Assembly: GCF_000336385.2 (NCBI RefSeq)
Contig: NZ_HG424448.1
Span: 1 to 64,000, forward strand
Reading direction: 5' to 3'
Length of the DNA stretch: 64,000 nucleotides
Source of the DNA: Lysobacter antibioticus HS124
Lineage (GTDB): Bacteria; Pseudomonadota; Gammaproteobacteria; Xanthomonadales; Xanthomonadaceae
Both the position numbers and the translations under genes were made by a program. Shown piece by piece: positions 1 to 64,000 of this stretch. The notes beneath the pieces were generated by a model. That model did not search any database and was not told where the DNA came from. It was given only the letters and a program-made list of their open reading frames with translations. The number at the start of each line of letters is the position of its first letter. The stretch's first letter is position 1.

Positions 1-528
1 CCGCCGCGATTGCGCGGCCGCCGCAGTCGCGTCGCCGTCGAATCCGCTGCGGCCGAAATCGCGCTTGCCGCCGCGCTTGCCGAGCAGGCGCGCCGGTCCG
101 AGCACGATCGCGTGCGACAAGGCCTTGCACATGTCGTACACGGTCAGCGCCGCGACCGTGGCGCCGGTCAGCGCTTCCATCTCGACCCCGGTGCGATGCA
201 CGGTGCGCACCGCGCAGTCGATCGCCAGGCTGCGCTCGCCGTCCCAGTCGATGGCGATGCGGCAGCCATCGATCGGCAGCGGATGGCAGAACGGAATCAG
301 TTCGTGGGTGCGCTTGACCGCGATCGTGCCGGCGACGATCGCGGTGTCGATCACCGCACCTTTCTTGCTGCGCAGGCCGCTGGCGCGCAATTGCGCCGCG
401 ACCGCGGCCGGAAACGTCACCCGGCAGCGCGCCGTCGCCTCGCGCGCGGTGGCCGCCTTGGCGGACACGTCGACCATCGCCGGGCGGCCGTCGCGGTCGA
501 TGTGGGTCAGGGTGGGCTCGGCGCTCAA
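1..528 (-). CDS. moaC: Cyclic pyranopterin monophosphate synthase MoaC (3' end beyond window)
   Basis: Second step of molybdopterin synthesis: converts the MoaA product 3',8-cyclo-GTP into cyclic pyranopterin monophosphate. The visible 176 residues carry family signatures: [14 protein letters not shown] (about 18-31), [13 protein letters not shown] (74-86), [21 protein letters not shown] (two halves, 116-136) with the catalytic-region Asp132/Lys135, and GKRGGKRDF near the end. No stop is reached before base 1, so the end is missing; the family is about 160 aa, so only a short tail is lost. The best start is a TTG at 528 that overlaps the TGA of the upstream dioxygenase gene; an internal ATG at residue 18 would cut into the conserved block. 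Operon partner of moaA. Confidence 0.93.
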
Positions 529-1280
529 ATCGTCATACTCCAGCGAAGTCCGTACCCCGGCTCGCGCGGTCCGAACAGAAAATGCAGCACGCGCCGCCGC
601 CCTTGCGGCCGGGCCGCCTTGGACGAGGCGTGCAGCAACAACGGACGCATGATAAGCAGATCGCCGGGCTGCGCGCTGCACTCGACCTCGCCGGAACGGG
701 CGCGCAATGCCCGGGCCTGCGCCATGCCCAAGCGGCCGTGACGATGCGAGGCCGGCACCACGCGCAACGGGCCGTCGTCGCTTTCGCACGGGTCCAGATG
801 CAGGCGCACGATCGTCAGGCGCTCCAGCAACTCCGCAGGAGGCTGGACGAAATCGACGCCCTGCTTGCGCGACCAGCCGCTCAACTGCGCGCACTCCACC
901 CGGCCGGCGACCGGCACGCACAGATCCTGATGCCAGCCGACCTTCCAATTGCGCGCGCCGCTCTTGCGGAACAGAGTGCATTGCACCGCGACGGCATCGC
1001 GATCCAGCGCGCCGACCCCGGCCAGCCTCCGCCGCAGCGGCGCCACCAGCGCCGCGCACGCCGGATGGGCGAGCAGATCGCGCGTGCCGGCGTCGTCTTC
1101 GTCCATCGCCTGCGCAGCGGGATCGGCCTGCGCGCCCGCCTGCGCCACGCAGGCGGCCGACACCGCACCCGGCCAGTGCACGAATCCGAGCGCGCCCAAG
1201 CGCCCGGCGGGCGTGGCCGGGACCGCCGCGACGGCGGTCGCGGTCCCGTCGGGACGCTGTCGGGTGCGCGCTATGGACAC
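525..1280 (-). CDS. Phytanoyl-CoA dioxygenase (PhyH)-family protein
   Basis: 251 aa, predicted Fe(II)/2-oxoglutarate-dependent oxygenase; the substrate cannot be told from sequence. The metal triad is visible: WHQD (His117, Asp119) and the distal His217 in LLLHASS, followed by the Arg-rich 228-230 stretch expected to bind 2-oxoglutarate; [15 protein letters not shown] (170-184) is a typical PhyH segment. A GTG start at 1280 is preceded by GGAGG six bases upstream. It sits between moaA (19-base gap) and moaC (overlapping stop/start), so it is probably co-transcribed with molybdenum-cofactor genes although no link to that pathway is established. Confidence 0.85.
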
Positions 1281-1299
1281 GACAAGCCTCCGGCTGCGC

Positions 1300-2358
1300 T
1301 CAACCGCCGATCAGGAACATTTCCACGTGCCGGCGAGGGCGCGGCGCATCGGCGGCGCGCAATTCGCTATAGCGGTCGCCGCGTCGCGACCACAGCTCGG
1401 CCAGATGGGCGGCGAAGGCGTCCTCGCCCTGGGCCAGCGGCGGGCGCAGGTCGCTGCCCTCGGCAGCGAACAGGCAGGTGTACAGACGCCCGTCGGCGGA
1501 CACCCGGGCGCGGTGGCAGTCGCCGCAGAACGGCGCGCTGATCGAAGACACGAAACCGATCTCGCCGGCGCCGTCGGCGAAGCCGTAGCGCGAGGCGACC
1601 TCGCCGCGATAGTTGGCGTCGAGCGCGCGCAGCGGCCAGCGCGCATGGATGCGGTCGCGCAACGCTTGCGACGGCACTACCCCGGCCTGGCTCCAGCCGT
1701 TGCAATTGCCGACGTCCATGTATTCGATGAAACGCAGCACGTCGCCGCCGGCGCGGAAGCGTTCCACCAGGGGCAGCACCTGGTCTTCGTTGACTCCGCG
1801 CTGGACCACGCAGTTGAGCTTGATCGCCCCGAACCCAGCGGCGTGCGCGGCGTCGAGGCCGGCGAGCACGTCGGCGACCTCGCCGCGGCCGCCGGACAGG
1901 CGCCGGAACAAATCCGGATCGAGCGCGTCCAGGCTGACGGTGAGACGGCGCAGGCCGGCTTCGCGCAACGCCCGCGCGTGCCGCGCCAGCAACGAGCCGT
2001 TGGTGGTCAGGGCCAGATCGTCCAGGCCGGGAATCGCCGCCAGGCGCGCGATCAGCTCGGGCAGGCGCTTGCGCAGCAAGGGCTCGCCGCCGGTCAGGCG
2101 CAGCTTGCGCACGCCGACGCGGACGAAGCCGCGCACCAGGGTTTCGATCTGGTCGAAACTCAGCCGCCCGGCCGCGTCCAGGCCGTAGTCGTCGCCGACC
2201 CGTTCGGCGGGCATGCAATACGGGCAGCGGAAATTGCAGGCGTCGATGACCGACAGGCGCAAGTCGCGCAGCGGCCGCCCGAGCCGGTCGAGCGGCAGCG
2301 CCGGCGCCGCTGCGCCAGCGGCCCGTGCGGCAAGTTCCTGCGCGGCAACGGCATTCAC
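1300..2358 (-). CDS. moaA: GTP 3',8-cyclase MoaA
   Basis: Radical-SAM enzyme that starts molybdopterin synthesis from GTP. 352 aa. The N-terminal radical-SAM cluster is CNFRCPYC (Cys41, Cys45, Cys48); the SAM-binding KLRLTGGEPLLR follows. The second cluster, specific to MoaA, is FCGDC (Cys278, Cys281) plus Cys295 in YTCLF. The protein ends in the flexible Gly-Gly tail (FLIGG) needed for activity in the family. The start is GTG at 2358, directly abutting the TAG of the upstream MBL gene (2359-2361), so translation is probably coupled. The next gene downstream is the PhyH protein, then moaC. Confidence 0.97.
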   Translation of the reverse strand: MNAVAAQELAARAAGAAAPALPLDRLGRPLRDLRLSVIDACNFRCPYCMPAERVGDDYGLDAAGRLSFDQIETLVRGFVRVGVRKLRLTGGEPLLRKRLPELIARLAAIPGLDDLALTTNGSLLARHARALREAGLRRLTVSLDALDPDLFRRLSGGRGEVADVLAGLDAAHAAGFGAIKLNCVVQRGVNEDQVLPLVERFRAGGDVLRFIEYMDVGNCNGWSQAGVVPSQALRDRIHARWPLRALDANYRGEVASRYGFADGAGEIGFVSSISAPFCGDCHRARVSADGRLYTCLFAAEGSDLRPPLAQGEDAFAAHLAELWSRRGDRYSELRAADAPRPRRHVEMFLIGG

Positions 2359-3120
2359 CTAGGACGGCACCTGGGTCTCGAGGGGCTCGGCCAGATCGAT
2401 CACCTCGCCCGGCCTCCCCACACGATACCCCCGCGCGGCCAGCGCGTCGCCTTCTTCGCGGCTGCCGTAGTGGTACAGGACGCAGCGGTTCAGCAATTCG
2501 CGCGGGTACTCGCGCTCCAGGTCCTCGATGCCGCTGTGCGAGGGATTGCCGTGCAGGGCGCAGTCGTGGGCGATCAGCTCGCCGGCATCGGCGTACTTGG
2601 CCAGCACCTCGGGGATCGGCCGGGTATCGCCGGTCCAGATCGCACTGCCGCGCAGGCGCAGGCCGAAGGCGCTGTCGGGCCAGTGATGGCGGGTGGCGAA
2701 CACTTCCAGGCGCTGGCCGTCGTGCCAGAAATGGCCGCTGACCGGGACCAGCTGGAACGCGTCCCAGAAGTTCACCCCGCCCTCGGCCAGCACGTTGGGA
2801 TAGTCGGCCACACGCTGGTGCAGCAGCGGCACCACCGGCGCCGGCACGTACAGGCGCACCTTGCCGCGCCGCTGCGGGTCGAAGTAATGGGCGACGAACA
2901 GGCGCTCGAAGCCGGCGACGTGATCGAGGTGGGTGTGGGTGACGAACAGCGCCTCGGGCATCCGGCCGTAGTGGGCCAGATAGGCGGTCAGCCCCTCGCC
3001 GCCGCAGTCGACGGTCAGCCACGGCTCGCCGTCGCGCTCCAGCGTCGCCATCGCCGACCCCAATTCCACCGCCGACGCATTGCCGACGCCGTGCAGACGC
3101 AACCGCCAACTCATGCCCAC
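2359..3120 (-). CDS. MBL-fold metallo-hydrolase (RNase Z-like)
   Basis: 253 aa metallo-beta-lactamase-fold protein. The zinc motif HTHLDH is at residues 62-67, with further candidate ligands in WTGDTRPIP and the HD of LIAHDCALHG, spaced as in the RNase Z/ElaC-like branch. No signal peptide is visible, so it is probably cytoplasmic. It is the first gene of the minus-strand run that continues into moaA with no gap. The substrate is unknown; a role in cofactor synthesis is only suggested by position, and the name RNase Z is not justified because the family-specific exosite is not evident. Confidence 0.85.
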   Translation of the reverse strand: MGMSWRLRLHGVGNASAVELGSAMATLERDGEPWLTVDCGGEGLTAYLAHYGRMPEALFVTHTHLDHVAGFERLFVAHYFDPQRRGKVRLYVPAPVVPLLHQRVADYPNVLAEGGVNFWDAFQLVPVSGHFWHDGQRLEVFATRHHWPDSAFGLRLRGSAIWTGDTRPIPEVLAKYADAGELIAHDCALHGNPSHSGIEDLEREYPRELLNRCVLYHYGSREEGDALAARGYRVGRPGEVIDLAEPLETQVPS

Positions 3121-3144
3121 CCTCGCCTTTGACCGATCACTCTT

Positions 3145-3894
3145 TCAGTAACCACGTTCCCAGGCGCGGTCATAGGCCGTGCGCAGTCGGGCGAAATCGC
3201 GTTCGACCTCGGCCGGCGTGCGCGCGCCGCGCAGCTTGAGCAGCGAGCGCAGCAGCCGGGCCAGATTGCGCTCGCGCCAGGCCGTGGCCGGGATGCGGAT
3301 CGCGCCGCGGTCCAGATCGATGACCCAGCCGCGGCCGCCGCTGTCGAACAGCAAGTTGGTGGCGTTGAGGTCGGCGTGGTCGAGCCCGGCGCGATGGCAG
3401 CGCGCGATCAATCGGCCGGCCTCTTCCCAGGGCGCGCCGTCGCCGGCCACCGCGGCGCGGTCGGCCAGCGAACGCACGTCGCCCAGGCGCTCGATCAGGA
3501 TCGCCGCGTAATAGTGCAGCCCGTCGCGCCGGTACCAGGCGGCGACCGGCATCGGCACCGGCAGACCCTTGCGCGCGACCTCGCGGGTCAGGCGGAACTC
3601 GGCGAAACTGCGGGTTCGGTGCGCACCGCGCCACCAATAGCGATCGCGGTTGAAACGCGCGACCAGGCCGCCGCGCAGGTAGCGCCGCAGCACCACCTGA
3701 CCGAACGGCGCATCCACGAACCAGGCCCCGCCGCGGCCGCCGCTGTCGACCGGCTGCGCCTTGGCGCCCCAATGCGCGGGCGAGAACCACTCCGGCTGCG
3801 CTTGCTGCACCCGCTCGCGGTCGAACAGAATCGCACCGTAACCGCTGTCGTCGCGGTACGGCGTCAGTCCCTCGGCGGCGTCATAACCCGTCAT
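3145..3894 (-). CDS. kdkA: 3-deoxy-D-manno-octulosonic acid (KDO) kinase
   Basis: 249 aa inner-membrane-associated kinase that phosphorylates KDO at position 4 on lipid IVA in LPS inner-core assembly. Kinase-like features: the nucleotide-binding lobe around [13 protein letters not shown] (64-76), catalytic DHADLNATN (172-180) and the metal-binding IDLDRG (192-197), as in the KdkA/RfaP/Rio-like fold. The C-terminal [18 protein letters not shown] is typical of Xanthomonadaceae KdkA. The ATG at 3894 gives the normal family length. The heptosyltransferase gene is divergent, only 21 bases away, so the two share a very short promoter region. Confidence 0.95.
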
Positions 3895-3915
3895 CCGTCC
3901 GAGTCTAACAAGCAC

Positions 3916-4998
3916 GTGACCCAATCGCCTCTCAGTTCTTCGCCTTCCCTGTGCCTGCTGCGCCTGTCGGCGCTGGGCGACGTGACCCATGTCGTGCCGC
4001 TGGTCCACACCCTGCGCGCGGCGCGGCCGCAGGCCTCGATCGTGTGGCTGATCGGCAAGGGCGAGCGACGCCTGCTCGACGGCCTGGAGGGGGTCGAGTT
4101 CGTCGAATACGACAAGAAGACCGGCTTGGCCGGGATGCGCGCGGTCCGCCGCGCGCTGCGCCAGCGCGAACTGCCCGGCGGGCGCTTCGAGGCGCTGCTG
4201 CAGATGCAGGTGGCCGCGCGCGCCAACCTGCTGTCGGCCTTCGTCCCGGCCCGGCGCAGGATCGGCTACGACCGCTCGCGCTCCAAGGACCTGCACGGCC
4301 TGTTCGTCAACGAACGCATCGCCGACCGGCCCGGCATCCACGTGCTCGACGCGATCGGCAGCTTCTGCGAGCCGCTCGGCCTGCGCCAGACCGAGGTGCG
4401 CTGGGACTTGCCGGTGCCCGACGAGGCGCGCGAATGGGCGCGCGCGCAATGGCCGCAGGACGGCGTGCCGACCTTGCTGATTTCGCCCTGCTCCAGCCAT
4501 GTCCTGCGCAATTGGCGCAGCGAACGCTACGCCGCGGTCGCCGACCACGCCGCCGGCCAGGGCTGGCGGGTGGTGCTGTGCGGCGGCCGCAGCCAGCTCG
4601 AACGCGACACCGCCGACGCCATCCTCGCCGCCATGCGCCATCCGGCCTTGGATCTGGTCGGCAAGGACACGCTCAAGCAACTGCCGGCCCTGCTCGAACG
4701 CGGCCACCTGCTGATGACTCCCGACTCCGGACCGATGCACATCGCCAACGCGATGGGCACCAAGGTGTTGGGCCTGCACGCGGCCAGCAACCCGGCGCGC
4801 AGCGGGCCCTACAGCGACCGCCGCTACTGCGCCGACCGCTACGACGACGCCGCGCGCAAGTACCTCGGCAAGCCCGCGGCGGAGATCGGCTGGGGCCGCA
4901 AGATCGAGCACGCCGGGGTGATGGACCTGATCACGGTCGAGGACGGCATCGCCGCGTTCGAGCGCTATCGCGCCGACCACCCCGCCGCCGGCGCATGA
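3916..4998 (+). CDS. Glycosyltransferase family 9, LPS heptosyltransferase
   Basis: 360 aa GT9 enzyme, predicted to add a heptose (or related sugar) to the LPS inner core on the cytoplasmic face. The N-terminus [17 protein letters not shown] is the GT9 acceptor-side motif with the conserved Asp of LGD; the C-terminal donor domain has [18 protein letters not shown] and [15 protein letters not shown], typical of WaaC/WaaF. Which heptose it adds cannot be fixed from sequence; a heptosyltransferase I-like role next to kdkA is an inference. The start is GTG at 3916. Upstream in-frame extension overlaps kdkA on the other strand and is not credible. Confidence 0.92.
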
Positions 4999-5303
4999 GC
5001 CCGGCGACCGCGGCCGATACGCCGCCGGCGCCGCCGGAACGTTTGCCGGCCGCCGGCCGGCGCCACGACTACCGGTGCTTCTGGGACCACCGAGGCGCGA
5101 CCGGCCGGGTCGACACGAGCTTGCTTGAGTCAGTGGCATCCGGCGCCGCTCGTGGTCGCGCGCGAGCGTTAAGCCACCGCCGGGCACTGGATGACGGGCA
5201 AGACCGGGCTGTTCGGCGCAGCGCAGGCCCGGCGCGGATACTTGACCAGGGACGCCCCCGGACGGGCCAAGGCCCTGGACCGGGAAATCGCCGAGCTCGA
5301 TGA
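4995..5303 (+). CDS. Doubtful 102-aa reading frame, ATGA-coupled to the heptosyltransferase
   Basis: The ATG at 4995 overlaps the stop of the heptosyltransferase gene, which favours translation. The predicted 102 residues are Pro/Ala/Arg-rich, become low-complexity after about residue 50 and match no family I recognise. From about 5191 a different frame reads more protein-like residues ([18 protein letters not shown]), so a frameshifted remnant is possible. Bases 5300-5586 hold nothing I can support. Confidence 0.25.
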
Positions 5304-5586
5304 GACGACCTGGACCGGCGAGCGTTATCCCTCCCGGGCGGCCGGGAACCTGGCCGAGTTCGGCCCGGCTTCTGCTCGGCACCGGTGCGCCCCTCCACGT
5401 CGAGGCCAGCCCGCTCGCCCCGGTCTGGGGCGGTCTGGGGGGGGGCATCGGACGGGCCGCCGATCAGCCCGACACGCCCCACCCGGGCCGTGGGCGCGGC
5501 CTGAATCCGCTCGGTTTTGCGTTAATGGAAGTGCGGCGTCGCCTGGCCGACACGGTCCGATGCGACGTTGAACCGATCCCACCGAG

Positions 5587-6183
5587 ATGCCCCCCATGGC
5601 TTCGGCCGCCTTCGCCGATTTCCACGCGCCGCCGCCCGGTTCCCTGCCCGCCGACCTGGAGGCGCTGCTGCGTCTGTGGCAGCGCCAGCATCCGCCCTTG
5701 CTGCATCTGCTCGCCGAACTGGGTTGCACGGTGATCGATCGCGACTACCAGCCGGCCCTGCTCGATCCGGAGGGGTATTTGAGCCGCAGCGACCTCGCCG
5801 ACCCGGCGGTGCGCGCCCATCATGCCGCGATCGAAGGCGTCAGCGCCTACATCAGCTTCGTGATCGAGAACGACGAGGGCGAAGTGATCGGCTATTGGCA
5901 CGGCCCGGAGCAGCGTTCGCTGCACGAAGCGCCGATCGTCAAGCTGGACGCCGAAGGACGCTTCGAACTGCTGCCGGGCCGGCACCTGATCGAGGCCCTG
6001 CTGGGCGATCTCGGCCGCGGCGATCCCGCGGCGCTGGGCGAGCTCGCCCGGCTGTTCGCCGGGCTGGGCATCGTCGCGCCGGCGCGCGGTCGCGGCGAGC
6101 CGGTCTGGCCGGACGCGGCCACCCACCCGGCCAGCCTGCAGCAACGCCTGTACGAGGCGGCGCTGGACCCGCGCCGCCACTAG
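5587..6183 (+). CDS. SUKH/SMI1-KNR4-like protein, tentative
   Basis: 198 aa soluble protein with no signal peptide. The middle-to-end region (about residues 80-140) reads ISFVIENDEGEVIGYWHGPE, then APIVKLDAEGRFELLPGRHL, which resembles the beta-rich core of SMI1/KNR4 (SUKH) proteins, many of which act as immunity proteins for polymorphic toxins. No toxin gene is visible next to it, so an immunity role is unproven; it may be a free-standing family member. Met1 (5587) and Met4 (5596) are both possible starts. The gene stands alone, converging with the DUF6165 gene. Confidence 0.7.
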   Translation: MPPMASAAFADFHAPPPGSLPADLEALLRLWQRQHPPLLHLLAELGCTVIDRDYQPALLDPEGYLSRSDLADPAVRAHHAAIEGVSAYISFVIENDEGEVIGYWHGPEQRSLHEAPIVKLDAEGRFELLPGRHLIEALLGDLGRGDPAALGELARLFAGLGIVAPARGRGEPVWPDAATHPASLQQRLYEAALDPRRH

Positions 6184-6210
6184 CCTGCGGGTACGCCCGC
6201 GGCGCGGACT

Positions 6211-6618
6211 TCAGCCGATCGGGCCGGTGCCGTAGTCCTGGTAGGACTTCTCTTCGACGTAGGTCGAGCCCAGGGCCAGGTTGATCTGCTTCTTGACCCG
6301 CGCGCGCTCGTCGTTCTCGACGTAGACCGAACGCGCCAGGCGGATGAACTCGGCGTCGAATTCCTGGCGCTTTTCCTTGATCCGGATGTCGTCCTCGATT
6401 ACCCACAGGCGCTCGTTGACCGCCTTGAGGTCGGCGCGCAGGCGGACGATGTCGTGGCCGGCGGCCGGGTGCGCCATCCAGGTCTTCTCCAGCGCGGTCA
6501 GCTCGTTGCGCACGTTGACCAGCTTGGCCTCGTCGGTCATGCGCTCGGACTTGATCTGCAGGATCGCGATCTTGTCGAGCAGTTCGCCAAAGGACACCGG
6601 GACCAGGATTTCGGACAT
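6211..6618 (-). CDS. DUF6165 family protein
   Basis: 135 aa, small cytoplasmic, strongly helical and charged protein. The N-terminus SEILVPVSFGELLDKIAILQIKS, then RMTDEAKLVNVRNEL, is the conserved signature of the DUF6165 family; the C-terminus carries YVEEKSYQDYG. Homologues often sit near polysaccharide or LPS genes, in keeping with the kdkA/heptosyltransferase pair about 2 kb away, but no biochemical function is known to me. The ATG at 6618 was chosen because the conserved block starts there; the 37 upstream in-frame residues look non-coding. Confidence 0.85.
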   Translation of the reverse strand: MSEILVPVSFGELLDKIAILQIKSERMTDEAKLVNVRNELTALEKTWMAHPAAGHDIVRLRADLKAVNERLWVIEDDIRIKEKRQEFDAEFIRLARSVYVENDERARVKKQINLALGSTYVEEKSYQDYGTGPIG

Positions 6619-6748
6619 GTCGCGCAGCCGTTCATTGCCGTAGGGGCGGCTAGTGTAGCCCGCGGCGCCAAGGGCCGCCGGAGGCTCCGGCACGAACCGC
6701 TTGTCGGCGGGCGCGGCAGCCCGTATCATTCTCGGCTCGCACGCACCC

Positions 6749-6839
<91 letters not shown>

Positions 6840-6852
6840 GATACGCAACACG

Positions 6853-6882
6853 ACGGGTCCTTCGGGGCCCGTTTTGTTTTTC
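6853..6882 (+). terminator. Rho-independent terminator of tRNA-Ser
   Basis: ACGGGTCC-TTCG-GGGCCCGT stem with a stable TTCG loop, followed by TTTGTTTTT, 14 bases after the tRNA 3' end. Confidence 0.9.
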
Positions 6883-7182
6883 CGGCGACGCGCCCGGCCA
6901 CGGCGGCGACAGCGCGTCGCCGAGTCCGGCACGGCGGCGGCGCAGGCTTCATCCTCGGTTGGGCCGACGCAGGCCAGGCTGCGGACACGATCACGTCGCA
7001 CGCAACGCCGGTTCACGCGCGCGAGCGGGCGACGTCGATCCTCAACGCATACACGGCCTTCATCCGCCCTCGTGCATGAAGCCGTGCAGGGATCACGCTT
7101 TCTTGCTACGCGGCCGCTGGACCGCGATGATTCCGTTCATTGCATTGGCGCACACGACGGACGCGAACGGCACGACCGGCAG

Positions 7183-7887
7183 ATGATCGAATTCGGACAC
7201 CTCACGCACGTCGGCCTGCGCCGCGAACTCAACGAAGACACCTACTACGGTGACAGCGAACTCGGGCTGTGGCTGGTCGCCGACGGCATGGGCGGCCACG
7301 AGTACGGCGAGGTCGCCAGCGCGCTCGCGCGCGAGGTGATCGTGCGCGAGGTGCGCAACGGCACCGCCCTGGCGCAGGCGATCCGGATCGCCGACGAAGA
7401 GATCATCCGCATGTCGCGGCGGCGCAACGAAGCCCTGCCGATGGGCACCACGGTGGTCGCCGCGCGCATCGCCGGCAACCGCTTCGAAGTGGCCTGGGTC
7501 GGCGACAGCCGGGTGTATCTGTGGCGCGACGGCCACCTGGCCCAGTTGTCGCAAGACCACAGCTATGTGCAGGAGCTGATCGCCAACGGCGCGATCACCC
7601 ACGAACAGGCGCGCAGCCATCCGCACCGCAACGTGGTGACCCAGGCCCTGGGCGTGACCGACCCGCGCAATCTCAACGTCGAGACCATGACCGGCGAGCT
7701 GCGCTCGGGCATGCAGTTGCTGCTGTGCAGCGACGGCCTGACCGAGGAGGTCGACGACCGCAGCATCGCCCGGGTGCTGGCGCACAACGACTGCAGCGCG
7801 CAGGAGTGCGTCGACTCCCTGGTCGCCGCGGCGCTGGACGGCGGCGGCTCGGACAACGTCACCGTGGTGCTGGTGCGCAGCCACTGA
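7183..7887 (+). CDS. PP2C-family serine/threonine protein phosphatase
   Basis: 234 aa metal-dependent (PPM/PP2C) phosphatase. Motifs: RRELNEDTYY (13-22) with the first acidic residues, LVADGMGGH (31-39) containing metal-ligand Asp34, GTTVVAARI, VAWVGDSRVYLW, LLLCSDGLTEEV and GGSDNVTVVLV near the end. The set is complete, so it should be active. The PrpC/Stp1 type usually opposes a Hanks-type Ser/Thr kinase; none is in this window. ATG at 7183 is used because the conserved core begins immediately after it. The stretch 6883-7182 holds no gene I can support. Confidence 0.95.
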   Translation: MIEFGHLTHVGLRRELNEDTYYGDSELGLWLVADGMGGHEYGEVASALAREVIVREVRNGTALAQAIRIADEEIIRMSRRRNEALPMGTTVVAARIAGNRFEVAWVGDSRVYLWRDGHLAQLSQDHSYVQELIANGAITHEQARSHPHRNVVTQALGVTDPRNLNVETMTGELRSGMQLLLCSDGLTEEVDDRSIARVLAHNDCSAQECVDSLVAAALDGGGSDNVTVVLVRSH

Positions 7888-7944
7888 AGCGGCGCCGCAG
7901 GCGATTGGACGTCTTTAGACGGGCCGCGAAAATCGAATGATTTT

Positions 7945-7980
7945 CAAAAAAATCCAAAACGCGCCGCCTGCCGGCGCGTT
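7945..7980 (-). terminator. Terminator of dnaQ
   Basis: Read on the minus strand: AACGCGCCG stem, 5-nt loop, CGGCGCGTT, then TTGGATTTTTTTG. It lies 23 bases beyond the dnaQ stop codon. Confidence 0.85.
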
Positions 7981-8002
7981 GCATCGTGGGCGCGGCCCGC
8001 GC

Positions 8003-8737
8003 TCAGGCCTCGGCCGCTTCCAGCGCCGGCTCCGGCAGGACCTGGTCCCACACGCACTTGCCGGCCTTCTTGCGCAGCTTCTCCAGCCGCACGCGATGCG
8101 CGGCCAGTTCGTCCGCATGCACCACCACCCGCGGCCGCGCCGCGCCGAGGTCGACCTGGAGGCTGACCTGGGCGTTCTGCGTCGCCACGGCGGTGTCGCC
8201 GAAGCCGATCTCTTCCTGCCCCGAGGTCAGGGCGATGTAGACCTCGCCCAGGATCTGGGCGTCGAGCAGCGCGCCATGCAGCTGACGGTGCGAGTTGTCC
8301 ACGCCCAGGCGCTTGCACAGCGCGTCGAGCGAGTTGCGCTGGCCGGGGAAGCGCTGCCGCGCCAGCAGCAGCGAGTCTTCGATGTTGCTGACGTGGTCGG
8401 CGAGCTTGCCGTACTGAGCGCCGCAGATCGACAGCTCGTTGTTGAGGAAGCCGACGTCGAAGGCCGCGTTGTGGATGATCAGCTCGGCGCCCTGGATGAA
8501 GGCCAGGAATTCCTCGACCACCGCTTCCATCGGCGGCTCGTTGGCCAGCCGTTCCAGCGACAGGCCGGTCACTTCCTGCGCGCCGGCCTCGAACTCGCAA
8601 TCGGGCTTGATGTACTGGTGATACGTGCGGCCGGTCGGGCGGCGCTCGATGAACTCGACGCAACCGATTTCGACCACGCGGTTGCCGCGTTCCCAGCTCA
8701 GGCCGGTGGTTTCGGTGTCCAGGATGATTTGGCGCAT
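8003..8737 (-). CDS. dnaQ: DNA polymerase III epsilon subunit (proofreading exonuclease)
   Basis: 244 aa 3'-5' exonuclease of the replicative polymerase core. DEDDh active site: ExoI LDTETTG (Asp7, Glu9), ExoII NAAFDVGFLNNE (Asp94), ExoIII HGALLDAQIL (His154, Asp159). Length and layout match E. coli DnaQ; the C-terminal residues after about 185 are the polymerase-alpha-binding tail. It follows rnhA on the same strand with a 120-base gap, preserving the gloB-yafS-rnhA-dnaQ neighbourhood of gammaproteobacteria. Confidence 0.98.
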   Translation of the reverse strand: MRQIILDTETTGLSWERGNRVVEIGCVEFIERRPTGRTYHQYIKPDCEFEAGAQEVTGLSLERLANEPPMEAVVEEFLAFIQGAELIIHNAAFDVGFLNNELSICGAQYGKLADHVSNIEDSLLLARQRFPGQRNSLDALCKRLGVDNSHRQLHGALLDAQILGEVYIALTSGQEEIGFGDTAVATQNAQVSLQVDLGAARPRVVVHADELAAHRVRLEKLRKKAGKCVWDQVLPEPALEAAEA

Positions 8738-8857
8738 GGGGGGATTGTCTCAGATGCGTGGAAGGAGCGCGCGGCGGCCGACACGATGCCGGGCGGCCTG
8801 GTCGCGTGCCAGGCGCCTGTGCGCCGCTGCCGGTCTTCGCGGATTCTCGTCAGTGCA

Positions 8858-9328
8858 TTACGGTCGGTAGGGCCGCAGCCGTTCCGCCTGCACGCGCGCC
8901 AGGGTGTCCACGCGCTCGTTGTCCGGGTCGCCGGAATGGCCCTTGACCCACTTCCACTCGATCGAATGGCGCAGGGTCGCCGCGTGCAGGCGCTCCCACA
9001 GGTCGCGGTTCTTGACCGGGTCGCCGCCGGCGGTCTTCCAGCCCTTGCGCACCCAGTTGTTGATCCACTGGGTGATGCCCTGGCGCACGTACTGCGAGTC
9101 GGTGGTCAGCACCACCCGGCACGGCTCGTTGAGCGCTTCCAGGGCCATGATCGCGCCCATCAGCTCCATGCGGTTGTTGGTGGTGTCCGGCTCGCCGCCG
9201 GACAGCTCGCGCTCGCGGCCCTTGTAACGCAGCAAGGCGGCCCAGCCGCCGGGCCCGGGGTTGCCGAGGCAGGCGCCATCGGTGTTGATCTCGACGGTCT
9301 TTTCGACGCCCGTACTGGTTTGGCTCAC
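8858..9328 (-). CDS. rnhA: Ribonuclease HI
   Basis: 156 aa endonuclease that cuts the RNA strand of RNA-DNA hybrids. Catalytic residues Asp17 ([16 protein letters not shown]), Glu55 ([10 protein letters not shown]), Asp77 (LTTDSQYV), His131 and Asp141 are all present; the basic handle [17 protein letters not shown] is intact. The start is GTG at 9328; upstream in-frame codons to an ATG at 9391 would overlap the preceding gene and add unconserved residues. Confidence 0.98.
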
Positions 9329-9359
9329 GCAACGGCTTCTCTTGAACGGCAGCCGGACA

Positions 9360-10070
9360 TTATCGCCGTTGCGCGCCCCGGGTCGAGCCACGCTGCGCGC
9401 GCGGAATCAAACCGCCGCTGCCCTGCCAACGCAGCACTTGCAGCCGCGCCGGCGGAATCGCCGCGTGCACGCGCTTGGTCAGGCTCAGCGCGACCCCGGC
9501 GCGGAACACGTCGGCCGCGGCCACCCCGGCGTCGCCGTGCGCGACCCGCCAGCGCGGCCCCAGCCATTGCAGGCTGACCGAATCGGCGGCGAAGCCGGAC
9601 ACGCGCAGCATCGCCTGCCAGTGGCCGGCATCGCGCGCGGCCAGGCCGCTGCGCGCCCAGCGCAGACGGTACGGGCTCCAGGGGTTCAGGGTCGCCAGCC
9701 ACAGTCGCCCGCCGGGGGCCAGGATGCGCGCGCATTCGCTCAGCAGCGGCCGCGGGTCGACCCCGTCGTCGAACACGTGCTGCAGCAGGACCGCGCCGAA
9801 GGCCTCGCTGGCCAGGGGCAGCGGCAGGCGGCAGCGGACCGCGCCGTCGAAACCGAGCCGGCTGCGGCGCAGGACCACCCCGCGCCCGCGCGGCGGCGAA
9901 GCCGCGGGCAGTCCGAACCAGGCCCAGGGCAAGGCCGGACTGGCCGCCAGGACCCGGCTCATCGCCGCCGCCTCGACCTCGAGCAGCCCCTGACCGGCGA
10001 CCTCGCCGAACCAGTGCAGGGCGCTGGCGGAGTCGGTCTCGGGTTGACGGCCGTGGGACAGGGCGGGCAT
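9360..10070 (-). CDS. SAM-dependent methyltransferase, YafS-like
   Basis: 236 aa class I methyltransferase domain. The C-terminal half is clearest: [19 protein letters not shown], then [21 protein letters not shown], a pattern of YafS/methyltransf_11 proteins; motif I is degenerate, with no clear GxGxG in the N-terminal half. It occupies the yafS position between gloB (divergent) and rnhA, as in E. coli, which supports orthology. The substrate is unknown. It ends 31 bases before the rnhA start and is probably co-transcribed with it. Confidence 0.8.
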
Positions 10071-10369
10071 GTTCGCGTCTCGCAGGGACGGGGCGGAGCC
10101 GGCGGGGAAGCGCCGCTGCGCCGGAGGCGGCTTCCGGACGGAACCGGGGCGCCGCCAGGGTCGCAGATCGCCGTGACACTACCGCCGGCGGCGGAACCGT
10201 CGGCGACAGCGCGCCGCCTGTCCCGCAAACCCGACCCGGCGACCGGCCCAGGCCGTTCCCGGACCGCGGCGACCGCTACGCCCGGACTGTGCGCCTCCCG
10301 CGCCGGCCAGGCAAGCCGAGCCCCAGCCCCGCCGGCGATCCGGCGCCGGCGTTCGCCAGGAGACCGACG

Positions 10370-11158
10370 ATGCGGCTGCTCGCCCTGCCCGCCCTCAGCG
10401 ACAACTACATCTGGGCCCTGTGCGGCAGCGACGACGAGACCGCGCTGATCGTCGACCCGGGCGACGCCGCGCCGGTGCTGGCCGCGGCCGCGAACGGCCT
10501 GCGCCCGGTCGGAATCTTGCTGACCCACCACCACAACGACCACATCGGCGGCACCGCCGCGCTGCGCGAGCGCTGGCCGGGTCTGCCGGTATTCGCCCCC
10601 GACGATGAGCGCATCGGCGACGCCACGGTGCGGGTCGACGACGGCATCCGGGTGCATGTCGCCGGCTGGACCTTGCAGGTCCTGGCGGTACCGGGCCATA
10701 CCCGCAGCCACGTGGCTTATTACCTGGATCGCAGCGGCAACGGCGGCCAACGCCTGCTGTTCAGCGGCGACACCTTGTTCAGCCTGGGCTGCGGCCGGCT
10801 GTTCGAAGGTACCGCCGCACAGATGCTGAGCTCGCTGACCCGGCTGGCGGCCCTGCCGGACGACACCCGGGTCTGCTGCGGACACGAATACACCCTGGCC
10901 AACGGCGCTTTCGCGCGCGTGGTCGAACCCGACAATCCGGCGCTGTCGCGCCGCATCGAACAGGCCCAGAGCATGCGCAACGCCGGACGTCCCTCGGTTC
11001 CCAGTTCGCTCGGCGAGGAACGCGCGACCAACCCCTTCCTGCGCAGCCGCGAGGCTTCCGTGCTGCGCAGCCTGACCGCCCGCCTGGGCCGCGCGCCGGC
11101 CGACGAGGTCGAAGCCTTCGCCGAGCTGCGGCGTTGGAAAGACGGGTTCCAGGCGTGA
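10370..11158 (+). CDS. gloB: Hydroxyacylglutathione hydrolase (glyoxalase II)
   Basis: 262 aa enzyme that hydrolyses S-lactoylglutathione to lactate and glutathione, finishing methylglyoxal detoxification. The binuclear metal motif THHHNDHIGG has His53, His55, Asp57 and His58; further ligands are in VPGHTRSHVAYY and FSGDTLFSLGCGR, and the glutathione-side GHEYTLANGAFA is present. The C-terminal domain NPFLRSREASVLRSL is characteristic. The ATG at 10370 is preceded by AGGAGA. Its stop overlaps the GTG of the downstream transglycosylase gene. Confidence 0.97.
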   Translation: MRLLALPALSDNYIWALCGSDDETALIVDPGDAAPVLAAAANGLRPVGILLTHHHNDHIGGTAALRERWPGLPVFAPDDERIGDATVRVDDGIRVHVAGWTLQVLAVPGHTRSHVAYYLDRSGNGGQRLLFSGDTLFSLGCGRLFEGTAAQMLSSLTRLAALPDDTRVCCGHEYTLANGAFARVVEPDNPALSRRIEQAQSMRNAGRPSVPSSLGEERATNPFLRSREASVLRSLTARLGRAPADEVEAFAELRRWKDGFQA

Positions 11159-12405
11159 ACGCCGTCGCTGCGCGCGGCGCTCGCCGCCGGCTGCTGGGCG
11201 CGGCCCTGGCCTGCTCGCTCGGCCTGGGCGGTGCCACCGCGGCCTTCGCCGAACCGCCTGCGACCGCCAAGCCCGCGACCGCCGTCGACGAGCCCGCAGC
11301 CGCGACCCGCAACGGCCGCGAGATCTATCGCCGCTTCCGCGAAGGGTTGGCCGACCCGAGCTGCGAACCCGGAGCCAGCAGCCGCTGGCGCCAGCATTTC
11401 GCCACTGCGCCCAAGCGCCTGGCCGCCTCCGACGACGACCTGCTGCCGCTGTTCGGCTACGTGGTCGACGCCCTGCGCGAGGCCGGCCTGCCGACCGAGT
11501 ACGCGCTGATTCCGTTCGTCGAAAGCGGCTACCGCCCCGGCGCGCGCAGCGCCGCCGGCCCGGCCGGGCTGTGGCAGATGATCGCGATGACCGCGCGCAA
11601 CCACCGCGTGCCGATGCGCGAGGGCTACGACGGCCGCCTGTCGCCGGTCGAATCGACCCGCGCCGCGGTGCGCTACCTCAAGACCCTGCATGGCATGTTC
11701 GGCGGCGACTGGCGGCTGACGGTGATGGCCTACAACGCCGGCGAATACCGCGTGCTCAATGCGGTCAAGCGCGCCGGCACGCCGATCGCCCAGACCCGTC
11801 ACGACCGCCTCAGCGGCCTGTCCGACATCACCACGTCCTACGTGCGCAAGCTGCACGCCCTGTCTTGCCTGATGGAACAAGCCGACGACCGCGACGAGTG
11901 GCTGGCCGCGCTGGACCGGCCGGTGCCGCGACTGGATGCGGTGGAGGTGCCCTCCGACGTCGACAGCATCGGCGAGTGGGCCGCGCGCACCGGCCAGAAC
12001 GCCGCGCAGTTGCTGCGCCTGAACCCGGCCTTCCGCGACGGCCGCATCGCCCGTGCCGGCGGCAAGCGCGCGCCGCTGCTGGCGGTGGCGGCGCCGGCGG
12101 TCGGCACGCCGGGGCCGGTCGCGGCCGACCTCGCGGTCGTCGAGGGCGCCCTGTCATCGGGCCCGGCCGTCGCGGCCGAAACCGCGCGCACCGAGGCGTC
12201 GGTCGACGAAGACGTCGCCGCGCCGCGCGAGCCCAAGGCCCCGCGCCGCCACACCGTCGGCCGCGGCGACAACGCCTGGAGCATCGCCAAGCGCTACCGC
12301 ATCCGCGTCGCCGACCTGCTGCAGCGCAACGGCCTGACCGCCAAGGCCGTGCTCAAGCCCGGCCAGGCGCTGCTGATCGACGCCCCCGGGCGCACGCAGG
12401 ACTGA
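11155..12405 (+). CDS. Membrane-bound lytic murein transglycosylase, MltD-like, with LysM
   Basis: 416 aa exported enzyme cutting the glycan strand of peptidoglycan. Signal peptide: Arg-rich N-terminus, then LLGAALACSLGLGGATAAFA (cleavage after about residue 32; no clear lipobox). The SLT domain spans about 95-230: catalytic Glu123 in IPFVESGYRPGARS, then GPAGLWQMI and VMAYNAGEYRV. One C-terminal LysM (about 370-412), HTVGRGDNAWSIAKRY, binds glycan; E. coli MltD has two. The GTG start overlaps the gloB stop (GTGA), implying coupling. An unconserved Ala/Pro linker (about 300-365) joins the domains. Confidence 0.93.
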   Translation: MNAVAARGARRRLLGAALACSLGLGGATAAFAEPPATAKPATAVDEPAAATRNGREIYRRFREGLADPSCEPGASSRWRQHFATAPKRLAASDDDLLPLFGYVVDALREAGLPTEYALIPFVESGYRPGARSAAGPAGLWQMIAMTARNHRVPMREGYDGRLSPVESTRAAVRYLKTLHGMFGGDWRLTVMAYNAGEYRVLNAVKRAGTPIAQTRHDRLSGLSDITTSYVRKLHALSCLMEQADDRDEWLAALDRPVPRLDAVEVPSDVDSIGEWAARTGQNAAQLLRLNPAFRDGRIARAGGKRAPLLAVAAPAVGTPGPVAADLAVVEGALSSGPAVAAETARTEASVDEDVAAPREPKAPRRHTVGRGDNAWSIAKRYRIRVADLLQRNGLTAKAVLKPGQALLIDAPGRTQD

Positions 12406-12462
12406 ATCCGCATCGCGGCAAGGCGGCGTGCGCCTGTGCGCCTGCTCCGCGTCCCAACGCAA

Positions 12463-12486
12463 GCAGCCCGGCCAAAGCCGGGCTGC
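12463..12486. terminator. Hairpin between convergent mltD-like and nhaC-like genes
   Basis: Perfect 10-bp stem GCAGCCCGGC-CAAA-GCCGGGCTGC between the two convergent genes. No T-run on either strand, so termination efficiency is uncertain. Confidence 0.5.
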
Positions 12487-12528
12487 ATCGCGGACAAATC
12501 GGGCCGATCGTCCTGCGTGTCGCTGGGT

Positions 12529-13872
12529 TCAGCCCACCGCCGCCTCGGCCGTGCGCTTGCGCGAAGGCCACAGCATAGCGACCAGGGTGATGCCGCCGAG
12601 CAGCCAGCTGTAGTGGACGTTGCCGACCAGTTGCAGCGGCGAGACCTTGCTCAAGGACGCGGCGAGCAGGATCTGCGCGCCGTAGGGCAGCACGCCCTGG
12701 GTCACGCAGGCGAAGATGTCGAGCACGCTGGCCGCGCGCGCCGGCGGCACGCCGTGCTGCTGGGCGACATCGCGGGCCAGGCCGCCGCTGATCAGGATCG
12801 CGACCGTGTTGTTGGCGGTGAACACGTCGGTGGTCGCCGACAGCGCGGCGATGCTGATTTCGCCGGCGCGGCGGCTGCGGTGGCCGCGGGCGAACTTGCC
12901 GATCGTCTGCGCCAGCCAGGCCAGCCCGCCGGCGGCCTTCATCAGCGCGCCCAGGCCGCCGACCAGCAACGACAGCAGGGTGATCTCGACCATGCTCTCG
13001 AAGCCGTCCCAGATGTGGCTGGTGTAGGCGGCGAAGCCGAAGTCCTCGGCGAAGAACACGCCGAACAGGCCGGCCACGACCAACCCCAGGCTGAGCACGA
13101 TGATCACGTCGATGCCGGCGATGGCCAGGCCGAGCACGATCAGGTAGGGCAGGATCAACCAGGGCGAGACCGGATCGGGCGTGTCGACCGGCGCGGTCTC
13201 GCCGAGGAAGCCGAGCAGCACCAGGGTGGCCAGCGCCGCCGGCAGCGCCAGCTTGAAGTTCTCGCGGAACTTCTCGCGCATGGTGCAGCCCTGGGTGCGG
13301 CTGGCGACGATCGCGGTGTCGGAGATCACCGACAGGTTGTCGCCGAAGGTGGCGCCGCCGATCACCGCGCCCAGCACCAGCGCGCGGTCCAGGCCGGAAG
13401 CGTCGGACACGCCCAGCGCGATCGGCGCGACCGCGGCGATGGTGCCCATCGAGGTGCCCAGCGACATCGAGATGAAGCCGGCGACCACGAACAGCGCCGG
13501 CAGCAGCAACGCCGGGTGTACGTTGCCGACGCCCAGCGCCACGATGGCGTCGACCGCGCCGATCGCCTTGGACACTTCGACGAAGCCGCCGGCGAGCAGG
13601 AAGATCAGGCACATCAGCACCACGTTGTGGTCGCCCATGCCCTGCAGCAGGGTCTCCAGCGGCTTGATCCCGCGCCGCCAGGCGATGAACGCGGCCAGCG
13701 CCAGCGCCGGCAGGATCGCCACCGGCGCATGCAGCTGGTAGAAGCCCATCGCATCGCCGTGCGCGGTGAAGTACAGCCCGGCGCCGAAGAACAGGGCCAG
13801 GAACACCAGCAGCGGGCTCAGCGCCAGCGCGCTCGGGGACAACGGCGCGCCAGGGCGGGACGATTCATTCAT
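12529..13872 (-). CDS. Na+/H+ antiporter, NhaC family
   Basis: 447 aa inner-membrane protein with about 11-12 hydrophobic segments. Family signs: SMSLGTSMGTIAAVAPIALG, GAVIGGATFGDNLSVISDTA (two halves about residues 140-195) with the conserved Asp of GDNLS and SDTA, and a second repeat TTDVFTANNTVAILISGG. It should exchange Na+ (or an organic cation/amino acid) for protons; substrate choice within NhaC-like carriers is not predictable here. It stands alone, convergent with the transglycosylase gene. Confidence 0.88.
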   Translation of the reverse strand: MNESSRPGAPLSPSALALSPLLVFLALFFGAGLYFTAHGDAMGFYQLHAPVAILPALALAAFIAWRRGIKPLETLLQGMGDHNVVLMCLIFLLAGGFVEVSKAIGAVDAIVALGVGNVHPALLLPALFVVAGFISMSLGTSMGTIAAVAPIALGVSDASGLDRALVLGAVIGGATFGDNLSVISDTAIVASRTQGCTMREKFRENFKLALPAALATLVLLGFLGETAPVDTPDPVSPWLILPYLIVLGLAIAGIDVIIVLSLGLVVAGLFGVFFAEDFGFAAYTSHIWDGFESMVEITLLSLLVGGLGALMKAAGGLAWLAQTIGKFARGHRSRRAGEISIAALSATTDVFTANNTVAILISGGLARDVAQQHGVPPARAASVLDIFACVTQGVLPYGAQILLAASLSKVSPLQLVGNVHYSWLLGGITLVAMLWPSRKRTAEAAVG

Positions 13873-13952
13873 CGCTTCATCCGAATGGATTAGAAAACTT
13901 GGCGATTTTGCAGCGCAGCATCACGGATGTCGAGTGCTGGGGGTGGAAAGCT

Positions 13953-14001
13953 GGGATTCGGGATTCGGGATTCGGGATTCGGGATTCGGAATTCGGGATT
14001 C
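13953..14001. repeat. Seven tandem copies of GGGATTC
   Basis: A 49-base array of the heptamer GGGATTC; the sixth unit is GGAATTC. It lies in the 478-base gap between the antiporter gene and the first 4-Cys peptide gene. A second seven-copy array is at 31506-31554. Confidence 0.95.
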
Positions 14002-14083
14002 GGGGGCGGGCCGAGGCTGGGGATATTCGTTGCCGGCGGAGCCGGCGGCTGGGTCTGCCGCGCTTGATCCGCCCTCGCCCCAA

Positions 14084-14245
14084 TCCTTTTCCGCAAGCGG
14101 GAGAGGGAGCGCTACGCGGCTATGTTGCCCCCTTCCCCCTCCCATCCTCCCCCTTTCCCTTCCACCTATCCCCTCTCCTCCTTCCCGGCCGCTCTTCCCT
14201 CCTCCCGCTTGCGGGAGAAGGGGCCCGCAGGGGGATGAGGGCAGC
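14084..14245. repeat. GC/pyrimidine-rich intergenic repeat region
   Basis: Contains two inverted-repeat units built on the same core: TTTTCCGCAAGCGGGAGAGGG (first 20 bases from about 14088) and TCCCGCTTGCGGGAGAAGG (about 14204-14222), separated by a long C/T-rich tract at 14128-14200. This style of filler is common between Xanthomonadaceae genes. I see no coding gene between 13873 and 14350. Confidence 0.5.
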
Positions 14246-14249
14246 GCAC

Positions 14250-14281
14250 CAACGAAAACGGGGCGCCCGCAGGCGCCCCGT
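14250..14281 (-). terminator. Terminator downstream of first 4-Cys peptide gene
   Basis: ACGGGGCGCC-TGCG-GGCGCCCCGT read on the minus strand, followed by TTTTCG. It lies about 70 bases beyond the peptide gene stop. Confidence 0.75.
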
Positions 14282-14350
14282 CGATAACGCGATGGCCGGC
14301 CGGCGCGAGGCCGTCGTCCACTGGACGGCCCACGGCGGCGCCACGCCCGC

Positions 14351-14587
14351 TCAGATCACGATGATGCAGCGGCCGTAGCGGTCGCAGATCGCATAGGTCT
14401 GCCACACGCCTTCGTCGCACAGGTAAATCCGCGAGCTGCCGTCGTGCGCACGCTCCGTCACCCGCTGCCCCTGGTTGGCGGCCGTGCAGGTGCCCGGCGC
14501 CGGGATCGCGGCGACGGTGCCGGCGGCGCTCATCAACACGATCGCCGCGAACGCGATCGCCCTGCCCTTCATCTTCCTGATCTTCAT
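14351..14587 (-). CDS. Small secreted 4-Cys peptide, copy A
   Basis: 78 aa. Basic start MKIRKMKGRA, then a hydrophobic stretch (11-28) ending AAGTVAA, a typical Sec signal. The mature part of about 50 residues has four Cys (34, 57, 68, 74) and the motif RIYLCDEGVWQTYAICD. It is a close paralogue of the gene 119 bases upstream on the same strand; signal regions are almost identical. No known domain is recognised. The ATG at 14587 is used because both paralogues begin there; upstream in-frame codons are not shared. Confidence 0.8.
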   Translation of the reverse strand: MKIRKMKGRAIAFAAIVLMSAAGTVAAIPAPGTCTAANQGQRVTERAHDGSSRIYLCDEGVWQTYAICDRYGRCIIVI

Positions 14588-14706
14588 GGATGCCTCAATG
14601 CATGCAAGGTGCCGCCGGGACAACGCGCGCGATGCGGCGCCATAGGCGCGCATCGGCGGCGCGGCCGGCAGTCGGCGGCGTCCTGCCGGACTCATGCCGG
14701 GATCGA

Positions 14707-14940
14707 TCAGATCACGATGGTGCAACCGCGGTAATCGCAGATCGCGTACAGCAGCCACACCCCGTCCTCGCATTGGTAGATGCGCGAGGTGCCGTTGGGT
14801 CCGTATTCCTTGATCCGCTGCCCCTGGTTTTCCGCGGTGCAGGTACCGCGCGGCGGAATCGCCGCGACGGTGCCGGCGGCGCCGATCAACGCGATCGCCG
14901 CGAATGCGATCGCCTTCCCCTTCATCTTCCTGATCTTCAT
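14707..14940 (-). CDS. Small secreted 4-Cys peptide, copy B
   Basis: 77 aa paralogue of copy A. Starts MKIRKMKGKA, with a signal peptide ending AAGTVAA; four Cys (34, 57, 68, 73) and RIYQCEDGVWLLYAICD. Differences from copy A cluster between residues 30 and 55, while the signal and the Cys-containing end are conserved, as in a tandem duplication that has begun to diverge. Probably periplasmic or secreted with two disulfides. Function unknown. Confidence 0.8.
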   Translation of the reverse strand: MKIRKMKGKAIAFAAIALIGAAGTVAAIPPRGTCTAENQGQRIKEYGPNGTSRIYQCEDGVWLLYAICDYRGCTIVI

Positions 14941-15112
14941 GACGTTCCTCGATGCGAACCTGACCGCCGGTATGCGGGGCCGCCGCCGCTCCCCAGCGGT
15001 GGCGGACATCGATGCGCGCGCGGCCCCCTTCGGGCAGGCGACGGCGTCCTGCCGGAATTCTCGCCGCAGGAGCCTAGCGCCGCGCGCCGCGTGCAAGCGT
15101 GCGGTGCGCCGC

Positions 15113-15142
15113 AAAACGAACGGGGCGCCCGAAGGCGCCCCG
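15113..15142 (-). terminator. Terminator of NAD-isocitrate dehydrogenase gene
   Basis: CGGGGCGCC-TTCG-GGCGCCCCG read on the minus strand, followed by TTCGTTTTGC, 27 bases after the stop codon. Confidence 0.8.
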
Positions 15143-15168
15143 TCGTCGATCGATCGCAGCGGTATCGC

Positions 15169-16182
15169 TCAGGCCGTGGCGCGGCTGGCGATGGCCTTGG
15201 CGAACGACATCGTGTTGCCTTCGCCGCCCAGGTCCGGGGTCAGCGAATCCTTGGCTTCCAGGGTGGCGACGATGGCTTCGCGCAGCTTGGTCGCCTTTTC
15301 CGGCTGGCCCAGGTGGTCGAGCATCTGCGCCGCGCCGAGCAGCAGCGCGCAGGGGTTGGCGATGCCCTTGCCGGCGATGTCCGGAGCCGAGCCGTGCACG
15401 GCTTCGAAGATCGCCGCGTCGGTGCCGATGTTGGCGCCCGGGGCCAGGCCCAGGCCGCCGACCAGACCGGCGCACAGGTCGGAGATGATGTCGCCGAACA
15501 GGTTGGTGGTGACGATGATGTCGAACTGCTCCGGACGCATCACCAGCTGCATGCAGGTGTTGTCCACGATCATCTCGTTGCACTGGATGTCCGGGTACTG
15601 CTGCGCCACTTCGCGCGCGGTCTTCAGGAACAGGCCCGAGGTCGACTTCAGGATGTTGGCCTTGTGCACCACGGTGACCTTCTTGCGGCCGGTCTTGCGG
15701 GCCAGGTCGAAGGCGTAGCGGACGATGCGCTCGGAGCCGCGGCGGGTGATCTTCTGGGTCAGCATCGCCGTCTCGCCGTCTTCCGACAGCGACTGGCCTT
15801 CGCCGATGTACGCGCCTTCGGTGTTCTCGCGCACGGTGATCAGGTCCACGCCCGAGGGGAAGCGCGACTTGGTGTTCGGGAACGACTTGGCCGGACGCAC
15901 GTTGGCGTACAGGTCGAAGCGCTTGCGCAGTTCGACGTTGATCGAGCTGAAGCCTTCGCCGACCGGGGTGGTCAGCGGGCTCTTCAGCGCGATGCGGTGG
16001 GTGCGGATCGAGTCCAGGGTCGCCTGCGGCAGCAGTTCGCCGTGCTTTTCCAGCGCGACCAGGCCGGCGTCGGCGAACTCGTAGGACAGGCCGACGTTCA
16101 TCGCGTCGAGCACGTGCAAAGTCGCGTCCATGATCTCCGGGCCGATGCCGTCGCCACGGATGACCGTAATCGTTTGCGTCAT
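15169..16182 (-). CDS. NAD-dependent isocitrate dehydrogenase
   Basis: 337 aa decarboxylating dehydrogenase of the isocitrate/isopropylmalate family, TCA-cycle step to 2-oxoglutarate. Motifs: TVIRGDGIGPEIMDA, the substrate loop INVELRKRFDLYANVRPAKS, ITVRENTEGAYIGEG, the metal-binding FDIIVTTNLFGDIISDLCAG and EAVHGSAPDIAGKGIANP. The short size and monocistronic setting match the NAD-type enzyme of Xanthomonadaceae rather than the 416-aa NADP-type Icd. Homoisocitrate or isopropylmalate dehydrogenase are alternatives by family, but no leucine or lysine genes are near. Confidence 0.88.
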   Translation of the reverse strand: MTQTITVIRGDGIGPEIMDATLHVLDAMNVGLSYEFADAGLVALEKHGELLPQATLDSIRTHRIALKSPLTTPVGEGFSSINVELRKRFDLYANVRPAKSFPNTKSRFPSGVDLITVRENTEGAYIGEGQSLSEDGETAMLTQKITRRGSERIVRYAFDLARKTGRKKVTVVHKANILKSTSGLFLKTAREVAQQYPDIQCNEMIVDNTCMQLVMRPEQFDIIVTTNLFGDIISDLCAGLVGGLGLAPGANIGTDAAIFEAVHGSAPDIAGKGIANPCALLLGAAQMLDHLGQPEKATKLREAIVATLEAKDSLTPDLGGEGNTMSFAKAIASRATA

Positions 16183-16495
16183 GAGAGCAGTTCTTCCAGC
16201 GGTAGGGCGCGCGGCGCTGTGGCGCGGCGCACGAAACGAAAGTGTTAACCGCACAATTATGCCGGAAGCGGCCCCGCCCTGCATTCGCGGCCGTACTGGA
16301 CCCAGGCCGGATGGCCCCGTGCCGGGTCCAGCGGACCGATTCGGCCAAGCCGGGCGTTCCCGGGGCTCGCGCTCCGGGGTGGGGGCGGCGTCCCACAGGG
16401 ATTCCCTCCGGTCACAAGCCGCGACCGCGCTGGCGCGACGGCCGGCGCAGGCGGCCGCCCTGCGGCACGGCGCCAGTCTCGCGCCCCCTCAAGAC

Positions 16496-16538
16496 ACGAA
16501 AGCCCGGTCCCGCCGTCGCGAAACGGAGGCACCGGGCT
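16496..16538 (-). terminator. Terminator of AhpD-like gene
   Basis: Inverted repeat AGCCCGGT...ACCGGGCT; read on the minus strand it ends in GGGCTTTCGT. It lies about 55 bases beyond the AhpD-like stop codon. Confidence 0.55.
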
Positions 16539-16542
16539 CCGG

Positions 16543-16566
16543 GGTCGCGGCTCACGCCGCTCCTAC
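16543..16566 (-). repeat. REP unit (GTAGGAGCGGCGTGAGCCGC family)
   Basis: Imperfect palindrome; the plus strand reads GGTCGCGGCTCACGCCGCTC then CTAC. One of at least seven copies in the window. It sits in the 411-base gap 16183-16593, which otherwise shows no gene. Confidence 0.85.
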
Positions 16567-16593
16567 AGAGGGCTTGCGCCGCGCTGAGTAGAC

Positions 16594-17007
16594 TCAGCCG
16601 TGGTCGTGGCCGGCCGGGGCCTGGGCCTCGCCCTGTTCGAGCTGGTCGAGGAAGTCGACCGCGCGACGCAGGTGCGGGATCACGATCGAGCCGCCGACCA
16701 CCAGGCCGACCGAGAAGGTCTCGAACATCTCATCGCGGTTGACGCCCGCCTCCTTGCACTGGGCGACGTGGTAGCTGATGCAGTCGTCGCAGCGCAGCAC
16801 CAGCGACGCCACCAAGCCCAGCAGTTCCTTGGTCTTCACGTCCAGCGCGCCGGCCTGGTAGGTCTGGGTGTCGAGGGCGAAGAAACGGCGTACGACCTGG
16901 TTGGGTTCGGCCAGGATGCGCTCGTTCATGCGCTTGCGGAACGCGGTGAATTCGGCGACGCGGTCTTTTTGCGACGAGGCGCCGTCGTCGGCGGGGGAAT
17001 GGCTCAC
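16594..17007 (-). CDS. Carboxymuconolactone decarboxylase/AhpD-like protein
   Basis: 137 aa all-helical protein of the AhpD-like superfamily. The redox motif CDDC (Cys73, Cys76) with His80 in LRCDDCISYHVAQC matches AhpD-type alkylhydroperoxidases; VKTKELLGLVASLVLR precedes it. It ends in a His/Asp-rich tail. The GTG at 17007 gives the normal length. The glutaredoxin gene lies 165 bases upstream on the same strand, in keeping with a thiol-redox role, but the substrate is unknown. Confidence 0.87.
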   Translation of the reverse strand: MSHSPADDGASSQKDRVAEFTAFRKRMNERILAEPNQVVRRFFALDTQTYQAGALDVKTKELLGLVASLVLRCDDCISYHVAQCKEAGVNRDEMFETFSVGLVVGGSIVIPHLRRAVDFLDQLEQGEAQAPAGHDHG

Positions 17008-17172
17008 GCGAGGTCCTTGGATTGGAGAGGCTACGGAGGGAGGAGCGGCGCGCGGAGGATGCGTTTGCGCGCTTGCCGTCCTTGGCGCGGCTTGCCCGGC
17101 CGCGGATCGGGCCCGGTCCGTCCCTGGCCGGTCGTTCGCGGGCACAGGCGGCGCTGCCGCCCGGGCGCCCGC

Positions 17173-17448
17173 TCAGCCGGCCAGCAACGGCTCCAGGCCG
17201 CCGGCGCGGTGCAGCGCGATCATGTCGTCGTAACCGCCGACGTGGGTCTGGCCGATGAAGATCTGCGGCACGCTGGTGCGCTGGGTGCGCGCGATCATCT
17301 TCTCGCGCTCGCCCGGTTCCAGATCGATCCGGACCTCGGTCCACTGCTGGCCCTTGCTCTTGAGGAAGTTCTTGGCGGCGACGCAGTACGGGCAGATCGC
17401 GGTGGTGTAGATGACGATCTCGGGCGTCGTGGGGGCGGTGTCGGTCAA
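17173..17448 (-). CDS. grxC: Glutaredoxin 3
   Basis: 91 aa dithiol glutaredoxin. Active site CPYC (Cys19, Cys22) in YTTAICPYCVAAKNFLK; glutathione-binding TSVPQIFIG with the cis-Pro and GGYDDMIALH follow. It reduces disulfides and glutathione mixed disulfides in the cytoplasm. ATG at 17448 with AGGAGAA directly upstream. Confidence 0.96.
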   Translation of the reverse strand: MTDTAPTTPEIVIYTTAICPYCVAAKNFLKSKGQQWTEVRIDLEPGEREKMIARTQRTSVPQIFIGQTHVGGYDDMIALHRAGGLEPLLAG

Positions 17449-17781
17449 AACGGTTCTCCTGCCTGAACTCTGGGATGCGATTGCGGTCGGAATATGGGCG
17501 TAGCGTCGATAAGTTTAAAGTTCGCCGGCGGAACGCACTCCACCGGCATTCGATACGCCGGCGTCCGGAACAGGGCCCGGCGCGGCCGCGAGCCGCGCCG
17601 GCCGCCGCCCGGACGTCGACGCCACGATGCCGACGCCGCGGAAATGAATGCACCGACAGTTAACGACGTATTCACGCCGCCCGCCGATCCGGGCGGCATC
17701 CTGCCATGCATCCGCCGCGCGCGCGCGAAACCGCGCCGCCGCGCCCAGCCGACCGGCTCCGCCGGCCCGAGGACCCACCGC

Positions 17782-19410
17782 TTGCGCCGCATCGCCCTGC
17801 TCACCGCCGCCGTCACCCTCGCCATCGGCAGCCTCTGCGCGCAGGCGCAGGAATCCAAGCTGCCGGACATCGGCTCCTCGGCCGGCGAACTGCTGACGCC
17901 GGCCAAGCAGCGCCAGTACGGCGCGATGATGCTGGCCCAGCTGCGCCATTACGACTACCTGCTGGAAGACCCGCTGATCGACAGCTGGCTGGAGACCCTG
18001 GGCACGCGCCTGGCCGCCAACAGCGACAAGCCGCGCCAGCCGTTCAACTTCTTCATGCTGCGCGAGCGCCAAATCAACGCCTTCGCCACCCTGGGCGGCT
18101 ACATCGGGGTCAACTCCGGCCTGGTCCTGACCGCCGAGCGCGAGGACGAAGTCGCCGCGGTGCTATCGCACGAGATCGCCCACGTCACCCAGCAGCACGT
18201 GCTGCGCGGGGTCGAGCGCGCCCAGCGCGACCAGTTGCCGATCCTGCTGGCGATGCTCGGCGCGATCGTCGCCGCCCAGGCCGCCGGCGGCAATTCCAGC
18301 GACGACGCGACCATGGCCGCGGTCAGCTCGGGCATGGGCCTGATGCAGCAGCGGCAGATCAACTACACCCGCTCCAACGAGTCCGAGGCCGACCGGATCG
18401 GCATCCAGACCCTGTCGCGCAGTCACTACGACACCACCGCGATGGCCGACTTCTTCGCCCGCATGCAATTGGTCTCGCGCAGCAACAAGGCCAACTGGTA
18501 CGGCGAAACGCCGGACTATCTGATGACCCACCCGGTCACCACCACCCGCATCAGCGAAGCCAAGGAACGCGCCGAGCAGATCGCCGCCAAGAACAGCGTC
18601 ACCGCGATCACGACCACCCCGGACGCGACCCGGGTCGAACGCATTCCCAAGACGCCTTTCAGCCTGCCCGACAGCAGCGACAACCCGCTGCTGCCCAACG
18701 GCATCCGCATCAGCGATCAGGCCCTGACCGCCGGCGGCACCGGCGTGTTCGATTTCGCCCGCGAACGCATCCGCGTGCTCAGCGCCGGCTCGCCGCGCGA
18801 CGCGGTGCGCGAGTACGAGCGCCTGGGCACGCGCAGCGACGCCCAGGCGTACGGCCAGGCCCTGGCGCAGATGCGCAGCAACCAGCCCGGCGCGGCGCTG
18901 CCCGCGCTGGAGACGCTGGTGCGCAAGCACCCGGGGCAGATGTGGCTGAACCTGGCCCTGGCCGAAGCCGAGGCCCAGGCCGGCAAGACCGCCGCCGCCG
19001 ACACCCGCTTCGAGGCCATGCTGCGCCAGACCCCGAACAACCGTGCGGTCGCGCTGGGCTATGCCAAGGTCCTGACCGACCGCAATACCCCGGCCGCCGG
19101 CCAGCGCGCCCAGGCCGTGCTGCGCCCCTTGCTCGGCGGCGGCGGCGAAGACCCGCTGTTGCAGCAGACCTTCGCCCGGGCCTGCGAGATCGCCGGCGAC
19201 GCGATCCGCGCCGGCGAGGCCTATGCCGAGGCCGCCTACCTGCGCGGCCGGCCGGAGCAGGCCCTGGTCCAGCTCAACAACCTCAAGCGCAAGCCGGACC
19301 TGGACTACTACGCCCGCGCCCGGATCGAGGCGCGCATCGCCGCGATCACCCCGGCGGTGCTGGAACTGCGTCGCCAGGGCGTGCGCGACGAGGACCTGCG
19401 GCGCCAGTAA
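17782..19410 (+). CDS. M48 metalloprotease, BepA-like, with TPR domain
   Basis: Periplasmic zinc protease that in E. coli degrades stalled LptD/BAM substrates and aids outer-membrane assembly. HExxH is SHEIAHVTQQH (His130, Glu131, His134), the third ligand is in ESEADRIG, and C-terminal TPR-like helices (about 290-540) follow. 542 aa from a TTG at 17782, chosen because it gives a clean signal peptide (MRRIALLTAAVTLAIGSLCA, cleaved before QAQ) behind GAGGA. An ATG at 17644 would add 46 Arg/Pro-rich residues before the signal and is less likely. The gap 17449-17781 otherwise holds only presumed promoter sequence. Confidence 0.9.
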   Translation: MRRIALLTAAVTLAIGSLCAQAQESKLPDIGSSAGELLTPAKQRQYGAMMLAQLRHYDYLLEDPLIDSWLETLGTRLAANSDKPRQPFNFFMLRERQINAFATLGGYIGVNSGLVLTAEREDEVAAVLSHEIAHVTQQHVLRGVERAQRDQLPILLAMLGAIVAAQAAGGNSSDDATMAAVSSGMGLMQQRQINYTRSNESEADRIGIQTLSRSHYDTTAMADFFARMQLVSRSNKANWYGETPDYLMTHPVTTTRISEAKERAEQIAAKNSVTAITTTPDATRVERIPKTPFSLPDSSDNPLLPNGIRISDQALTAGGTGVFDFARERIRVLSAGSPRDAVREYERLGTRSDAQAYGQALAQMRSNQPGAALPALETLVRKHPGQMWLNLALAEAEAQAGKTAAADTRFEAMLRQTPNNRAVALGYAKVLTDRNTPAAGQRAQAVLRPLLGGGGEDPLLQQTFARACEIAGDAIRAGEAYAEAAYLRGRPEQALVQLNNLKRKPDLDYYARARIEARIAAITPAVLELRRQGVRDEDLRRQ

Positions 19411-19630
19411 AACGCCGCGCTGCGGGCCGGACTCTCGCGACGGCTGCCATCGGCACACGGTCGGCTGCCATGCCCATGTCATCTGGCGGCCAAACTCGAG
19501 CGTCGCCGATCGCGCAGGCATCGCCGGCGAAACAGCCGCCTGCACCGCACAAGCCCCGCCGCCTGGGGCTTTGCCGGCCTGCCCAGGGGGCCGCGTCTGC
19601 GGTTACAGTCCGCTCAAGACCGCCCGTCCC

Positions 19631-19659
19631 ATGTCACGGAGCAGTCATAAAACGGTAGT
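19631..19659 (+). promoter_or_regulatory. Pho box (PhoB binding site) upstream of phoB
   Basis: Three 7-base half-sites spaced by 4 bases: ATGTCAC-GGAG-CAGTCAT-AAAA-CGGTAGT. The last two form an 18-mer close to the consensus CTGTCATAAATCTGTCAC. The site ends 47 bases before the phoB start, consistent with autoregulation under phosphate limitation. Confidence 0.75.
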
Positions 19660-19706
19660 GTACTGACGCGGTTTCAAGGCCCTCCCCTGCCTCCCCCGGT
19701 GACCGT

Positions 19707-20414
19707 GTGCAGAAGCGCATCCTGATAGTCGAAGACGAACCCGCCATCCGCGACATGGTGTCCTTCGCCCTGCGCAAGGGCGAGTACGAGCCGGTCCATG
19801 CCGGCGATGCCCGCGAGGCCCAGGCGGCCATCGCCGACCGCGTGCCGGACCTGATCCTGCTCGACTGGATGCTGCCCGGCACCAGCGGCCTGGAACTGGC
19901 CCGGCGCTGGCGCAAGGAGTCGCTGACCCGCGAGATCCCGATCATCATGCTGACCGCGCGCGGCGAGGAGAACGACCGCGTCGGCGGGCTCGAAGCCGGC
20001 GTCGACGACTACGTGGTCAAGCCCTTCTCGGCGCGCGAGCTGCTGGCGCGGATCCGCGCCGTGCTGCGCCGCTCGCGCGAGGACGACGAGGACGGCAGCG
20101 TCGGCGTCGGCCCGCTGCGCATCGACGGCGCCGCGCACCGCGTGTTCGCCCAGGTCGGCGGCGGCGACCAGCCGGTGCAGATCGGCCCGACCGAGTACCG
20201 CCTGCTGCATTTCTTCATGACCCACCCCGAGCGGGTCTATTCGCGCACCCAACTGCTCGACCACGTCTGGGGCGGCAGCGTCTACGTCGAGGAACGCACC
20301 GTCGACGTGCACATCCGCCGGCTGCGCAAGACCCTGGAACCGCACCACCTGGACGGCATGGTCCAGACCGTTCGCGGCGCCGGGTACCGTTTTTCCGCCT
20401 CGCTCGCCGCGTAA
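19707..20414 (+). CDS. phoB: Phosphate regulon response regulator PhoB
   Basis: 235 aa OmpR/PhoB-type regulator. Receiver: acidic pair VEDEP, phospho-acceptor Asp53 in ILLDWMLPG, switch Thr in MLTARGEE and Lys in [21 protein letters not shown]. Winged-helix DNA-binding domain from about 130: [20 protein letters not shown] and [15 protein letters not shown], then [12 protein letters not shown] start at 19707. A Pho box lies upstream and phoR follows after 9 bases. The 19411-19706 gap carries the Pho box and no gene. Confidence 0.97.
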
Positions 20415-20423
20415 GCTGGGGGT

Positions 20424-21779
20424 ATGCCGCCCCGCGCACGCTCCGCCTGGTTCCGCACCCTGGGTCAGCTCGCGCTGATCCTGGTCGCCGCGGCCATACT
20501 CGGCGTTCTGATCGGCTATCCCTGGCCGGTGGTCACCGCCGCCGCCCTGGGCGTGGTCGCCTGGCATTACTGGCGCCTGCGCCGGGTGCTGATCCGCCTC
20601 ACCGCGCGCCAGCGCCTGACCCCACCGCTGGGCGAAGGCATCTGGAACGAACTCGACCGCCTGCTGCACCGCAGCCAGGCCGAGATGCGCGGACGCAAGC
20701 GCCGCCTGATCGAGATGCTGCGCGCCTACCGCGCAGCCGCAGCGGCGATGCCCGACGCGATCGTGGTGGTCGAGCGCAACAGCCAGCGCATCCAGTGGTT
20801 CAACGAAGCCGCCAACGGCCTGTTCGGCCTGCGTTACCCGCGCGACATCGGCGCGCCGGTGGTGCAGCGCCTGCAACCGCTGCAGCTCGCGCACTGGCTG
20901 GCCTCCGGGCGCAACGCCGAGCCGCTGGAGGCGGCCTCGCCGTGGAACCCGGCGATCACCCTGAGCCTGCGCCTGATCCCCTACTCCGAGAACCTGTGGC
21001 TGCTGGTCGCGCGCGACGTCAGCCGGCTGCTGCAGCTGGAACAGATGCGCCGCGACTTCGTCGCCAACGTCTCGCACGAGCTGCGCACGCCGCTGACCGT
21101 GGTCCACGGCTATCTGGACATGCTCGATCCGGAGGAACACCCGGACTGGGCGCCGATGCTGGCCGAGATGCAACGCCAGTCGCAGCGCATGACCCAGCTG
21201 GTCGAAGACCTGCTGACCCTGTCGCGGCTGGAATCGCAGGACGGCCTGATCGCCGAAGAAACCGTGGCGATGGCCTCGATGCTGGCCACGCTCAAGCGCG
21301 AAGCCAACGCGCTGAGCCAGGGCCGGCACGAGATCGCGATGGACGACCTGGCCGGGATCGACCTGTTCGGCTCCAACAAGGAACTGCACAGCGCCTTCTC
21401 CAACCTGGTCAGCAATGCGATCCGCTATACCCCGGCCGGCGGCACCATCCGCATCCGCTTCCGCCCCGAAAACGAAGGCCTGGCGCGCGGCGCCGTGCTG
21501 GAGGTGGTCGACAGCGGCTACGGCATTCCGGCCGCGCACCTGCCGCGCATCACCGAGCGCTTCTACCGCGTTTCCACCAGCCGTTCGCGCGAAAGCGGCG
21601 GCACCGGCCTGGGCCTGTCGATCGTCAAGCACGTGCTGCACCTGCACCAGGCGCGGCTGGAGATCGCCAGCGAAGTCGGCCGCGGCAGCACCTTCGCCTG
21701 CCACTTCGGTCCCGACCGCATCCGCCGCCGCGACGCCTACGACGGCTATTCCGATACTCTTCCCGAAGCACTGCCCTAG
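20424..21779 (+). CDS. phoR: Phosphate regulon sensor histidine kinase PhoR
   Basis: 451 aa inner-membrane kinase. Two N-terminal hydrophobic segments (about 14-31 and 35-48) with almost no periplasmic loop, as in PhoR; PAS-like region about 100-200; HisKA His218 in FVANVSHELRTPLTVVHGY; ATP-binding N box FSNLVSNAIRYTPAG, G1 DSGYGIP and G2 GGTGLGLSIVKH. It phosphorylates PhoB when phosphate is low, normally under control of Pst/PhoU, which are not in this window. Confidence 0.97.
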   Translation: MPPRARSAWFRTLGQLALILVAAAILGVLIGYPWPVVTAAALGVVAWHYWRLRRVLIRLTARQRLTPPLGEGIWNELDRLLHRSQAEMRGRKRRLIEMLRAYRAAAAAMPDAIVVVERNSQRIQWFNEAANGLFGLRYPRDIGAPVVQRLQPLQLAHWLASGRNAEPLEAASPWNPAITLSLRLIPYSENLWLLVARDVSRLLQLEQMRRDFVANVSHELRTPLTVVHGYLDMLDPEEHPDWAPMLAEMQRQSQRMTQLVEDLLTLSRLESQDGLIAEETVAMASMLATLKREANALSQGRHEIAMDDLAGIDLFGSNKELHSAFSNLVSNAIRYTPAGGTIRIRFRPENEGLARGAVLEVVDSGYGIPAAHLPRITERFYRVSTSRSRESGGTGLGLSIVKHVLHLHQARLEIASEVGRGSTFACHFGPDRIRRRDAYDGYSDTLPEALP

Positions 21780-21797
21780 GACCGCCGCTGTAGCGCC

Positions 21798-23882
21798 ATG
21801 AACGCGATGACGGAAACACCGCTGGATACCGATCCGCTGCGCGACAGCGCGCTGTACTTCAACCGCGAGCTGTCGCAGCTGGACTTCAACTTCCGCGTCC
21901 TGGCCCAGGCCCAGGACCCGCAGGTGCCGCTGCTGGAGCGGCTGAAGTACCTGTGCATCTCCTGCACCAACCTCGACGAGTTCTTCGAGATCCGCGCCGG
22001 CACCCTGCGCCACGCCCAGGACCTCGGCCTGGCGCCGGGCCCGGACGGACTGGCGCCGCAAACCGTGCTGTCGCGCATCCACGAGCGCGCCGCCGAGCTG
22101 GTCAAGTCGCAGTACGAGTGCTGGAACGACGTGCTGCGCCCGGCGCTGAGCGACGCCGGCGTGCGCGTGCTCGGCCGCAACTCCTGGAACGCGCGCCAGA
22201 CCCGCTGGCTGCGCGCCTATTTCCGCGACGAGATCATGCCGGTGCTGTCGCCGCTGGGCCTGGACCCGGCGCACCCGTTCCCGAAGATCCTCAACAAGTC
22301 GCTCAACATCGTCGTCGTGCTCAAGGGCAAGGACGCGTTCGGACGCGCCGGCAACCTGGCCATCGTGCGCGCGCCGCGCTCGCTGCCGCGCATCATCCAG
22401 ATGCCGGAGAACGTGTCCGGCGGCAAGCACGACTTCGTGTTCCTGTCCTCGGTGCTGTCGACCTTCGTCGACGAGCTGTTCCCGGGCATGGAGGTCAAGG
22501 GCGCCTACCAGTTCCGCGTCACCCGCAACTCCGAGCTGCTGGTCGACGAGGAAGAAGTCGACAACATCGCCCTGGCCCTGCGCGACGAGCTGATCGGCCG
22601 CGGCTATCTGCGCGCGGTGCGGCTGGAGATCGCCGAGCAGTGCCCGAAACCGATCGTGCGCACGCTGCTGGAGAATTTCGACCTGCCCGAGAACGCGGTC
22701 TACCGCATCAACGGCCCGGTCAACCTCAACCGAGTGATCCAGGTCTACGACCTGGTCCAGCGCCCGGAACTGAAGTTCCCCTCCTACCAGCAGCGCGTGC
22801 CGGCCGGCATCGACAGCATCTTCGACACCGTCGCCGACGGCGACCTGCTGCTGCACCATCCTTTCGACTCGTTCGCGCCGGTGCTGGAGCTGATCCGCCA
22901 GGCCGCCGAAGACCCGAACGTGCTGGCGATCAAGCAGACCCTGTACCGCGCCGGCAAGGACTCGCCGATCGTCGAGCAGTTGGTGCAGGCCGCGCGCAAC
23001 GGCAAGGACGTCACCGTGGTGGTCGAGCTGCGCGCGCGCTTCGACGAAGAGGCCAACCTGGGCCTGGCCGACCGGCTGCAGGAAGCCGGCGTGCAGGTGG
23101 TGTACGGCGTGGTCGGCTACAAGACCCACGCCAAGATGCTGCTGATCGTGCGCCGCGAGGGCCGCAAGCTCAAACGCTACGTGCATCTGGGCACCGGCAA
23201 CTACCACAGCGGCACCGCGCGCGCCTACACCGACTTCGGCCTGATCACCGCCGACCCCGACATCGGCAACGACGTCCATCTGATCTTCCAGCAACTGTCC
23301 GGCCTGGCGCCGTCGCTCAAGCTCAAGTGCCTGCTGCAGTCGCCGTTCACCCTGCACGCCGGGGTGCTCAAGCGCATCGACCGCGAGACCAAGCACGCTC
23401 GCGCCGGCAAGCCGGCGCGGATCGTCGCCAAGATGAACGCTTTGAACGAGCCGCAGGTGATCCGCGCCCTCTACCAGGCCTCGCAGGCCGGGGTCCAGAT
23501 CGACCTGATCGTGCGAGGCGCCTGCACCCTGCGCCCCGGCGTGGAAGGCGTGTCCGACAACATCCGGGTGCGCTCGATCGTCGGCCGCTTCCTCGAACAC
23601 CACCGGGTCTACTGGTTCGCCAACGACGGCGCGCCGGACCTGTTCTGCTCCAGCGCCGACTGGCTGGAGCGCAACCTGCTGCGGCGCATCGAGACCGGTT
23701 TCCCGATCCTGGATTCGGACCTGCGCGCGCGGGTCTACGAGGAGGCGCTGGCCAATTATTTGAGCGACAACCTCAACGCCTGGCAGCTCGGCGCCGACGG
23801 TCGCTACAGCCGGATCGTCCCCGAAGACGGCGCCATGCCGCATTCGGCCCAGGCGACCCTGTTGGCCAAACTGTGCGGATAG
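21798..23882 (+). CDS. ppk1: Polyphosphate kinase 1
   Basis: 694 aa enzyme that polymerises ATP gamma-phosphate into polyphosphate. N-terminal domain signature YFNRELSQLDFNFRVL (about 16-31); head-domain CTNLDEFFEIRAGTL; catalytic phospholipase-D-like half with KTHAKMLLIVRR (first active-site His) and HLGTGNYHSGTARAYTDFG, and EHHRVYWFANDG late in the protein. Full family length. It follows phoR by 18 bases, so it is probably induced with phoBR under phosphate stress, and precedes ppx. Confidence 0.98.
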   Translation: MNAMTETPLDTDPLRDSALYFNRELSQLDFNFRVLAQAQDPQVPLLERLKYLCISCTNLDEFFEIRAGTLRHAQDLGLAPGPDGLAPQTVLSRIHERAAELVKSQYECWNDVLRPALSDAGVRVLGRNSWNARQTRWLRAYFRDEIMPVLSPLGLDPAHPFPKILNKSLNIVVVLKGKDAFGRAGNLAIVRAPRSLPRIIQMPENVSGGKHDFVFLSSVLSTFVDELFPGMEVKGAYQFRVTRNSELLVDEEEVDNIALALRDELIGRGYLRAVRLEIAEQCPKPIVRTLLENFDLPENAVYRINGPVNLNRVIQVYDLVQRPELKFPSYQQRVPAGIDSIFDTVADGDLLLHHPFDSFAPVLELIRQAAEDPNVLAIKQTLYRAGKDSPIVEQLVQAARNGKDVTVVVELRARFDEEANLGLADRLQEAGVQVVYGVVGYKTHAKMLLIVRREGRKLKRYVHLGTGNYHSGTARAYTDFGLITADPDIGNDVHLIFQQLSGLAPSLKLKCLLQSPFTLHAGVLKRIDRETKHARAGKPARIVAKMNALNEPQVIRALYQASQAGVQIDLIVRGACTLRPGVEGVSDNIRVRSIVGRFLEHHRVYWFANDGAPDLFCSSADWLERNLLRRIETGFPILDSDLRARVYEEALANYLSDNLNAWQLGADGRYSRIVPEDGAMPHSAQATLLAKLCG

Positions 23883-23898
23883 TCGAAAATTCCGCGCC

Positions 23899-25428
23899 AT
23901 GAATAACGTGTTCCCGACCACCCGCCTGCCGCTCCAGGACGGCGACCTGCTCGCCGCCGTCGACCTGGGGTCGAACAGCTTCCATATGGTGGTCGCACGT
24001 TACGTGCTCGGCCAGCTGCGCACCGTCGACCGCCTGCGCGAAACCGTGCGCCTGGCCGAAGGCCTGGACCGCAAGGGCGGGCTGGCGCCGGAGGTGCGCC
24101 AGCGCGCGCTGGACTGCCTGTCGCGCTTCGGCCAGCGCATCCGCGACGTGCCGCCGCAACGGGTGCGCGCGATCGCCACCAACACCGTGCGCCGCCTGGC
24201 CGCGCCGCAGGCCTTCCTGATGCCGGCCGAATCGGCCCTGGGCCACGCCATCGAAGTGGTGTCCGGCCGAGAGGAGGCGCGCCTGATCTACCTCGGCGTC
24301 GCCCACGCCCAACCGTCCAAGCCCGGCGAGCGCCGGCTGGTGATCGACATCGGCGGCGGCTCCACCGAATGCATCGTCGGCAGCGGCTTCGAGGCGATCG
24401 AGCGCGAAAGCCTGCAGGTCGGCTGCGTCGCCAGCACCCGCCGCTTCTTCGAGAACGGCAAGCTGTCGAAGAAGAAATGGCGCGACGCGCTGACCGAGGT
24501 ATCGGCCGAGTTCCAGCAGTTCGCCGGCACTTACCGCACGCTGGGCTGGCACGAGGCGCTGGGTTCGTCCGGCACCAACAAGGCGATCGGCGAGATCTGC
24601 GCGGCGATGAAGCTGACCAAGGGCGCGGTCACCGCCGACGCCCTGCCGCAGTTGCGCGACCGGCTGCTGCAGGCCGAGCGCATCGAGGCCATCGACCTGC
24701 CCGGCCTGTCGGCCGACCGCCGGCCGATCATCGCCGGCGGCATCCTGATCCTAGAAGCCGCGTTCAACGTGCTCGGCCTGCAGCGCATGGCGGTCAGCAA
24801 GGCGGCGATGCGCGAGGGCGTGCTGTACGACATGCTCGGCCGCGGCGGCGCCGACGACCCGCGCGACGCGGCGGTAGCGGCGCTGGTCAAGCGCTACGGC
24901 ATCGACGAACAGCAGTCGGCGCGGGTCGAGGCGACCTTGCTGCGGCTGTTCGACCAGGTCGCCCAGGGCTGGAGCCTGGACGCCGACGACCGGCTGATGC
25001 TGCAGCGCGCCGCGCGCCTGCACGAGCTCGGCCTGGCCATCGCCCACAGCCAATACCACGTGCACAGCTCCTACGTGATCGAGAACTCGGACATCTCCGG
25101 CTTCTCGCGCCAGCAACAGCAATTCCTCGCCGCGCTGGTGCGCACCCACCGCCGCGGCATTCCCAAGTCCGCGTTCGACGCCCTGCCCGACCGCCTGCTG
25201 GCCGCGGTCCGCCGCAGCTCGGCCCTGCTGCGCCTGGCGGTGCTGCTGCACCGCGCCCACGAATCCGACCCGATCCCGCAACTCGACGCCCAGGTCGAGG
25301 GCTCGACCCTGACCCTGACCGTGTCCAAGCGCTGGCTGGAATCGCGCCCGCTGATCCGCGCCGACCTGGAAGGCGAACCGCAGGACATGGCGGGACTGGG
25401 AATCGCGCTGAAGCTGCTGGCTTCGTAA
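23899..25428 (+). CDS. ppx: Exopolyphosphatase (Ppx/GppA family)
   Basis: 509 aa actin-fold phosphatase that releases phosphate from polyphosphate ends. Motifs: AAVDLGSNSFHMVVARY (P-loop-like 1), VISGREEARLIYLGVAH-type segment written here as VVSGREEARLIYLGV, LVIDIGGGSTECIVG, and EALGSSGTNKAIGEI. The C-terminal HD-like helical half (about 310-509) is present, as in long Ppx rather than GppA. It lies 16 bases after ppk1, so synthesis and breakdown of polyphosphate share one operon. Confidence 0.96.
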   Translation: MNNVFPTTRLPLQDGDLLAAVDLGSNSFHMVVARYVLGQLRTVDRLRETVRLAEGLDRKGGLAPEVRQRALDCLSRFGQRIRDVPPQRVRAIATNTVRRLAAPQAFLMPAESALGHAIEVVSGREEARLIYLGVAHAQPSKPGERRLVIDIGGGSTECIVGSGFEAIERESLQVGCVASTRRFFENGKLSKKKWRDALTEVSAEFQQFAGTYRTLGWHEALGSSGTNKAIGEICAAMKLTKGAVTADALPQLRDRLLQAERIEAIDLPGLSADRRPIIAGGILILEAAFNVLGLQRMAVSKAAMREGVLYDMLGRGGADDPRDAAVAALVKRYGIDEQQSARVEATLLRLFDQVAQGWSLDADDRLMLQRAARLHELGLAIAHSQYHVHSSYVIENSDISGFSRQQQQFLAALVRTHRRGIPKSAFDALPDRLLAAVRRSSALLRLAVLLHRAHESDPIPQLDAQVEGSTLTLTVSKRWLESRPLIRADLEGEPQDMAGLGIALKLLAS

Positions 25429-25850
25429 GCCCCGCCACACAGACCGCGCCGACCGCGGCGAGGCGCATGCAGTCCACGCTCGCGGCCGCATCCTTCCAGG
25501 CGCCGCACGGCAAGGGACGCCCAGCGCCCGCGGTTGCTGTTGCTGTTGCCGTGAAGCGCTTGGCCTCGCTTCGAACTCGCGAGGACAAATCGAAGCCCCG
25601 CAGGGTGGCGGACCGTGCGCAGCCAAGCCACGGAAGGCCTGTGCGGACAGCCCCGCGCACACTCCGTCCCATAGTGGCTTTTGATCCGAAACCGCCATGG
25701 CGTTTTCTTCGGTTACTTTTGACCGAAGCAAATCCCGTGGGGCTTTGTCGCCTTGGACGAAGAAAGTGACCCGGCCGCTTGCGGACGGACGCTTGGCTTT
25801 GACGCTTTAGAAGCCTTCGAACGGCATGCGCCGTGAGACCGCAAGAGCGC

Positions 25851-25874
25851 GGTCGCGGCTTGCGCCGCTCCTAC
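25851..25874 (-). repeat. REP unit
   Basis: Plus strand reads GGTCGCGGCTTGCGCCGCTC then CTAC. Same family as the copies at 16543, 25935, 25999, 31634, 31695 and 41155. Confidence 0.85.
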
Positions 25875-25934
25875 CTCGCGGGGGTTTCGAGCTTCGATCG
25901 ATGGCGAAGGCGTTGATTCCTCTGCGCGTCCCTT

Positions 25935-25958
25935 GGTCGCGGCTTACGCCGCTCCTAC
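25935..25958 (-). repeat. REP unit
   Basis: Plus strand reads GGTCGCGGCTTACGCCGCTC then CTAC. Same orientation as the units at 25851 and 25999, spaced about 84 and 64 bases apart. Confidence 0.85.
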
Positions 25959-25998
25959 AGGGGCCCAGGACAAAGACGCGGCGAGATCGAACGATGGC

Positions 25999-26022
25999 GG
26001 TCGCGGCTCGCGTCGCTCCTAC
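25999..26022 (-). repeat. REP unit that supplies the opgH stop codon
   Basis: Plus strand reads GGTCGCGGCTCGCGTCGCTC then CTAC. The CTA at 26019-26021 is the TAG stop of opgH on the minus strand, so the REP overlaps the end of the gene. Confidence 0.85.
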
Positions 26023-27965
26023 TTCTGCGCTACCGGCGCTGCGGAGGCCTGGTGCGCCGAACGCTGCGCCGCTTCGGCGCGCAATTGCCGCGCCCGCACC
26101 AGCACCGGCGGCGGCGTCACTTCCTCGGGAATGCGGAAGATGCCGAGCTTGCGCAGAAACTGCCCCGGCCCGCGCGAGGACGTGAAGGCCACCACCGGAA
26201 TCGACACGATCAGCCCCAGGATCACCGGCGACATCCATGCCGCCAACGGCGGCGAAATCGCATAGGCCATGGACCCGATCAACAAGCCGAGCAGGCTCAG
26301 CCCGCCGTAGCTGCGGACCAGGCCCGACAGCGGCAGGCTGCCGTCATCGCGACGCTGCGACTCCCAGCCCGAATCCTTGCCGGCCAGCACTTCGGCCACG
26401 CCGCGCGATTGCACGTACATGGTGATCGGCGCCATCAACGCCGCCAGCAGGGTCTCGAAGAGCATGCTGACGAAGGCGCGGACCGCGCCGCCGCAGCCGC
26501 GCCGGGTGTCCGGCTCGGTCAGCAACGCGAGGTAGGCCATGAACTTCGGCGCCAGCAGCACCGCCATGGTCGCCACGAACACCCACAGCACCCGGTCCGG
26601 GTCCTGGTCGCGCCAGTAGTCGCTGGGCGAGAAGCCCGGCAGGCGCACGCTGTCCCAGTTGAAGAAACCGGCATGGTCGAGCGGGATCGCCAGGCCGATC
26701 AGCATCAGCATCGCCCACATTGGCGCGGTGAAGTAATGGCCGATGCCGATCAGCAGGTGCAGCCGGTTGATCCAATGCAGGCCACGCGCCGGCAGCACCG
26801 CGGTGTGCTGCAGATTGCCCTGGCACCAGCGGCGGTCGCGCACCAGCATGTCGGTCAGCGACGGCGGACCTTCCTCGTAGCTGCCGACCAGTCCCGGCAC
26901 CATGTGCAGCGCCCAGCCGCCGCGGCGCATCAGCGCGGCCTCGACGAAGTCGTGGCTGAGCACGGTGCCGCCGAACGGGCGCCGGCCGCGCAGTTCGGGC
27001 AAGCCGGCGTGATCGGCGAAGGCGCGGGTGCGGATGATCGCGTTGTGGCCCCAGTAGTTGCTTTCCGCGCCGTGCCACCAGGCGATGCCGTAGGCGATCA
27101 CCGGGCCGTACACGCGGCCGGCGAACTGCTGCATGCGCGCGAATAGGGTCTGGCCGTTGACGATCATCGGCAGGGTCTGGATCAGGGCCACGTCCGGATG
27201 CCGCTCCATCGCCCCCGACAGCTTCACGATGACCTCGCCGGTCATCAGGCTGTCGGCGTCGAGGATCAGCATATGCGGATAGGCCGCGCCGAAGCGGCGC
27301 ACCCATTCGGCGATGTTGCCGGCCTTGCGTTCGGCGTTGTTCTTGCGCCGGCGGTAGAAGATCCGCGCCTGGCCGCCGGTGCGCTCGCGCAGCGCCTGGA
27401 AGGCGCGGATCTCGGCCTGCCGGATCGGTTCCTTGGTGCTGTCGCTGAGGATGAAGAAGTCGAATTTGTCGAGCTGGCCGGTGGCGGCGACCGATTCGTA
27501 GATCGCCTGCAGACCGGCCATCAGCCGCTCGGGGTCTTCGTTGTAGGTCGGCGCCAGCAAGGCGGTGCGCTCGCCCAGCGCGGGCAGTTCGCCGCCCTGC
27601 TTCAGGCCCAACCGCCAGCGCCGCCGCGACAGGATCAGGACGAAGCCGGCCAAGGCGCTGGTGAAGGCCAGCGCGATCCAGGCGAACAGGAACACGAACA
27701 GCAGCAACAGTACGCCTTCGAGCAGATTCAGCCCGCCGACGTAGAGCACGCGCAGGATCTGATAGGCCGCGATCAAGGTCAGCAGCGCGGCGCCGCCGAT
27801 CACGTACAGGCGACGCCAGCCCATCGCGCTGGGCAACGTCGGCAGCGGCGCCCGCGACAGCGCGCCGGCGGACAACGACTGCACCGGCATCGCCAGCGGC
27901 GACTCCGGCGGCAAAGCCTCGTACGGCGTAGAGCTGGGACGGTGCAACGGAGCGGTGGGATTCAT
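26019..27965 (-). CDS. opgH: Glucans biosynthesis glucosyltransferase OpgH
   Basis: 648 aa inner-membrane GT2 enzyme that makes the beta-1,2 backbone of osmoregulated periplasmic glucans from UDP-glucose. Cytoplasmic catalytic domain: [41 protein letters not shown] (DxD-like) and the product-side [12 protein letters not shown] (Q/RxxRW). TM helices flank it (about 50-75 and 80-110, then several after residue 380). The ATG at 27965 overlaps the opgD stop (ATGA). The stop codon lies in a REP unit. Confidence 0.95.
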
Positions 27966-29473
27966 GCGGTCCAACGATAAAGCCAGGTTTCGGAAACAGG
28001 ACCGCGCTCGTCTTCGAGCACGGCGCGCAACTCGATGCTGCGCGCATCCTGCGGTTGCAGTTCGAAGGCCATGCGCCAGCCGCCGGTGCCGGCGTTGGCG
28101 TGCGCGACCGCGTCGACGACGCGACCGGCCGAGGCCCACACCGACGCGCGCAAGCGCGCCTCGCGGCCGAGCGCGGCCAGGCGACCGCCCTCCAGGTCGA
28201 TCACCACCCGGCGCGCGCCGTCGCGGCCGGCGCCGATGCGGGTGCCGGCGACGCCGGCCAGCTCGGGCTTCCAGGCGTGGCGCGCGCACCAATGCAGGCG
28301 GTAGTCGTAACGGTACTCGCGGCCGGCCGCCAACGGCGCGCGCGGGCGCCAGAAGGCGACGATATTGTCGTGGTATTCGTCGCCGGTCGGTATTTCGATC
28401 AGATGCACCGCGCCCTCGCCCCAATCGCCCAGCGGCTCCACCCACAGGCTCGGGCGGCGCTCGTAATGGGCCTCGGCGTCGGCGTAGTCGGCGAAGGCGC
28501 GCTTGCGCTGCATCAGGCCGAAGCCGCGCGGGCGGCGGTCCTGGAACGCGCTTTCCTGCAGCGTGCGCGGATTGTGCAGCGGACGCCAGATCTGCTCGCC
28601 GGCGCCGTTGTACAGCGCCAGGCCGTCGGAGTCGTGCACCGAGGGCCGGAAGTCGTCGATGCCGACCCGGTTGGCCGCGTCGAAGTGGTACATGCTGGTC
28701 AGCGGCGCGATGCCGACCCGCGCCAGGCCAACGCGCGGATACAGCCGCAGCTGCGTATCGAACACGGTCTCGGCGCCGGGCGTGATCGCGAACCGCATCG
28801 CCCCAGCGACGCTGGGGCTGTCGAGCAGGGCGTGAACCACGATGCTGCGCGCGCGCCGCGTCGGCCGCTCGATCCAGAACCCGACGAACTGCGGAAACTC
28901 TTCGTCCTGGCCGGCGCCGGTGTTCAGCGCCAGGCCGCGCGCGGACAGGCCGTACAGCAGGTCCTTGGCGACCGCGCGGAAATAGCTGGCGCCGAGAAAG
29001 GCGGCGACCTCGTCGTAGTAATCGGCGCGGTTGATCGGCGCATGGATGCGGAACCCGGCGAAACCCAGGTCGTCCTGCTGCGGCTTGGGCGCCGCGCCGA
29101 AGCTGAACATCTGCGGCCGGTACAGCAGCGGCGTGGCCTGCCCGGCGTCGACCAGATGCAGGTCGACCCGCTGCTTGAACAGGAAGCCGCGGTGAAAACA
29201 CTGCAGCTGGAACGGCAGCCGTTCGGCCTTCCACAGCGCCTGGGCCGGGTCGAAACGGATGTCGCGGTAGCGGTCGTAGGGGATCGCGGCCAGCGCCGGC
29301 GGCAGCTCGCTGTCGCCGGCGCGGTGGGGTTTCGCGGCCAGCGCGCGCGCCAGCGCCGGCACCGTGTCCGCGCCGAACGCCTGCGCCGGACCCGCCGCCA
29401 CAGCGGTCCAGGAGGCGGCCGCGCCCAGCAGGGGCAGCGATAGCCCGGTTTTGAGTAGCTCGCGTCGGTGCAC
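27962..29473 (-). CDS. opgD: Periplasmic glucan biosynthesis protein, OpgD/OpgG family, Tat signal
   Basis: 503 aa. N-terminus has the twin-arginine motif [18 protein letters not shown] (residues 2-19), as in OpgD; OpgG uses Sec. The mature protein shows family segments [28 protein letters not shown]-like [34 protein letters not shown] and [14 protein letters not shown]. It probably modifies or releases the nascent glucan in the periplasm. The start GTG at 29473 places the Tat motif at the N-terminus; longer in-frame starts would bury it. Translationally coupled to opgH. Confidence 0.88.
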
Positions 29474-29711
29474 CGGCGGGGGACCCGGATCCAATGAATC
29501 GGGCGATTGTAGGGATCGGGTTGTTAACACTCCGGAACATGACCCCAGTGTGCCGGCATTGACGGCCCGGCCCGGACCCGCTCCGCGGCGGACAAATGCG
29601 CATCCGGTCACGCTCCTGCCGCTTGCCCGCGACGGCGTCATACCGCGGTCATACCGGCGCCACGTCCGGGACATGCCACGCCCCCAGGCTTGCCCAAACC
29701 GGGAGCCGCGC

Positions 29712-30956
29712 ATGCGCTACGCGATCGTCACCGAGACCTATCCGCCGGAGATCAACGGCGTCGCCCTGACCGTGCAAGGGCTGGAACAAGGTCTGCGCGC
29801 CCGCGGCCATGCGGTCGAGTTGGTGCGGCCGCGTCAGAACGGCGATGTCGAGCGGGGCCAGGCGCACGAAGTGCTGGTACCCGGCCTGCCGCTGCCGCGC
29901 TATCCCGGCCTGCGCTTCGGCCTGCCCTGCGCCGGCCGTCTGCGCGCGGCCTGGTCCCGGCAGCGCCCGGACGCGATCTACGTCGCCACCGAAGGCCCGC
30001 TGGGCTGGTCGGCGCTGCGCGCCGCGCGCCGCCTGGGCATTCCTGCCGCGACCGGCTTCCACACCCGTTTCGACGAATACATGCGCGACTACGGCGCGCC
30101 TTGGCTCGGCGGCATCGCCCTGGACTGGATGCGCCGCTTCCACAACGGCGCCGACGCCACCCTGGTGCCGACCCGCGAGTTGGCCGAGTTCCTGCGCGCA
30201 CGCCGCTTCGAAGACGTGGTGCGCTTGCCGCGCGCGGTCGACACCGCGCTGTTCGATCCGCAACGGCGCAGCGCCGCCCTGCGCCGCGACTGGGGCCTGG
30301 GCGAGGACGGCCTGGCGGCGATCTACGTCGGCCGCATCGCCCCTGAAAAGAACCTCGATCTGGCAGTGCGCGCGTTCCGCGCCCTGCAGGCGCAACGGCC
30401 GCAGGCGCGCTTCGTCTGGGTCGGCGACGGACCCTCGCGCGAAAAACTGCAACGCGACAACCCGGATTTCATTTTCTGCGGCCTGCAGCGCGGCCAGGCC
30501 CTGGCCAGCCACTTCGCCAGCGGCGATCTGTTCCTGTTCCCCAGCCACAGCGAAACCTTCGGCAACGTCACCCTGGAAGCGATGGCGAGCGGCGTGCCGA
30601 CGGTAGCTTTCGATTACGGCGCCGCCCACGAGCATCTGCGCGACGGCCGCGACGGCGCCGCGATCGCCGACGGCGACGACGCCGGCTTCGTCGCCGCGGC
30701 GGTGCGCATCGGCAGCGACGACGCGCTGCGCGCAGCGATGGCCCACGCCGGCCGCGAGGCGATCGCCGGGCTGCGCCCGGAGCAGGTCGCGGCCGACTTC
30801 GACGCGCTGCTGCGCGGCCTCGCCGAACGCAACACGCCCGGACGCCAGCTTCGCGCCGACGACGGCTCCGAACCCGCCGGCGCTATCCGCCCAATGCCCT
30901 CCGAAACCGTTCCGCCCCAAACCGCTCCCGGCAAACCGCCCCAGGAGGTCGCATGA
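29712..30956 (+). CDS. GT4-type glycosyltransferase (PimB/SqdX-like)
   Basis: 414 aa GT-B enzyme. N-terminal acceptor domain MRYAIVTETYPPEINGVALT, typical of lipid-linked sugar transferases (MgtA, PimB, SqdX); donor domain AIYVGRIAPEKNLDLAVRAF and the EX7E motif SHSETFGNVTLEAMASGVP. No membrane span; probably peripheral to the inner membrane. The C-terminal 40 residues are a Pro-rich tail. ATG at 29712; the upstream in-frame extension overlaps opgD's 5' region. It is coupled (ATGA) to a PAP2 phosphatase, suggesting a glycolipid pathway; substrate not determined. Confidence 0.87.
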   Translation: MRYAIVTETYPPEINGVALTVQGLEQGLRARGHAVELVRPRQNGDVERGQAHEVLVPGLPLPRYPGLRFGLPCAGRLRAAWSRQRPDAIYVATEGPLGWSALRAARRLGIPAATGFHTRFDEYMRDYGAPWLGGIALDWMRRFHNGADATLVPTRELAEFLRARRFEDVVRLPRAVDTALFDPQRRSAALRRDWGLGEDGLAAIYVGRIAPEKNLDLAVRAFRALQAQRPQARFVWVGDGPSREKLQRDNPDFIFCGLQRGQALASHFASGDLFLFPSHSETFGNVTLEAMASGVPTVAFDYGAAHEHLRDGRDGAAIADGDDAGFVAAAVRIGSDDALRAAMAHAGREAIAGLRPEQVAADFDALLRGLAERNTPGRQLRADDGSEPAGAIRPMPSETVPPQTAPGKPPQEVA

Positions 30957-31501
30957 ACCGCATGCCCCTGCGCAAACGCCTCAGCGACGGCGAATCCGGC
31001 TGGTGTCTGCGCGCCAACCGGCTCGGCGAACGCAACGGCTCGCGCGCCTACTTCGCCGCGATCAGCCGGCTCGGCGACGGCGTGTTCTGGTACGTGCTGA
31101 TGGCCGCGCTGATCGTCGCCGACGGCTACGACGGCCTGCGCGCCTCGCTGCATCTGGCCGCGACCGGCGTGATCGCACTGGCGCTGTACAAACTGCTCAA
31201 GCGCTGGACCCGGCGCCCGCGCCCGTTCGCGTCCGATCAACGCATCCACGCCTGGGTCGCACCGCTGGACGAGTTCAGCTTCCCCTCCGGCCACACTTTG
31301 CACGCGGTGGCTTTCAGCCTGGTCGCCATGGCCCATTACCCGCTGCTGGCCTGGCTGCTGATCCCCTTCACCGCCAGCGTCGCCGCCTCGCGCGTGGTGC
31401 TGGGCCTGCACTACCCCAGCGACGTGCTGGCCGCCACCGCGATCGGCAGCGCACTGGCCGGCCTGTCGCTGTGGTTGGTGCCCGGCGTGTCGTTGTGGTG
31501 A
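30953..31501 (+). CDS. PAP2-family membrane phosphatase
   Basis: 182 aa, about 5 hydrophobic segments. The three-part PAP2 signature is complete: KLLKRWTRRPRPF, FPSGHTLHAV and SRVVLGLHYPSDV. It would dephosphorylate a lipid phosphate such as phosphatidic acid or an undecaprenyl diphosphate. Start overlaps the stop of the glycosyltransferase gene by 4 bases, so the pair is translated together. A plausible reading is that it makes diacylglycerol acceptor for the glycosyltransferase; this is inference. Confidence 0.9.
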   Translation: MNRMPLRKRLSDGESGWCLRANRLGERNGSRAYFAAISRLGDGVFWYVLMAALIVADGYDGLRASLHLAATGVIALALYKLLKRWTRRPRPFASDQRIHAWVAPLDEFSFPSGHTLHAVAFSLVAMAHYPLLAWLLIPFTASVAASRVVLGLHYPSDVLAATAIGSALAGLSLWLVPGVSLW

Positions 31502-31505
31502 GGGC

Positions 31506-31554
31506 GGGATTCGGGATTCGGGATTCGGGATTCGGGATTCGGGATTCGGGATTC
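31506..31554. repeat. Seven perfect tandem copies of GGGATTC
   Basis: 49-base array starting 4 bases after the PAP2 stop codon. Same unit and copy number as the array at 13953-14001. Confidence 0.95.
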
Positions 31555-31633
31555 GGGAAGAGCAAATCGCTCCTGCCCCTTTTTTGCAAAGAGGGGAACG
31601 ACGATGCGGCCTTGGCGGGTCGTCCATCCAGGG

Positions 31634-31657
31634 GTAGGAGCGGCGCGAGCCGCGATC
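31634..31657 (+). repeat. REP unit
   Basis: GTAGGAGCGGCGCGAGCCGC then GATC, opposite orientation to the units at 25.9 kb. It lies in the 411-base gap 31502-31912, which also has a CCCCTTTTTTGCAAAGAGGG hairpin near 31578 and no gene. Confidence 0.85.
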
Positions 31658-31694
31658 GCCATGCTCCGTCCAGCGGCGCCGCCAACCGGCCCCT

Positions 31695-31717
31695 GTAGGA
31701 GCGGCGTGAGCCGCGAC
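31695..31717 (+). repeat. REP unit
   Basis: GTAGGAGCGGCGTGAGCCGC then GAC; second of two direct copies here, 61 bases from the first. Confidence 0.85.
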
Positions 31718-31912
31718 AACCGAAGCCAGGCCATACCACGTCGTCCGCCGAAGCGATTCGCACACCAGGCGCTGGCTTGAGCAGCGCCGTGCAAGCGGGC
31801 TCCTTGGGGCCACGCTTGCGCGGGTCGCTTCGGTGAGTCGCAGCTTATGACCGAAGGAAATCCCCGTGGGACGCCGCCCCTACAGGCGCGCGGCGTCCGC
31901 GACGCCCGGGGA

Positions 31913-32806
31913 TCAGCCGCGCGGTTCCCAGGCCTGCACGCGCGCCCGCGCAATCGCCGGGGCGTGCTGGCCGGGCCAGTCGCGATCGTTGGCGACCTGC
32001 GCCCGCTCGCGGCTGGCGTCGAGCGCGGCGAAATCCAGATCGGCATACGCCCAGCGCTGCCCGCCGCGGGTCTGCGCAAGCACGCCGTCGGCCGGCAGGC
32101 CGACGTCCATCGGCGCGTACACCGCGGCTTCGCCGGTGTTCACGTCCAGCGCCGGACTCCAGGCCGCATCGCCCGCGGTCACCGCCTGGGCGACGAAGCA
32201 ACGGTTCTCCAGCGCGCGCGCCAGGCACCCCACCCGCACCCGGGTCGCGCCGGCCTCGGTGTCGGTGCAGCTCGGCGCCAGCAACAACCGCGCCCCGGCC
32301 TCGCATTGCGCGCGCACCGGCAGCGGAAATTCGATGTCGTAGCAGACCGCGATGCCCGCGCGCGTCGGGCCGAGGGCGAAAGCCTTGAGCTCGTCGCCGG
32401 CCTCGATCACCCCGGCGCGCTTTTCGAACCCGGTCAATTGCAGCTTGTCCTGCCACACCCGGCCGCCGTCCGGCGCGAAGGCGTAACAGCGGTTGCGATA
32501 GCGGCCGTGCCCCGGATCGAGCAGGAAACTGCCGGCCACCACGTGCAGGCGCAATTCGCGCGCGAGCAGGCCGAACAGTTCCAGCCAGGCGCCGCGATAG
32601 GCCTGGGTGGCGACCAGCGAGGCGTGCAGGTCGCCCTGGGTGGCGGCACCGAAGGTCGCGCCCAGCTCCAGCGACAGGTACTCCGGCAGCACCGCCACCT
32701 GTGCGCCGCCGGCGCGCGCCTCGGCCAGCCACTGCGCCTGCTTGTCGGCGAACTCGGCGAAATCGCGCGGCGCGCCGATCCGGTACTTGGCCACCGCTAT
32801 CCTCAT
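31913..32806 (-). CDS. Carbon-nitrogen hydrolase (nitrilase superfamily)
   Basis: 297 aa. Catalytic triad: Glu42 in AVLPEYLSLE, Lys121 in WQDKLQLTGFEK, Cys155 in IAVCYDIEFP; the fold-wide RNRCYAF and ALENRCFVAQA segments are present. It should hydrolyse an amide or nitrile, but the substrate is open. Cytoplasmic. A GNAT acetyltransferase gene lies just upstream on the same strand (24-base gap). Nitrilase-GNAT pairs and fusions occur in proteobacteria, so the two may act on the same molecule. Confidence 0.92.
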   Translation of the reverse strand: MRIAVAKYRIGAPRDFAEFADKQAQWLAEARAGGAQVAVLPEYLSLELGATFGAATQGDLHASLVATQAYRGAWLELFGLLARELRLHVVAGSFLLDPGHGRYRNRCYAFAPDGGRVWQDKLQLTGFEKRAGVIEAGDELKAFALGPTRAGIAVCYDIEFPLPVRAQCEAGARLLLAPSCTDTEAGATRVRVGCLARALENRCFVAQAVTAGDAAWSPALDVNTGEAAVYAPMDVGLPADGVLAQTRGGQRWAYADLDFAALDASRERAQVANDRDWPGQHAPAIARARVQAWEPRG

Positions 32807-32830
32807 CCCGCGCTCCTCATGCCGCCTGCC

Positions 32831-33439
32831 TCATCGCCCACGCTCCAACGGCCGCAGCCAGAAACTCAAAGTATGCGGCTGTTCGCCGCGGCCGACCTCG
32901 CTCCAGCTCAGGTGGGCGCGCAGTTCCGGACGATGGGTGTAGCCGCGCTTGCGCCAGAAGACCTCGTTGCCGCGGTGGAACGCCGGCCGGCGCGGGTCGT
33001 CGTGATCGCGCTCGACCGCGCAGAACGCGGTCCAGCGGAAATCGCCCAGCGCGCGCGCATGCGCCTCGCGCAGGTCGAAAAAGCGATGGCCGACGCCGAG
33101 CCCGCGATACTCCGGCAACAACACCGACTCGCCGCAATAGAACACGTGCTCGACCTGGACCAGATGACCGTCGAAAGCCCCGCGGATCTCGTCGGTCTCG
33201 TCGCTCAACGGCAACCCGGTCGAGGCGCCGACCACGCGCCCTCCGTCGAAGGCCAGCACCACCACGCTGCGCCAGGAATCGCGATACGTGCGCAGATAAC
33301 GCTCCTCGTACTGGGCGTCGCCGTCGTACAGATACGGCCAGTCGCGGAACACGCGCATGCGCAGTTCGGCCAGCGCCGGCAGATGAGGGGCGATCTCCAC
33401 CCCGGCGAAACTGCGGATGACGGGCATCGGCTTCTTCAT
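32831..33439 (-). CDS. GNAT-family acetyltransferase
   Basis: 202 aa. The acetyl-CoA-binding motif A is VLLPEYRGLGVGHRFFDLRE (about 107-126); motif B region WTAFCAVERD and the C-terminal GYTHRPELRAHLSW follow. No signal peptide. Together with the downstream nitrilase-type gene it forms a two-gene operon. The target (small amine or protein) is not predictable. Confidence 0.88.
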   Translation of the reverse strand: MKKPMPVIRSFAGVEIAPHLPALAELRMRVFRDWPYLYDGDAQYEERYLRTYRDSWRSVVVLAFDGGRVVGASTGLPLSDETDEIRGAFDGHLVQVEHVFYCGESVLLPEYRGLGVGHRFFDLREAHARALGDFRWTAFCAVERDHDDPRRPAFHRGNEVFWRKRGYTHRPELRAHLSWSEVGRGEQPHTLSFWLRPLERGR

Positions 33440-33559
33440 CGGTCCATCTTAGTCAGCGCGCAAGCCGCCGTGCCGTTCCCGGACCGATCTTTTCTGTATC
33501 AAGGTTTGCGCAGCCGCGGCCTCGCCGCGCCCGGGAGGACCCGAGCGCGGCATGAGCGG

Positions 33560-34963
33560 TCAGAGCGGGCCGACCGGCGGGTCCGGCACCGGCGCACGGC
33601 GCGGCAGCCCGCCGCCGAGCTGGTACCAGTCGACCTTGCGGGTGACCGCCATGATCGTGGCCAGGATCAGGAACAGCAGGCCGGCGCCCAGCACCAGCGC
33701 GTTGTCCTCGGACACCAGCAACCCGTACAGGGCGCCGTACAGCGTGGTCAGCATGGCGCCGAAGCCGAGCGCGCGCACCAGGCTGCGCAGCACCGCGCTG
33801 AGATAGAACACCAGCAGGCCGATGCAGGCCGCGCTCGCCGCCAGATAGGCGTAGCCGAAGGCGATGTGCTCGCTGAGGCTGACCAGCAGCAGGAAGAAGA
33901 TCGCCAGCGCCAAGCCGACCAGGCCGTACTGGATCGGGTGGATGCGCAATTGCTTGATCAGTTCGAACATGAAGAAGCCGACGAAGGTCAGCAACACGAA
34001 CAGCAGGCCGTACTTGGTCGCGCGGTCGGCCTGGGTGTAGACGTTGACCGGGTCCTTGAGCGTCACCTGCACTGCGTTGACCTCGCCGATCGGTTCGTTG
34101 GAGTCGTCGTCGCGGGTAAGGCGCACCACCGGCAGCACGTTGCCGGCCAGGTACTGGCGCTGGGCGTTGGTCGCCACCGAGGCCACCTGCCATTCGGCGC
34201 GGAAGCCGTTCTCGCTGATGTCGTCCGAACTCGGCGGGAAGCTGCCGCCGTAGTTCGGGTGCGGCCACTTGGAATGCAGGGCGAAGCGGTTGCTCTTGCC
34301 CAGCGGCACCAGGGCCAGCGATTCGGTGCCGCCGAGGACGAAGCTCAGGTCGGTGTTCACGCGCAACTGAGCGCCCGGCGCCGGCGCCGCCAGGCGGGCG
34401 TGGATGCCGCCGCCGTCGCGCGCGCCCAGACCGTCCTCGATCGCCGCCTCGACGCCGTTCAAACGCAGCTTGGGCGCGCGCAGGCCGCGCACGTCGGCGA
34501 AGGCGTAGCTGATCCACGGCCGGCCGATGCTGCGCACGCGGCCGTTGCGGATTGAATCGACTGCCGGGTCGGCCGGAATGGTCGCGCTGAAATCGGCGCG
34601 CGCATGGCCGGTCCAGTCGTACACCCGCACCTTGTGCAGGCCGAGCTGGCGCACGCGCGGCAGCAGTTCGCCCTCGACCTCGAGCTTGTTCGGGAAGAAA
34701 GTCCAGTGCGCGACTTCGCGGCGCCGCACCTGCTTGATCGCGCCGTCGAGGTCCTTCTCCTGCTCGATCCAGGTCTCTTCGTACGGCACTACCAGCACCG
34801 GCCCGGAAAAGGCCTGCGCGCCGGCGTAGCTGCGCGCCATCTGGTTCACCGCTTCGGCGCGATAGCCCTGCCGCTCGTCGATGATCCCACCGATCATCAA
34901 CAGCGGTATCAGGATCGCCAGGGTCATCCCCAGCACCAACAACATCTTCAGCCACACCCGCAT
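33560..34963 (-). CDS. creD: Inner-membrane protein CreD
   Basis: 467 aa. One N-terminal TM helix (about 7-26), a large periplasmic domain with FSGPVLVVPYEETW and RNGRVRSIGRPWISYAFADVRG, then about six TM helices from residue 320 (YGLLFVLLTFVGFFMFELIK onward). This is the CreD layout; the protein is linked to envelope integrity and is the classic output of CreBC. Its regulators creB and creC lie 6.2 kb away on the same strand, past the fimbria-like operon. ATG at 34963 selected for the conserved start MRVWLKMLLVLG. Confidence 0.93.
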   Translation of the reverse strand: MRVWLKMLLVLGMTLAILIPLLMIGGIIDERQGYRAEAVNQMARSYAGAQAFSGPVLVVPYEETWIEQEKDLDGAIKQVRRREVAHWTFFPNKLEVEGELLPRVRQLGLHKVRVYDWTGHARADFSATIPADPAVDSIRNGRVRSIGRPWISYAFADVRGLRAPKLRLNGVEAAIEDGLGARDGGGIHARLAAPAPGAQLRVNTDLSFVLGGTESLALVPLGKSNRFALHSKWPHPNYGGSFPPSSDDISENGFRAEWQVASVATNAQRQYLAGNVLPVVRLTRDDDSNEPIGEVNAVQVTLKDPVNVYTQADRATKYGLLFVLLTFVGFFMFELIKQLRIHPIQYGLVGLALAIFFLLLVSLSEHIAFGYAYLAASAACIGLLVFYLSAVLRSLVRALGFGAMLTTLYGALYGLLVSEDNALVLGAGLLFLILATIMAVTRKVDWYQLGGGLPRRAPVPDPPVGPL

Positions 34964-35668
34964 GGTCCTGCTCCTGGTTACGAACTCGGAGCGCAGCATG
35001 CGCAGCGCATGCGGGGACGCGATGGCCCGGCGGTGTGGCTGCGGTGAAGCAAGAGTGAAGCGCGCTCGCCGGCCCCGCCACGGTTCGACCGCGGTGCGCC
35101 GTCGCGGCGGTCGGATGCACGGCGGCGGCGCTGCCGCAGGCAGCGGAATCGGCCGCGGCGCCTAAGCGCGCACCGCGCCGATTCGAACATCGCAGCGGCG
35201 CAACGGAATTCGCGGCGAGCGGGCCAGGGCGCCCACGATCTCGCGCCCGTCGACGGCCGCCCTCCGGAGGCAGGCAGGCCGGTACACCGCCGGGGCCGCT
35301 CAGCGGCATGGCCGTCGTCCCCTGCCGCCGCGCCCCCGGCTACGGCCTGCCGAAGCCGCTTCTCGGCGCCGCCCCCTGGAGCCGTCGGCGCATCCACAAA
35401 CATGAACGGGGAAGCGGCCGATCCCGCCCCGCCCGGACCGCCTCAGCCCGCCATTCCTGTCCCGAATAGCCCCGAGGACGTGCCGACCCTGGCCCGAAAA
35501 GACGCAAACCGACGCCGCAGGTCAGCTTCTGACTCACTCGTCCTCACGCAAAAATCACTTTGCGTTAACAATTTCAATGAGCTATGTGTCACATTTTTTG
35601 GCACGAAACCTGCTTCTGCCTGCGGTCAGCGCCCGGAGCCCCGGCCGCTCACCTCCTTTTGGATCCCG
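34964..35668 (+). other. 705-base divergent intergenic region, creD / fimbria-like operon
   Basis: No credible gene. The first 550 bases are GC-rich like the rest of the window; 35530-35620 is clearly AT-richer (TTAACAATTTCAATGAG, ACATTTTTTGG) and looks like the promoter region of the downstream operon. Confidence 0.6.
35547..35593 (+). promoter_or_regulatory. Candidate operator/promoter of the fimbria-like operon
   Basis: An inverted repeat CGCAAAAATCACTTTGCG (35547-35564) is followed by TGAGC-N6-TCACA (35578-35593), which keeps one perfect half of the CRP/Clp site TGTGA-N6-TCACA. Clp is a c-di-GMP-responsive CRP homologue in Xanthomonadaceae. The left half is poor, so this is a suggestion only. 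Confidence 0.3.
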
Positions 35669-36286
35669 ATGATGCGCAAGCTCCCGACCTCTCTTCTGGC
35701 CGCCGCCCTGCTGGCCGGCGCGCCGCTGCTCGCCCAGGCCGAATCGCAGTACAGCACCGGCGCCGGCTCGCCGCTGACCGCCAGCGCCAAGCTCGACTTC
35801 CAGATCACGATTCCGAAGATCCTGTTCCTGCGCGTCGGCAGCGGCGCGGACTACACCAGCACCGCGACGGTCAACCAGATCGCCTTCGCCGTCCCGGCCG
35901 CCAACGTCGGCAACGGCGCCGCCGTCGCCGCGACCGCGACCTCGGGCGACCTCGGCAACGGCGAAGTCACCGCCAAGGTGGTCGGCAACAACGGCAACAT
36001 CACCCTCGGCGCCACCGCGCTGGGCGCACTCAGCAACGGCGCCGCCGGCGACACCATTTCCTACAGCCAGATCGCCACCGCCAGCGACACCGCCGCCCTG
36101 CCGGCGCCGGTGCTGACCGACGGCGCCTCGACGCCGCTCACCATCGCGCCGGCCAGCGGCAAGGTCGTCAACCGCAGCGCGCGTTGGACCTACACCTACC
36201 TCAACAACAACGTCGTCGCCCCGGGCGTGTACGGCGGCGTCAACGCCAACAACAGCCGCGTCACCTACACCGCGTCGATGCCGTAA
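35669..36286 (+). CDS. Pilin-like exported protein, probable major subunit
   Basis: 205 aa. Signal peptide MMRKLPTSLLAAALLAGAPL then LAQA. The mature part is beta-rich and Gly/Ala/Thr/Asn-rich, with FQITIPKILFLRVGSGADY near the start, repeated NGxAxG-type turns, and a C-terminal SRVTYTASMP strand. No Cys. It is related to the next gene product (shared LRVG.G, VTVPAA.LGNG, GD.I.YSQIA.AS and terminal YT.S.P). This, with the downstream chaperone, argues for a polymerising fimbrial subunit; no named pilin family is recognised. First gene of the operon, followed by two hairpins that could set its mRNA level. Confidence 0.7.
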   Translation: MMRKLPTSLLAAALLAGAPLLAQAESQYSTGAGSPLTASAKLDFQITIPKILFLRVGSGADYTSTATVNQIAFAVPAANVGNGAAVAATATSGDLGNGEVTAKVVGNNGNITLGATALGALSNGAAGDTISYSQIATASDTAALPAPVLTDGASTPLTIAPASGKVVNRSARWTYTYLNNNVVAPGVYGGVNANNSRVTYTASMP

Positions 36287-36290
36287 GCGG

Positions 36291-36317
36291 CGGACGGGCG
36301 GCGCGCTCCGCCGTCCG
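36291..36317 (+). terminator. Intercistronic hairpin after the major subunit gene
   Basis: CGGACGG-GCGG...CCGC-CGTCCG stem followed by TTTCG, 5 bases after the stop codon. A second stem CCTCCCGCGG...CCGCGGGAGG lies at 36328-36353. They may stabilise or attenuate the mRNA so that the first gene is expressed more than the rest. Confidence 0.5.
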
Positions 36318-36383
36318 TTTCGCTCCCTCCTCCCGCGGCGCGTCCGCGGGAGGGCTTCCGCCTCCGCACCGGAACCGTCCGTC

Positions 36384-37022
36384 ATGACGCCATCGCCGCG
36401 CGCCATCCGCCAGATCCGCTGGGCCCTGCTGCCGCTGGCCGCGCTGTGGCTCGGCGCCGCCCAGGCCTTCGTGGTCACCATCTCGCCCGGCACCCGCGCG
36501 GTCTATCTGCGCGTCGGCAACGGCGTGTTCACCGGGACCTATCAAGGCGGCGGCACGCCGGGCAGCGGCGGCACGCTCAACAAAGTCTCGGTGACCGTGC
36601 CGGCCGCGGCGCTCGGCAACGGCACCGACCAGCCGATGACCAGCGACGCCACCCAGACCACCAGCCACTACGACGGCTACACCTTCTGCAACGTGCCCGA
36701 CGAGGTCTACATCGGCGGCTTCTACCGCCGTCCGACCACCACCGGCTCGGCCAGCCTGACCGTGTCTTCGCCCGCCGGGCTGAGCAACGGCAACGGCGAC
36801 AGCATCGCCTTCTCGCAGATCGCCTGGGCCAGCAGCGGCAACGGCGATACCGGCACCCAGCCGATTCCGGCCGGCAGCTTCAACGGCGGCGTGCAGAGCC
36901 TGGCCAGCTTCCCGGCCAACAGCTGGCGCGAGAGCTGCCACCGTTTCCGCTATGCCAACGACGCGGTGGTCGCCGCCGGCACCTACACCGGCCGGGTGGT
37001 CTACACCCTGAGCGCGCCATGA
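36384..37022 (+). CDS. Pilin-like exported protein, probable minor subunit or adhesin
   Basis: 212 aa. Signal peptide ends at LWLGAAQA (about residue 28). The mature part starts FVVTISPGTRAVYLRVGNG and resembles the preceding protein, but it has an insert with two Cys (FCNVPDEV and ESCHRF) that may form a disulfide, and it ends GRVVYTLSAP. A larger, disulfide-bearing paralogue placed second fits a minor or tip subunit. The next gene starts within its stop codon. Confidence 0.65.
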   Translation: MTPSPRAIRQIRWALLPLAALWLGAAQAFVVTISPGTRAVYLRVGNGVFTGTYQGGGTPGSGGTLNKVSVTVPAAALGNGTDQPMTSDATQTTSHYDGYTFCNVPDEVYIGGFYRRPTTTGSASLTVSSPAGLSNGNGDSIAFSQIAWASSGNGDTGTQPIPAGSFNGGVQSLASFPANSWRESCHRFRYANDAVVAAGTYTGRVVYTLSAP

Positions 37023-37477
37023 GCCGCTGGCTGGCGATCGCGCTGCTGTCGCTGTGCGCCGGCCTGGCCCAGGCCGCCACCTTCCGCGTCGATGACAGCG
37101 CCAGCCAGGTGCTGGACAACGACGTGCAAATGAAATGGGACGACGCCGTGCCCGGCCAACACGCGCGCCAGACCGTGTCCGGTGCGCTGACCGTGCGGGT
37201 CCGCCTGGACCTGTCGCCCTGGCAGGGCCGCCAGGGCCGTGTCTACATGACCCTGCCCGCCTCGCCTTCGGGCCCGATCCTGACCCAATGGACCACCCGC
37301 GGCCGCCTGCTGCCGGGCGCGCTGCGCGCCGGCGAGCGCGCCCTGGTCTATGCCGGTCCGCTGCCGGCCGGGCTGCTCGAAGACACCGTGCGCCTGAACC
37401 TGCAGGCCGACGGACAGCGCCTGTCGCGCGCCGAGCAACTGCATTTTTCCTTCGAAGTCGACCTGGACACTCCGTGA
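37019..37477 (+). CDS. Small exported protein of the fimbria-like operon
   Basis: 152 aa. Signal peptide MSRWLAIALLSLCAGLAQAA. The mature part is about 130 residues with predicted beta strands (TFRVDDSASQVLDNDVQMKW, GRVYMTLPASPSGPILTQW) and no Cys after the signal. I recognise no family. Position between the second subunit and the chaperone, and 4-base overlaps on the upstream side, suggest a structural or assembly component. Confidence 0.7.
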   Translation: MSRWLAIALLSLCAGLAQAATFRVDDSASQVLDNDVQMKWDDAVPGQHARQTVSGALTVRVRLDLSPWQGRQGRVYMTLPASPSGPILTQWTTRGRLLPGALRAGERALVYAGPLPAGLLEDTVRLNLQADGQRLSRAEQLHFSFEVDLDTP

Positions 37478-38271
37478 TGCGCCTCGCCCGCCTGCGCACC
37501 CTCGCCGCTCTGCTCGCCTCGCTGCCCGTGTGCGTCGCCGCGCAGGGCTTTTCGGCCCTGGTTTCGCCGCCGCGCTTCGAAGACTCGGCCCGGCCCGGCA
37601 CCACGTATCGCAACGTGGTCGAAATCTCCAATCTGTCGCCGGCGTCGGCGCGCTACACGCTCAAGACCGCCGACTGGCGCCTCGACCCGCAGGGCGCGGC
37701 GATCTTCGACGAAGCGCTGGCGCCGGACAGCTGCCGCCCCTGGGTGGGGCTGGAGGCGGCGCAGATCGAAGTCGGCACGCAGGGCAAGCGCCGCTATCGC
37801 TTCGAAGTCGCGGTGCCGGCCGACGCGCCGGCCGGCGAATGCCGCTTCGCGATCCTGCTCGAAGGCGAACCGGAAACCGTGCGCGGCTCGGTCGCGCTGC
37901 CGGTGTCGGGGCGGATCGGCATCATCGTCTACCTCGCCGTCGGCGACGCCGCCGCGCGGCTTCAGACCCGCGCGATGGCGGTGCAGCGCATCGACGGCCG
38001 CGACCTGCCGGTGCTGGAGATCCACAACGCCGGCAACGCCCATTCGCGCCTGGAAGGCCTGATCGACGGCACCGACGCGCAAGGCCGCAAGATCGCCTTC
38101 GCGCCGTCCAACCTGCCCATCCTGCCGGGCGAAACCCGGTCGATCGCATTGCAACCGCAAGGCGACGATCCGGCCACGCCGGCGCCGCCGATCGCCTATC
38201 CCTTGAAACTCGAGGGCGCATTGGACTGGGACCGGCAGCGGCTCGAACTCGACGCCGTATTGAACCGATGA
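37477..38271 (+). CDS. Periplasmic chaperone, PapD-like
   Basis: 264 aa. Signal peptide ends at PVCVAA (about residue 22). The mature protein opens FSALVSPPRFEDSARPGTTY, then RNVVEISNLSPASARYTLKT, the Ig-like first domain of pilus chaperones; Gly-Arg-Ile-Gly-Ile-Ile-Val-Tyr-Leu-Ala-Val at the interdomain region matches the conserved entry to domain two. It is longer than the classical 230-aa chaperones and closer in style to those of alternate (CS1/spore-coat-U-type) systems. Start ATG at 37477 shares one base with the preceding stop; a GTG three bases upstream is in frame. Confidence 0.78.
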   Translation: MRLARLRTLAALLASLPVCVAAQGFSALVSPPRFEDSARPGTTYRNVVEISNLSPASARYTLKTADWRLDPQGAAIFDEALAPDSCRPWVGLEAAQIEVGTQGKRRYRFEVAVPADAPAGECRFAILLEGEPETVRGSVALPVSGRIGIIVYLAVGDAAARLQTRAMAVQRIDGRDLPVLEIHNAGNAHSRLEGLIDGTDAQGRKIAFAPSNLPILPGETRSIALQPQGDDPATPAPPIAYPLKLEGALDWDRQRLELDAVLNR

Positions 38272-40256
38272 GGTTGCCTCCGCCCGGCTCGCACCGGCTC
38301 GTCCTGCGCCGGCTGGCGTGGTGCGTCGCCGGCGCGCTGGTCGCCGCGCCGGTCGCCGCCAGCGAGACGGCGCCTCCCGCCGGCGCGTATCGCGACCGGA
38401 TCATCGCCCCGCAGGCGCTGGCGCCGCTGCCGCCGGACGAGGACGAAGCGCCGGCCGACGACGACGGCCCGCCGCGCGCGTTGCGCGTCGAGCTGCAACT
38501 GGCGCGCAGCGAGCGCGGCGAGCGCAGCTACGACGAGCACGGCCTTTCGGCGGGCGGGTTCTGGGAAACCGCCGATCACGGCAGCCTGTCGCTGGACGCC
38601 AACCTGTTCCGCAGCGATCGCCTGCACGGCGACGAGGGCCGCGACTGGGGCGGACTGGCCACGTTGTGGCAACGCAATCTGTATCTCGACGGCGGCTGGC
38701 GCGTGGACAACGGCCTGGGCGTGCTCAATACGCCGGCGCCGGAGCTGCAGCGCAATCAATACCGCTTTTTCCTGCCGACCGCGCCGCTGGCCGGTGCCAG
38801 CACGCAATGGCGGCAGGACGCCGACGGCACCTCGGCGTACGCCGCGTTCGGCCGCGCCGGCGTCTACGACGGCCGGCGCATGGCCGGCTTCGACCCCGGC
38901 GACGGCCGGGTCGCGGCGGCCGGTGTGCAATGGCGCAGCGGCGCCGGCTGGAACCAGTCGCTGGCGGTGCTGGGCAGCGGCGGCCGGATCGTCGCCGACG
39001 GCCGCGGCGATCTGGACTTCGCCTCCGGCGACAGCCAGGCCGCGCACTGGGCGGCCGGCTGGCGCAGCGAACGCGACAGCGTGCAGTTCAATCTGCTCGG
39101 CAGCCGCAACGACGGCCGCGACGCCGCCGGCGGCTGGATCGACGCCAGCGCCCGGCGCGGCCGCTATCGCCACCACTACGGCGTGTTTTCGCTCGACCCC
39201 GGCCTGGCCTGGGGCGCGCTGCCGATCAACCAGGACGTGCGCGGCGGCTACTACCGCCTGGGCTATCAGTACGGCCGCTGGCAATGGAACGCCGGCGTCG
39301 ACGACATCCGCTCCATCAGCGGCGACGGCTTCGACGGCCAGTACGCCACCGCCTACGCGCGCTATCAGGCCAGCAGCCGGCTCGGCTACGGCGCCAGCCT
39401 CAGTCTGCGCCACGCCGACGGCGACGCGCATGCGCTGCAGTTGTTCGCCGACCGTAGCGGCGAGTGGGGCCAGACCCGGCTGCAATTCGATCACGCCGAC
39501 GGCGACGGCCTCGGCCGCAGCTGGCAGGCCAGCATCGATCAGGCGCTGCCGCTGCGCGCCGGCCGGCGCTTGTCGGTGTCGCTGGGCTACGGCGAGATCG
39601 CCGACGCCGACGCCGGTTCCACCCGCACCGCCACGCTGGCCTTCTACGGCGGCCTGGCCCTGGGCTCGCGCGTCAGCCTCGACGGCAATGCACGCTGGAC
39701 TTACGGCGACGGCGCCAGCGCCTTGCGCGGCACCGACCTCAATCTCGGCCTGGACTGGCGCATCGCTCCGCGCTGGTCGCTGAACCTGGCCGTCTACCAG
39801 AGCCGCGGCCGCCAACGCTCGCCGTTCGCGCTCGATCCGCTGGCGATCGAGTCGCCGTTCCTGGCCCTGCCGCGCGAGCGCTCGGCGCTGTTGAGCCTGC
39901 GTTACGACCGTCAGCGCGGCCGCAGCCAGGCGGTGCTCGGTGGCGCGCCGGGCGCGGCCACCGGCCACGTCGCCGGCTCGCTGTTCCTCGACGACAACGA
40001 CGACGGCGTGCGTGCCGCTTCCGAACAGGCCGCGGCCAACGTCACCGTGGTGCTCGACGGACGCTACGCCGTACGCACCGACAGCAACGGCGAATTCGCC
40101 TTCCCGCGCGTGTCGGTCGGCGAACACACCCTGGAGGTCGTCGCCGACAACCTGCCGCTGCCGTGGTCGCTGCGCGAGTCGTCGGCCCGCCGCCGGATCG
40201 AAGTCAGCGTGCGGCGCACCGCGCGGGTCGATATTCCCGCGGTGCGGCCGCGATGA
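38268..40256 (+). CDS. Outer-membrane barrel protein with C-terminal Sdr/CNA-B-like domain (usher candidate)
   Basis: 662 aa. Signal peptide about 1-31 (ends APVAA). An acidic Pro-rich linker (50-65) is followed by about 470 residues of alternating, aromatic-rich short strands (QYRFFLPTAPL, RRGRYRHHYGVFSLDPG, GGYYRLGYQYGRWQWNAG), as in a large beta barrel. Residues about 565-655 form a separate domain: GSLFLDDNDDGVRAASEQAA, VVLDGRYAVRTDSNGEFAFP, VGEHTLEVVADNLPLPW, like SdrD B/CNA-B or carboxypeptidase-regulatory repeats. The position (after subunits and chaperone) is that of an usher, but the typical N-terminal usher domain, plug and 800-plus length are absent. Confidence 0.7.
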   Translation: MRLPPPGSHRLVLRRLAWCVAGALVAAPVAASETAPPAGAYRDRIIAPQALAPLPPDEDEAPADDDGPPRALRVELQLARSERGERSYDEHGLSAGGFWETADHGSLSLDANLFRSDRLHGDEGRDWGGLATLWQRNLYLDGGWRVDNGLGVLNTPAPELQRNQYRFFLPTAPLAGASTQWRQDADGTSAYAAFGRAGVYDGRRMAGFDPGDGRVAAAGVQWRSGAGWNQSLAVLGSGGRIVADGRGDLDFASGDSQAAHWAAGWRSERDSVQFNLLGSRNDGRDAAGGWIDASARRGRYRHHYGVFSLDPGLAWGALPINQDVRGGYYRLGYQYGRWQWNAGVDDIRSISGDGFDGQYATAYARYQASSRLGYGASLSLRHADGDAHALQLFADRSGEWGQTRLQFDHADGDGLGRSWQASIDQALPLRAGRRLSVSLGYGEIADADAGSTRTATLAFYGGLALGSRVSLDGNARWTYGDGASALRGTDLNLGLDWRIAPRWSLNLAVYQSRGRQRSPFALDPLAIESPFLALPRERSALLSLRYDRQRGRSQAVLGGAPGAATGHVAGSLFLDDNDDGVRAASEQAAANVTVVLDGRYAVRTDSNGEFAFPRVSVGEHTLEVVADNLPLPWSLRESSARRRIEVSVRRTARVDIPAVRPR

Positions 40257-41059
40257 GCGCCTTGCCCGCACCGCCGCGTTCCGCGCCGTCCGCGCCGCAG
40301 CGCCGCAGCGCGTCGGGCGCGTTCGCCATCGCGTTCCAGCCTATCGTCGATCTCGACCGGCGCGAGGTGTTCGCCTACGAAGCGCTCGGCCGCCGCGCCG
40401 GCAGCGACGGCGCCGCCGCGCTGTTCGCCGGCCTCGACGCGCCGGCGCGCGCCGACCTGGAACGGCGCTTGGCCCGCGCCGCACTGCGCGCCGCCGCGCA
40501 CCTGCCCGGCGCGCAACGGCTGTCGATCAACCTCGGCCCGTCGATGCTCGGCGATCCGATCGCCCTGCACGAACTGCACCGCCAAGCGCAGACGCTGGGG
40601 CTGGACGGCCGGCGCATCGTGTTCGAATTCCCCGAGTCCAGCCCGATCGCGCGCAGCGCCTGGAGTCAGGCGCAACGGTTGTTGCGCGACTGGGGCTACG
40701 CCACCGCGATCGACGATTTCGGCGCCGGCTACGCGGGCCTGGAGTTGCTCGCCGATTGCGCGCCGGACCTGATCAAGATCGACATCGGCCTGGTCCGCGG
40801 CATCGCCGCCGACCGCGCCCGCCAGGTGATCGTTGCCGGCCTGGTCTCGATCGCCGCCCAGCTCGGCATCGCCCTGATCGCCGAAGGCGTGGAAACTCAG
40901 GCCGACGCGGCCCAGCTCAAATCGATGGGCATCGTCCTGCAGCAAGGCTATCTGTACGCCCGCGCCCAGGTCGGCCGTTGGCCGCAGCCCGCGCCCGAAA
41001 CCTGGGCGGCGACGGGCGCACGCGCGATCGACCGCCGCGCCGACCGCAGCATTCGGTAA
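40253..41059 (+). CDS. EAL-domain cyclic-di-GMP phosphodiesterase
   Basis: 268 aa stand-alone EAL domain, no membrane span or sensor domain. Catalytic and metal residues look complete: YEALGR (Glu43-Leu45), SINL, FEFPES, IDDFGAGYAGL, IKID, EGVET and the late Gln-Gly-Tyr-Leu-Tyr-Ala. It should hydrolyse c-di-GMP to pGpG. Start overlaps the barrel-gene stop by 4 bases, so it is made with the surface structure; by analogy to fimbrial-operon phosphodiesterases such as MrkJ it may tune the operon or local c-di-GMP. Confidence 0.9.
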   Translation: MSALPAPPRSAPSAPQRRSASGAFAIAFQPIVDLDRREVFAYEALGRRAGSDGAAALFAGLDAPARADLERRLARAALRAAAHLPGAQRLSINLGPSMLGDPIALHELHRQAQTLGLDGRRIVFEFPESSPIARSAWSQAQRLLRDWGYATAIDDFGAGYAGLELLADCAPDLIKIDIGLVRGIAADRARQVIVAGLVSIAAQLGIALIAEGVETQADAAQLKSMGIVLQQGYLYARAQVGRWPQPAPETWAATGARAIDRRADRSIR

Positions 41060-41154
41060 GGCGGCGCGCGGCACGGCCGCGTGCCCCGTTTGCGCAGAAG
41101 CGGCGGGGCCGGGCTTCGGTCGATGGCGCAGGCCGGGGCGCCCGCGCGTGCCTT

Positions 41155-41178
41155 GGTCGCGGCTTGCGCCGCTCCTAC
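41155..41178 (-). repeat. REP unit that supplies the creC stop codon
   Basis: Plus strand reads GGTCGCGGCTTGCGCCGCTC then CTAC; the CTA at 41175-41177 is the TAG stop of creC, in the same register as at opgH. Confidence 0.85.
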
Positions 41179-42620
41179 TCCGGAATGGACAGGGCGGCGA
41201 TCGCGCCGGGCTCGCCGTCGCGGTTGCGCAGTTGCGCGCTGCCGCCGTGCAGGGACGCGACCTCGGCGACGAAGCACAGCCCCAGACCGCTGCTGCGGCT
41301 GCCCCCGGCCGGCCGCGGCAGCGAATAGAAGCGTTCGAACACCCGCCCCACCGCATAGTCCGGCACCCCGGGGCCGCGATCGCCGACCTCGACCCGCTGC
41401 GCCTCGCCGATGCGTTGCAGGCGCAACACGATCTCGCCGCCCGGCGGCGAAAAATCGGCTGCATTGTCGAGCAGGTTGATCAACGCCTGACGCAGCAGGA
41501 AAGCGTCGCCGCGCACCGGCGGCAGGCTCGGGTCCAGGTCCAGCAACAGCCGCGCGCCGGCGCCGTCGATGCGCTGCGCGCAATGCTCGGCCGCCTCGCG
41601 CGCGATCGCCGCCAACGCCACCGGTTCGGGCCGTTCCAGGCGTTGGCGATGTTCGACCGCCGCCAGCGCCAGCAGCTTGTCGATCATCTGCGCCAGGCGC
41701 TCGGCCTGACGGCGGATGCTGCCGGCGAAGCGCGCGCGGTCGGCATCGGGCATCGGCGCATCGCCGGGCGGCGATTCCAGCAATTCGGCGCTGCCGCGGA
41801 TCGCCGCCAACGGGCTCTTCATTTCGTGGGTCAGCGTATGCACGTATTGCTCGACGTACTGCTTGCCCTCCAGGCGCGCACGCATGGTCTCCAACGCCTG
41901 ACCGAGTTCGCCGAACTCGCCGGCGGCGTCCGGCGGGTCGGCGCGCTTGCCCGCGGTGACCGCCTGCGCGTAGCGCCGCAGCAGGCCGATCTGGCGCGAC
42001 AGCCACCACGACACGATCACCCCGATGGCCAGCGCCGCGCCCATCAGCACGAAGCCCCAGCGCGTCACCACCGCCTGGCTGCGGGCGATGAACGGCGCGA
42101 TCGCGGCGTTCGGCTTGGCCACGGTCAACGAACCGATCACCCGGCCGCGCTCGTCGCGGATCGGAGCGGCCACGTGCATCACGGTGTCGTCCGGGCGCGC
42201 CGGATCGACCGCGCTGGAGCGCGCGCCGTAGCGGCCGCGCAGGGTCAGGTAGACGTCGTTCCAGCGCGAATAGTCCTGCCCCACCGCGACGCCGCTGCTG
42301 TCGAACACGACGATGCCGCGCGCGTCGGTCACGTAGACGCGATAGCTGGTTTCCGGCTTGCGGAAGCCCCAGATCGCCGCGCCGACGTCGCGTCCGTCCA
42401 GCGAGCGCACGCGCTTGGCGAAGTCGCCGCGGTCGATGCGGCCGGCGAGGAAATCGTCGGTGGCCAGTTCGGCCAGCACGTTGGCGGTGTCGACCAGAGT
42501 GTCTTCCATCGCCTGGCGCACGCCGGGCTTGACCTCGGCCACGAACACCCGCACCAGCAACAACGCCGCGACCGCGACGATCAGGAAGTAGCCGAGGAAG
42601 ATCCGCAGTCCGATGCGCAC
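41175..42620 (-). CDS. creC: Sensor histidine kinase CreC
   Basis: 481 aa inner-membrane kinase. TM1 about 7-27, periplasmic sensor about 28-182 with the CreC-typical VAEVKPGVRQAMEDTLVDTA and NVLAELATDDFLAG, TM2 about 187-206, HAMP, HisKA His265 in HTLTHEMKSPLAAIRG, ATPase N box INLLDNAADFSPPGG, G boxes DRGPGVPD and SSGLGLCFV. Partner of creB 13 bases upstream. The GTG at 42620 puts the conserved MRIGLRIFLGYFLIV at the N-terminus. The stop codon is part of a REP unit; creD, the expected neighbour, is absent here. Confidence 0.94.
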   Translation of the reverse strand: MRIGLRIFLGYFLIVAVAALLLVRVFVAEVKPGVRQAMEDTLVDTANVLAELATDDFLAGRIDRGDFAKRVRSLDGRDVGAAIWGFRKPETSYRVYVTDARGIVVFDSSGVAVGQDYSRWNDVYLTLRGRYGARSSAVDPARPDDTVMHVAAPIRDERGRVIGSLTVAKPNAAIAPFIARSQAVVTRWGFVLMGAALAIGVIVSWWLSRQIGLLRRYAQAVTAGKRADPPDAAGEFGELGQALETMRARLEGKQYVEQYVHTLTHEMKSPLAAIRGSAELLESPPGDAPMPDADRARFAGSIRRQAERLAQMIDKLLALAAVEHRQRLERPEPVALAAIAREAAEHCAQRIDGAGARLLLDLDPSLPPVRGDAFLLRQALINLLDNAADFSPPGGEIVLRLQRIGEAQRVEVGDRGPGVPDYAVGRVFERFYSLPRPAGGSRSSGLGLCFVAEVASLHGGSAQLRNRDGEPGAIAALSIPE

Positions 42621-42633
42621 GAGCGGCCCCGGC

Positions 42634-43311
42634 TTAGGCGTTGTCGAGCGAGTAGCCCAGTCCGCGGTGGGTGCGGATCGGGTCGGCGTCGGCGGCGACT
42701 TCGCGCAGCTTGGCGCGCAGGGTCTTGATATGGGTGTCGACGGTGCGGTCGCCGCTGTCCAGCGCATCGCCCCAGACCCGGTCCATCAACTGCGCGCGCG
42801 ACAGCACCGCGCCCGGGCGCTGCAACAAAGCGGCCAGCAGGCCGTACTCGTAGCGGGTCAGGTCCAGGGCCTGGCCGCGGTAGCGGATGCGCTTGCCCTC
42901 GGCGTCGTGGACGAAGCCCTCCTCGGTCGCCGGCGCGGCCTCGCTGCCGCCGGGACGCAGCCGGCGCAGCACCACCCGCACCCGGGTCGCCAGTTCGCGC
43001 GGCGAGAACGGCTTGGTCACGTAGTCGTCGGCGCCGATCTCCAGGCCGAGGATACGGTCGGCCTCGGCGTTCTGCGCGGTCAGGAAGATCACCGGCAGAT
43101 CGCGCTCGCGGCGCAGCTCGCGGCACAGCGCGAAACCGCCGATGTCGGGCAGGCCGACGTCCAGCACCGCCAGGTCGAACGCCCCGCGCGCCGCCTCGCG
43201 CAGCGCCTCGCCCCCGGTCAGGCAATGCACCGCCTCGTAGCCCTCCGCGCGCAGCGCGTACAACACGGTGTCGGCGATGGCGGATTCGTCTTCTACCAGA
43301 AGGATGCGCAT
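42634..43311 (-). CDS. creB: Response regulator CreB
   Basis: 225 aa OmpR-family regulator. Receiver: VEDES, Asp51 in LAVLDVGLPDIGGF, FLTAQNAE, YVTKPFSPRELATRV. Winged helix: LTRYEYGLLAALLQRPGAVL, RTVDTHIKTLRAKL and HRGLGYSL. Layout and the direct link to creC identify CreB, which answers to growth-medium and cell-wall stress and activates creD in other bacteria. No cre tag (TTCAC-N6-TTCAC) was evident by eye near creD or here. Confidence 0.93.
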   Translation of the reverse strand: MRILLVEDESAIADTVLYALRAEGYEAVHCLTGGEALREAARGAFDLAVLDVGLPDIGGFALCRELRRERDLPVIFLTAQNAEADRILGLEIGADDYVTKPFSPRELATRVRVVLRRLRPGGSEAAPATEEGFVHDAEGKRIRYRGQALDLTRYEYGLLAALLQRPGAVLSRAQLMDRVWGDALDSGDRTVDTHIKTLRAKLREVAADADPIRTHRGLGYSLDNA

Positions 43312-43489
43312 GGGGCGGGGATTGGGGATTCGGGATGGGGGATGGGCGAAGCGCCGCGTCGCCCATGATGCCTGTTCGGCCTGCGGGCTGCCGCTTTCGC
43401 GGCGCGACTCGCCCAGGCCCCATAATGTCCCGGGGACTGCTTGTTTGCTTTTCCCAATCCCCGATCCCGAAACCCAATCCCGGCCGAAA

Positions 43490-44350
43490 ATGAACTACCG
43501 CCACGCCTTCCACGCCGGCAACCACGCCGATGTGCTCAAACACGTCGCCCTGCTGGCCTTGTGCGATGCGCTGACCGTCAAGCCGGCGCCGCTGTTCGCG
43601 CTCGATACCCATGCCGGGCGCGGGTTGTACCCCCTGGACGGCAATTCGGCCCAGCGCACCGGCGAAGCCGAGGGCGGAATCGGCCGGCTGATCGCCGAGG
43701 CGCCGAAACAACCGGCGATCGCGCGCTATCTGGCCGCGGTGCGGGCCTGCCGCAGCGTGCACGGGCCGGCCGCCTACCCGGGTTCGCCCTGGTTGCTGGC
43801 GCATGCCCTGCGCGAGGACGACCGCATCGCCGCCTGCGAACTGCAGCCGGAGGAAGCCGGCCAGCTCCGGCAGCACTTCCATGCCGACCCGCGCATGGCC
43901 GTGCACGCCCGCGACGGCTACGCGGCGATGAAGGCGCTGTTGCCGCCCAAGATCGGCGCCACCCGCTACAACCGCGGCCTGGTCCTGATCGACCCGCCGT
44001 ACGAAGCGCAGTTGGAGGAGTTCGACACCGCCCTGGCGGCGCTGCGCGAGGGCCTGGGCCGATGGCCGCAGGGCTGTTACGCGCTGTGGTATCCGATCAA
44101 GCGCCGGCGCGCGCTGCAGCCGTTCTACCGCCGCGCCGCCGCGCTGCCGGCCAAGTCCATCCTGACCGCCGAACTGCTGGTGCGCGCCGACGATTCGCCG
44201 CTGCGCATGAACGGCAGCGGCCTGTTGCTGCTCAACGCGCCGTGGCAGTTGGACGAGACCCTGACCGCGGTGCTGCCGGCATTGGCGCGCACGCTCGGCG
44301 AAACCTCTGCCGCCGAAGGCGGCTTGAACTGGCTCAAGCGGCCCGACTGA
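43490..44350 (+). CDS. rlmJ: 23S rRNA (adenine(2030)-N6)-methyltransferase RlmJ
   Basis: 286 aa. N-terminus NYRHAFHAGNHADVLKHVAL is the RlmJ/YhiR signature; SAM motif I FALDTHAGRGLYPL; catalytic DPPYE (DPPY of N6-adenine methylases) in GLVLIDPPYEAQLEEFDTAL; CYALWYPIK follows. Full family length. Start ATG at 43490. The preceding gap (43312-43489) has degenerate GGGATTSG-like repeats and no gene. Confidence 0.96.
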   Translation: MNYRHAFHAGNHADVLKHVALLALCDALTVKPAPLFALDTHAGRGLYPLDGNSAQRTGEAEGGIGRLIAEAPKQPAIARYLAAVRACRSVHGPAAYPGSPWLLAHALREDDRIAACELQPEEAGQLRQHFHADPRMAVHARDGYAAMKALLPPKIGATRYNRGLVLIDPPYEAQLEEFDTALAALREGLGRWPQGCYALWYPIKRRRALQPFYRRAAALPAKSILTAELLVRADDSPLRMNGSGLLLLNAPWQLDETLTAVLPALARTLGETSAAEGGLNWLKRPD

Positions 44351-44608
44351 GCCCCGCGCAGCGGCACGCTGCAACGCAGCGGAAATCGCGTTCCAGCGCA
44401 CGCTTGCGCCGCCGTGCGCGCCGTCCCGCCGGCACGTCGGCATCGCTGCGCGGGAGCCGCGCGCGCTTGGCGTGGCCGGCTTGCGCCGCATCCGCATGCC
44501 CGCGGCCGTGCCGCTGCGCGCCGGCGCCGGGCGGCGACGGCTTGCGCGAGCGCGGCGGGCGTCGTATCACGGCGCCGCCCAATGACGGGCTGAAGAGAGG
44601 GAATTCGA

Positions 44609-44815
44609 ATGATCAGGAAGAAGATCGGGTTTCTCGCCGTGTGCGCCTTCGCCTTCGGCATGACCATCGCCAGCAGCGCCGGCGCCTTCGCCTGCAACAA
44701 CACCTGCCGCCTGGGGTGCGAAACCGCGCTGACCAACTGCGAGAACAGCGGCGGCAGCCGCTGCTGGATCGAGTATTCCAACTGCTATCGCCGCTGCGGC
44801 TGCGTCCTGCCCTGA
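44609..44815 (+). CDS. Small secreted 8-Cys peptide
   Basis: 68 aa. Signal peptide MIRKKIGFLAVCAFAFGMTI with cleavage probably after AGAFA (residue 28). The mature 40 residues hold eight Cys (29, 33, 37, 44, 52, 59, 63, 65), a 20% Cys content, in the pattern C-x3-C-x3-C-x6-C-x7-C-x6-C-x3-C-x-C. This suggests four disulfides or a metal knot. An AGAGGGAA Shine-Dalgarno-like stretch lies upstream of the ATG and a strong hairpin follows the gene. No family recognised; coding status rests on signal, Cys pattern, RBS and terminator. Confidence 0.7.
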   Translation: MIRKKIGFLAVCAFAFGMTIASSAGAFACNNTCRLGCETALTNCENSGGSRCWIEYSNCYRRCGCVLP

Positions 44816-44854
44816 TCCGGCGGGACGGCCCGAAAGGATCGTCCGCACGGATCG

Positions 44855-44882
44855 ACGGCCGGGGGCGCGCCCCCGGCCGTTA
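44855..44882 (+). terminator. Strong GC hairpin after the 8-Cys peptide gene
   Basis: ACGGCCGGGGGC directly facing GCCCCCGGCCGT, followed by TTA only. Between the peptide gene and the convergent DUF1963 gene, so it may serve both strands. Confidence 0.55.
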
Positions 44883-44986
44883 CCGCCCCCGTACAAGCCC
44901 AGACAGGCCGCGCGGTCTTCGTGGCGATAACGACGCAGACACACACCTGCCCGGCGTCGAACGGTGCGGGCCTCGTCGTGGCGGCC

Positions 44987-46030
44987 TCAGTAGCAGTCCC
45001 AGTGATAAGCCACGCGGCTGAAATCGGCGCGGGCCAGGTCGTCGGGGTCGATGAAGAAATTGGCGATGCCCGAATCGCCCCACATCAGGTCCTCGTCGCT
45101 GTCGAGCTGCAACAGCAGCACGCGCTCATCGCCGGCGGCGCGCGGATCGGACTGGGTGAAGTCGGGGTAGCCGCCGAGCTTGTGTCCGGCACGGTCCAGA
45201 TAGGCGGCGACGTCGTCGGCGACGTCCTCGGCCTCGTCCTCGGGATGGGCCTTGCGGTAATCGGCGATCAGGCCATCGATGTCGCGGCCGATGGCGCGCT
45301 CGAGCCCGGCGTCGTTGCCGCCGATGGTTTCGTGGTCGGCGACGAAACGGATCCGGCGCGGCCGGGCCGGATCGAACGGCAGGCCCTCGCCGGCCGCCGT
45401 GCCCGCCGGCGGCGCGACCGCCGGCGCATCGGTGCGCGGCCAGTACACGACGCGGAAGCCGCGTTGTTCGGCCAGCGCCTGCATGCGGTCCTCGCCGTGA
45501 GCGCGGTCCAGGCCGGCGCCGTAGTAGTCGTCGGCGGAGACGAAGAACTGCAGCAAGCCCTGCTGGGGATAGCCCGGCATCACCGGCAGTTCGGCGAAAT
45601 CGAGCTGGGCCAGCAGGAACAACGGCCGCCCCTGGGGATCGCGCGGGTAATCGCGCCCGGCCGCCCAATAGGCGCGGCCGCCGACCTTGCTCAACCGCAA
45701 CGCGTCGGTCTTCAGTTCGCTCAGTTCGATCCGCGCCACCGGCCGCTGGCTGGTCTGCATGGCCGCGGCCACCGGCGCCAGCACGGCGCGGGCGCGGGCG
45801 TCGTGGTCCTGGATCGCGCAGCCGCCGCCCTTGCCGCCATCCCCGGCCGCCTGCCGGTCTGCGCCGGCGGCGCCGTGCATTGGGCCGGCGGCGTTTTCCT
45901 GCCCCGCCCGGCTGCGTTGCGCCACCTTGCCTTCGAGCTGCCGGTAGGCCACGTAACCGACCCCGCCCAAGGCCGCCGCCGCGGCCGCCACGATCGCTAT
46001 CGACAGCAATACCGCTTGGCCGGTCTTCAT
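44987..46030 (-). CDS. DUF1963 (YwqG-like) protein, membrane-anchored
   Basis: 347 aa. An N-terminal hydrophobic segment (about 7-29) could be an uncleaved anchor or signal. The body has the DUF1963 hallmarks SKVGGRAYWAAGRDYPRDPQ, GRPLFLLAQLDFAELP and, near the end, KLGGYPDFTQSDPR, DERVLLLQLDSDEDLMWGDS and IANFFIDPDDLARADFS. Usual YwqG proteins are soluble, so the anchor and the Gly/Ala/Asp linker (about 40-80) are additions. Function unknown. Confidence 0.85.
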   Translation of the reverse strand: MKTGQAVLLSIAIVAAAAAALGGVGYVAYRQLEGKVAQRSRAGQENAAGPMHGAAGADRQAAGDGGKGGGCAIQDHDARARAVLAPVAAAMQTSQRPVARIELSELKTDALRLSKVGGRAYWAAGRDYPRDPQGRPLFLLAQLDFAELPVMPGYPQQGLLQFFVSADDYYGAGLDRAHGEDRMQALAEQRGFRVVYWPRTDAPAVAPPAGTAAGEGLPFDPARPRRIRFVADHETIGGNDAGLERAIGRDIDGLIADYRKAHPEDEAEDVADDVAAYLDRAGHKLGGYPDFTQSDPRAAGDERVLLLQLDSDEDLMWGDSGIANFFIDPDDLARADFSRVAYHWDCY

Positions 46031-46129
46031 CGTTCGGGGTCCATTTCGTCGTCGGAACGATTATCGCCAACGAAAAGGCCGGAAGCGCAGCGCACTCCCG
46101 GCCTCGTCTTGCGGTGCCGCAGCGCGGCC

Positions 46130-47044
46130 TCAGTCGCCGCGCGCGACGTCGGGCTCGAAGAAGCTCCAGCGCACTTCCGGGAAGGCCTGCTTCATCGCCC
46201 GCTCGACCGCGTTGATCTGCTCGGTCAGTCCGGCCACGCTGTGCTCTTCGCGCATCTGGGCCTGCACCGAGACCATCACCTCGTTGCCCAGTTGCAGGGT
46301 GATCAGGCTGATGACCCGCGCCACTTCCGGGCGCGCGTCGAGAAACTCGCGGATCTGCTGCTGGCGCAGCGGGTCGACGCTTTGGCCGATCAGCATCGCC
46401 TTGACTTCGATGGCGACGAACACCGCCACGATGATCAGCAGCGCGCCGATGCAGACGGTGCCGATGGCGTCCCAGATCGGGTTGCCGGTGACCACGGTCA
46501 GGATCACGGCGATCAGCGCCAGCACCAGGCCCAGCAGCGCGGCGAGGTCTTCGCCGAAGATCACCACCAGTTCGGCCTGGCGGCTTTCGCGGAACCACTG
46601 CCACAAAGTGCGCTGGCCGCGCGCCTTGGCCACTTCCTGCAGGCAGGCGCGCATCGAGATCGCCTCGGCGACGATGCCGAAAGTCAGCACGCCGGCCGCC
46701 CACCACCACTGCTTGAGCGGTTCGGGGTGCTGCAGTTTGTGGATGCCTTCGTACAGCGAGAACATGCCGCCGACGGTGAACAGCATCACCGCGACCAGGA
46801 ACGACCAGAAGTAGATCGCCTTGCCGTAACCCAGCGGATAGTCGGGCGACGGCGGGCGCTTGGATTGCTTCAGGCCGAGGATCAGCAGGCCTTGGTTGCC
46901 GCAGTCGGCCAGGGAGTGGACGGTCTCGGCCAGCATCGCGCTGGAGCCGGTGAAGAACGCCGCGACGCCCTTGGACACCGCGATCGCGAAATTGGCGCCT
47001 AGCGCGAACAGGATCGCGCGGGTCGAATCACCACCACCTGCCAT
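46130..47044 (-). CDS. Cation diffusion facilitator, ZnT9-like branch
   Basis: 304 aa, six predicted TM helices. TM2 keeps HSLAD (His-x3-Asp) in ETVHSLADCGNQGLLILG; TM5 reads VVIFGEDLAALLGLVLALIA, where the usual His four residues before the Asp is replaced, the EDxAA form seen in SLC30A9-like carriers. The C-terminal cytoplasmic domain (about 210-304) is present with QMREEHSVAGLTEQINAVER. It should move Zn2+ or another divalent cation with proton exchange, but metal choice and even transport mode are uncertain given the altered site. Confidence 0.88.
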   Translation of the reverse strand: MAGGGDSTRAILFALGANFAIAVSKGVAAFFTGSSAMLAETVHSLADCGNQGLLILGLKQSKRPPSPDYPLGYGKAIYFWSFLVAVMLFTVGGMFSLYEGIHKLQHPEPLKQWWWAAGVLTFGIVAEAISMRACLQEVAKARGQRTLWQWFRESRQAELVVIFGEDLAALLGLVLALIAVILTVVTGNPIWDAIGTVCIGALLIIVAVFVAIEVKAMLIGQSVDPLRQQQIREFLDARPEVARVISLITLQLGNEVMVSVQAQMREEHSVAGLTEQINAVERAMKQAFPEVRWSFFEPDVARGD

Positions 47045-47626
47045 GACTGAACTGCTCCTTCGGGTTTCAAGCGGCGGAGTCTAGCATTGCCGATACTGGC
47101 GATTGAGGACCGAAAGGCCCTTGCGCCGGGCGATGGCATCGACCGGGCGGTCGCGGCCGGCGCCCTGCCCACGAACCGGTCCAGACGCGACAGGCGGGCT
47201 TGCCGGATTGTCGCCGGGCGCGGATCGGGACCCGATGCGTCGGGCCAGGATGCTCCCGTCGGCGGCCGGCGCCGGGTCCCGCCGAACACCCGGCGCAGCT
47301 CGCCTTCGGTGTGGCGAGCGCCCGTGTATCGCCCCCGCCGACCATCGCCCAGCCGGCAGGTCGGCACGCCCCAGGCACACTCCAGCGGAGGCTGGGCTGG
47401 CCAATGGCAGTTGTCAGGCCGCGGTTAGCCGGCCATGATGAAACCAATTCTCATTTCTGGCATGGATTGCGTCAACAAACCCCAGGCCCGATGAGGCCCG
47501 CACGGGACCCCGCCCTTCGTCCCGCTGCCGCCGCATCGCGGATACCGACGCCCGCCGGTCGGGACCTCGGACGGGTATCGCAAAGAGGAAGGGCTAAATC
47601 CGTCACAATGTGCCACTATCAGACCC
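47045..47626. other. 582-base intergenic region
   Basis: Divergent gap between the CDF transporter and the GNAT gene. Several overlapping GC-rich frames exist on both strands, but none has a start with RBS, a recognisable domain or a consistent codon bias. 47440-47470 is locally AT-rich (AAACCAATTCTCATTTCTGG) and may be a promoter. Confidence 0.5.
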
Positions 47627-48253
47627 ATGGCCACGCGTGAACGATTGCCGCCCTGGCACGAACGCCAGCGTCTCCCCAACGGACGCGAGGTGTTGATACG
47701 CCCGGTACGGCCCGAAGATGCCGAGCCCCTGCGGGCCGGTTTCACTCTGCTGCAGCCCGACGAAGTGCGTCAGCGCTTCTTGTACGCGCTGAAGGAACTC
47801 ACGCCGGAAATGGCGGAGCGCTTCACCCGTATCGATCCGCGCACCGAGTTCGCCCTGGTCGCCGCCGAACCCTTCCCTCCCGGCGAGGCCCTGGTCGGCG
47901 CGGTCGCGCGGATCGCCATCGACGAGCGCACTCGCGATGCCGAGTTCGCGATCCTGGTCAGCCGCTATATCGCCAACATGGGCCTGGGCCGCTATCTGAT
48001 GACCCGGCTGGTGAAGTGGGCGCGCGGCAAAAAAGTGCACCGGCTGTACGGCGAAGTGTTCGAACACAACGCGCCGATGTTGTCGCTGGCGCAGTCGCTG
48101 GGCTTCGAACGCGAATTCCAGCAGGACTCGCCGGGGCTGATCCGGGTAGTGCTGGACCTGCGCGCCAAGCCGCCGTCGCAGGCCGAAGGCGCCGGCGAAC
48201 CCGAGCTGGGCGGCGATTCCGGCTCGGACTCGGACAAATCCGCACCCGCCTGA
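47627..48253 (+). CDS. GNAT-family acetyltransferase (Pat C-terminal-like)
   Basis: 208 aa. Opens LPNGREVLIRPVRPEDAEPL, the start typical of the GNAT domain of protein acetyltransferase Pat/YfiQ, then LQPDEVRQRFLYALKELTP; motif A is SRYIANMGLGRYLMTRLVKWAR; HNAPMLSLAQSLGFERE closes the fold. The C-terminal 30 residues are a low-complexity Gly/Ser/Asp tail. The large NDP-forming acyl-CoA synthetase half of Pat is missing, so this is a stand-alone GNAT; target unknown. Confidence 0.87.
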   Translation: MATRERLPPWHERQRLPNGREVLIRPVRPEDAEPLRAGFTLLQPDEVRQRFLYALKELTPEMAERFTRIDPRTEFALVAAEPFPPGEALVGAVARIAIDERTRDAEFAILVSRYIANMGLGRYLMTRLVKWARGKKVHRLYGEVFEHNAPMLSLAQSLGFEREFQQDSPGLIRVVLDLRAKPPSQAEGAGEPELGGDSGSDSDKSAPA

Positions 48254-48437
48254 TCCGGGCTCGTCCAAGCGCTACGGCGACCGGACGCTGCGGCCCCGCG
48301 GCGTCCGTGCTCGTGCGCGGTGGCGCGGTCGGACGGCGCCGCACCGGCTGAGACCACGCCGAACCGCCGTCGCCGCACGGCGTGACGCGATCCCGGGGTG
48401 AGGCTAACCTAGCGCCCCCCGCGACCAACGCTGCCCT

Positions 48438-51400
48438 GTGTCCTCTCTTCTGCCCAAGACCGGCCAGCAGCGCGCCTGGTGGCGCGCGCCGGCCTCGCCG
48501 TCCGCCTTGGCCTGGGCGCTCGCCCGCGCCGCCGCCGAACACGATGCGCCGCTGCTCGCGATCGCCCGCGACAATCACGGCGCACACCAGCTCGAATCCG
48601 ACCTGCGCACCCTGCTCGGCGTCGACCCGGCTTTGCCGGTGTTGGCGTTTCCGGATTGGGAGACCCTGCCCTACGACGTCTTCAGCCCGCACCCGGACAT
48701 CGTCTCGCAGCGGCTGGCGGCCCTGCACCGCCTGCCCGGCCTCAAGCGCGGCATCGTCGTGGTGCCGGTGCAGACCCTGCTGCAGCGGCTGGCGCCGCGC
48801 CGCCACGTGGTCGGCGGCAGTTTCGACCTCGCGGTCGGCCAACGCTTGGACCTGGACGCGGAAAAGCGCCGGCTCGAATCGGCCGGCTACCGGCACGTGC
48901 CGCAGGTGCTGGACCCGGGCGACTTCGCCGTGCGCGGCGGCCTGCTCGACGTCTATCCGATGGGCGCGCAATCGCCGTTCCGGATCGAACTGCTCGACGA
49001 CGAAATCGAAACCATCCGCGCCTTCGATCCGGAATCGCAGCGCTCGCTCGACAAGATCGAAGCGGTGCGCATGCTGCCCGGACGCGAAGTGCCGCTGGAC
49101 GAGGCCTCGCTCAAGCGCGCGCTCGACGCGCTGCGCGAGCGCTTCGACCTCGACACCCGGCGCAGCGCCCTGTACCAGGACCTCAAGGCCGGGCTGGCGC
49201 CGTCGGGCATCGAGTACTACCTGCCTTTGTTTTTCGAACAGACCGCGACCCTGTTCGACTACCTCGACGAAGCCGTCCTGCCGGTGCTCGCCGACGGCGC
49301 GCTGGACGCCGCCGACCAGTTCTGGAGCCACACCGGCGAGCGCTACGAACAACGCCGCCACGACATCGAGCGGCCGCTGCTGCCGCCGGATCAGCTTTAC
49401 CTGACCCCGGTCGGCCTGCGCGAGCGGCTCAACCAGGGCCGGCGCATCGAGCTGTGCGGCGAAGGCCATGCGCAACGCGAGCGCGCGCTCGCTCTCGGCG
49501 ACCAGCCGGCGCCGGCGCTGCCGGTCGCCGCACGCGACGCCGCGCCGGCCGAAGCGCTGAAATCCTTCCTCGCTCACTACCCGGGCCGGGTGCTGATCGC
49601 CGCCGACAGCCCCGGCCGCCGCGAAGCTTTGCTGGAAGTGCTGCAGGCCGCGCAACTGCGCCCGGAGGTGGTCGCCGACTGGCGCGCGTTCCGCGACGGC
49701 GCCAGCCGCTTCGCGATCGCGGTCGCGCCGCTGGAGGACGGCTTCGCCCTCGACCAGCCGCCGCTGGCGGTGCTGACCGAGCGGCAGCTGTTCCCCGAGC
49801 GCGCCTCGCAGCCGCGCCGGCGCAAGCGCGTCGGGCGCGAGCCGGAAGCGATCATCCGCGACCTGGGCGAGTTGTCCGAAGGCGCGCCGATCGTGCACGA
49901 GGACCACGGCGTCGGCCGCTACCGCGGCCTGATCGTGCTCGAAGCCGGCGGCCAACCCGGCGAATACCTGGAAATCGAATACGCCAAGGGCGACCGGCTG
50001 TACGTGCCGGTCGCGCAGTTGCACCTGATCAGCCGCTACTCCGGCGCCTCGGTCGAGACCGCGCCGCTGCACTCGCTCGGCGGCGAGCAATGGACCAAGG
50101 CCAAGCGCAAGGCGGCCGAGAAGGTCCGCGACGTGGCCGCCGAACTGCTCGAGATCCAGGCCAAACGCCAAGCCCGCGCGGGCCTCGCGCTGGACGTGGA
50201 CCGGGCCATGTACGAGCCGTTCGCGGCCGCGTTCCCGTTCGAGGAGACGCCCGACCAGCACGCTTCGATCGAGGCGGTGATCCGCGATCTGTCCAGCAGC
50301 CAGCCGATGGACCGGGTGGTCTGCGGCGACGTCGGCTTCGGCAAGACCGAAGTCGCGGTGCGCGCGGCCTTCGTCGCCGCCGCGGCCGGCAAGCAGGTTG
50401 CGGTGCTGGTGCCGACCACGCTGCTGGCCGAGCAGCACTACCGCAATTTCCGCGACCGCTTCGCCGACTGGCCGCTCAAGGTCGAGGTGCTGTCGCGCTT
50501 CAAGACCGGCAAGGAGATCAAGGCCGAGCTGGAGAAGCTGACCGAGGGCAAGATCGACGTCGTCGTCGGCACCCATCGCCTGCTGCAGAGCGACGTGCGC
50601 TTCAAGGACCTCGGCTTGGTCATCGTCGACGAGGAACAGCGCTTCGGCGTGCGCCAGAAAGAGGCGCTCAAGGCGCTGCGCGCCAACGTGCACCTGCTGA
50701 CCCTGACCGCGACGCCGATCCCGCGCACGCTCAACATGGCCATGGCCGGTCTGCGCGACCTCAGCATCATCGCCACCCCGCCGGCGCACCGCCTGGCGGT
50801 GCAGACCTTCGTCGTGCCCTGGGACGACATGCAGCTGCGCGAAGCGTTCCAGCGCGAACTGGCGCGCGGCGGCCAGGTGTATTTCCTGCACAACGACGTC
50901 GAAAGCATCGGCCGGATGAAGCGCCAGCTGGAAGAGCTGGTGCCGGAAGCGCGCATCGGCATCGCCCACGGCCAGATGGCCGAGCGCGAGCTGGAAAGCG
51001 TCATGCTCGATTTCCACAAGCAGCGCTTCAACGTGCTGCTGTGCACGACGATCATCGAATCGGGCATCGACATCCCCAACGCCAACACCATCATCATGAA
51101 CCGCGCCGACAAATTCGGCCTGGCCCAGCTGCACCAGTTGCGCGGCCGCGTCGGCCGTTCGCATCACCGCGCCTATGCCTACCTGGTGATTCCCGATCAG
51201 CGTTCGATCACCGCCGACGCGCAGAAGCGCCTGGAAGCGATCGCCTCGATGGACGAGCTCGGCGCCGGTTTCACCCTGGCCACCCACGACCTGGAGATCC
51301 GCGGCGCCGGCGAACTGCTCGGCGAGGACCAGAGCGGGCAGATGGCCGAGGTCGGCTTCAGCCTGTACACCGAATTGCTCGAACGCGCGGTGCGCTCGAT

Positions 51401-51884
51401 CCGCCAGGGCAAGCTGCCCGACGTGGATTCGGCCGAAGCGCGCGGCGCCGAGGTCGAACTGCATATTCCGGCGCTGATTCCGGAAGACTATCTGCCCGAC
51501 GTGCACACCCGCCTGACGCTGTACAAGCGCATCAGCGGCGCGCGCGACAGCGAAGAGCTGCGCGAGCTGCAGGTCGAGATGATCGACCGCTTCGGCCTGC
51601 TGCCGGACGCGGCCAAGCATTTGTTCGCGGTGGCCGAACTCAAGCTCGGCGCGACCGCGCTAGGCATCCGCAAACTCGACCTCGGCGACAAGGGCGGCCG
51701 CCTGCAATTCGTCGAGCGGCCCAACGTCGACCCCATGTCGATCATCAAGATGATCCAGGGCCAGCCCAAGCTTTATCAGATGGACGGCCCGGACAAACTC
51801 AGGATCAAGCTCGACCTGCCCGATCCGCCGGCGCGCCTGGCCGCGGCCAAGGGCCTGCTGACCTTGCTCGACACCAAGCACTGA
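48438..51884 (+). CDS. mfd: Transcription-repair coupling factor Mfd
   Basis: 1148 aa DNA translocase that removes RNA polymerase stalled at lesions and recruits UvrA. UvrB-homology module at the N-terminus (VLAFPDWETLPYDVFSPHPD), RNA-polymerase-interacting domain near 470-560 (EDHGVGRYRGL), helicase motor with Walker A GDVGFGKTEVAVRAAF, DEEQ box VIVDEEQRFGVRQKE, motif III LTATPIPRTLNMA, motif VI QLRGRVGRSHHRAYAYL, and the C-terminal TRCF domain (PEDYLPDVHTRLTLYKRI). GTG start at 48438. Full length. The 363-base gap after it (51885-52247) has a GC hairpin region near 51900-51940 and no gene. Confidence 0.98.
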   Translation: MSSLLPKTGQQRAWWRAPASPSALAWALARAAAEHDAPLLAIARDNHGAHQLESDLRTLLGVDPALPVLAFPDWETLPYDVFSPHPDIVSQRLAALHRLPGLKRGIVVVPVQTLLQRLAPRRHVVGGSFDLAVGQRLDLDAEKRRLESAGYRHVPQVLDPGDFAVRGGLLDVYPMGAQSPFRIELLDDEIETIRAFDPESQRSLDKIEAVRMLPGREVPLDEASLKRALDALRERFDLDTRRSALYQDLKAGLAPSGIEYYLPLFFEQTATLFDYLDEAVLPVLADGALDAADQFWSHTGERYEQRRHDIERPLLPPDQLYLTPVGLRERLNQGRRIELCGEGHAQRERALALGDQPAPALPVAARDAAPAEALKSFLAHYPGRVLIAADSPGRREALLEVLQAAQLRPEVVADWRAFRDGASRFAIAVAPLEDGFALDQPPLAVLTERQLFPERASQPRRRKRVGREPEAIIRDLGELSEGAPIVHEDHGVGRYRGLIVLEAGGQPGEYLEIEYAKGDRLYVPVAQLHLISRYSGASVETAPLHSLGGEQWTKAKRKAAEKVRDVAAELLEIQAKRQARAGLALDVDRAMYEPFAAAFPFEETPDQHASIEAVIRDLSSSQPMDRVVCGDVGFGKTEVAVRAAFVAAAAGKQVAVLVPTTLLAEQHYRNFRDRFADWPLKVEVLSRFKTGKEIKAELEKLTEGKIDVVVGTHRLLQSDVRFKDLGLVIVDEEQRFGVRQKEALKALRANVHLLTLTATPIPRTLNMAMAGLRDLSIIATPPAHRLAVQTFVVPWDDMQLREAFQRELARGGQVYFLHNDVESIGRMKRQLEELVPEARIGIAHGQMAERELESVMLDFHKQRFNVLLCTTIIESGIDIPNANTIIMNRADKFGLAQLHQLRGRVGRSHHRAYAYLVIPDQRSITADAQKRLEAIASMDELGAGFTLATHDLEIRGAGELLGEDQSGQMAEVGFSLYTELLERAVRSIRQGKLPDVDSAEARGAEVELHIPALIPEDYLPDVHTRLTLYKRISGARDSEELRELQVEMIDRFGLLPDAAKHLFAVAELKLGATALGIRKLDLGDKGGRLQFVERPNVDPMSIIKMIQGQPKLYQMDGPDKLRIKLDLPDPPARLAAAKGLLTLLDTKH

Positions 51885-52247
51885 GCGCCCCCGCTCCGCT
51901 CTTGCGGCTCCCCCTTGGAAAAAAGCGGGAGCCGGGAGGGTTGGCTGCTGACGTTGCTCCTCGAGCGACCGCAACCGCACCTCTGCCGCGCCCGCCGCGC
52001 GGTCGCTCGCTCCCCTTCGTCGAAGGGGCCGCGGGAAAAGCGTTCGCGCCCCCTCTGCCGATCCCGTCGGCCGGTCCCGACAGCCCATCCCCACAAAAGC
52101 GCACCCAACGGCGTCCCGCCTATCGATTCCGGCTTCGAAAAGAGGCCAGGGGGGAGTTGCTTCTGCCTTCGCCTCGCAGGACCACCAGCACTGCCCTCGC
52201 GGCCGCAAGGCGGCTACTCTCGCTCCATCTCCCGCTCCGAGCCCGCC

Positions 52248-52739
52248 ATGCCGCGCCTGTCGTCCGCAATGCTCGCCTGCGCCCTCGTCTGCGCCGCTTC
52301 GTCGTGCTTCGCCGCGCCGCCGCTGAAGGAGCAACTGAGCCAACGCACCGTGCTCAACCTCGCCGCCGCCAAGCGCATCGCCCAGGCGGCCGAGGACAAG
52401 GCGCGCGCCGACGGCCTGAAGGTCGCGATCGCGATCGTCGACGAGGCCGGCCGGCTGTTGCATTTCCAGCGCATGGACGGCACCCCCAACTCCAGCGTCG
52501 AGGTCTCGATCGGCAAGGCCATCCACGCCGCCAATTATCGCCGCGACTCGGCCTTCCACCAGAAGCTGCTGGAAGGCGGCAACACGGTGGTGCTGGGCCT
52601 GCCGAACGCGCTTCCCATCGAAGGCGGCGTGCGCTTGCTGCTCGACGAGCAGGTGATCGGCGCGATCGGCGTGTCCGGCGCGCAGGCCGCGCAGGACGGT
52701 GTCATCGCCCAGGCCGGCGCCGATCTGTTGCGCCCATGA
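52248..52739 (+). CDS. Exported GlcG/HbpS-family protein
   Basis: 163 aa. Signal peptide ending SSCFAA (about residue 23). The mature part has the GlcG/HbpS core: LNLAAAKRIAQAAEDKARAD, VAIAIVDEAGRLLHFQRMDG, SIGKAIHAANYRRDS, GGVRLLLDEQVIGAIGVSGA. HbpS is an extracellular haem-binding octamer in Streptomyces; whether this one binds haem is unknown. The stop overlaps an in-frame ATG of the next gene, so the two are probably co-expressed. Confidence 0.88.
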   Translation: MPRLSSAMLACALVCAASSCFAAPPLKEQLSQRTVLNLAAAKRIAQAAEDKARADGLKVAIAIVDEAGRLLHFQRMDGTPNSSVEVSIGKAIHAANYRRDSAFHQKLLEGGNTVVLGLPNALPIEGGVRLLLDEQVIGAIGVSGAQAAQDGVIAQAGADLLRP

Positions 52740-52765
52740 ATTCCTCAGCGAACCGGGACTGCGTC

Positions 52766-53329
52766 ATGAACGTTCTACGCCGCCTTTCGTTCGCCGCGTG
52801 CGCGGCGCTGCTGTCGGCCTGCGCCACGGCGCCCCAGCCGGACGCGCCGGCCGTGGCGGACACCGCCGCCGGCGCCACCTATCTGATCGTGCGCCACGCA
52901 GAGAAAGCCGACGACGACCCGCGCGACCCCAGCCTGTCCGAAGCCGGCCATGCGCGCGCACGCCGCCTGATCGAGGCGCTGGCGCGCACGCCGCTGCGCG
53001 CTGCGTACGCGACCGGCTATCGCCGCACGCAGGGCACCGCCGCGCCGGCCGCAGCCGCGCACGGCCTGCAAGTCACGCTCTACGACGCCAAGCAGCCCGC
53101 CGCCGATTTCGCCGCCGCCCTACGCCGCGACTGGCCGCAAGGCACGGTGCTGGTGGTCGCGCACAGCAATACCGCACCCGGCATCGCCGCCGCCTTGTGC
53201 GGTTGCGCGGTCGAGCCGATGAGCGAGAACGAATACGACCGGCGCATGTGGGTACGGGTGGATGCGCAAGGCCGCGCGCATTTGCGCGTGAGCCGCGACG
53301 CCGGGCCGGCATCCTCGTCCGGCCAGTAA
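52766..53329 (+). CDS. Lipoprotein with histidine-phosphatase domain (SixA/PGAM-like)
   Basis: 187 aa. Lipoprotein signal MNVLRRLSFAACAALLSACA with lipobox LSAC (Cys19), then a short linker and a histidine-phosphatase domain: LIVRHAEKADD (Arg43, catalytic His44), DPSLSEAGHARARRLIEALA, YATGYRRTQGTAAPAA and VLVVAHSNTAPGIAAAL with the second His. The fold is that of SixA/phosphoglycerate mutase-like enzymes, here on the periplasmic side of the envelope. An ATG at 52736 overlapping the preceding stop is also in frame but places ten residues before the lipoprotein signal. Confidence 0.87.
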   Translation: MNVLRRLSFAACAALLSACATAPQPDAPAVADTAAGATYLIVRHAEKADDDPRDPSLSEAGHARARRLIEALARTPLRAAYATGYRRTQGTAAPAAAAHGLQVTLYDAKQPAADFAAALRRDWPQGTVLVVAHSNTAPGIAAALCGCAVEPMSENEYDRRMWVRVDAQGRAHLRVSRDAGPASSSGQ

Positions 53330-53445
53330 CGCGCGCGCCGACGCCCGAACCGGAAGCGAACCGACTCCGGCGCCGTAACGGCGTCGGCGCAGCGCGGCGC
53401 CGGCAAGGGCTAGACTCTCTCCCGCCCTGCCGTCCGGAGTCGCCG

Positions 53446-53835
53446 ATGAAAGCCCGATTCGCCGCCCTCGCGTTCGCCGTCGCCGCACTGACCGCCTGCG
53501 CCCACGCCGGTTCCGGCGGCGACGCGCCGCGCCAGGCCCTGCCCGGCCAAGCGACGGCCTTGGCGCGCGGCGACAGCCTGGTCCTCCCCGACGGCGCGCG
53601 GCTGCGCTTCGCCGCGGTCAGCGCCGACTCGCGCTGTCCGCCGAAACTGCAATGCGTATGGGCCGGCGACGCGGTGCTGGCGTTCGAATTCACCGCCGCC
53701 GACGGCGCGCGCACGGCGCTGTCGTTCAACACCGTCAGCGATCCGCGCCGCAGCGCCGGCGCCTGGACGATCGAAGTGCAGGGCCTGGACTTCGCCGATC
53801 CGCCCAACGCGACGCTCAAGATCGACGCGAAATGA
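53446..53835 (+). CDS. Putative lipoprotein
   Basis: 129 aa. Lipoprotein signal MKARFAALAFAVAALTACAH (lipobox LTAC, Cys18). The mature part is beta-rich: LVLPDGARLRFAAVSADSRC, PPKLQCVWAGDAVLAFEFTA, ALSFNTVSDPRR, LKIDAK. Two Cys (in SRC and LQC) flank PPKLQ and may form a disulfide. The pattern SRCPPKLQCVWAGD recurs in small envelope lipoproteins of unknown function. It is on the same strand as, and 116 bases after, the phosphatase gene. Confidence 0.8.
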   Translation: MKARFAALAFAVAALTACAHAGSGGDAPRQALPGQATALARGDSLVLPDGARLRFAAVSADSRCPPKLQCVWAGDAVLAFEFTAADGARTALSFNTVSDPRRSAGAWTIEVQGLDFADPPNATLKIDAK

Positions 53836-54016
53836 ACGCGGCGCCGTCCGGCGCGGGCCACGCGTTCCATCCGCGGCTCTCGCCCGGCGACTCGGCACGA
53901 GGCGCGCCTGTCGCGCCGCACGACGCCGTCGCCGCAACACCGAGTTGCAGGGCCGGTAGCGCGATTGCCGCGCACTCGTGCGACCCTGCGGGCATCATCC
54001 TGCAGGAATCGCGACC

Positions 54017-54874
54017 ATGACCACGATCATCGCCCCGCGCGTCCACGACCTCGGCGGCTTCCAGGTCCGCCGCGCCGTGCCGTCCATCCAGGCCCGCTCG
54101 ATCGGCCCGTTCGTGTTCGTCGATCACATGGGCCCGGCGCTGTTCGAGCCCGGCCGCGGCATCGACGTGCGCCCGCATCCGCATATCGGCCTGGCCACGG
54201 TGACCTTCCTGTGGGCCGGCTCGATCGGCCATCGCGACAGCCTCGGCAGCGTGCAGGACATCGCTCCCGGCGACGTCAACTGGATGACCGCCGGCCGCGG
54301 CATCGCCCACTCCGAGCGCACCCCGCAAGGCCCGCGCGCCGACGGCCATGCGCTGCACGGCATGCAGACCTGGGTCGCGCTGCCGCGCTCGTTCGAGGAA
54401 ACCGCGCCGGCCTTCCACCACCACCCCGCCGCGACCCTGCCGCAGCAGAGCCGCGACGGCGCCTGGCTGCGCATCGTCGCCGGCCGCGGCTTCGGCGAGG
54501 AATCGCCGGTGCGGGTGTTCGCCGACACCCTCTACGTCGCGATCGATCTCTACCCGGACGCGCAATTGGACATCGAAGACAGCCACGCCGAGCGCGCGCT
54601 GTACCTGCTCGAGGGCGAAGCCCAGCTCGACGGCGCCGATCTGCCGGAAAAACACCTGGTGTTGCTCGAGCCCGGCACCCGTCCGCGGCTGCGCGCCAAA
54701 ACCCCGCTCAAGGCCATGTTGCTGGGCGGCGAACCGCTCGACGGCCCGCGGCACCTGTGGTGGAACTTCGTCTCAAGTTCGCGTGAGCGCATCGAACAGG
54801 CCAAGCTCGACTGGACCGAAGGCCGCTTCGGCCTTATTCCCGGAGAGCATGAGTTCATTCCGTTACCTGAATAG
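54017..54874 (+). CDS. Pirin-family protein, copy 1
   Basis: 285 aa bicupin. Iron-site region RPHPHIGLATVTFLWAGSIG with the HxH pair, then WMTAGRGIAHSERTPQG carrying the third His and nearby Glu; the C-terminal cupin ends HLWWNFVSSSRERIEQAK. Bacterial pirins include quercetin 2,3-dioxygenases, but the natural substrate here is unknown. ATG at 54017 with AGGAA upstream. A second, divergent pirin lies at 57.2-58.1 kb. Confidence 0.92.
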   Translation: MTTIIAPRVHDLGGFQVRRAVPSIQARSIGPFVFVDHMGPALFEPGRGIDVRPHPHIGLATVTFLWAGSIGHRDSLGSVQDIAPGDVNWMTAGRGIAHSERTPQGPRADGHALHGMQTWVALPRSFEETAPAFHHHPAATLPQQSRDGAWLRIVAGRGFGEESPVRVFADTLYVAIDLYPDAQLDIEDSHAERALYLLEGEAQLDGADLPEKHLVLLEPGTRPRLRAKTPLKAMLLGGEPLDGPRHLWWNFVSSSRERIEQAKLDWTEGRFGLIPGEHEFIPLPE

Positions 54875-54973
54875 TGCTTTAACGTTTGTCAACCGACTCG
54901 AACTGAACTAAGGTCACAACCTGCAAAGGCTCTCAACACCGTTTGACCTATTCCAGGTTCAGGGGGACGTGTC

Positions 54974-55450
54974 GTGAAGTCAGGTGGGAAAGGCCAACAC
55001 GCTTGGCCATGGTTGGTTTTGCTCTTCGTCGCCTGCGCCCAGGCGCAGGACCCTGCCGCCGCCGACGGCGGCGCCTGCCCGCAATTGCCCGACGGCACCG
55101 ATCTGCGCTGGGAGTATCGGGCCGGCCCCGATTCGGACTTCTGCCGGGCGATCCGCAACAGCGACGGCAGCGAGGCCTTCGGCCTTTACATCGCCGCCAA
55201 GTCGCCGTTCGAACCGCGCCGCGGCGACCGCGCCGAGGCCGGCTCCATCGACGGCCGTTCCATGCATTGGTACCGCGGCGAACTGGCCGGCAAGCCCAAT
55301 GTCCAGGTGCGCGAAACGCTGATCGACGTCGGCAACGGCAAGCTCGCGCACATCTGGCTGCAGGCGAACTCGTCGGAACAGCTCAAGGAGGCGCTCGGCC
55401 AAGCCGAGGGGCTGCGATTTTCCTCGGCCCGACTGAGCAGCGCCCGCTGA
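54974..55450 (+). CDS. Exported protein of unknown function
   Basis: 158 aa from GTG at 54974. Signal peptide about 1-24 (AWPWLVLLFVACAQAQ). The mature part has two Cys (GACPQLPDG and DFCRAIRNS) and LRWEYRAGPDSDFCRAIR, HWYRGELAGKPNVQVRETLI, HIWLQANSSEQLKEAL. No family recognised, but the composition and codon use are those of a real gene. It lies 99 bases after pirin 1. Confidence 0.7.
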   Translation: MKSGGKGQHAWPWLVLLFVACAQAQDPAAADGGACPQLPDGTDLRWEYRAGPDSDFCRAIRNSDGSEAFGLYIAAKSPFEPRRGDRAEAGSIDGRSMHWYRGELAGKPNVQVRETLIDVGNGKLAHIWLQANSSEQLKEALGQAEGLRFSSARLSSAR

Positions 55451-55668
55451 CCTCACCCGCTGTGCACACGCGACGCGGCAATTTTGCCGCGCTCGCGCGC
55501 GGCGTCGCATTCGGCACACTTTTGTGACCGGTTGCTCATTTTCACGTTATCCGCCAGCATGAGAATCGACTCGGCTGAATGGGGTCGCGACGCGTCGTTC
55601 CCCGCCTAAACGGGACAACCGTCCGATCCCCTGCCGAGGGCAAGTCCCATCACTCGGAGGAAAACGAC

Positions 55669-56379
55669 ATGATCAAGCGACTCGGTGCGGAGTTCATCGG
55701 AACGTTCTGGCTGGTACTCGGCGGTTGCGGCAGCGCGGTGCTGGCGGCGAACTTCGGCGGTGCCGGCAATCCGCTCGGCATCGGCCTGCTCGGCGTGTCG
55801 CTGGCCTTCGGCCTGACCGTACTGACCGGTGCCTATGCGCTCGGCCACATTTCCGGCGGCCACTTCAATCCCGCGGTCAGTTTCGGCCTGTGGGCCGGCG
55901 GCCGCTTCCCGGCCAAGGACCTGGTGCCCTATATCGTCGCCCAGGTCGTCGGCGCGATCCTCGCCGGTTTCGTCCTGCTGCAGATCGCCGGCGGCACCGC
56001 CGGTTTCGCGATCGACCCGACCGCGGCCGGCACCTTCGCCAGCAACGGCTACGACGTGATGTCGCCGGGCGGCTACTCGATGCACGCCGCGTTCCTGACC
56101 GAAGTGGTCATGACCGCGATGTTCCTGGTGATCATCCTCGGCGCCACCCACCGCAACGCGCCGGCCGGTTTCGCCCCGATCGCGATCGGCCTGGGCCTGA
56201 CCCTGATCCACCTGATCAGCATTCCGGTCACCAACACCTCCGTGAACCCGGCCCGATCCACCGGCGTGGCGCTGTTCGCCGGCCCGGCCGCGATCGGCCA
56301 GCTGTGGCTGTTCTGGGTTGCGCCCATTCTCGGCGGCCTGCTCGGCGGCGCGATCTACCGCTGGCTCGGCAAGGACTGA
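55669..56379 (+). CDS. aqpZ: Aquaporin Z
   Basis: 236 aa, six TM helices and two half-helices with the NPA boxes [12 protein letters not shown] and [11 protein letters not shown]. The pore signature His in TM5 region and the Arg after the second NPA (NPARS) fit a water-selective AqpZ rather than a glycerol facilitator. The start GCGACTCGG..., [20 protein letters not shown], is typical. GGAGG eight bases before the ATG at 55669. Monocistronic, with its own terminator. Confidence 0.97.
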
Positions 56380-56400
56380 AGCGGTCCGCATCGGGGTACG

Positions 56401-56429
56401 AAAAAGCCGCGCGAAAGCGCGGCTTTTTC
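56401..56429. terminator. Bidirectional terminator after aqpZ
   Basis: AAAAAGCCGCGC-GAAA-GCGCGGCTTTTT: 12-bp stem, GNRA-type GAAA loop, T-run on both strands, 21 bases after the aqpZ stop. Confidence 0.93.
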
Positions 56430-56679
56430 GTTGCCGGAGCGCGCCATCGGCACGCGCGGTCCGGCGCCGCATCCGCGGCTTCGCGGCGGCGTCCTCGACC
56501 GCGCAGGTACCGGCGCAAGCAGGAATCCATTCCGACCCGCAGGCCGCGCTCGCCGCATGGCTGGGCCTCGCGCGGCGCAACGGCGCCTGCGGACGGGCGA
56601 AGCGGAATGGACTCCGGCTTGCGCCGGCAGGCCGGAACTCAACGGCGCCCTGCGGCGTCGGCCCCGGCCGGCGGATGCG

Positions 56680-56928
56680 TCAGGCGCCGACGGCCTGCTG
56701 CGCCAGGTCCACCGCGTTCTGCTGCAGCTGCGTCTTCAGCCGGCCGGCGGCCAGGCCATCGGCGCTTTCGAGCATCTGGTACGCCGCCTGCAATTGCTTG
56801 ATGCCGCGCGGCGGCACTTTCTTGAGCTTGCCGCCGACGATGACGAAACCGCCCGCGCCGGCGGCGACGCCGGCGGAAACGAAGGTGGCGACGATGGTGA
56901 ATTGCTTGGGATCGATTCGGGTGGCCAT
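56680..56928 (-). CDS. Small membrane protein of unknown function
   Basis: 82 aa from ATG at 56928. Residues about 8-33 (FTIVATFVSAGVAAGAGGFV) form one Gly/Ala-rich hydrophobic segment, followed by a basic KLKKVPPRG and a helical, charged tail AAYQMLESADGLAAGRLKTQ ending QQNAVDLAQQAVGA. No family recognised. Bases 56929-57215 carry nothing else I can support. Confidence 0.55.
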   Translation of the reverse strand: MATRIDPKQFTIVATFVSAGVAAGAGGFVIVGGKLKKVPPRGIKQLQAAYQMLESADGLAAGRLKTQLQQNAVDLAQQAVGA

Positions 56929-57215
56929 TGACGGTTGCTCCATGCGGGCGCGGCGGGCCGCGCGTCATCGCAGTCGCTCCGGCCGACGCCGCCGCGCTGC
57001 GTTCCATACTCGATCAACGCGCGGGACCGCAGCGGTCGGCCATTGCAACAGTGCAACCGCGCGCCGGCGACCGACCGGCAGCGTCCTTCCGCCGTGGCTG
57101 CAGGCCGGGGCCGCGCTCGCGCGCAGCCCTTCGCAGAGCGCCGCCCGGCGTCCATGCCGCGACGGTTCGACTCAGAACTCGCCTCTCAGACCTTCCCTTC
57201 TCGGAACTGGCCTTC

Positions 57216-58076
57216 TCAGAACTTGCCTTCCTGGAAGTCGACGAAGGCCTGCATGAGCTCTTGCTTGGTGTTCATCACGAACGGGCCGTAACGCGCCACC
57301 GGCTCGCGCAGCGGCCGCCCGGCGACCACGATCAGGCGCGTATCCGGCTGCAATGCGCGCAAGCGCAGACGGCTGCCGCCGGCCAACACCGCCAACTCCT
57401 GCGCCTGCACCGTGCGCGCATCCTCGCCTTCGCCGATCGCCGCTTCGCCCTCGTAAACATAGGCGAAAGCGTTATGGCCCTCGGGCAGGTCGTATTCCCA
57501 GGCGGCGCCGTCGGCGAGCGCGACATCGAGATAGACCGGATCGGTGGCCGGCTGCGCGATCGGGCCGCGCAGATCGCCGAGGCGGCCGGCGATCAGCTTG
57601 ACCTGCACGCCCTGCGCCGGCGCCAGCTGCACGATGCGATCGGGTGCGAACTCCTGGTACTTGGGCTCGGTCATCTTTTCGCGCGCCGGCAGGTTCACCC
57701 ACAGCTGGAAACCGCGCATGCGGCCCTGCTCCTGTTCGGGCATCTCCGAATGCACCAGGCCGCGGCCGGCGGTCATCCACTGCACGCTGCCGGGCACCAG
57801 CACGCCTTCGTTGCCGTGGTTGTCGCGATGGCGCATGCGCCCGTCGAGCATGTAGGTGACGGTCTCGAAGCCGCGGTGGGGATGCTCGGGGAAACCGGCG
57901 AGGTAGTCCTCCGGCCGATCGGTGCCGAATTCGTCGAGCAGCAGGAACGGGTCCAGATCGGGCAGCTGCGGGCCGCCGATGACCCGGGTCAGGCGCACGC
58001 CGGCGCCGTCCGAGGTGGGCTGGCCGCGCAGCTTGCGGCCGACGCGGGCGTAAGCGGTAGAGGTGGCGGGGGCCAT
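57216..58076 (-). CDS. Pirin-family protein, copy 2
   Basis: 286 aa bicupin of the long quercetinase-like branch. FPEHPHRGFETVTYMLDGRM carries the HxH iron site, then WMTAGRGLVHSEMPEQ; the C-terminal YGPFVMNTKQELMQAFVDFQ is the family's typical end. ATG at 58076 chosen because GGAG lies six bases upstream; a GTG at 58097 would add seven residues. Only distantly similar to copy 1. The 58077-58372 gap includes an AT-rich stretch near 58130-58190 (AATTACAAATAAAGAACAAT), the likely promoter, and no gene. Confidence 0.93.
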   Translation of the reverse strand: MAPATSTAYARVGRKLRGQPTSDGAGVRLTRVIGGPQLPDLDPFLLLDEFGTDRPEDYLAGFPEHPHRGFETVTYMLDGRMRHRDNHGNEGVLVPGSVQWMTAGRGLVHSEMPEQEQGRMRGFQLWVNLPAREKMTEPKYQEFAPDRIVQLAPAQGVQVKLIAGRLGDLRGPIAQPATDPVYLDVALADGAAWEYDLPEGHNAFAYVYEGEAAIGEGEDARTVQAQELAVLAGGSRLRLRALQPDTRLIVVAGRPLREPVARYGPFVMNTKQELMQAFVDFQEGKF

Positions 58077-58372
58077 GGGACGCTCCAGATTCGACACGCC
58101 GGATCGGCGATGGCGGCCAGGATGTCACGACAAATTCAGAACAATACCGCCAAAACTGCAATCATCAATTACAAATAAAGAACAATTGTCTTGCAGGAGG
58201 CAGGCTAAGCCGTGGCAGCCGCAGCGATGCCGGCGCTGCGTTCACGATGGAGCCAGCGGCAGGCGCGAGGCAAAGCCCGGCGATGCGAGATTCGGCTGTG
58301 ACGCTTACGCCCCGTTCCCTTCGGTTGTCGCCGCTTGCGCCGCTTCCATGGGGAGCCGGGCGTCGCCGGGGC

Positions 58373-58972
58373 TCAGCGCTGCGGCTTGCGGTAAACGTAG
58401 ACCGTCGCCGGCGGCACGTTGCGCAGCACGAATTCGCCGCGGCGCACCTGCAGCCCGAGTCCGCGCGCCACCGCTTCGGCGACCGGCGCGCTCGGGCCGT
58501 AGGTGAACTGCACGAACACCCCGTCCTCGCGCAGGCATTCGAACGCGGCGGCAAGGATGTCGCGCTGCAGCGGATGCGGCATCGTCAACAGGCCCAGGCC
58601 GGACACGATCGCATCGGCCGGCCCGTCTTCCAGATAGCCCTGCTCGCGCGCCAGCGCCGGCAGCATGCGCGCGTCGCCGAGCAGCACCGGCACGCGCGGG
58701 AAACGCAGCTGCAGGTGCGCGTGCAGCTCTTCGTTGAGTTCCAGCACCAGCAGATCGCGCTCCTGGATGCCGGCGCCGAGCAAGGCGCGGGTGATCGCGC
58801 CGGTGCCGCCGCCGAGTTCGATCACCCGCCGCGCTTCGTCGGGCAGCTCGGCGATCATCGCCGCCGCCAGTTCGGCGCTGGACGGCGCCACCGCAGCGAC
58901 GCGCAAAGGGTTCTTCAGCCATTGGCGGAAGAACGTCCAGGCACCGGGCTTGCGGACGGACTTCATCGGCAA
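58373..58972 (-). CDS. SAM-dependent methyltransferase, PmtA/KsgA-like
   Basis: 199 aa class I methyltransferase. N-terminus FRQWLKNPLRVAAVAPSSAELA and SAM motif I VIELGGGTGAITRALL match phospholipid N-methyltransferase-like proteins (PmtA family); LLVLELNEELHAHLQLRFP holds the acidic ribose contact; SGLGLLTMPHPLQRDIL follows. The substrate may be phosphatidylethanolamine or an unknown small molecule. It lies about 50 bases after rlmKL on the same strand. Confidence 0.82.
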   Translation of the reverse strand: MPMKSVRKPGAWTFFRQWLKNPLRVAAVAPSSAELAAAMIAELPDEARRVIELGGGTGAITRALLGAGIQERDLLVLELNEELHAHLQLRFPRVPVLLGDARMLPALAREQGYLEDGPADAIVSGLGLLTMPHPLQRDILAAAFECLREDGVFVQFTYGPSAPVAEAVARGLGLQVRRGEFVLRNVPPATVYVYRKPQR

Positions 58973-59021
58973 GCCTCGGCCGCGCCGCGGCCGGCGGAAC
59001 GAAAAGACGAATGCGACGGCA

Positions 59022-61193
59022 TCAACGCGGCTCCAGGCGCCAGCAACGGTGGATCCGGGCGTCGCGGGCGAAATCCGGCGGAATGGTCGCGGCGCTGATC
59101 TCTTCGCAGCGGGCGAACTGCGCCACCGCTTCGTCGTCGAAGCGGAAACGGCGGAAGTTGTTGGAGAAATACAGCACGCCGTTGTCGGCCAGGCGCGCGA
59201 CCGCCGCGCGCGACAGGCGCACGTGCTCGCGCTGAATGTCGAAGTCGTCGGCGCGGGCCGAATTGGAGAAGGTCGGCGGGTCGCAGAAGATCAAGTCGTA
59301 GCGGCCGCGGTCGGCTTCCAGCCATTGCATCGCATCGGCCTGCACCAAGCGGTGTTGCGGGCCGGCGATGCCATTTTCGCGCAGGTTGTCCGCGCACCAC
59401 TGCAGGTAGGTCGCCGACAGGTCGACCGTGGTGGTTTCCGCGGCACCGCCGACCGCCGCCTGCACGGTCGCCGCGCCGGTATAGGCGAACAGGTTGAGGA
59501 ACCGGCGTCCGCGCGCCTCGCCGGCGATGCGCAGACGCATCGGCCGGTGATCGAGGAACAGGCCGGTGTCGAGATAGTCGAACGGATTCACCCGCAGCCG
59601 CGCCGCGCCTTCGCGCACCGCCACGAACTCGCCGCGCTGGTCGAACTGGCCGTACTTGCTGCCGCCCTTGCCGCGGGCGCGGGTCTTCAACGCGATCCGT
59701 TCGCGCGGCACCGCGAACACCTCGCGCGCGGCCGCCAGCAGCTCGTTCCAGCGCCGGCGCTGGTCGGCCTCGGGAATCGTCGCCGGCGCCGCATACTCCT
59801 GAACGTGCAGATAAGTGCGCGGCTCGGCTTCGTCGCTGGCGTAGACGTCGATCGCGGCGGCGTACTCCGGCAGGTCCGCGTCGTAGGCGCGGTAGCAGGT
59901 CACGCCTTCGCGCTCGCGCCAGGACTTGAGCTTGCGCAGGTTCTTGCGCAAGCGGTTGGCGACCATCTGCGCGCCTTCGCTGAGCGGCGCAGGTGCGGCG
60001 TCCTCGGCCTGCGCGCGCTGCTCGGCATGGCCGATGCGGGCGATCGGATCGCAAACGATCAGCGCGCATTCGATCGCGCCGTTGAAGATCTGGTACTTCT
60101 TGCTGGCGCGCAGGCCGGTGGCCTGGGCCAGCCCGGCGTCGCCGCACAACAGACTGGCGCGCCAAGACGGCACCAGCCGCTTGAGCGCGTCGCCGAGGGC
60201 GCGGTAGAGCGCGGGGTCGGCCGCGAGACGGGCGTCGTAAGGCGGATTGCAGACCGCGACTCCCGGCGCAGCGCCGGCGTCGATCGGCAAGGCCTGCAAT
60301 TGCGCGACATCGGCGACTTGCCAATGGATCAGGCCGGACAGGCCCGCCATCGCCTCGTTTTCGCGCGCGGCCCGGATCGCGTGCGGGTCCAGGTCGCTGC
60401 CAGCGAATGCGGGCCGCAGCGCGGCCAAACCGGCGCTTTCGCGCGTCCTCGCCTCGTCGCACAGGGCGCGCCAGCCGGCGAAGTCGAAGCCGCGCCAGCG
60501 CGTGGGCGGCAGCAAGCCGTGGCGCTGCAGGCCCGGCGCGACGTCGGCGGCCATCAGCGCGCCTTCGATCAGCAGGGTGCCGCTGCCGCACATCGGGTCG
60601 AACAGCGCGCCGCCCTCGGCGTAGACCTTCGGCCATTGGCCGCGCAACAGCACCGCCGCGGCCAGGTTTTCCTTGAGCGGCGCTTCGCCCTGCTTTTGCC
60701 GCCAGCCGCGCCGGTGCAGCGGGCCGCCGCCGAGATCCACCGAAAGGATGGCGCGCCCCTTGCGCAGGACCAGGTTCAGGCGCAGGTCCGGAGTCTCGGT
60801 ATCGACGTCGGGGCGCGCGCCGGTGCGCGCGCGCAAGGTGTCGACCACCGCGTCCTTGACCCGTTGCGCGGCGTAGCGCGCATGGGTGATCGCGTCGCCG
60901 GAGACATGCGCGTCCACCGCCAGGGTGTGCACGCTCTCCAGGTGTTCGGTCCAATCGACCGCAGCCACGCCGCGATACAGCGCGTGCTCGTCGGCGCAGT
61001 CGAATTCGGCGATCGGCCACAGCACCCGGCTGGCCAGGCGCGACCACAGCACCGCGCGCTGCGCGTCGGCGAGCGTGCCTTCGACGTTGGCGCCGGCGGT
61101 GGCGGCGGTGGCGCGACGGCAGCCCAGCGCGACCAGTTCGTCGGCCAACAGGTATTCCAGGCCCTTGCCGCAGCTGGCGTAGAACTTTTTCAT
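59022..61193 (-). CDS. rlmL: 23S rRNA methyltransferase RlmKL (bifunctional m2G2445/m7G2069)
   Basis: 723 aa fusion. N-terminal THUMP plus RlmL methylase: [49 protein letters not shown]-terminal RlmK methylase from about 440: [55 protein letters not shown]. Both active-site NPPY and DPPTF motifs are intact, so both guanine methylations (N2 of G2445, N7 of G2069) are expected. The ATG overlaps the stop of the upstream hydrolase gene (ATGA). Confidence 0.97.
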
Positions 61194-61735
61194 GCCGCGA
61201 CCCCGCTCACCCGCTCGAGCAAGCGCGCGAACGCCTCGGCGCCGGCGTCGACGTGCGCCGACAGGCGATGGCTGTCGTCGACCAGCAGCAGGCGTGCGCG
61301 ACGCGGCTGCGCCCAGGCGACCACGTCGGCGGCCGGAATCAATTCGTCGTCCCAGCCATGCACGATGCTGAGCGGCACCGGCGCGGCGTCCAGCGCCGGC
61401 GCCGGGCCCATCGCGGTCGGCGGCGAGAGCAGGAACAAGCCGGCCACCGGCACCTGCAGCGAGACCCGCGCCGAGATGTAGGCGCCCAGGCTCGATCCGG
61501 CCAGCAACAGCGGCCCGCGCGTGGCGGCGGCGCGGGCCAGCTCCAACAGGCGCTGCTGGCGCGCCATGACGTCGCCGAGCGAGCTGACCTCGCGCTTGGC
61601 GTCCAGATCGGTGTAGTCCGGGCGCTCGTGGCTCCAGCCGTAGCGTTGCGCGATCTCGGCCAAGGCGGTGACCTTGGTCGCGTCGGGGCCGCTCTCGAAG
61701 CCGTGAGAGAGAATGCAGTGTCCGGTAATGCCCAT
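61190..61735 (-). CDS. Alpha/beta hydrolase, YqiA/UPF0227-like esterase
   Basis: 181 aa small alpha/beta hydrolase. Oxyanion HG motif [12 protein letters not shown], nucleophile Ser82 in [13 protein letters not shown], acid Asp129/130 in [11 protein letters not shown], His156 in [10 protein letters not shown]. Complete triad; likely a cytoplasmic esterase or thioesterase with unknown substrate. ATG at 61735 gives the compact family length; a longer reading adds an unconserved basic leader. Overlaps rlmKL by 4 bases. Confidence 0.85.
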
Positions 61736-61802
61736 CGATCCGATCTGGTTAAGTGGTTTCAATTCGCCGCGCCTCGGGCGCGGACGGCGCGCCGGGGCGC
61801 CG

Positions 61803-62303
61803 TCAGGCGTCCGCCGGCACCAACGCATCGCCGCGGCGGATGCGCCCGCCTTCGATCACCCGCGCGCACACGCCGCCGTGGCCGCGCATCGCGTTGAAGC
61901 CGCCCGGGCCCAGCGCCGCTTCCATCATCGAGCACGGATCGCAGGATTCGGTCCACTCCAGCAGCGCCTCGCCGAGGCGGAAGCGGCGGTCCTTGAGTGC
62001 GATCAGCGGCAGGCCGGAAATCACGATATTGCGCCGCAAGAGCGCGGGCTCGACCGCATCGCGGCCGGCCAGTGCGGCGATCGCCGGCAGGTGCTCGGCC
62101 TGGATCAGGGTGATCCCGCGCTTGCCGCTGCCGCCCTTGTAGCGGTCGCCGTCGAGGCCGCCGCCGGCCGAGGCGATCGCCTCGTCCAATGCCTGCATGG
62201 TGACGCCACGCGCCGGGCGCACGCCGATCCACTCGACCCGGCCGGGTCGCGGCAGCGTGGCCATCAGTTTTCCGAGCGCGGAGTCGGCGGGCGGCAGGGT
62301 CAT
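61803..62303 (-). CDS. MOSC-domain protein
   Basis: 166 aa. The MOSC core shows LDGDRYKGGSGKRGITLIQA (about 53-72), LLRRNIVISGLP and TESCDPCSMMEAALG with the conserved Cys that binds a sulfur or molybdenum centre, then MRGHGGVCARVIEGG. YiiM/YuaD-like stand-alone MOSC proteins serve in molybdenum-cofactor-linked detoxification of N-hydroxylated compounds. ATG at 62303, divergent from the amidase gene 40 bases away. Confidence 0.9.
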   Translation of the reverse strand: MTLPPADSALGKLMATLPRPGRVEWIGVRPARGVTMQALDEAIASAGGGLDGDRYKGGSGKRGITLIQAEHLPAIAALAGRDAVEPALLRRNIVISGLPLIALKDRRFRLGEALLEWTESCDPCSMMEAALGPGGFNAMRGHGGVCARVIEGGRIRRGDALVPADA

Positions 62304-62343
62304 GGCGGGCTCCGTGGGAAAGCGAATGGTAGCATCCGGGCCC

Positions 62344-62916
62344 ATGCCGCCCCTGAACCTGCCGCCGGACATCCTCGTCCAGCCCCTGCCCTACGAAGCC
62401 CGCCTGGAAGCGCGCGACCCCGGCGCGATCGACCTGGCGGTGATCCACTGCACCGAACTGCCGGACCTGGCGACCGCGCGCGAATACGGCGAACGCGAGC
62501 TGTACCCGGCCTCGGGCACCGGCAACAGCGGCCATTACTACCTCGACCGCGACGGCCGCATCCTGCGCTACGTCGCCGAGGACCGCATCGCCCACCACGT
62601 GCGCGGCTACAACCCGCGCTCGGTCGGCATCGAACTGGTCAACACCGGGCGCTATCCGCATTGGCTGGACTCGCGCCATCAGGCGATGGACGAGGACTAC
62701 CCGCCGGCGCAGATCCAGGCCCTGATCGCCCTGCTCGCCGACCTGCGCACGCGCCTGCCCGGCCTGCGCTACATCGCCGGCCACGAAGACCTGGACACGG
62801 CCCGGGTCGCGGCCAGCGACGACGCTTCGGTCGAAGTCGCGCGCAAACGCGATCCGGGTCCGCGTTTCCCTTGGCCGCAGGTGCTGGCCGCCTGCGGGCT
62901 GCAACGCCTGCCCTGA
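62344..62916 (+). CDS. N-acetylmuramoyl-L-alanine amidase, AmpD family
   Basis: 190 aa Amidase_2 domain without signal peptide. Zn ligand His35 in LAVIHCTELPDLA, HYYLDRDGRILRYV, VGIELVNTGRYPHW and the C-terminal AGHEDLDTARVAASDDASVE plus KRDPGPRFPW carrying the His and Asp of the zinc site. Lack of a signal suggests the cytoplasmic AmpD role in recycling anhydro-muropeptides, which ties to beta-lactamase induction in relatives. The insert DTARVAASDDASVEVARKR is longer than in enterobacterial AmpD. Confidence 0.9.
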   Translation: MPPLNLPPDILVQPLPYEARLEARDPGAIDLAVIHCTELPDLATAREYGERELYPASGTGNSGHYYLDRDGRILRYVAEDRIAHHVRGYNPRSVGIELVNTGRYPHWLDSRHQAMDEDYPPAQIQALIALLADLRTRLPGLRYIAGHEDLDTARVAASDDASVEVARKRDPGPRFPWPQVLAACGLQRLP

Positions 62917-63096
62917 GCGACCGCGCGGCCGGCCTTGCGACCGCCCCCCCGCTTTGACGCGACGAAACCGCGGTCTCGTTCTCGCCCTGCGATCCGGCCC
63001 CGCTCGATACTGGGCCCACGCCGGCAGGAGTGCGCCGGCGCCAGCGCCAGCCTCGGCGGCGCGCATTCTCCCCGCAGGATCAAGGACGCCCTCACC

Positions 63097-64000
63097 ATGA
63101 CCCGTATTTCCGCTCTCGCCGCCGCGCTCGCGCTGGCGGCCGCTCCGCTCGCCGCGCAACCGCGCCTGCAATTGATCAGCCACGCCCACGACAACCCCAA
63201 CGCGGCGATCAACGCCTACTACCCCGAACTCAGCGCCGACGGCCAGTGGGTGTCGTTCAGCTCGACCGCGTCGGGCTTCGTCGCGCCCGGCGTCGACGGC
63301 TTTTTCGGCGCCGACGTGTTCGTCTACGACGTGTTCTGCCGCCGCACCGAAATCGCCAGCCTCACCTGGGACGGCAAGGCGCCGAACAACTCCTCCGGCG
63401 GCTCGGTCGGCCGCTCCTCGATCAGCGGCGACGGCCGTTACGTCGCCTTCGCCTCGCGCGCCAGCAATCTGGTCTACGGCGACAACGACAGCAACGGCCA
63501 CACCGACGTGTTCCTGCTCGACCGTCATCGCGCGGTCGGCGATCCCCAACGCATCCGCCGGGTCAGCGCCGCGCGCGCCGCCGGCAGCGACGGCCCCAGC
63601 GACGAGCCTTCGATCAGCGCCGACGGCCGCTACCTGGCCTTCCAGTCCGCCGCCAACAACCTGGTCGCGAACGACAACTCCGGCACCAACGTATTCGTTT
63701 ACGACGTGCAGGCCGACAGCCTCGCCCTGGTCAGCCGCGACCGCGACGGCAAGCCGGCCGAAGGCCAATACCCGCGCATCGACGCCCAGGGCCGGCGCCT
63801 CGCGTTCCGCAGCGGCGCACTCAACCTGATCGCCGAAGACATCGTCTGGTCCACCACCCCGCACGTCTACCTGCGCGATCTGGGCACCGGCAGCAACCAG
63901 CTCGTCGACCGCCGCAGCGACGGCCAGATCCCGACCCAGGGCGCCACCGACGTCGACGCGATCAGCGGCGACGGCCGCTACGTGTCCTTCCGCAGTTCCG
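63097..64000 (+). CDS. Exported PD40/TolB-like beta-propeller protein (5' part)
   Basis: 301 residues visible, running off the right edge. Signal peptide MTRISALAAALALAAAPLAA. The mature part is a chain of about 50-residue repeats: LSADGQWVSFSSTASGFV, ISGDGRYVAFASRASNLV, ISADGRYLAFQSAANNLV, IDAQGRRLAFRSGALNLI, ISGDGRYVSFRSS, each with the xSxDGRxVxFxS core of PD40/WD40-like propeller blades, plus VFVYDV between blades. Periplasmic or secreted; no catalytic domain is seen in the visible part. Confidence 0.85.
   Translation, partial: MTRISALAAALALAAAPLAAQPRLQLISHAHDNPNAAINAYYPELSADGQWVSFSSTASGFVAPGVDGFFGADVFVYDVFCRRTEIASLTWDGKAPNNSSGGSVGRSSISGDGRYVAFASRASNLVYGDNDSNGHTDVFLLDRHRAVGDPQRIRRVSAARAAGSDGPSDEPSISADGRYLAFQSAANNLVANDNSGTNVFVYDVQADSLALVSRDRDGKPAEGQYPRIDAQGRRLAFRSGALNLIAEDIVWSTTPHVYLRDLGTGSNQLVDRRSDGQIPTQGATDVDAISGDGRYVSFRSS

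Follow-up and report, generated by a model that had tools for sequence, protein, structure and literature searches.

In a window of 64,000 nucleotides from Lysobacter antibioticus HS124, six open reading frames, all intact and all on the forward strand, follow one another in the order p1, p2, p3, chaperone, barrel and EAL. The last five are joined by short overlaps, as a previous sequence-only reading had stated: four bases between p2 and p3, one between p3 and the chaperone gene, and four at both the chaperone/barrel and barrel/EAL junctions. The overlaps recur among relatives (p2-p3 in 55 of 67 loci, p3-chaperone in 52 of 69, chaperone-barrel in 47 of 65), and this repetition across the family is more than chance. 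The gap between p1 and p2 (36287..36383, forward strand) contains two strong hairpins. Of 53 loci, 32 have a folding z-score lower than −2 in this gap; the mean is −2.15, and the window itself has only −1.64. The hairpins possibly raise p1 over the downstream genes.

The first five genes form a cassette of conserved order. It occurs at about 77 loci of Gamma-, Beta- and Alphaproteobacteria, amid many genomic surroundings that are unrelated to one another; its carriers include many soil and water proteobacteria. Flanking genes vary by lineage, and comparison of the flanks of the loci revealed no gene outside the five as a general companion. The EAL gene (40253-41059, forward strand) is found next to the barrel gene in three loci only (the window, L017 and L045) of the 77 with a barrel, for 70 of which 1.2 kb or more of sequence follows downstream, and is therefore an accessory of one sub-lineage. 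Of the six-gene operon proposed earlier, the six intact frames stand, while the EAL gene drops out of the conserved unit and c-di-GMP control cannot be called a built-in, general property. The EAL domain itself is intact, as first read: the predicted c-di-GMP phosphodiesterase matches PF00563 (1.5e-45) and retains Glu43, Asn93, Glu125, Asp154, Asp155, Lys175, Glu211 and Gln231, and the catalytic residues are invariant in three homologues.

Family models say little about the cassette. Pfam, NCBIfam and PADLOC scans of p1, p2, p3 and the chaperone gave matches at chance level at most, in line with the earlier statement that no named pilus type fits, and Pfam scans of p1, p2 and p3 from diverse relatives were equally empty. 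The C-terminal domain of the barrel is the only part of the five-gene cassette matching Pfam or NCBIfam models. A search of plasmids for annotated relatives yielded none for the barrel and one distant match, in Deinococcus, for the chaperone. A search of the open-access literature, which covers part of the journals, found no published account of the cassette. Apart from the cassette, Lysobacter antibioticus HS124 carries an archaic chaperone-usher operon of the ordinary kind on another contig (C40), the sole place in the genome matched by PF00345 and by PF00577; another genome with the cassette (G031) has zero matches to either model.

The chaperone (37477-38271, forward strand) is, on profile evidence, a divergent periplasmic chaperone of the PapD/archaic type, despite the empty Pfam and NCBIfam scans. 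PF00345 (PapD_N) at its curated cut-off matches neither the window chaperone nor 52 relatives. Of 75 family members, 56 are recovered at E<1e-3 (best 1e-12) by a hidden Markov model built from 30 ordinary chaperone-usher (CU) chaperones, which bears out the PapD-like assignment made earlier; an usher model finds none of the family. Profile-profile alignment with hhalign gives 97% (E 5e-11) against CU chaperones and 0.2-0.4% against FadL, usher and WxL controls. Intermediate chaperones are matched by both chaperone models, and two of these adjoin usher-like genes (L285 and L286). In the G1 strand, the window chaperone has alternating hydrophobic residues (Val139, Leu141 and Val143) followed by the conserved Arg146. 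Among 52 members, positions 139, 141 and 143 are hydrophobic in 90, 98 and 98%, respectively, positions 140, 142 and 144 mostly are not, and Arg146 is kept in 47.

The chaperone relatives have weak Pfam matches only, the best being to WxLIP (4e-5), and the family aligns with WxLIP by hhalign (96%, E 4e-9) and with EfmWxLIP1 from the PDB (E 3e-5). In Firmicutes, WxL/WxLIP clusters encode a two-Ig partner protein and have no outer membrane or barrel (PMC10599100); the partner protein is what resembles the chaperone here, with detectable profile similarity. The cassette could thus be a Gram-negative counterpart of this surface complex and not of pili, a reading we consider highly improbable. The WxLIP model finds 0 of 75 chaperones at E<1e-3, against 56 for the CU-chaperone model, while the WxL model finds 0 of 75 p1 and 0 of 70 p2 sequences, which do not align with WxL domains either. 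Few sequences (7-12) went into the profiles for WxLIP, WxL and alpha ushers, and their negatives weigh less than those of the PapD and PF00577 models.

The barrel protein (38268-40256, forward strand; 662 residues) is confidently predicted to be an usher-like, single-chain beta-barrel pore of 26 strands (pLDDT 88) with a single C-terminal Ig/SdrD-B-like domain, residues 560-662 approximately, instead of two. About 40 low-confidence residues precede the first strand; they do not align with ushers, and a folded N-terminal recruiting domain is absent. A YxDRxI segment is conserved at residues 41-46. No plug-sized segment is present in the model, the longest insertion among 56 members being 21 residues. 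PF00577 matches none of these 56 members and an usher model 0 of 76 barrels at E<1e-3; given also the absence of plug and N-terminal domain, we reject the idea that the barrel is a normal usher that merely fell short of a cut-off. Nor does the barrel align with ushers of the alpha type (CooC/EcpC; hhalign 15%), which align with archaic and classical ushers at 99% mutually. No end-to-end alignment with a standard usher emerged, and the unusual outer-membrane component suspected earlier is best described as an usher-like fold lacking plug and N-terminal domain.

Foldseek places FimD and PapC structures in all of the top 13 positions (5e-15 to 1e-9), many orders of magnitude ahead of ordinary porins, which score 1e-7 or weaker. 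VIA does not separate ushers from LptD and porins of the OprD family: PapC has a Z-score of 15.6 over 379 residues, an LptD model 15.5 over 392 and OccK3 16.0 over 291. Without its C-terminal domain, the barrel does no better against ushers (79%) than against FadL (72%) in hhalign. These ties would suit a large exporter or porin unrelated to ushers, resembling LptD or OprD, that neighbours the chaperone and its substrates by chance. The C-terminal domain alone, however, aligns specifically with the C-terminal region of archaic ushers (86%, E 5e-6; FadL control 1%), and the barrel is strictly linked to a CU-type chaperone across loci. With the Foldseek ranking, these observations make the chance neighbour quite improbable and point to an usher-like pore.

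p1 (35669 or 35672 to 36286) and p2 (36384-37022), both on the forward strand, are paralogues (profile comparison 99.8%, E 1.9e-30), as the sequence-only reading had recognised for this exported pair. p1 is a pilin-like protein with a donor-strand-like N-terminal extension, residues 25-48 approximately; p2 lacks this extension and has a cysteine-bearing insertion. In the mature proteins, 29 residues precede the core motif (LRVG) of p1 and 13 that of p2. The predicted p1 structure (AlphaFold2, pLDDT 91) has chaperone-usher pilins as its nearest folds, and donor-strand pilins take up most of the leading rows in both Foldseek and VIA. The matches are consistent, though weak, with a best E of 3e-3 in Foldseek and Z-scores no higher than 6.7 in VIA. 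No match to a non-polymerising periplasmic family was found for either protein. SCPU and DUF4402 were considered as pilin families and dropped, since profile alignment gave no sequence link to either, and no two-domain tip adhesin was recognised. A 476-residue, adhesin-like p1 in locus L093 is a start-codon artefact. This overlong entry inflated the p1 model to 474 positions; that model was kept out of key claims, for which an alignment without the entry (A7) was used.

An extension that is kept in p1 and missing from p2 is the pattern expected of rod and tip subunits, and we propose p1 as the major (rod) subunit and p2 as the tip subunit. Alternatively, the chaperone may assist secretion of single, non-polymerised adhesive proteins, with p1 and p2 displayed singly via the barrel or held in a periplasmic or outer-membrane complex. 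A barrel devoid of plug and N-terminal domain may be unable to assemble subunits in a processive cycle as ushers do, p1 is mostly single-copy, and its pilin-fold matches are weak, all of which would fit such export. The rod-and-tip pattern and the almost exclusive presence of donor-strand polymers among the nearest folds of p1 speak against it, and we regard it as unlikely, if the strongest of the rivals. p3 (37019-37477, forward strand) is a small, conserved exported protein that matches no known family; at a guess, it may be an adaptor, a terminator or a second adhesive subunit.

The chaperone homology and the usher-like fold of the barrel support the chaperone-assisted export and assembly set envisaged earlier, and the five genes probably constitute a minimal surface-fibre system of the chaperone-usher type. 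On the best reading, the mechanism class is that of chaperone-usher systems, yet the cassette lies outside all known usher clades tested and was previously unclassified. We infer polymerisation and surface display of its product, which would be a pilus, and control by c-di-GMP. Signal peptides, evident from the sequence, direct p1, p2 and p3 to the periplasm, where the PapD-type chaperone, by homology, would hold p1 and p2 through donation of its G1 strand. Ushers are described as five-domain machines in which the N-terminal domain recruits chaperone-subunit complexes and the plug gates the pore (PMC8410936). As the barrel has neither of these two domains, complexes would probably reach the 26-stranded pore via the single C-terminal domain, the conserved disordered N-terminal segment, or both. 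Lacking the extension, p2 would be the first, tip subunit.

Archaic (sigma, Csu-type) pili are closest by chaperone profile, with the second-domain motif NxG..H.xL in common, and share a PapD-type chaperone, Ig-like subunits, an outer-membrane pore and the same proteobacterial range. The cassette differs in that its subunits are not SCPU proteins, a CsuE-like two-domain adhesin is not recognised, and its pore is not of the PF00577 family, counts 26 strands against 24, and has one C-terminal domain but neither plug nor N-terminal domain. Type 1 and P pili provide the top structural matches of the barrel (FimD and PapC), and p1 aligns with the folds of FimA, FimF and PapA, but the cassette pore lacks gating plug and recruiting domain and its subunits have no sequence-family match. 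With the alternative (alpha; CS1, CFA/I and ECP) fimbriae, similarity extends to the p1 fold (CfaB, CooA) and the chaperones (91%), but not to the pore. In the Klebsiella fim and fim2 operons, an EAL protein (FimK or Fim2K) adjoins fimbrial genes with an ordinary chaperone and usher (PMC3419637). The window operon likewise has an EAL-domain gene next to its pilus-like genes; unlike in Klebsiella, translational coupling links this gene to that of the pore, and most relatives lack it. In this lineage, the coupled enzyme may lower c-di-GMP upon expression of the operon, a role also proposed for EAL proteins whose genes adjoin other fimbrial operons.

The chances seem evenly balanced that the cassette represents an unnamed chaperone-usher branch in Alpha-, Beta- and Gammaproteobacteria, building fibres via a plug-less 26-stranded pore with one C-terminal and no N-terminal domain, with recruitment and gating unlike those of every studied usher. 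A conserved system with a chaperone and pilin-like subunits and neither usher domain would be a natural experiment on which usher parts are essential. The cassette, whose genes are in no current Pfam or NCBIfam family, would give many environmental proteobacteria an extra type of surface fibre.

The six open reading frames are all intact, lie on the forward strand and follow the order of the sequence-only reading: p1 (35669-36286) and p2 (36384-37022), exported pilin-like proteins whose paralogy was confirmed by profile comparison (99.8%); p3 (37019-37477), a small exported protein; a chaperone (37477-38271); the barrel (38268-40256), a 662-residue usher-like outer-membrane protein; and an EAL-domain phosphodiesterase (40253-41059). 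The last five genes are linked, as had been claimed, by overlaps of 4 (p2/p3), 1 (p3/chaperone), 4 (chaperone/barrel) and 4 bases (barrel/EAL). The sole sizeable gap of the operon, between p1 and p2 (36287-36383), folds into hairpins with z below -2 in 32 of 53 loci (mean z -2.15). A strong hairpin between genes can set a high ratio of a major subunit to downstream genes, and the observed hairpins are compatible with extra p1 production.

Relatives were gathered from whole genomes and a species-wide contig collection, and searching them with profiles yielded 75 chaperones, 76 barrels, 75 p1, 70 p2 and 70 p3 proteins. The order p1 (at times in two copies)-p2-p3-chaperone-barrel is kept in nearly all of them, across Gamma-, Beta- and Alphaproteobacteria (Lysobacter, Arenimonas, Pseudoxanthomonas, Steroidobacteraceae, Variovorax, Erythrobacter and Porphyrobacter); in a sample of the class, the chaperone is present in 15 of 369 genomes. 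The neighbours vary by lineage and, with names read from sequence, include DNA gyrase-like, ribosomal protein or translation-factor and htpG-like chaperone genes. A fixed order amid changing surroundings is strong evidence that the five genes of this cassette act together. One genome, G031, carries the cassette without a single PF00345 (PapD_N chaperone) or PF00577 (usher) match, so the cassette is independent of an ordinary usher.

In the window the operon lies between cre-like genes, namely a creD-like gene and a creBC-type two-component pair (33560-34999 and 41175-43311; names likewise read from sequence), an insertion site common only to the window and its nearest relative, G008. Some layouts depart from the usual one: in one divergent group (L106, L107, L110-L113 and L115) the barrel gene has the opposite orientation and runs towards that of the chaperone, and in L109 and L116 it comes first and p3 was not found. 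At loci L283, L284, L287 and L117, homologues of the chaperone (E 1e-24 to 1e-54) occur without a neighbouring barrel; in L117 one adjacent protein has a pilin-like ending (..VTYTIAIP).

The EAL gene, previously read as built-in c-di-GMP control, falls outside the conserved core. Of the 77 barrel-bearing loci, 70 extend at least 1.2 kb further downstream; besides the window, the EAL gene occurs only in L017, from the nearest relative, and in L045, a more distant metagenomic relative (43% identity). Its catalytic residues are conserved, and all three loci allow an ATGA overlap between the barrel stop and the EAL start codon. It is thus an old, optional accessory of one sub-lineage. EAL proteins adjoining fimbrial operons are already known, as Fim2K and FimK of Klebsiella (PMC3419637). 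Downstream of another Lysobacter cassette lies an unrelated, longer EAL protein (L061:10148-11494; EAL domains 34% identical); this pairing may be an independent one.

Among the six products, Pfam and NCBIfam match only the EAL domain and the barrel C-terminus, a CarboxypepD_reg/SdrD_B-like domain scoring under the curated cut-off; the SdrD_B-like domain was matched in 56 of 56 barrels. Scanning dozens of diverse relatives gave no family match for p1 and, for the chaperone, added only a weak similarity to WxLIP; nothing convincing matched p2 or p3 in ten diverse members. No published description of the cassette was found in the open-access papers searched.

PF00345 matches the genome of the window in one place only, on contig C40, and leaves the window chaperone unmatched. 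An HMM made from 30 ordinary chaperone-usher (CU) chaperones of related genomes nevertheless matches 56 of the 75 members from the cassettes at E<1e-3, with 1e-12 as the best value; none of the 75 is matched by an usher HMM. Profile-profile alignment pairs the cassette chaperone with ordinary CU chaperones (97%, E 5e-11) and with alpha-type chaperones (91%), against 0.2-0.3% for the FadL and usher controls. A donor-strand signature is present, with hydrophobic residues at 139, 141 and 143, polar residues or proline between them, and Arg146. Proteins matched by both the cassette-chaperone and ordinary CU models exist in other genomes; two of these, L285 and L286, adjoin usher-like genes with weak usher scores and are possible intermediates between the two systems. 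On the HMM matches, alignments, signature and intermediates, we regard the cassette chaperone as genuinely belonging to the PapD superfamily, though divergent. The Firmicutes protein WxLIP also aligns with the cassette chaperone by hhalign (96%), yet no HMM match falls under E 1e-3, and this similarity serves only as a lead. The chaperone family (alignment A6) is profile-similar to both PapD-type chaperones and WxLIP (EfmWxLIP1, PDB 9i25/9i1y), which barely align with each other (20%), and may possibly be an evolutionary bridge between them.

The AlphaFold2 model of the barrel (pLDDT 87.7) has, by strand count, 26 strands within residues 70-550, followed by one C-terminal domain. The top 13 Foldseek rows are FimD/PapC (5e-15 to 1e-9), with porins far behind; by VIA-align, PapC (Z 15.6, 5.7 Å over 379 residues) is tied with OprD-family porins and an LptD model, so fold alone does not settle its descent. 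The full-length profile aligns with archaic and classical ushers (97%, E 5e-10), owing largely to the C-terminal domain, which alone gives 86% against 1% for FadL; the barrel part by itself scores too similarly against ushers (79%) and FadL (72%) to tell them apart. Alpha ushers align at 15% with the barrel and at 99% with other ushers. Ushers are described with a 24-stranded barrel, a plug, an N-terminal domain and two C-terminal domains (PMC8410936), whereas this barrel has a single C-terminal domain, and both plug and N-terminal domain are absent from all 56 relatives inspected, in which no insertion exceeds 21 residues. A YxDRxI segment is conserved in the disordered N-terminus, with Asp43 invariant in 56 of 56. 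Because an N-terminal tail makes most of the contact between usher N-terminal domain and chaperone in archaic pili (PMC9452303), it is a reasonable guess that this segment acts in recruitment.

The p1 model is well predicted (pLDDT 91). Its fold matches score weakly (best Foldseek E 3e-3; highest VIA Z 6.7, for FimA, at 3.6 Å over 122 residues), but most come from filaments built by donor-strand assembly (type 1, P, CFA/I, CS17, CS20 and Csu). Most of these alignments begin near residue 46-52, so that residues 25-48 stand ahead of them as an extension. With signal-peptide cleavage placed according to a simple rule, a median of 29 mature residues precedes the conserved (L)RVG motif across the p1 family and 13 across p2. 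Strand-donating subunits need an N-terminal extension and a tip subunit does not, so p1 would be the rod subunit and p2 the tip.

Most likely, then, the five-gene cassette works like a chaperone-usher pathway. The chaperone lies within the PapD superfamily at profile level, the subunits resemble known pilins by fold only, and the pore fails the usher-defining features tested (family match, plug, N-terminal domain and two C-terminal domains). The same genome (G000) has a separate, ordinary archaic CU operon on C40 (about 4800-9300; L137, L154 and L222), with SCPU subunits, a PapD_N chaperone and a PF00577 usher. The presence of this independent operon argues that the cassette has a distinct function and is not a degraded copy.
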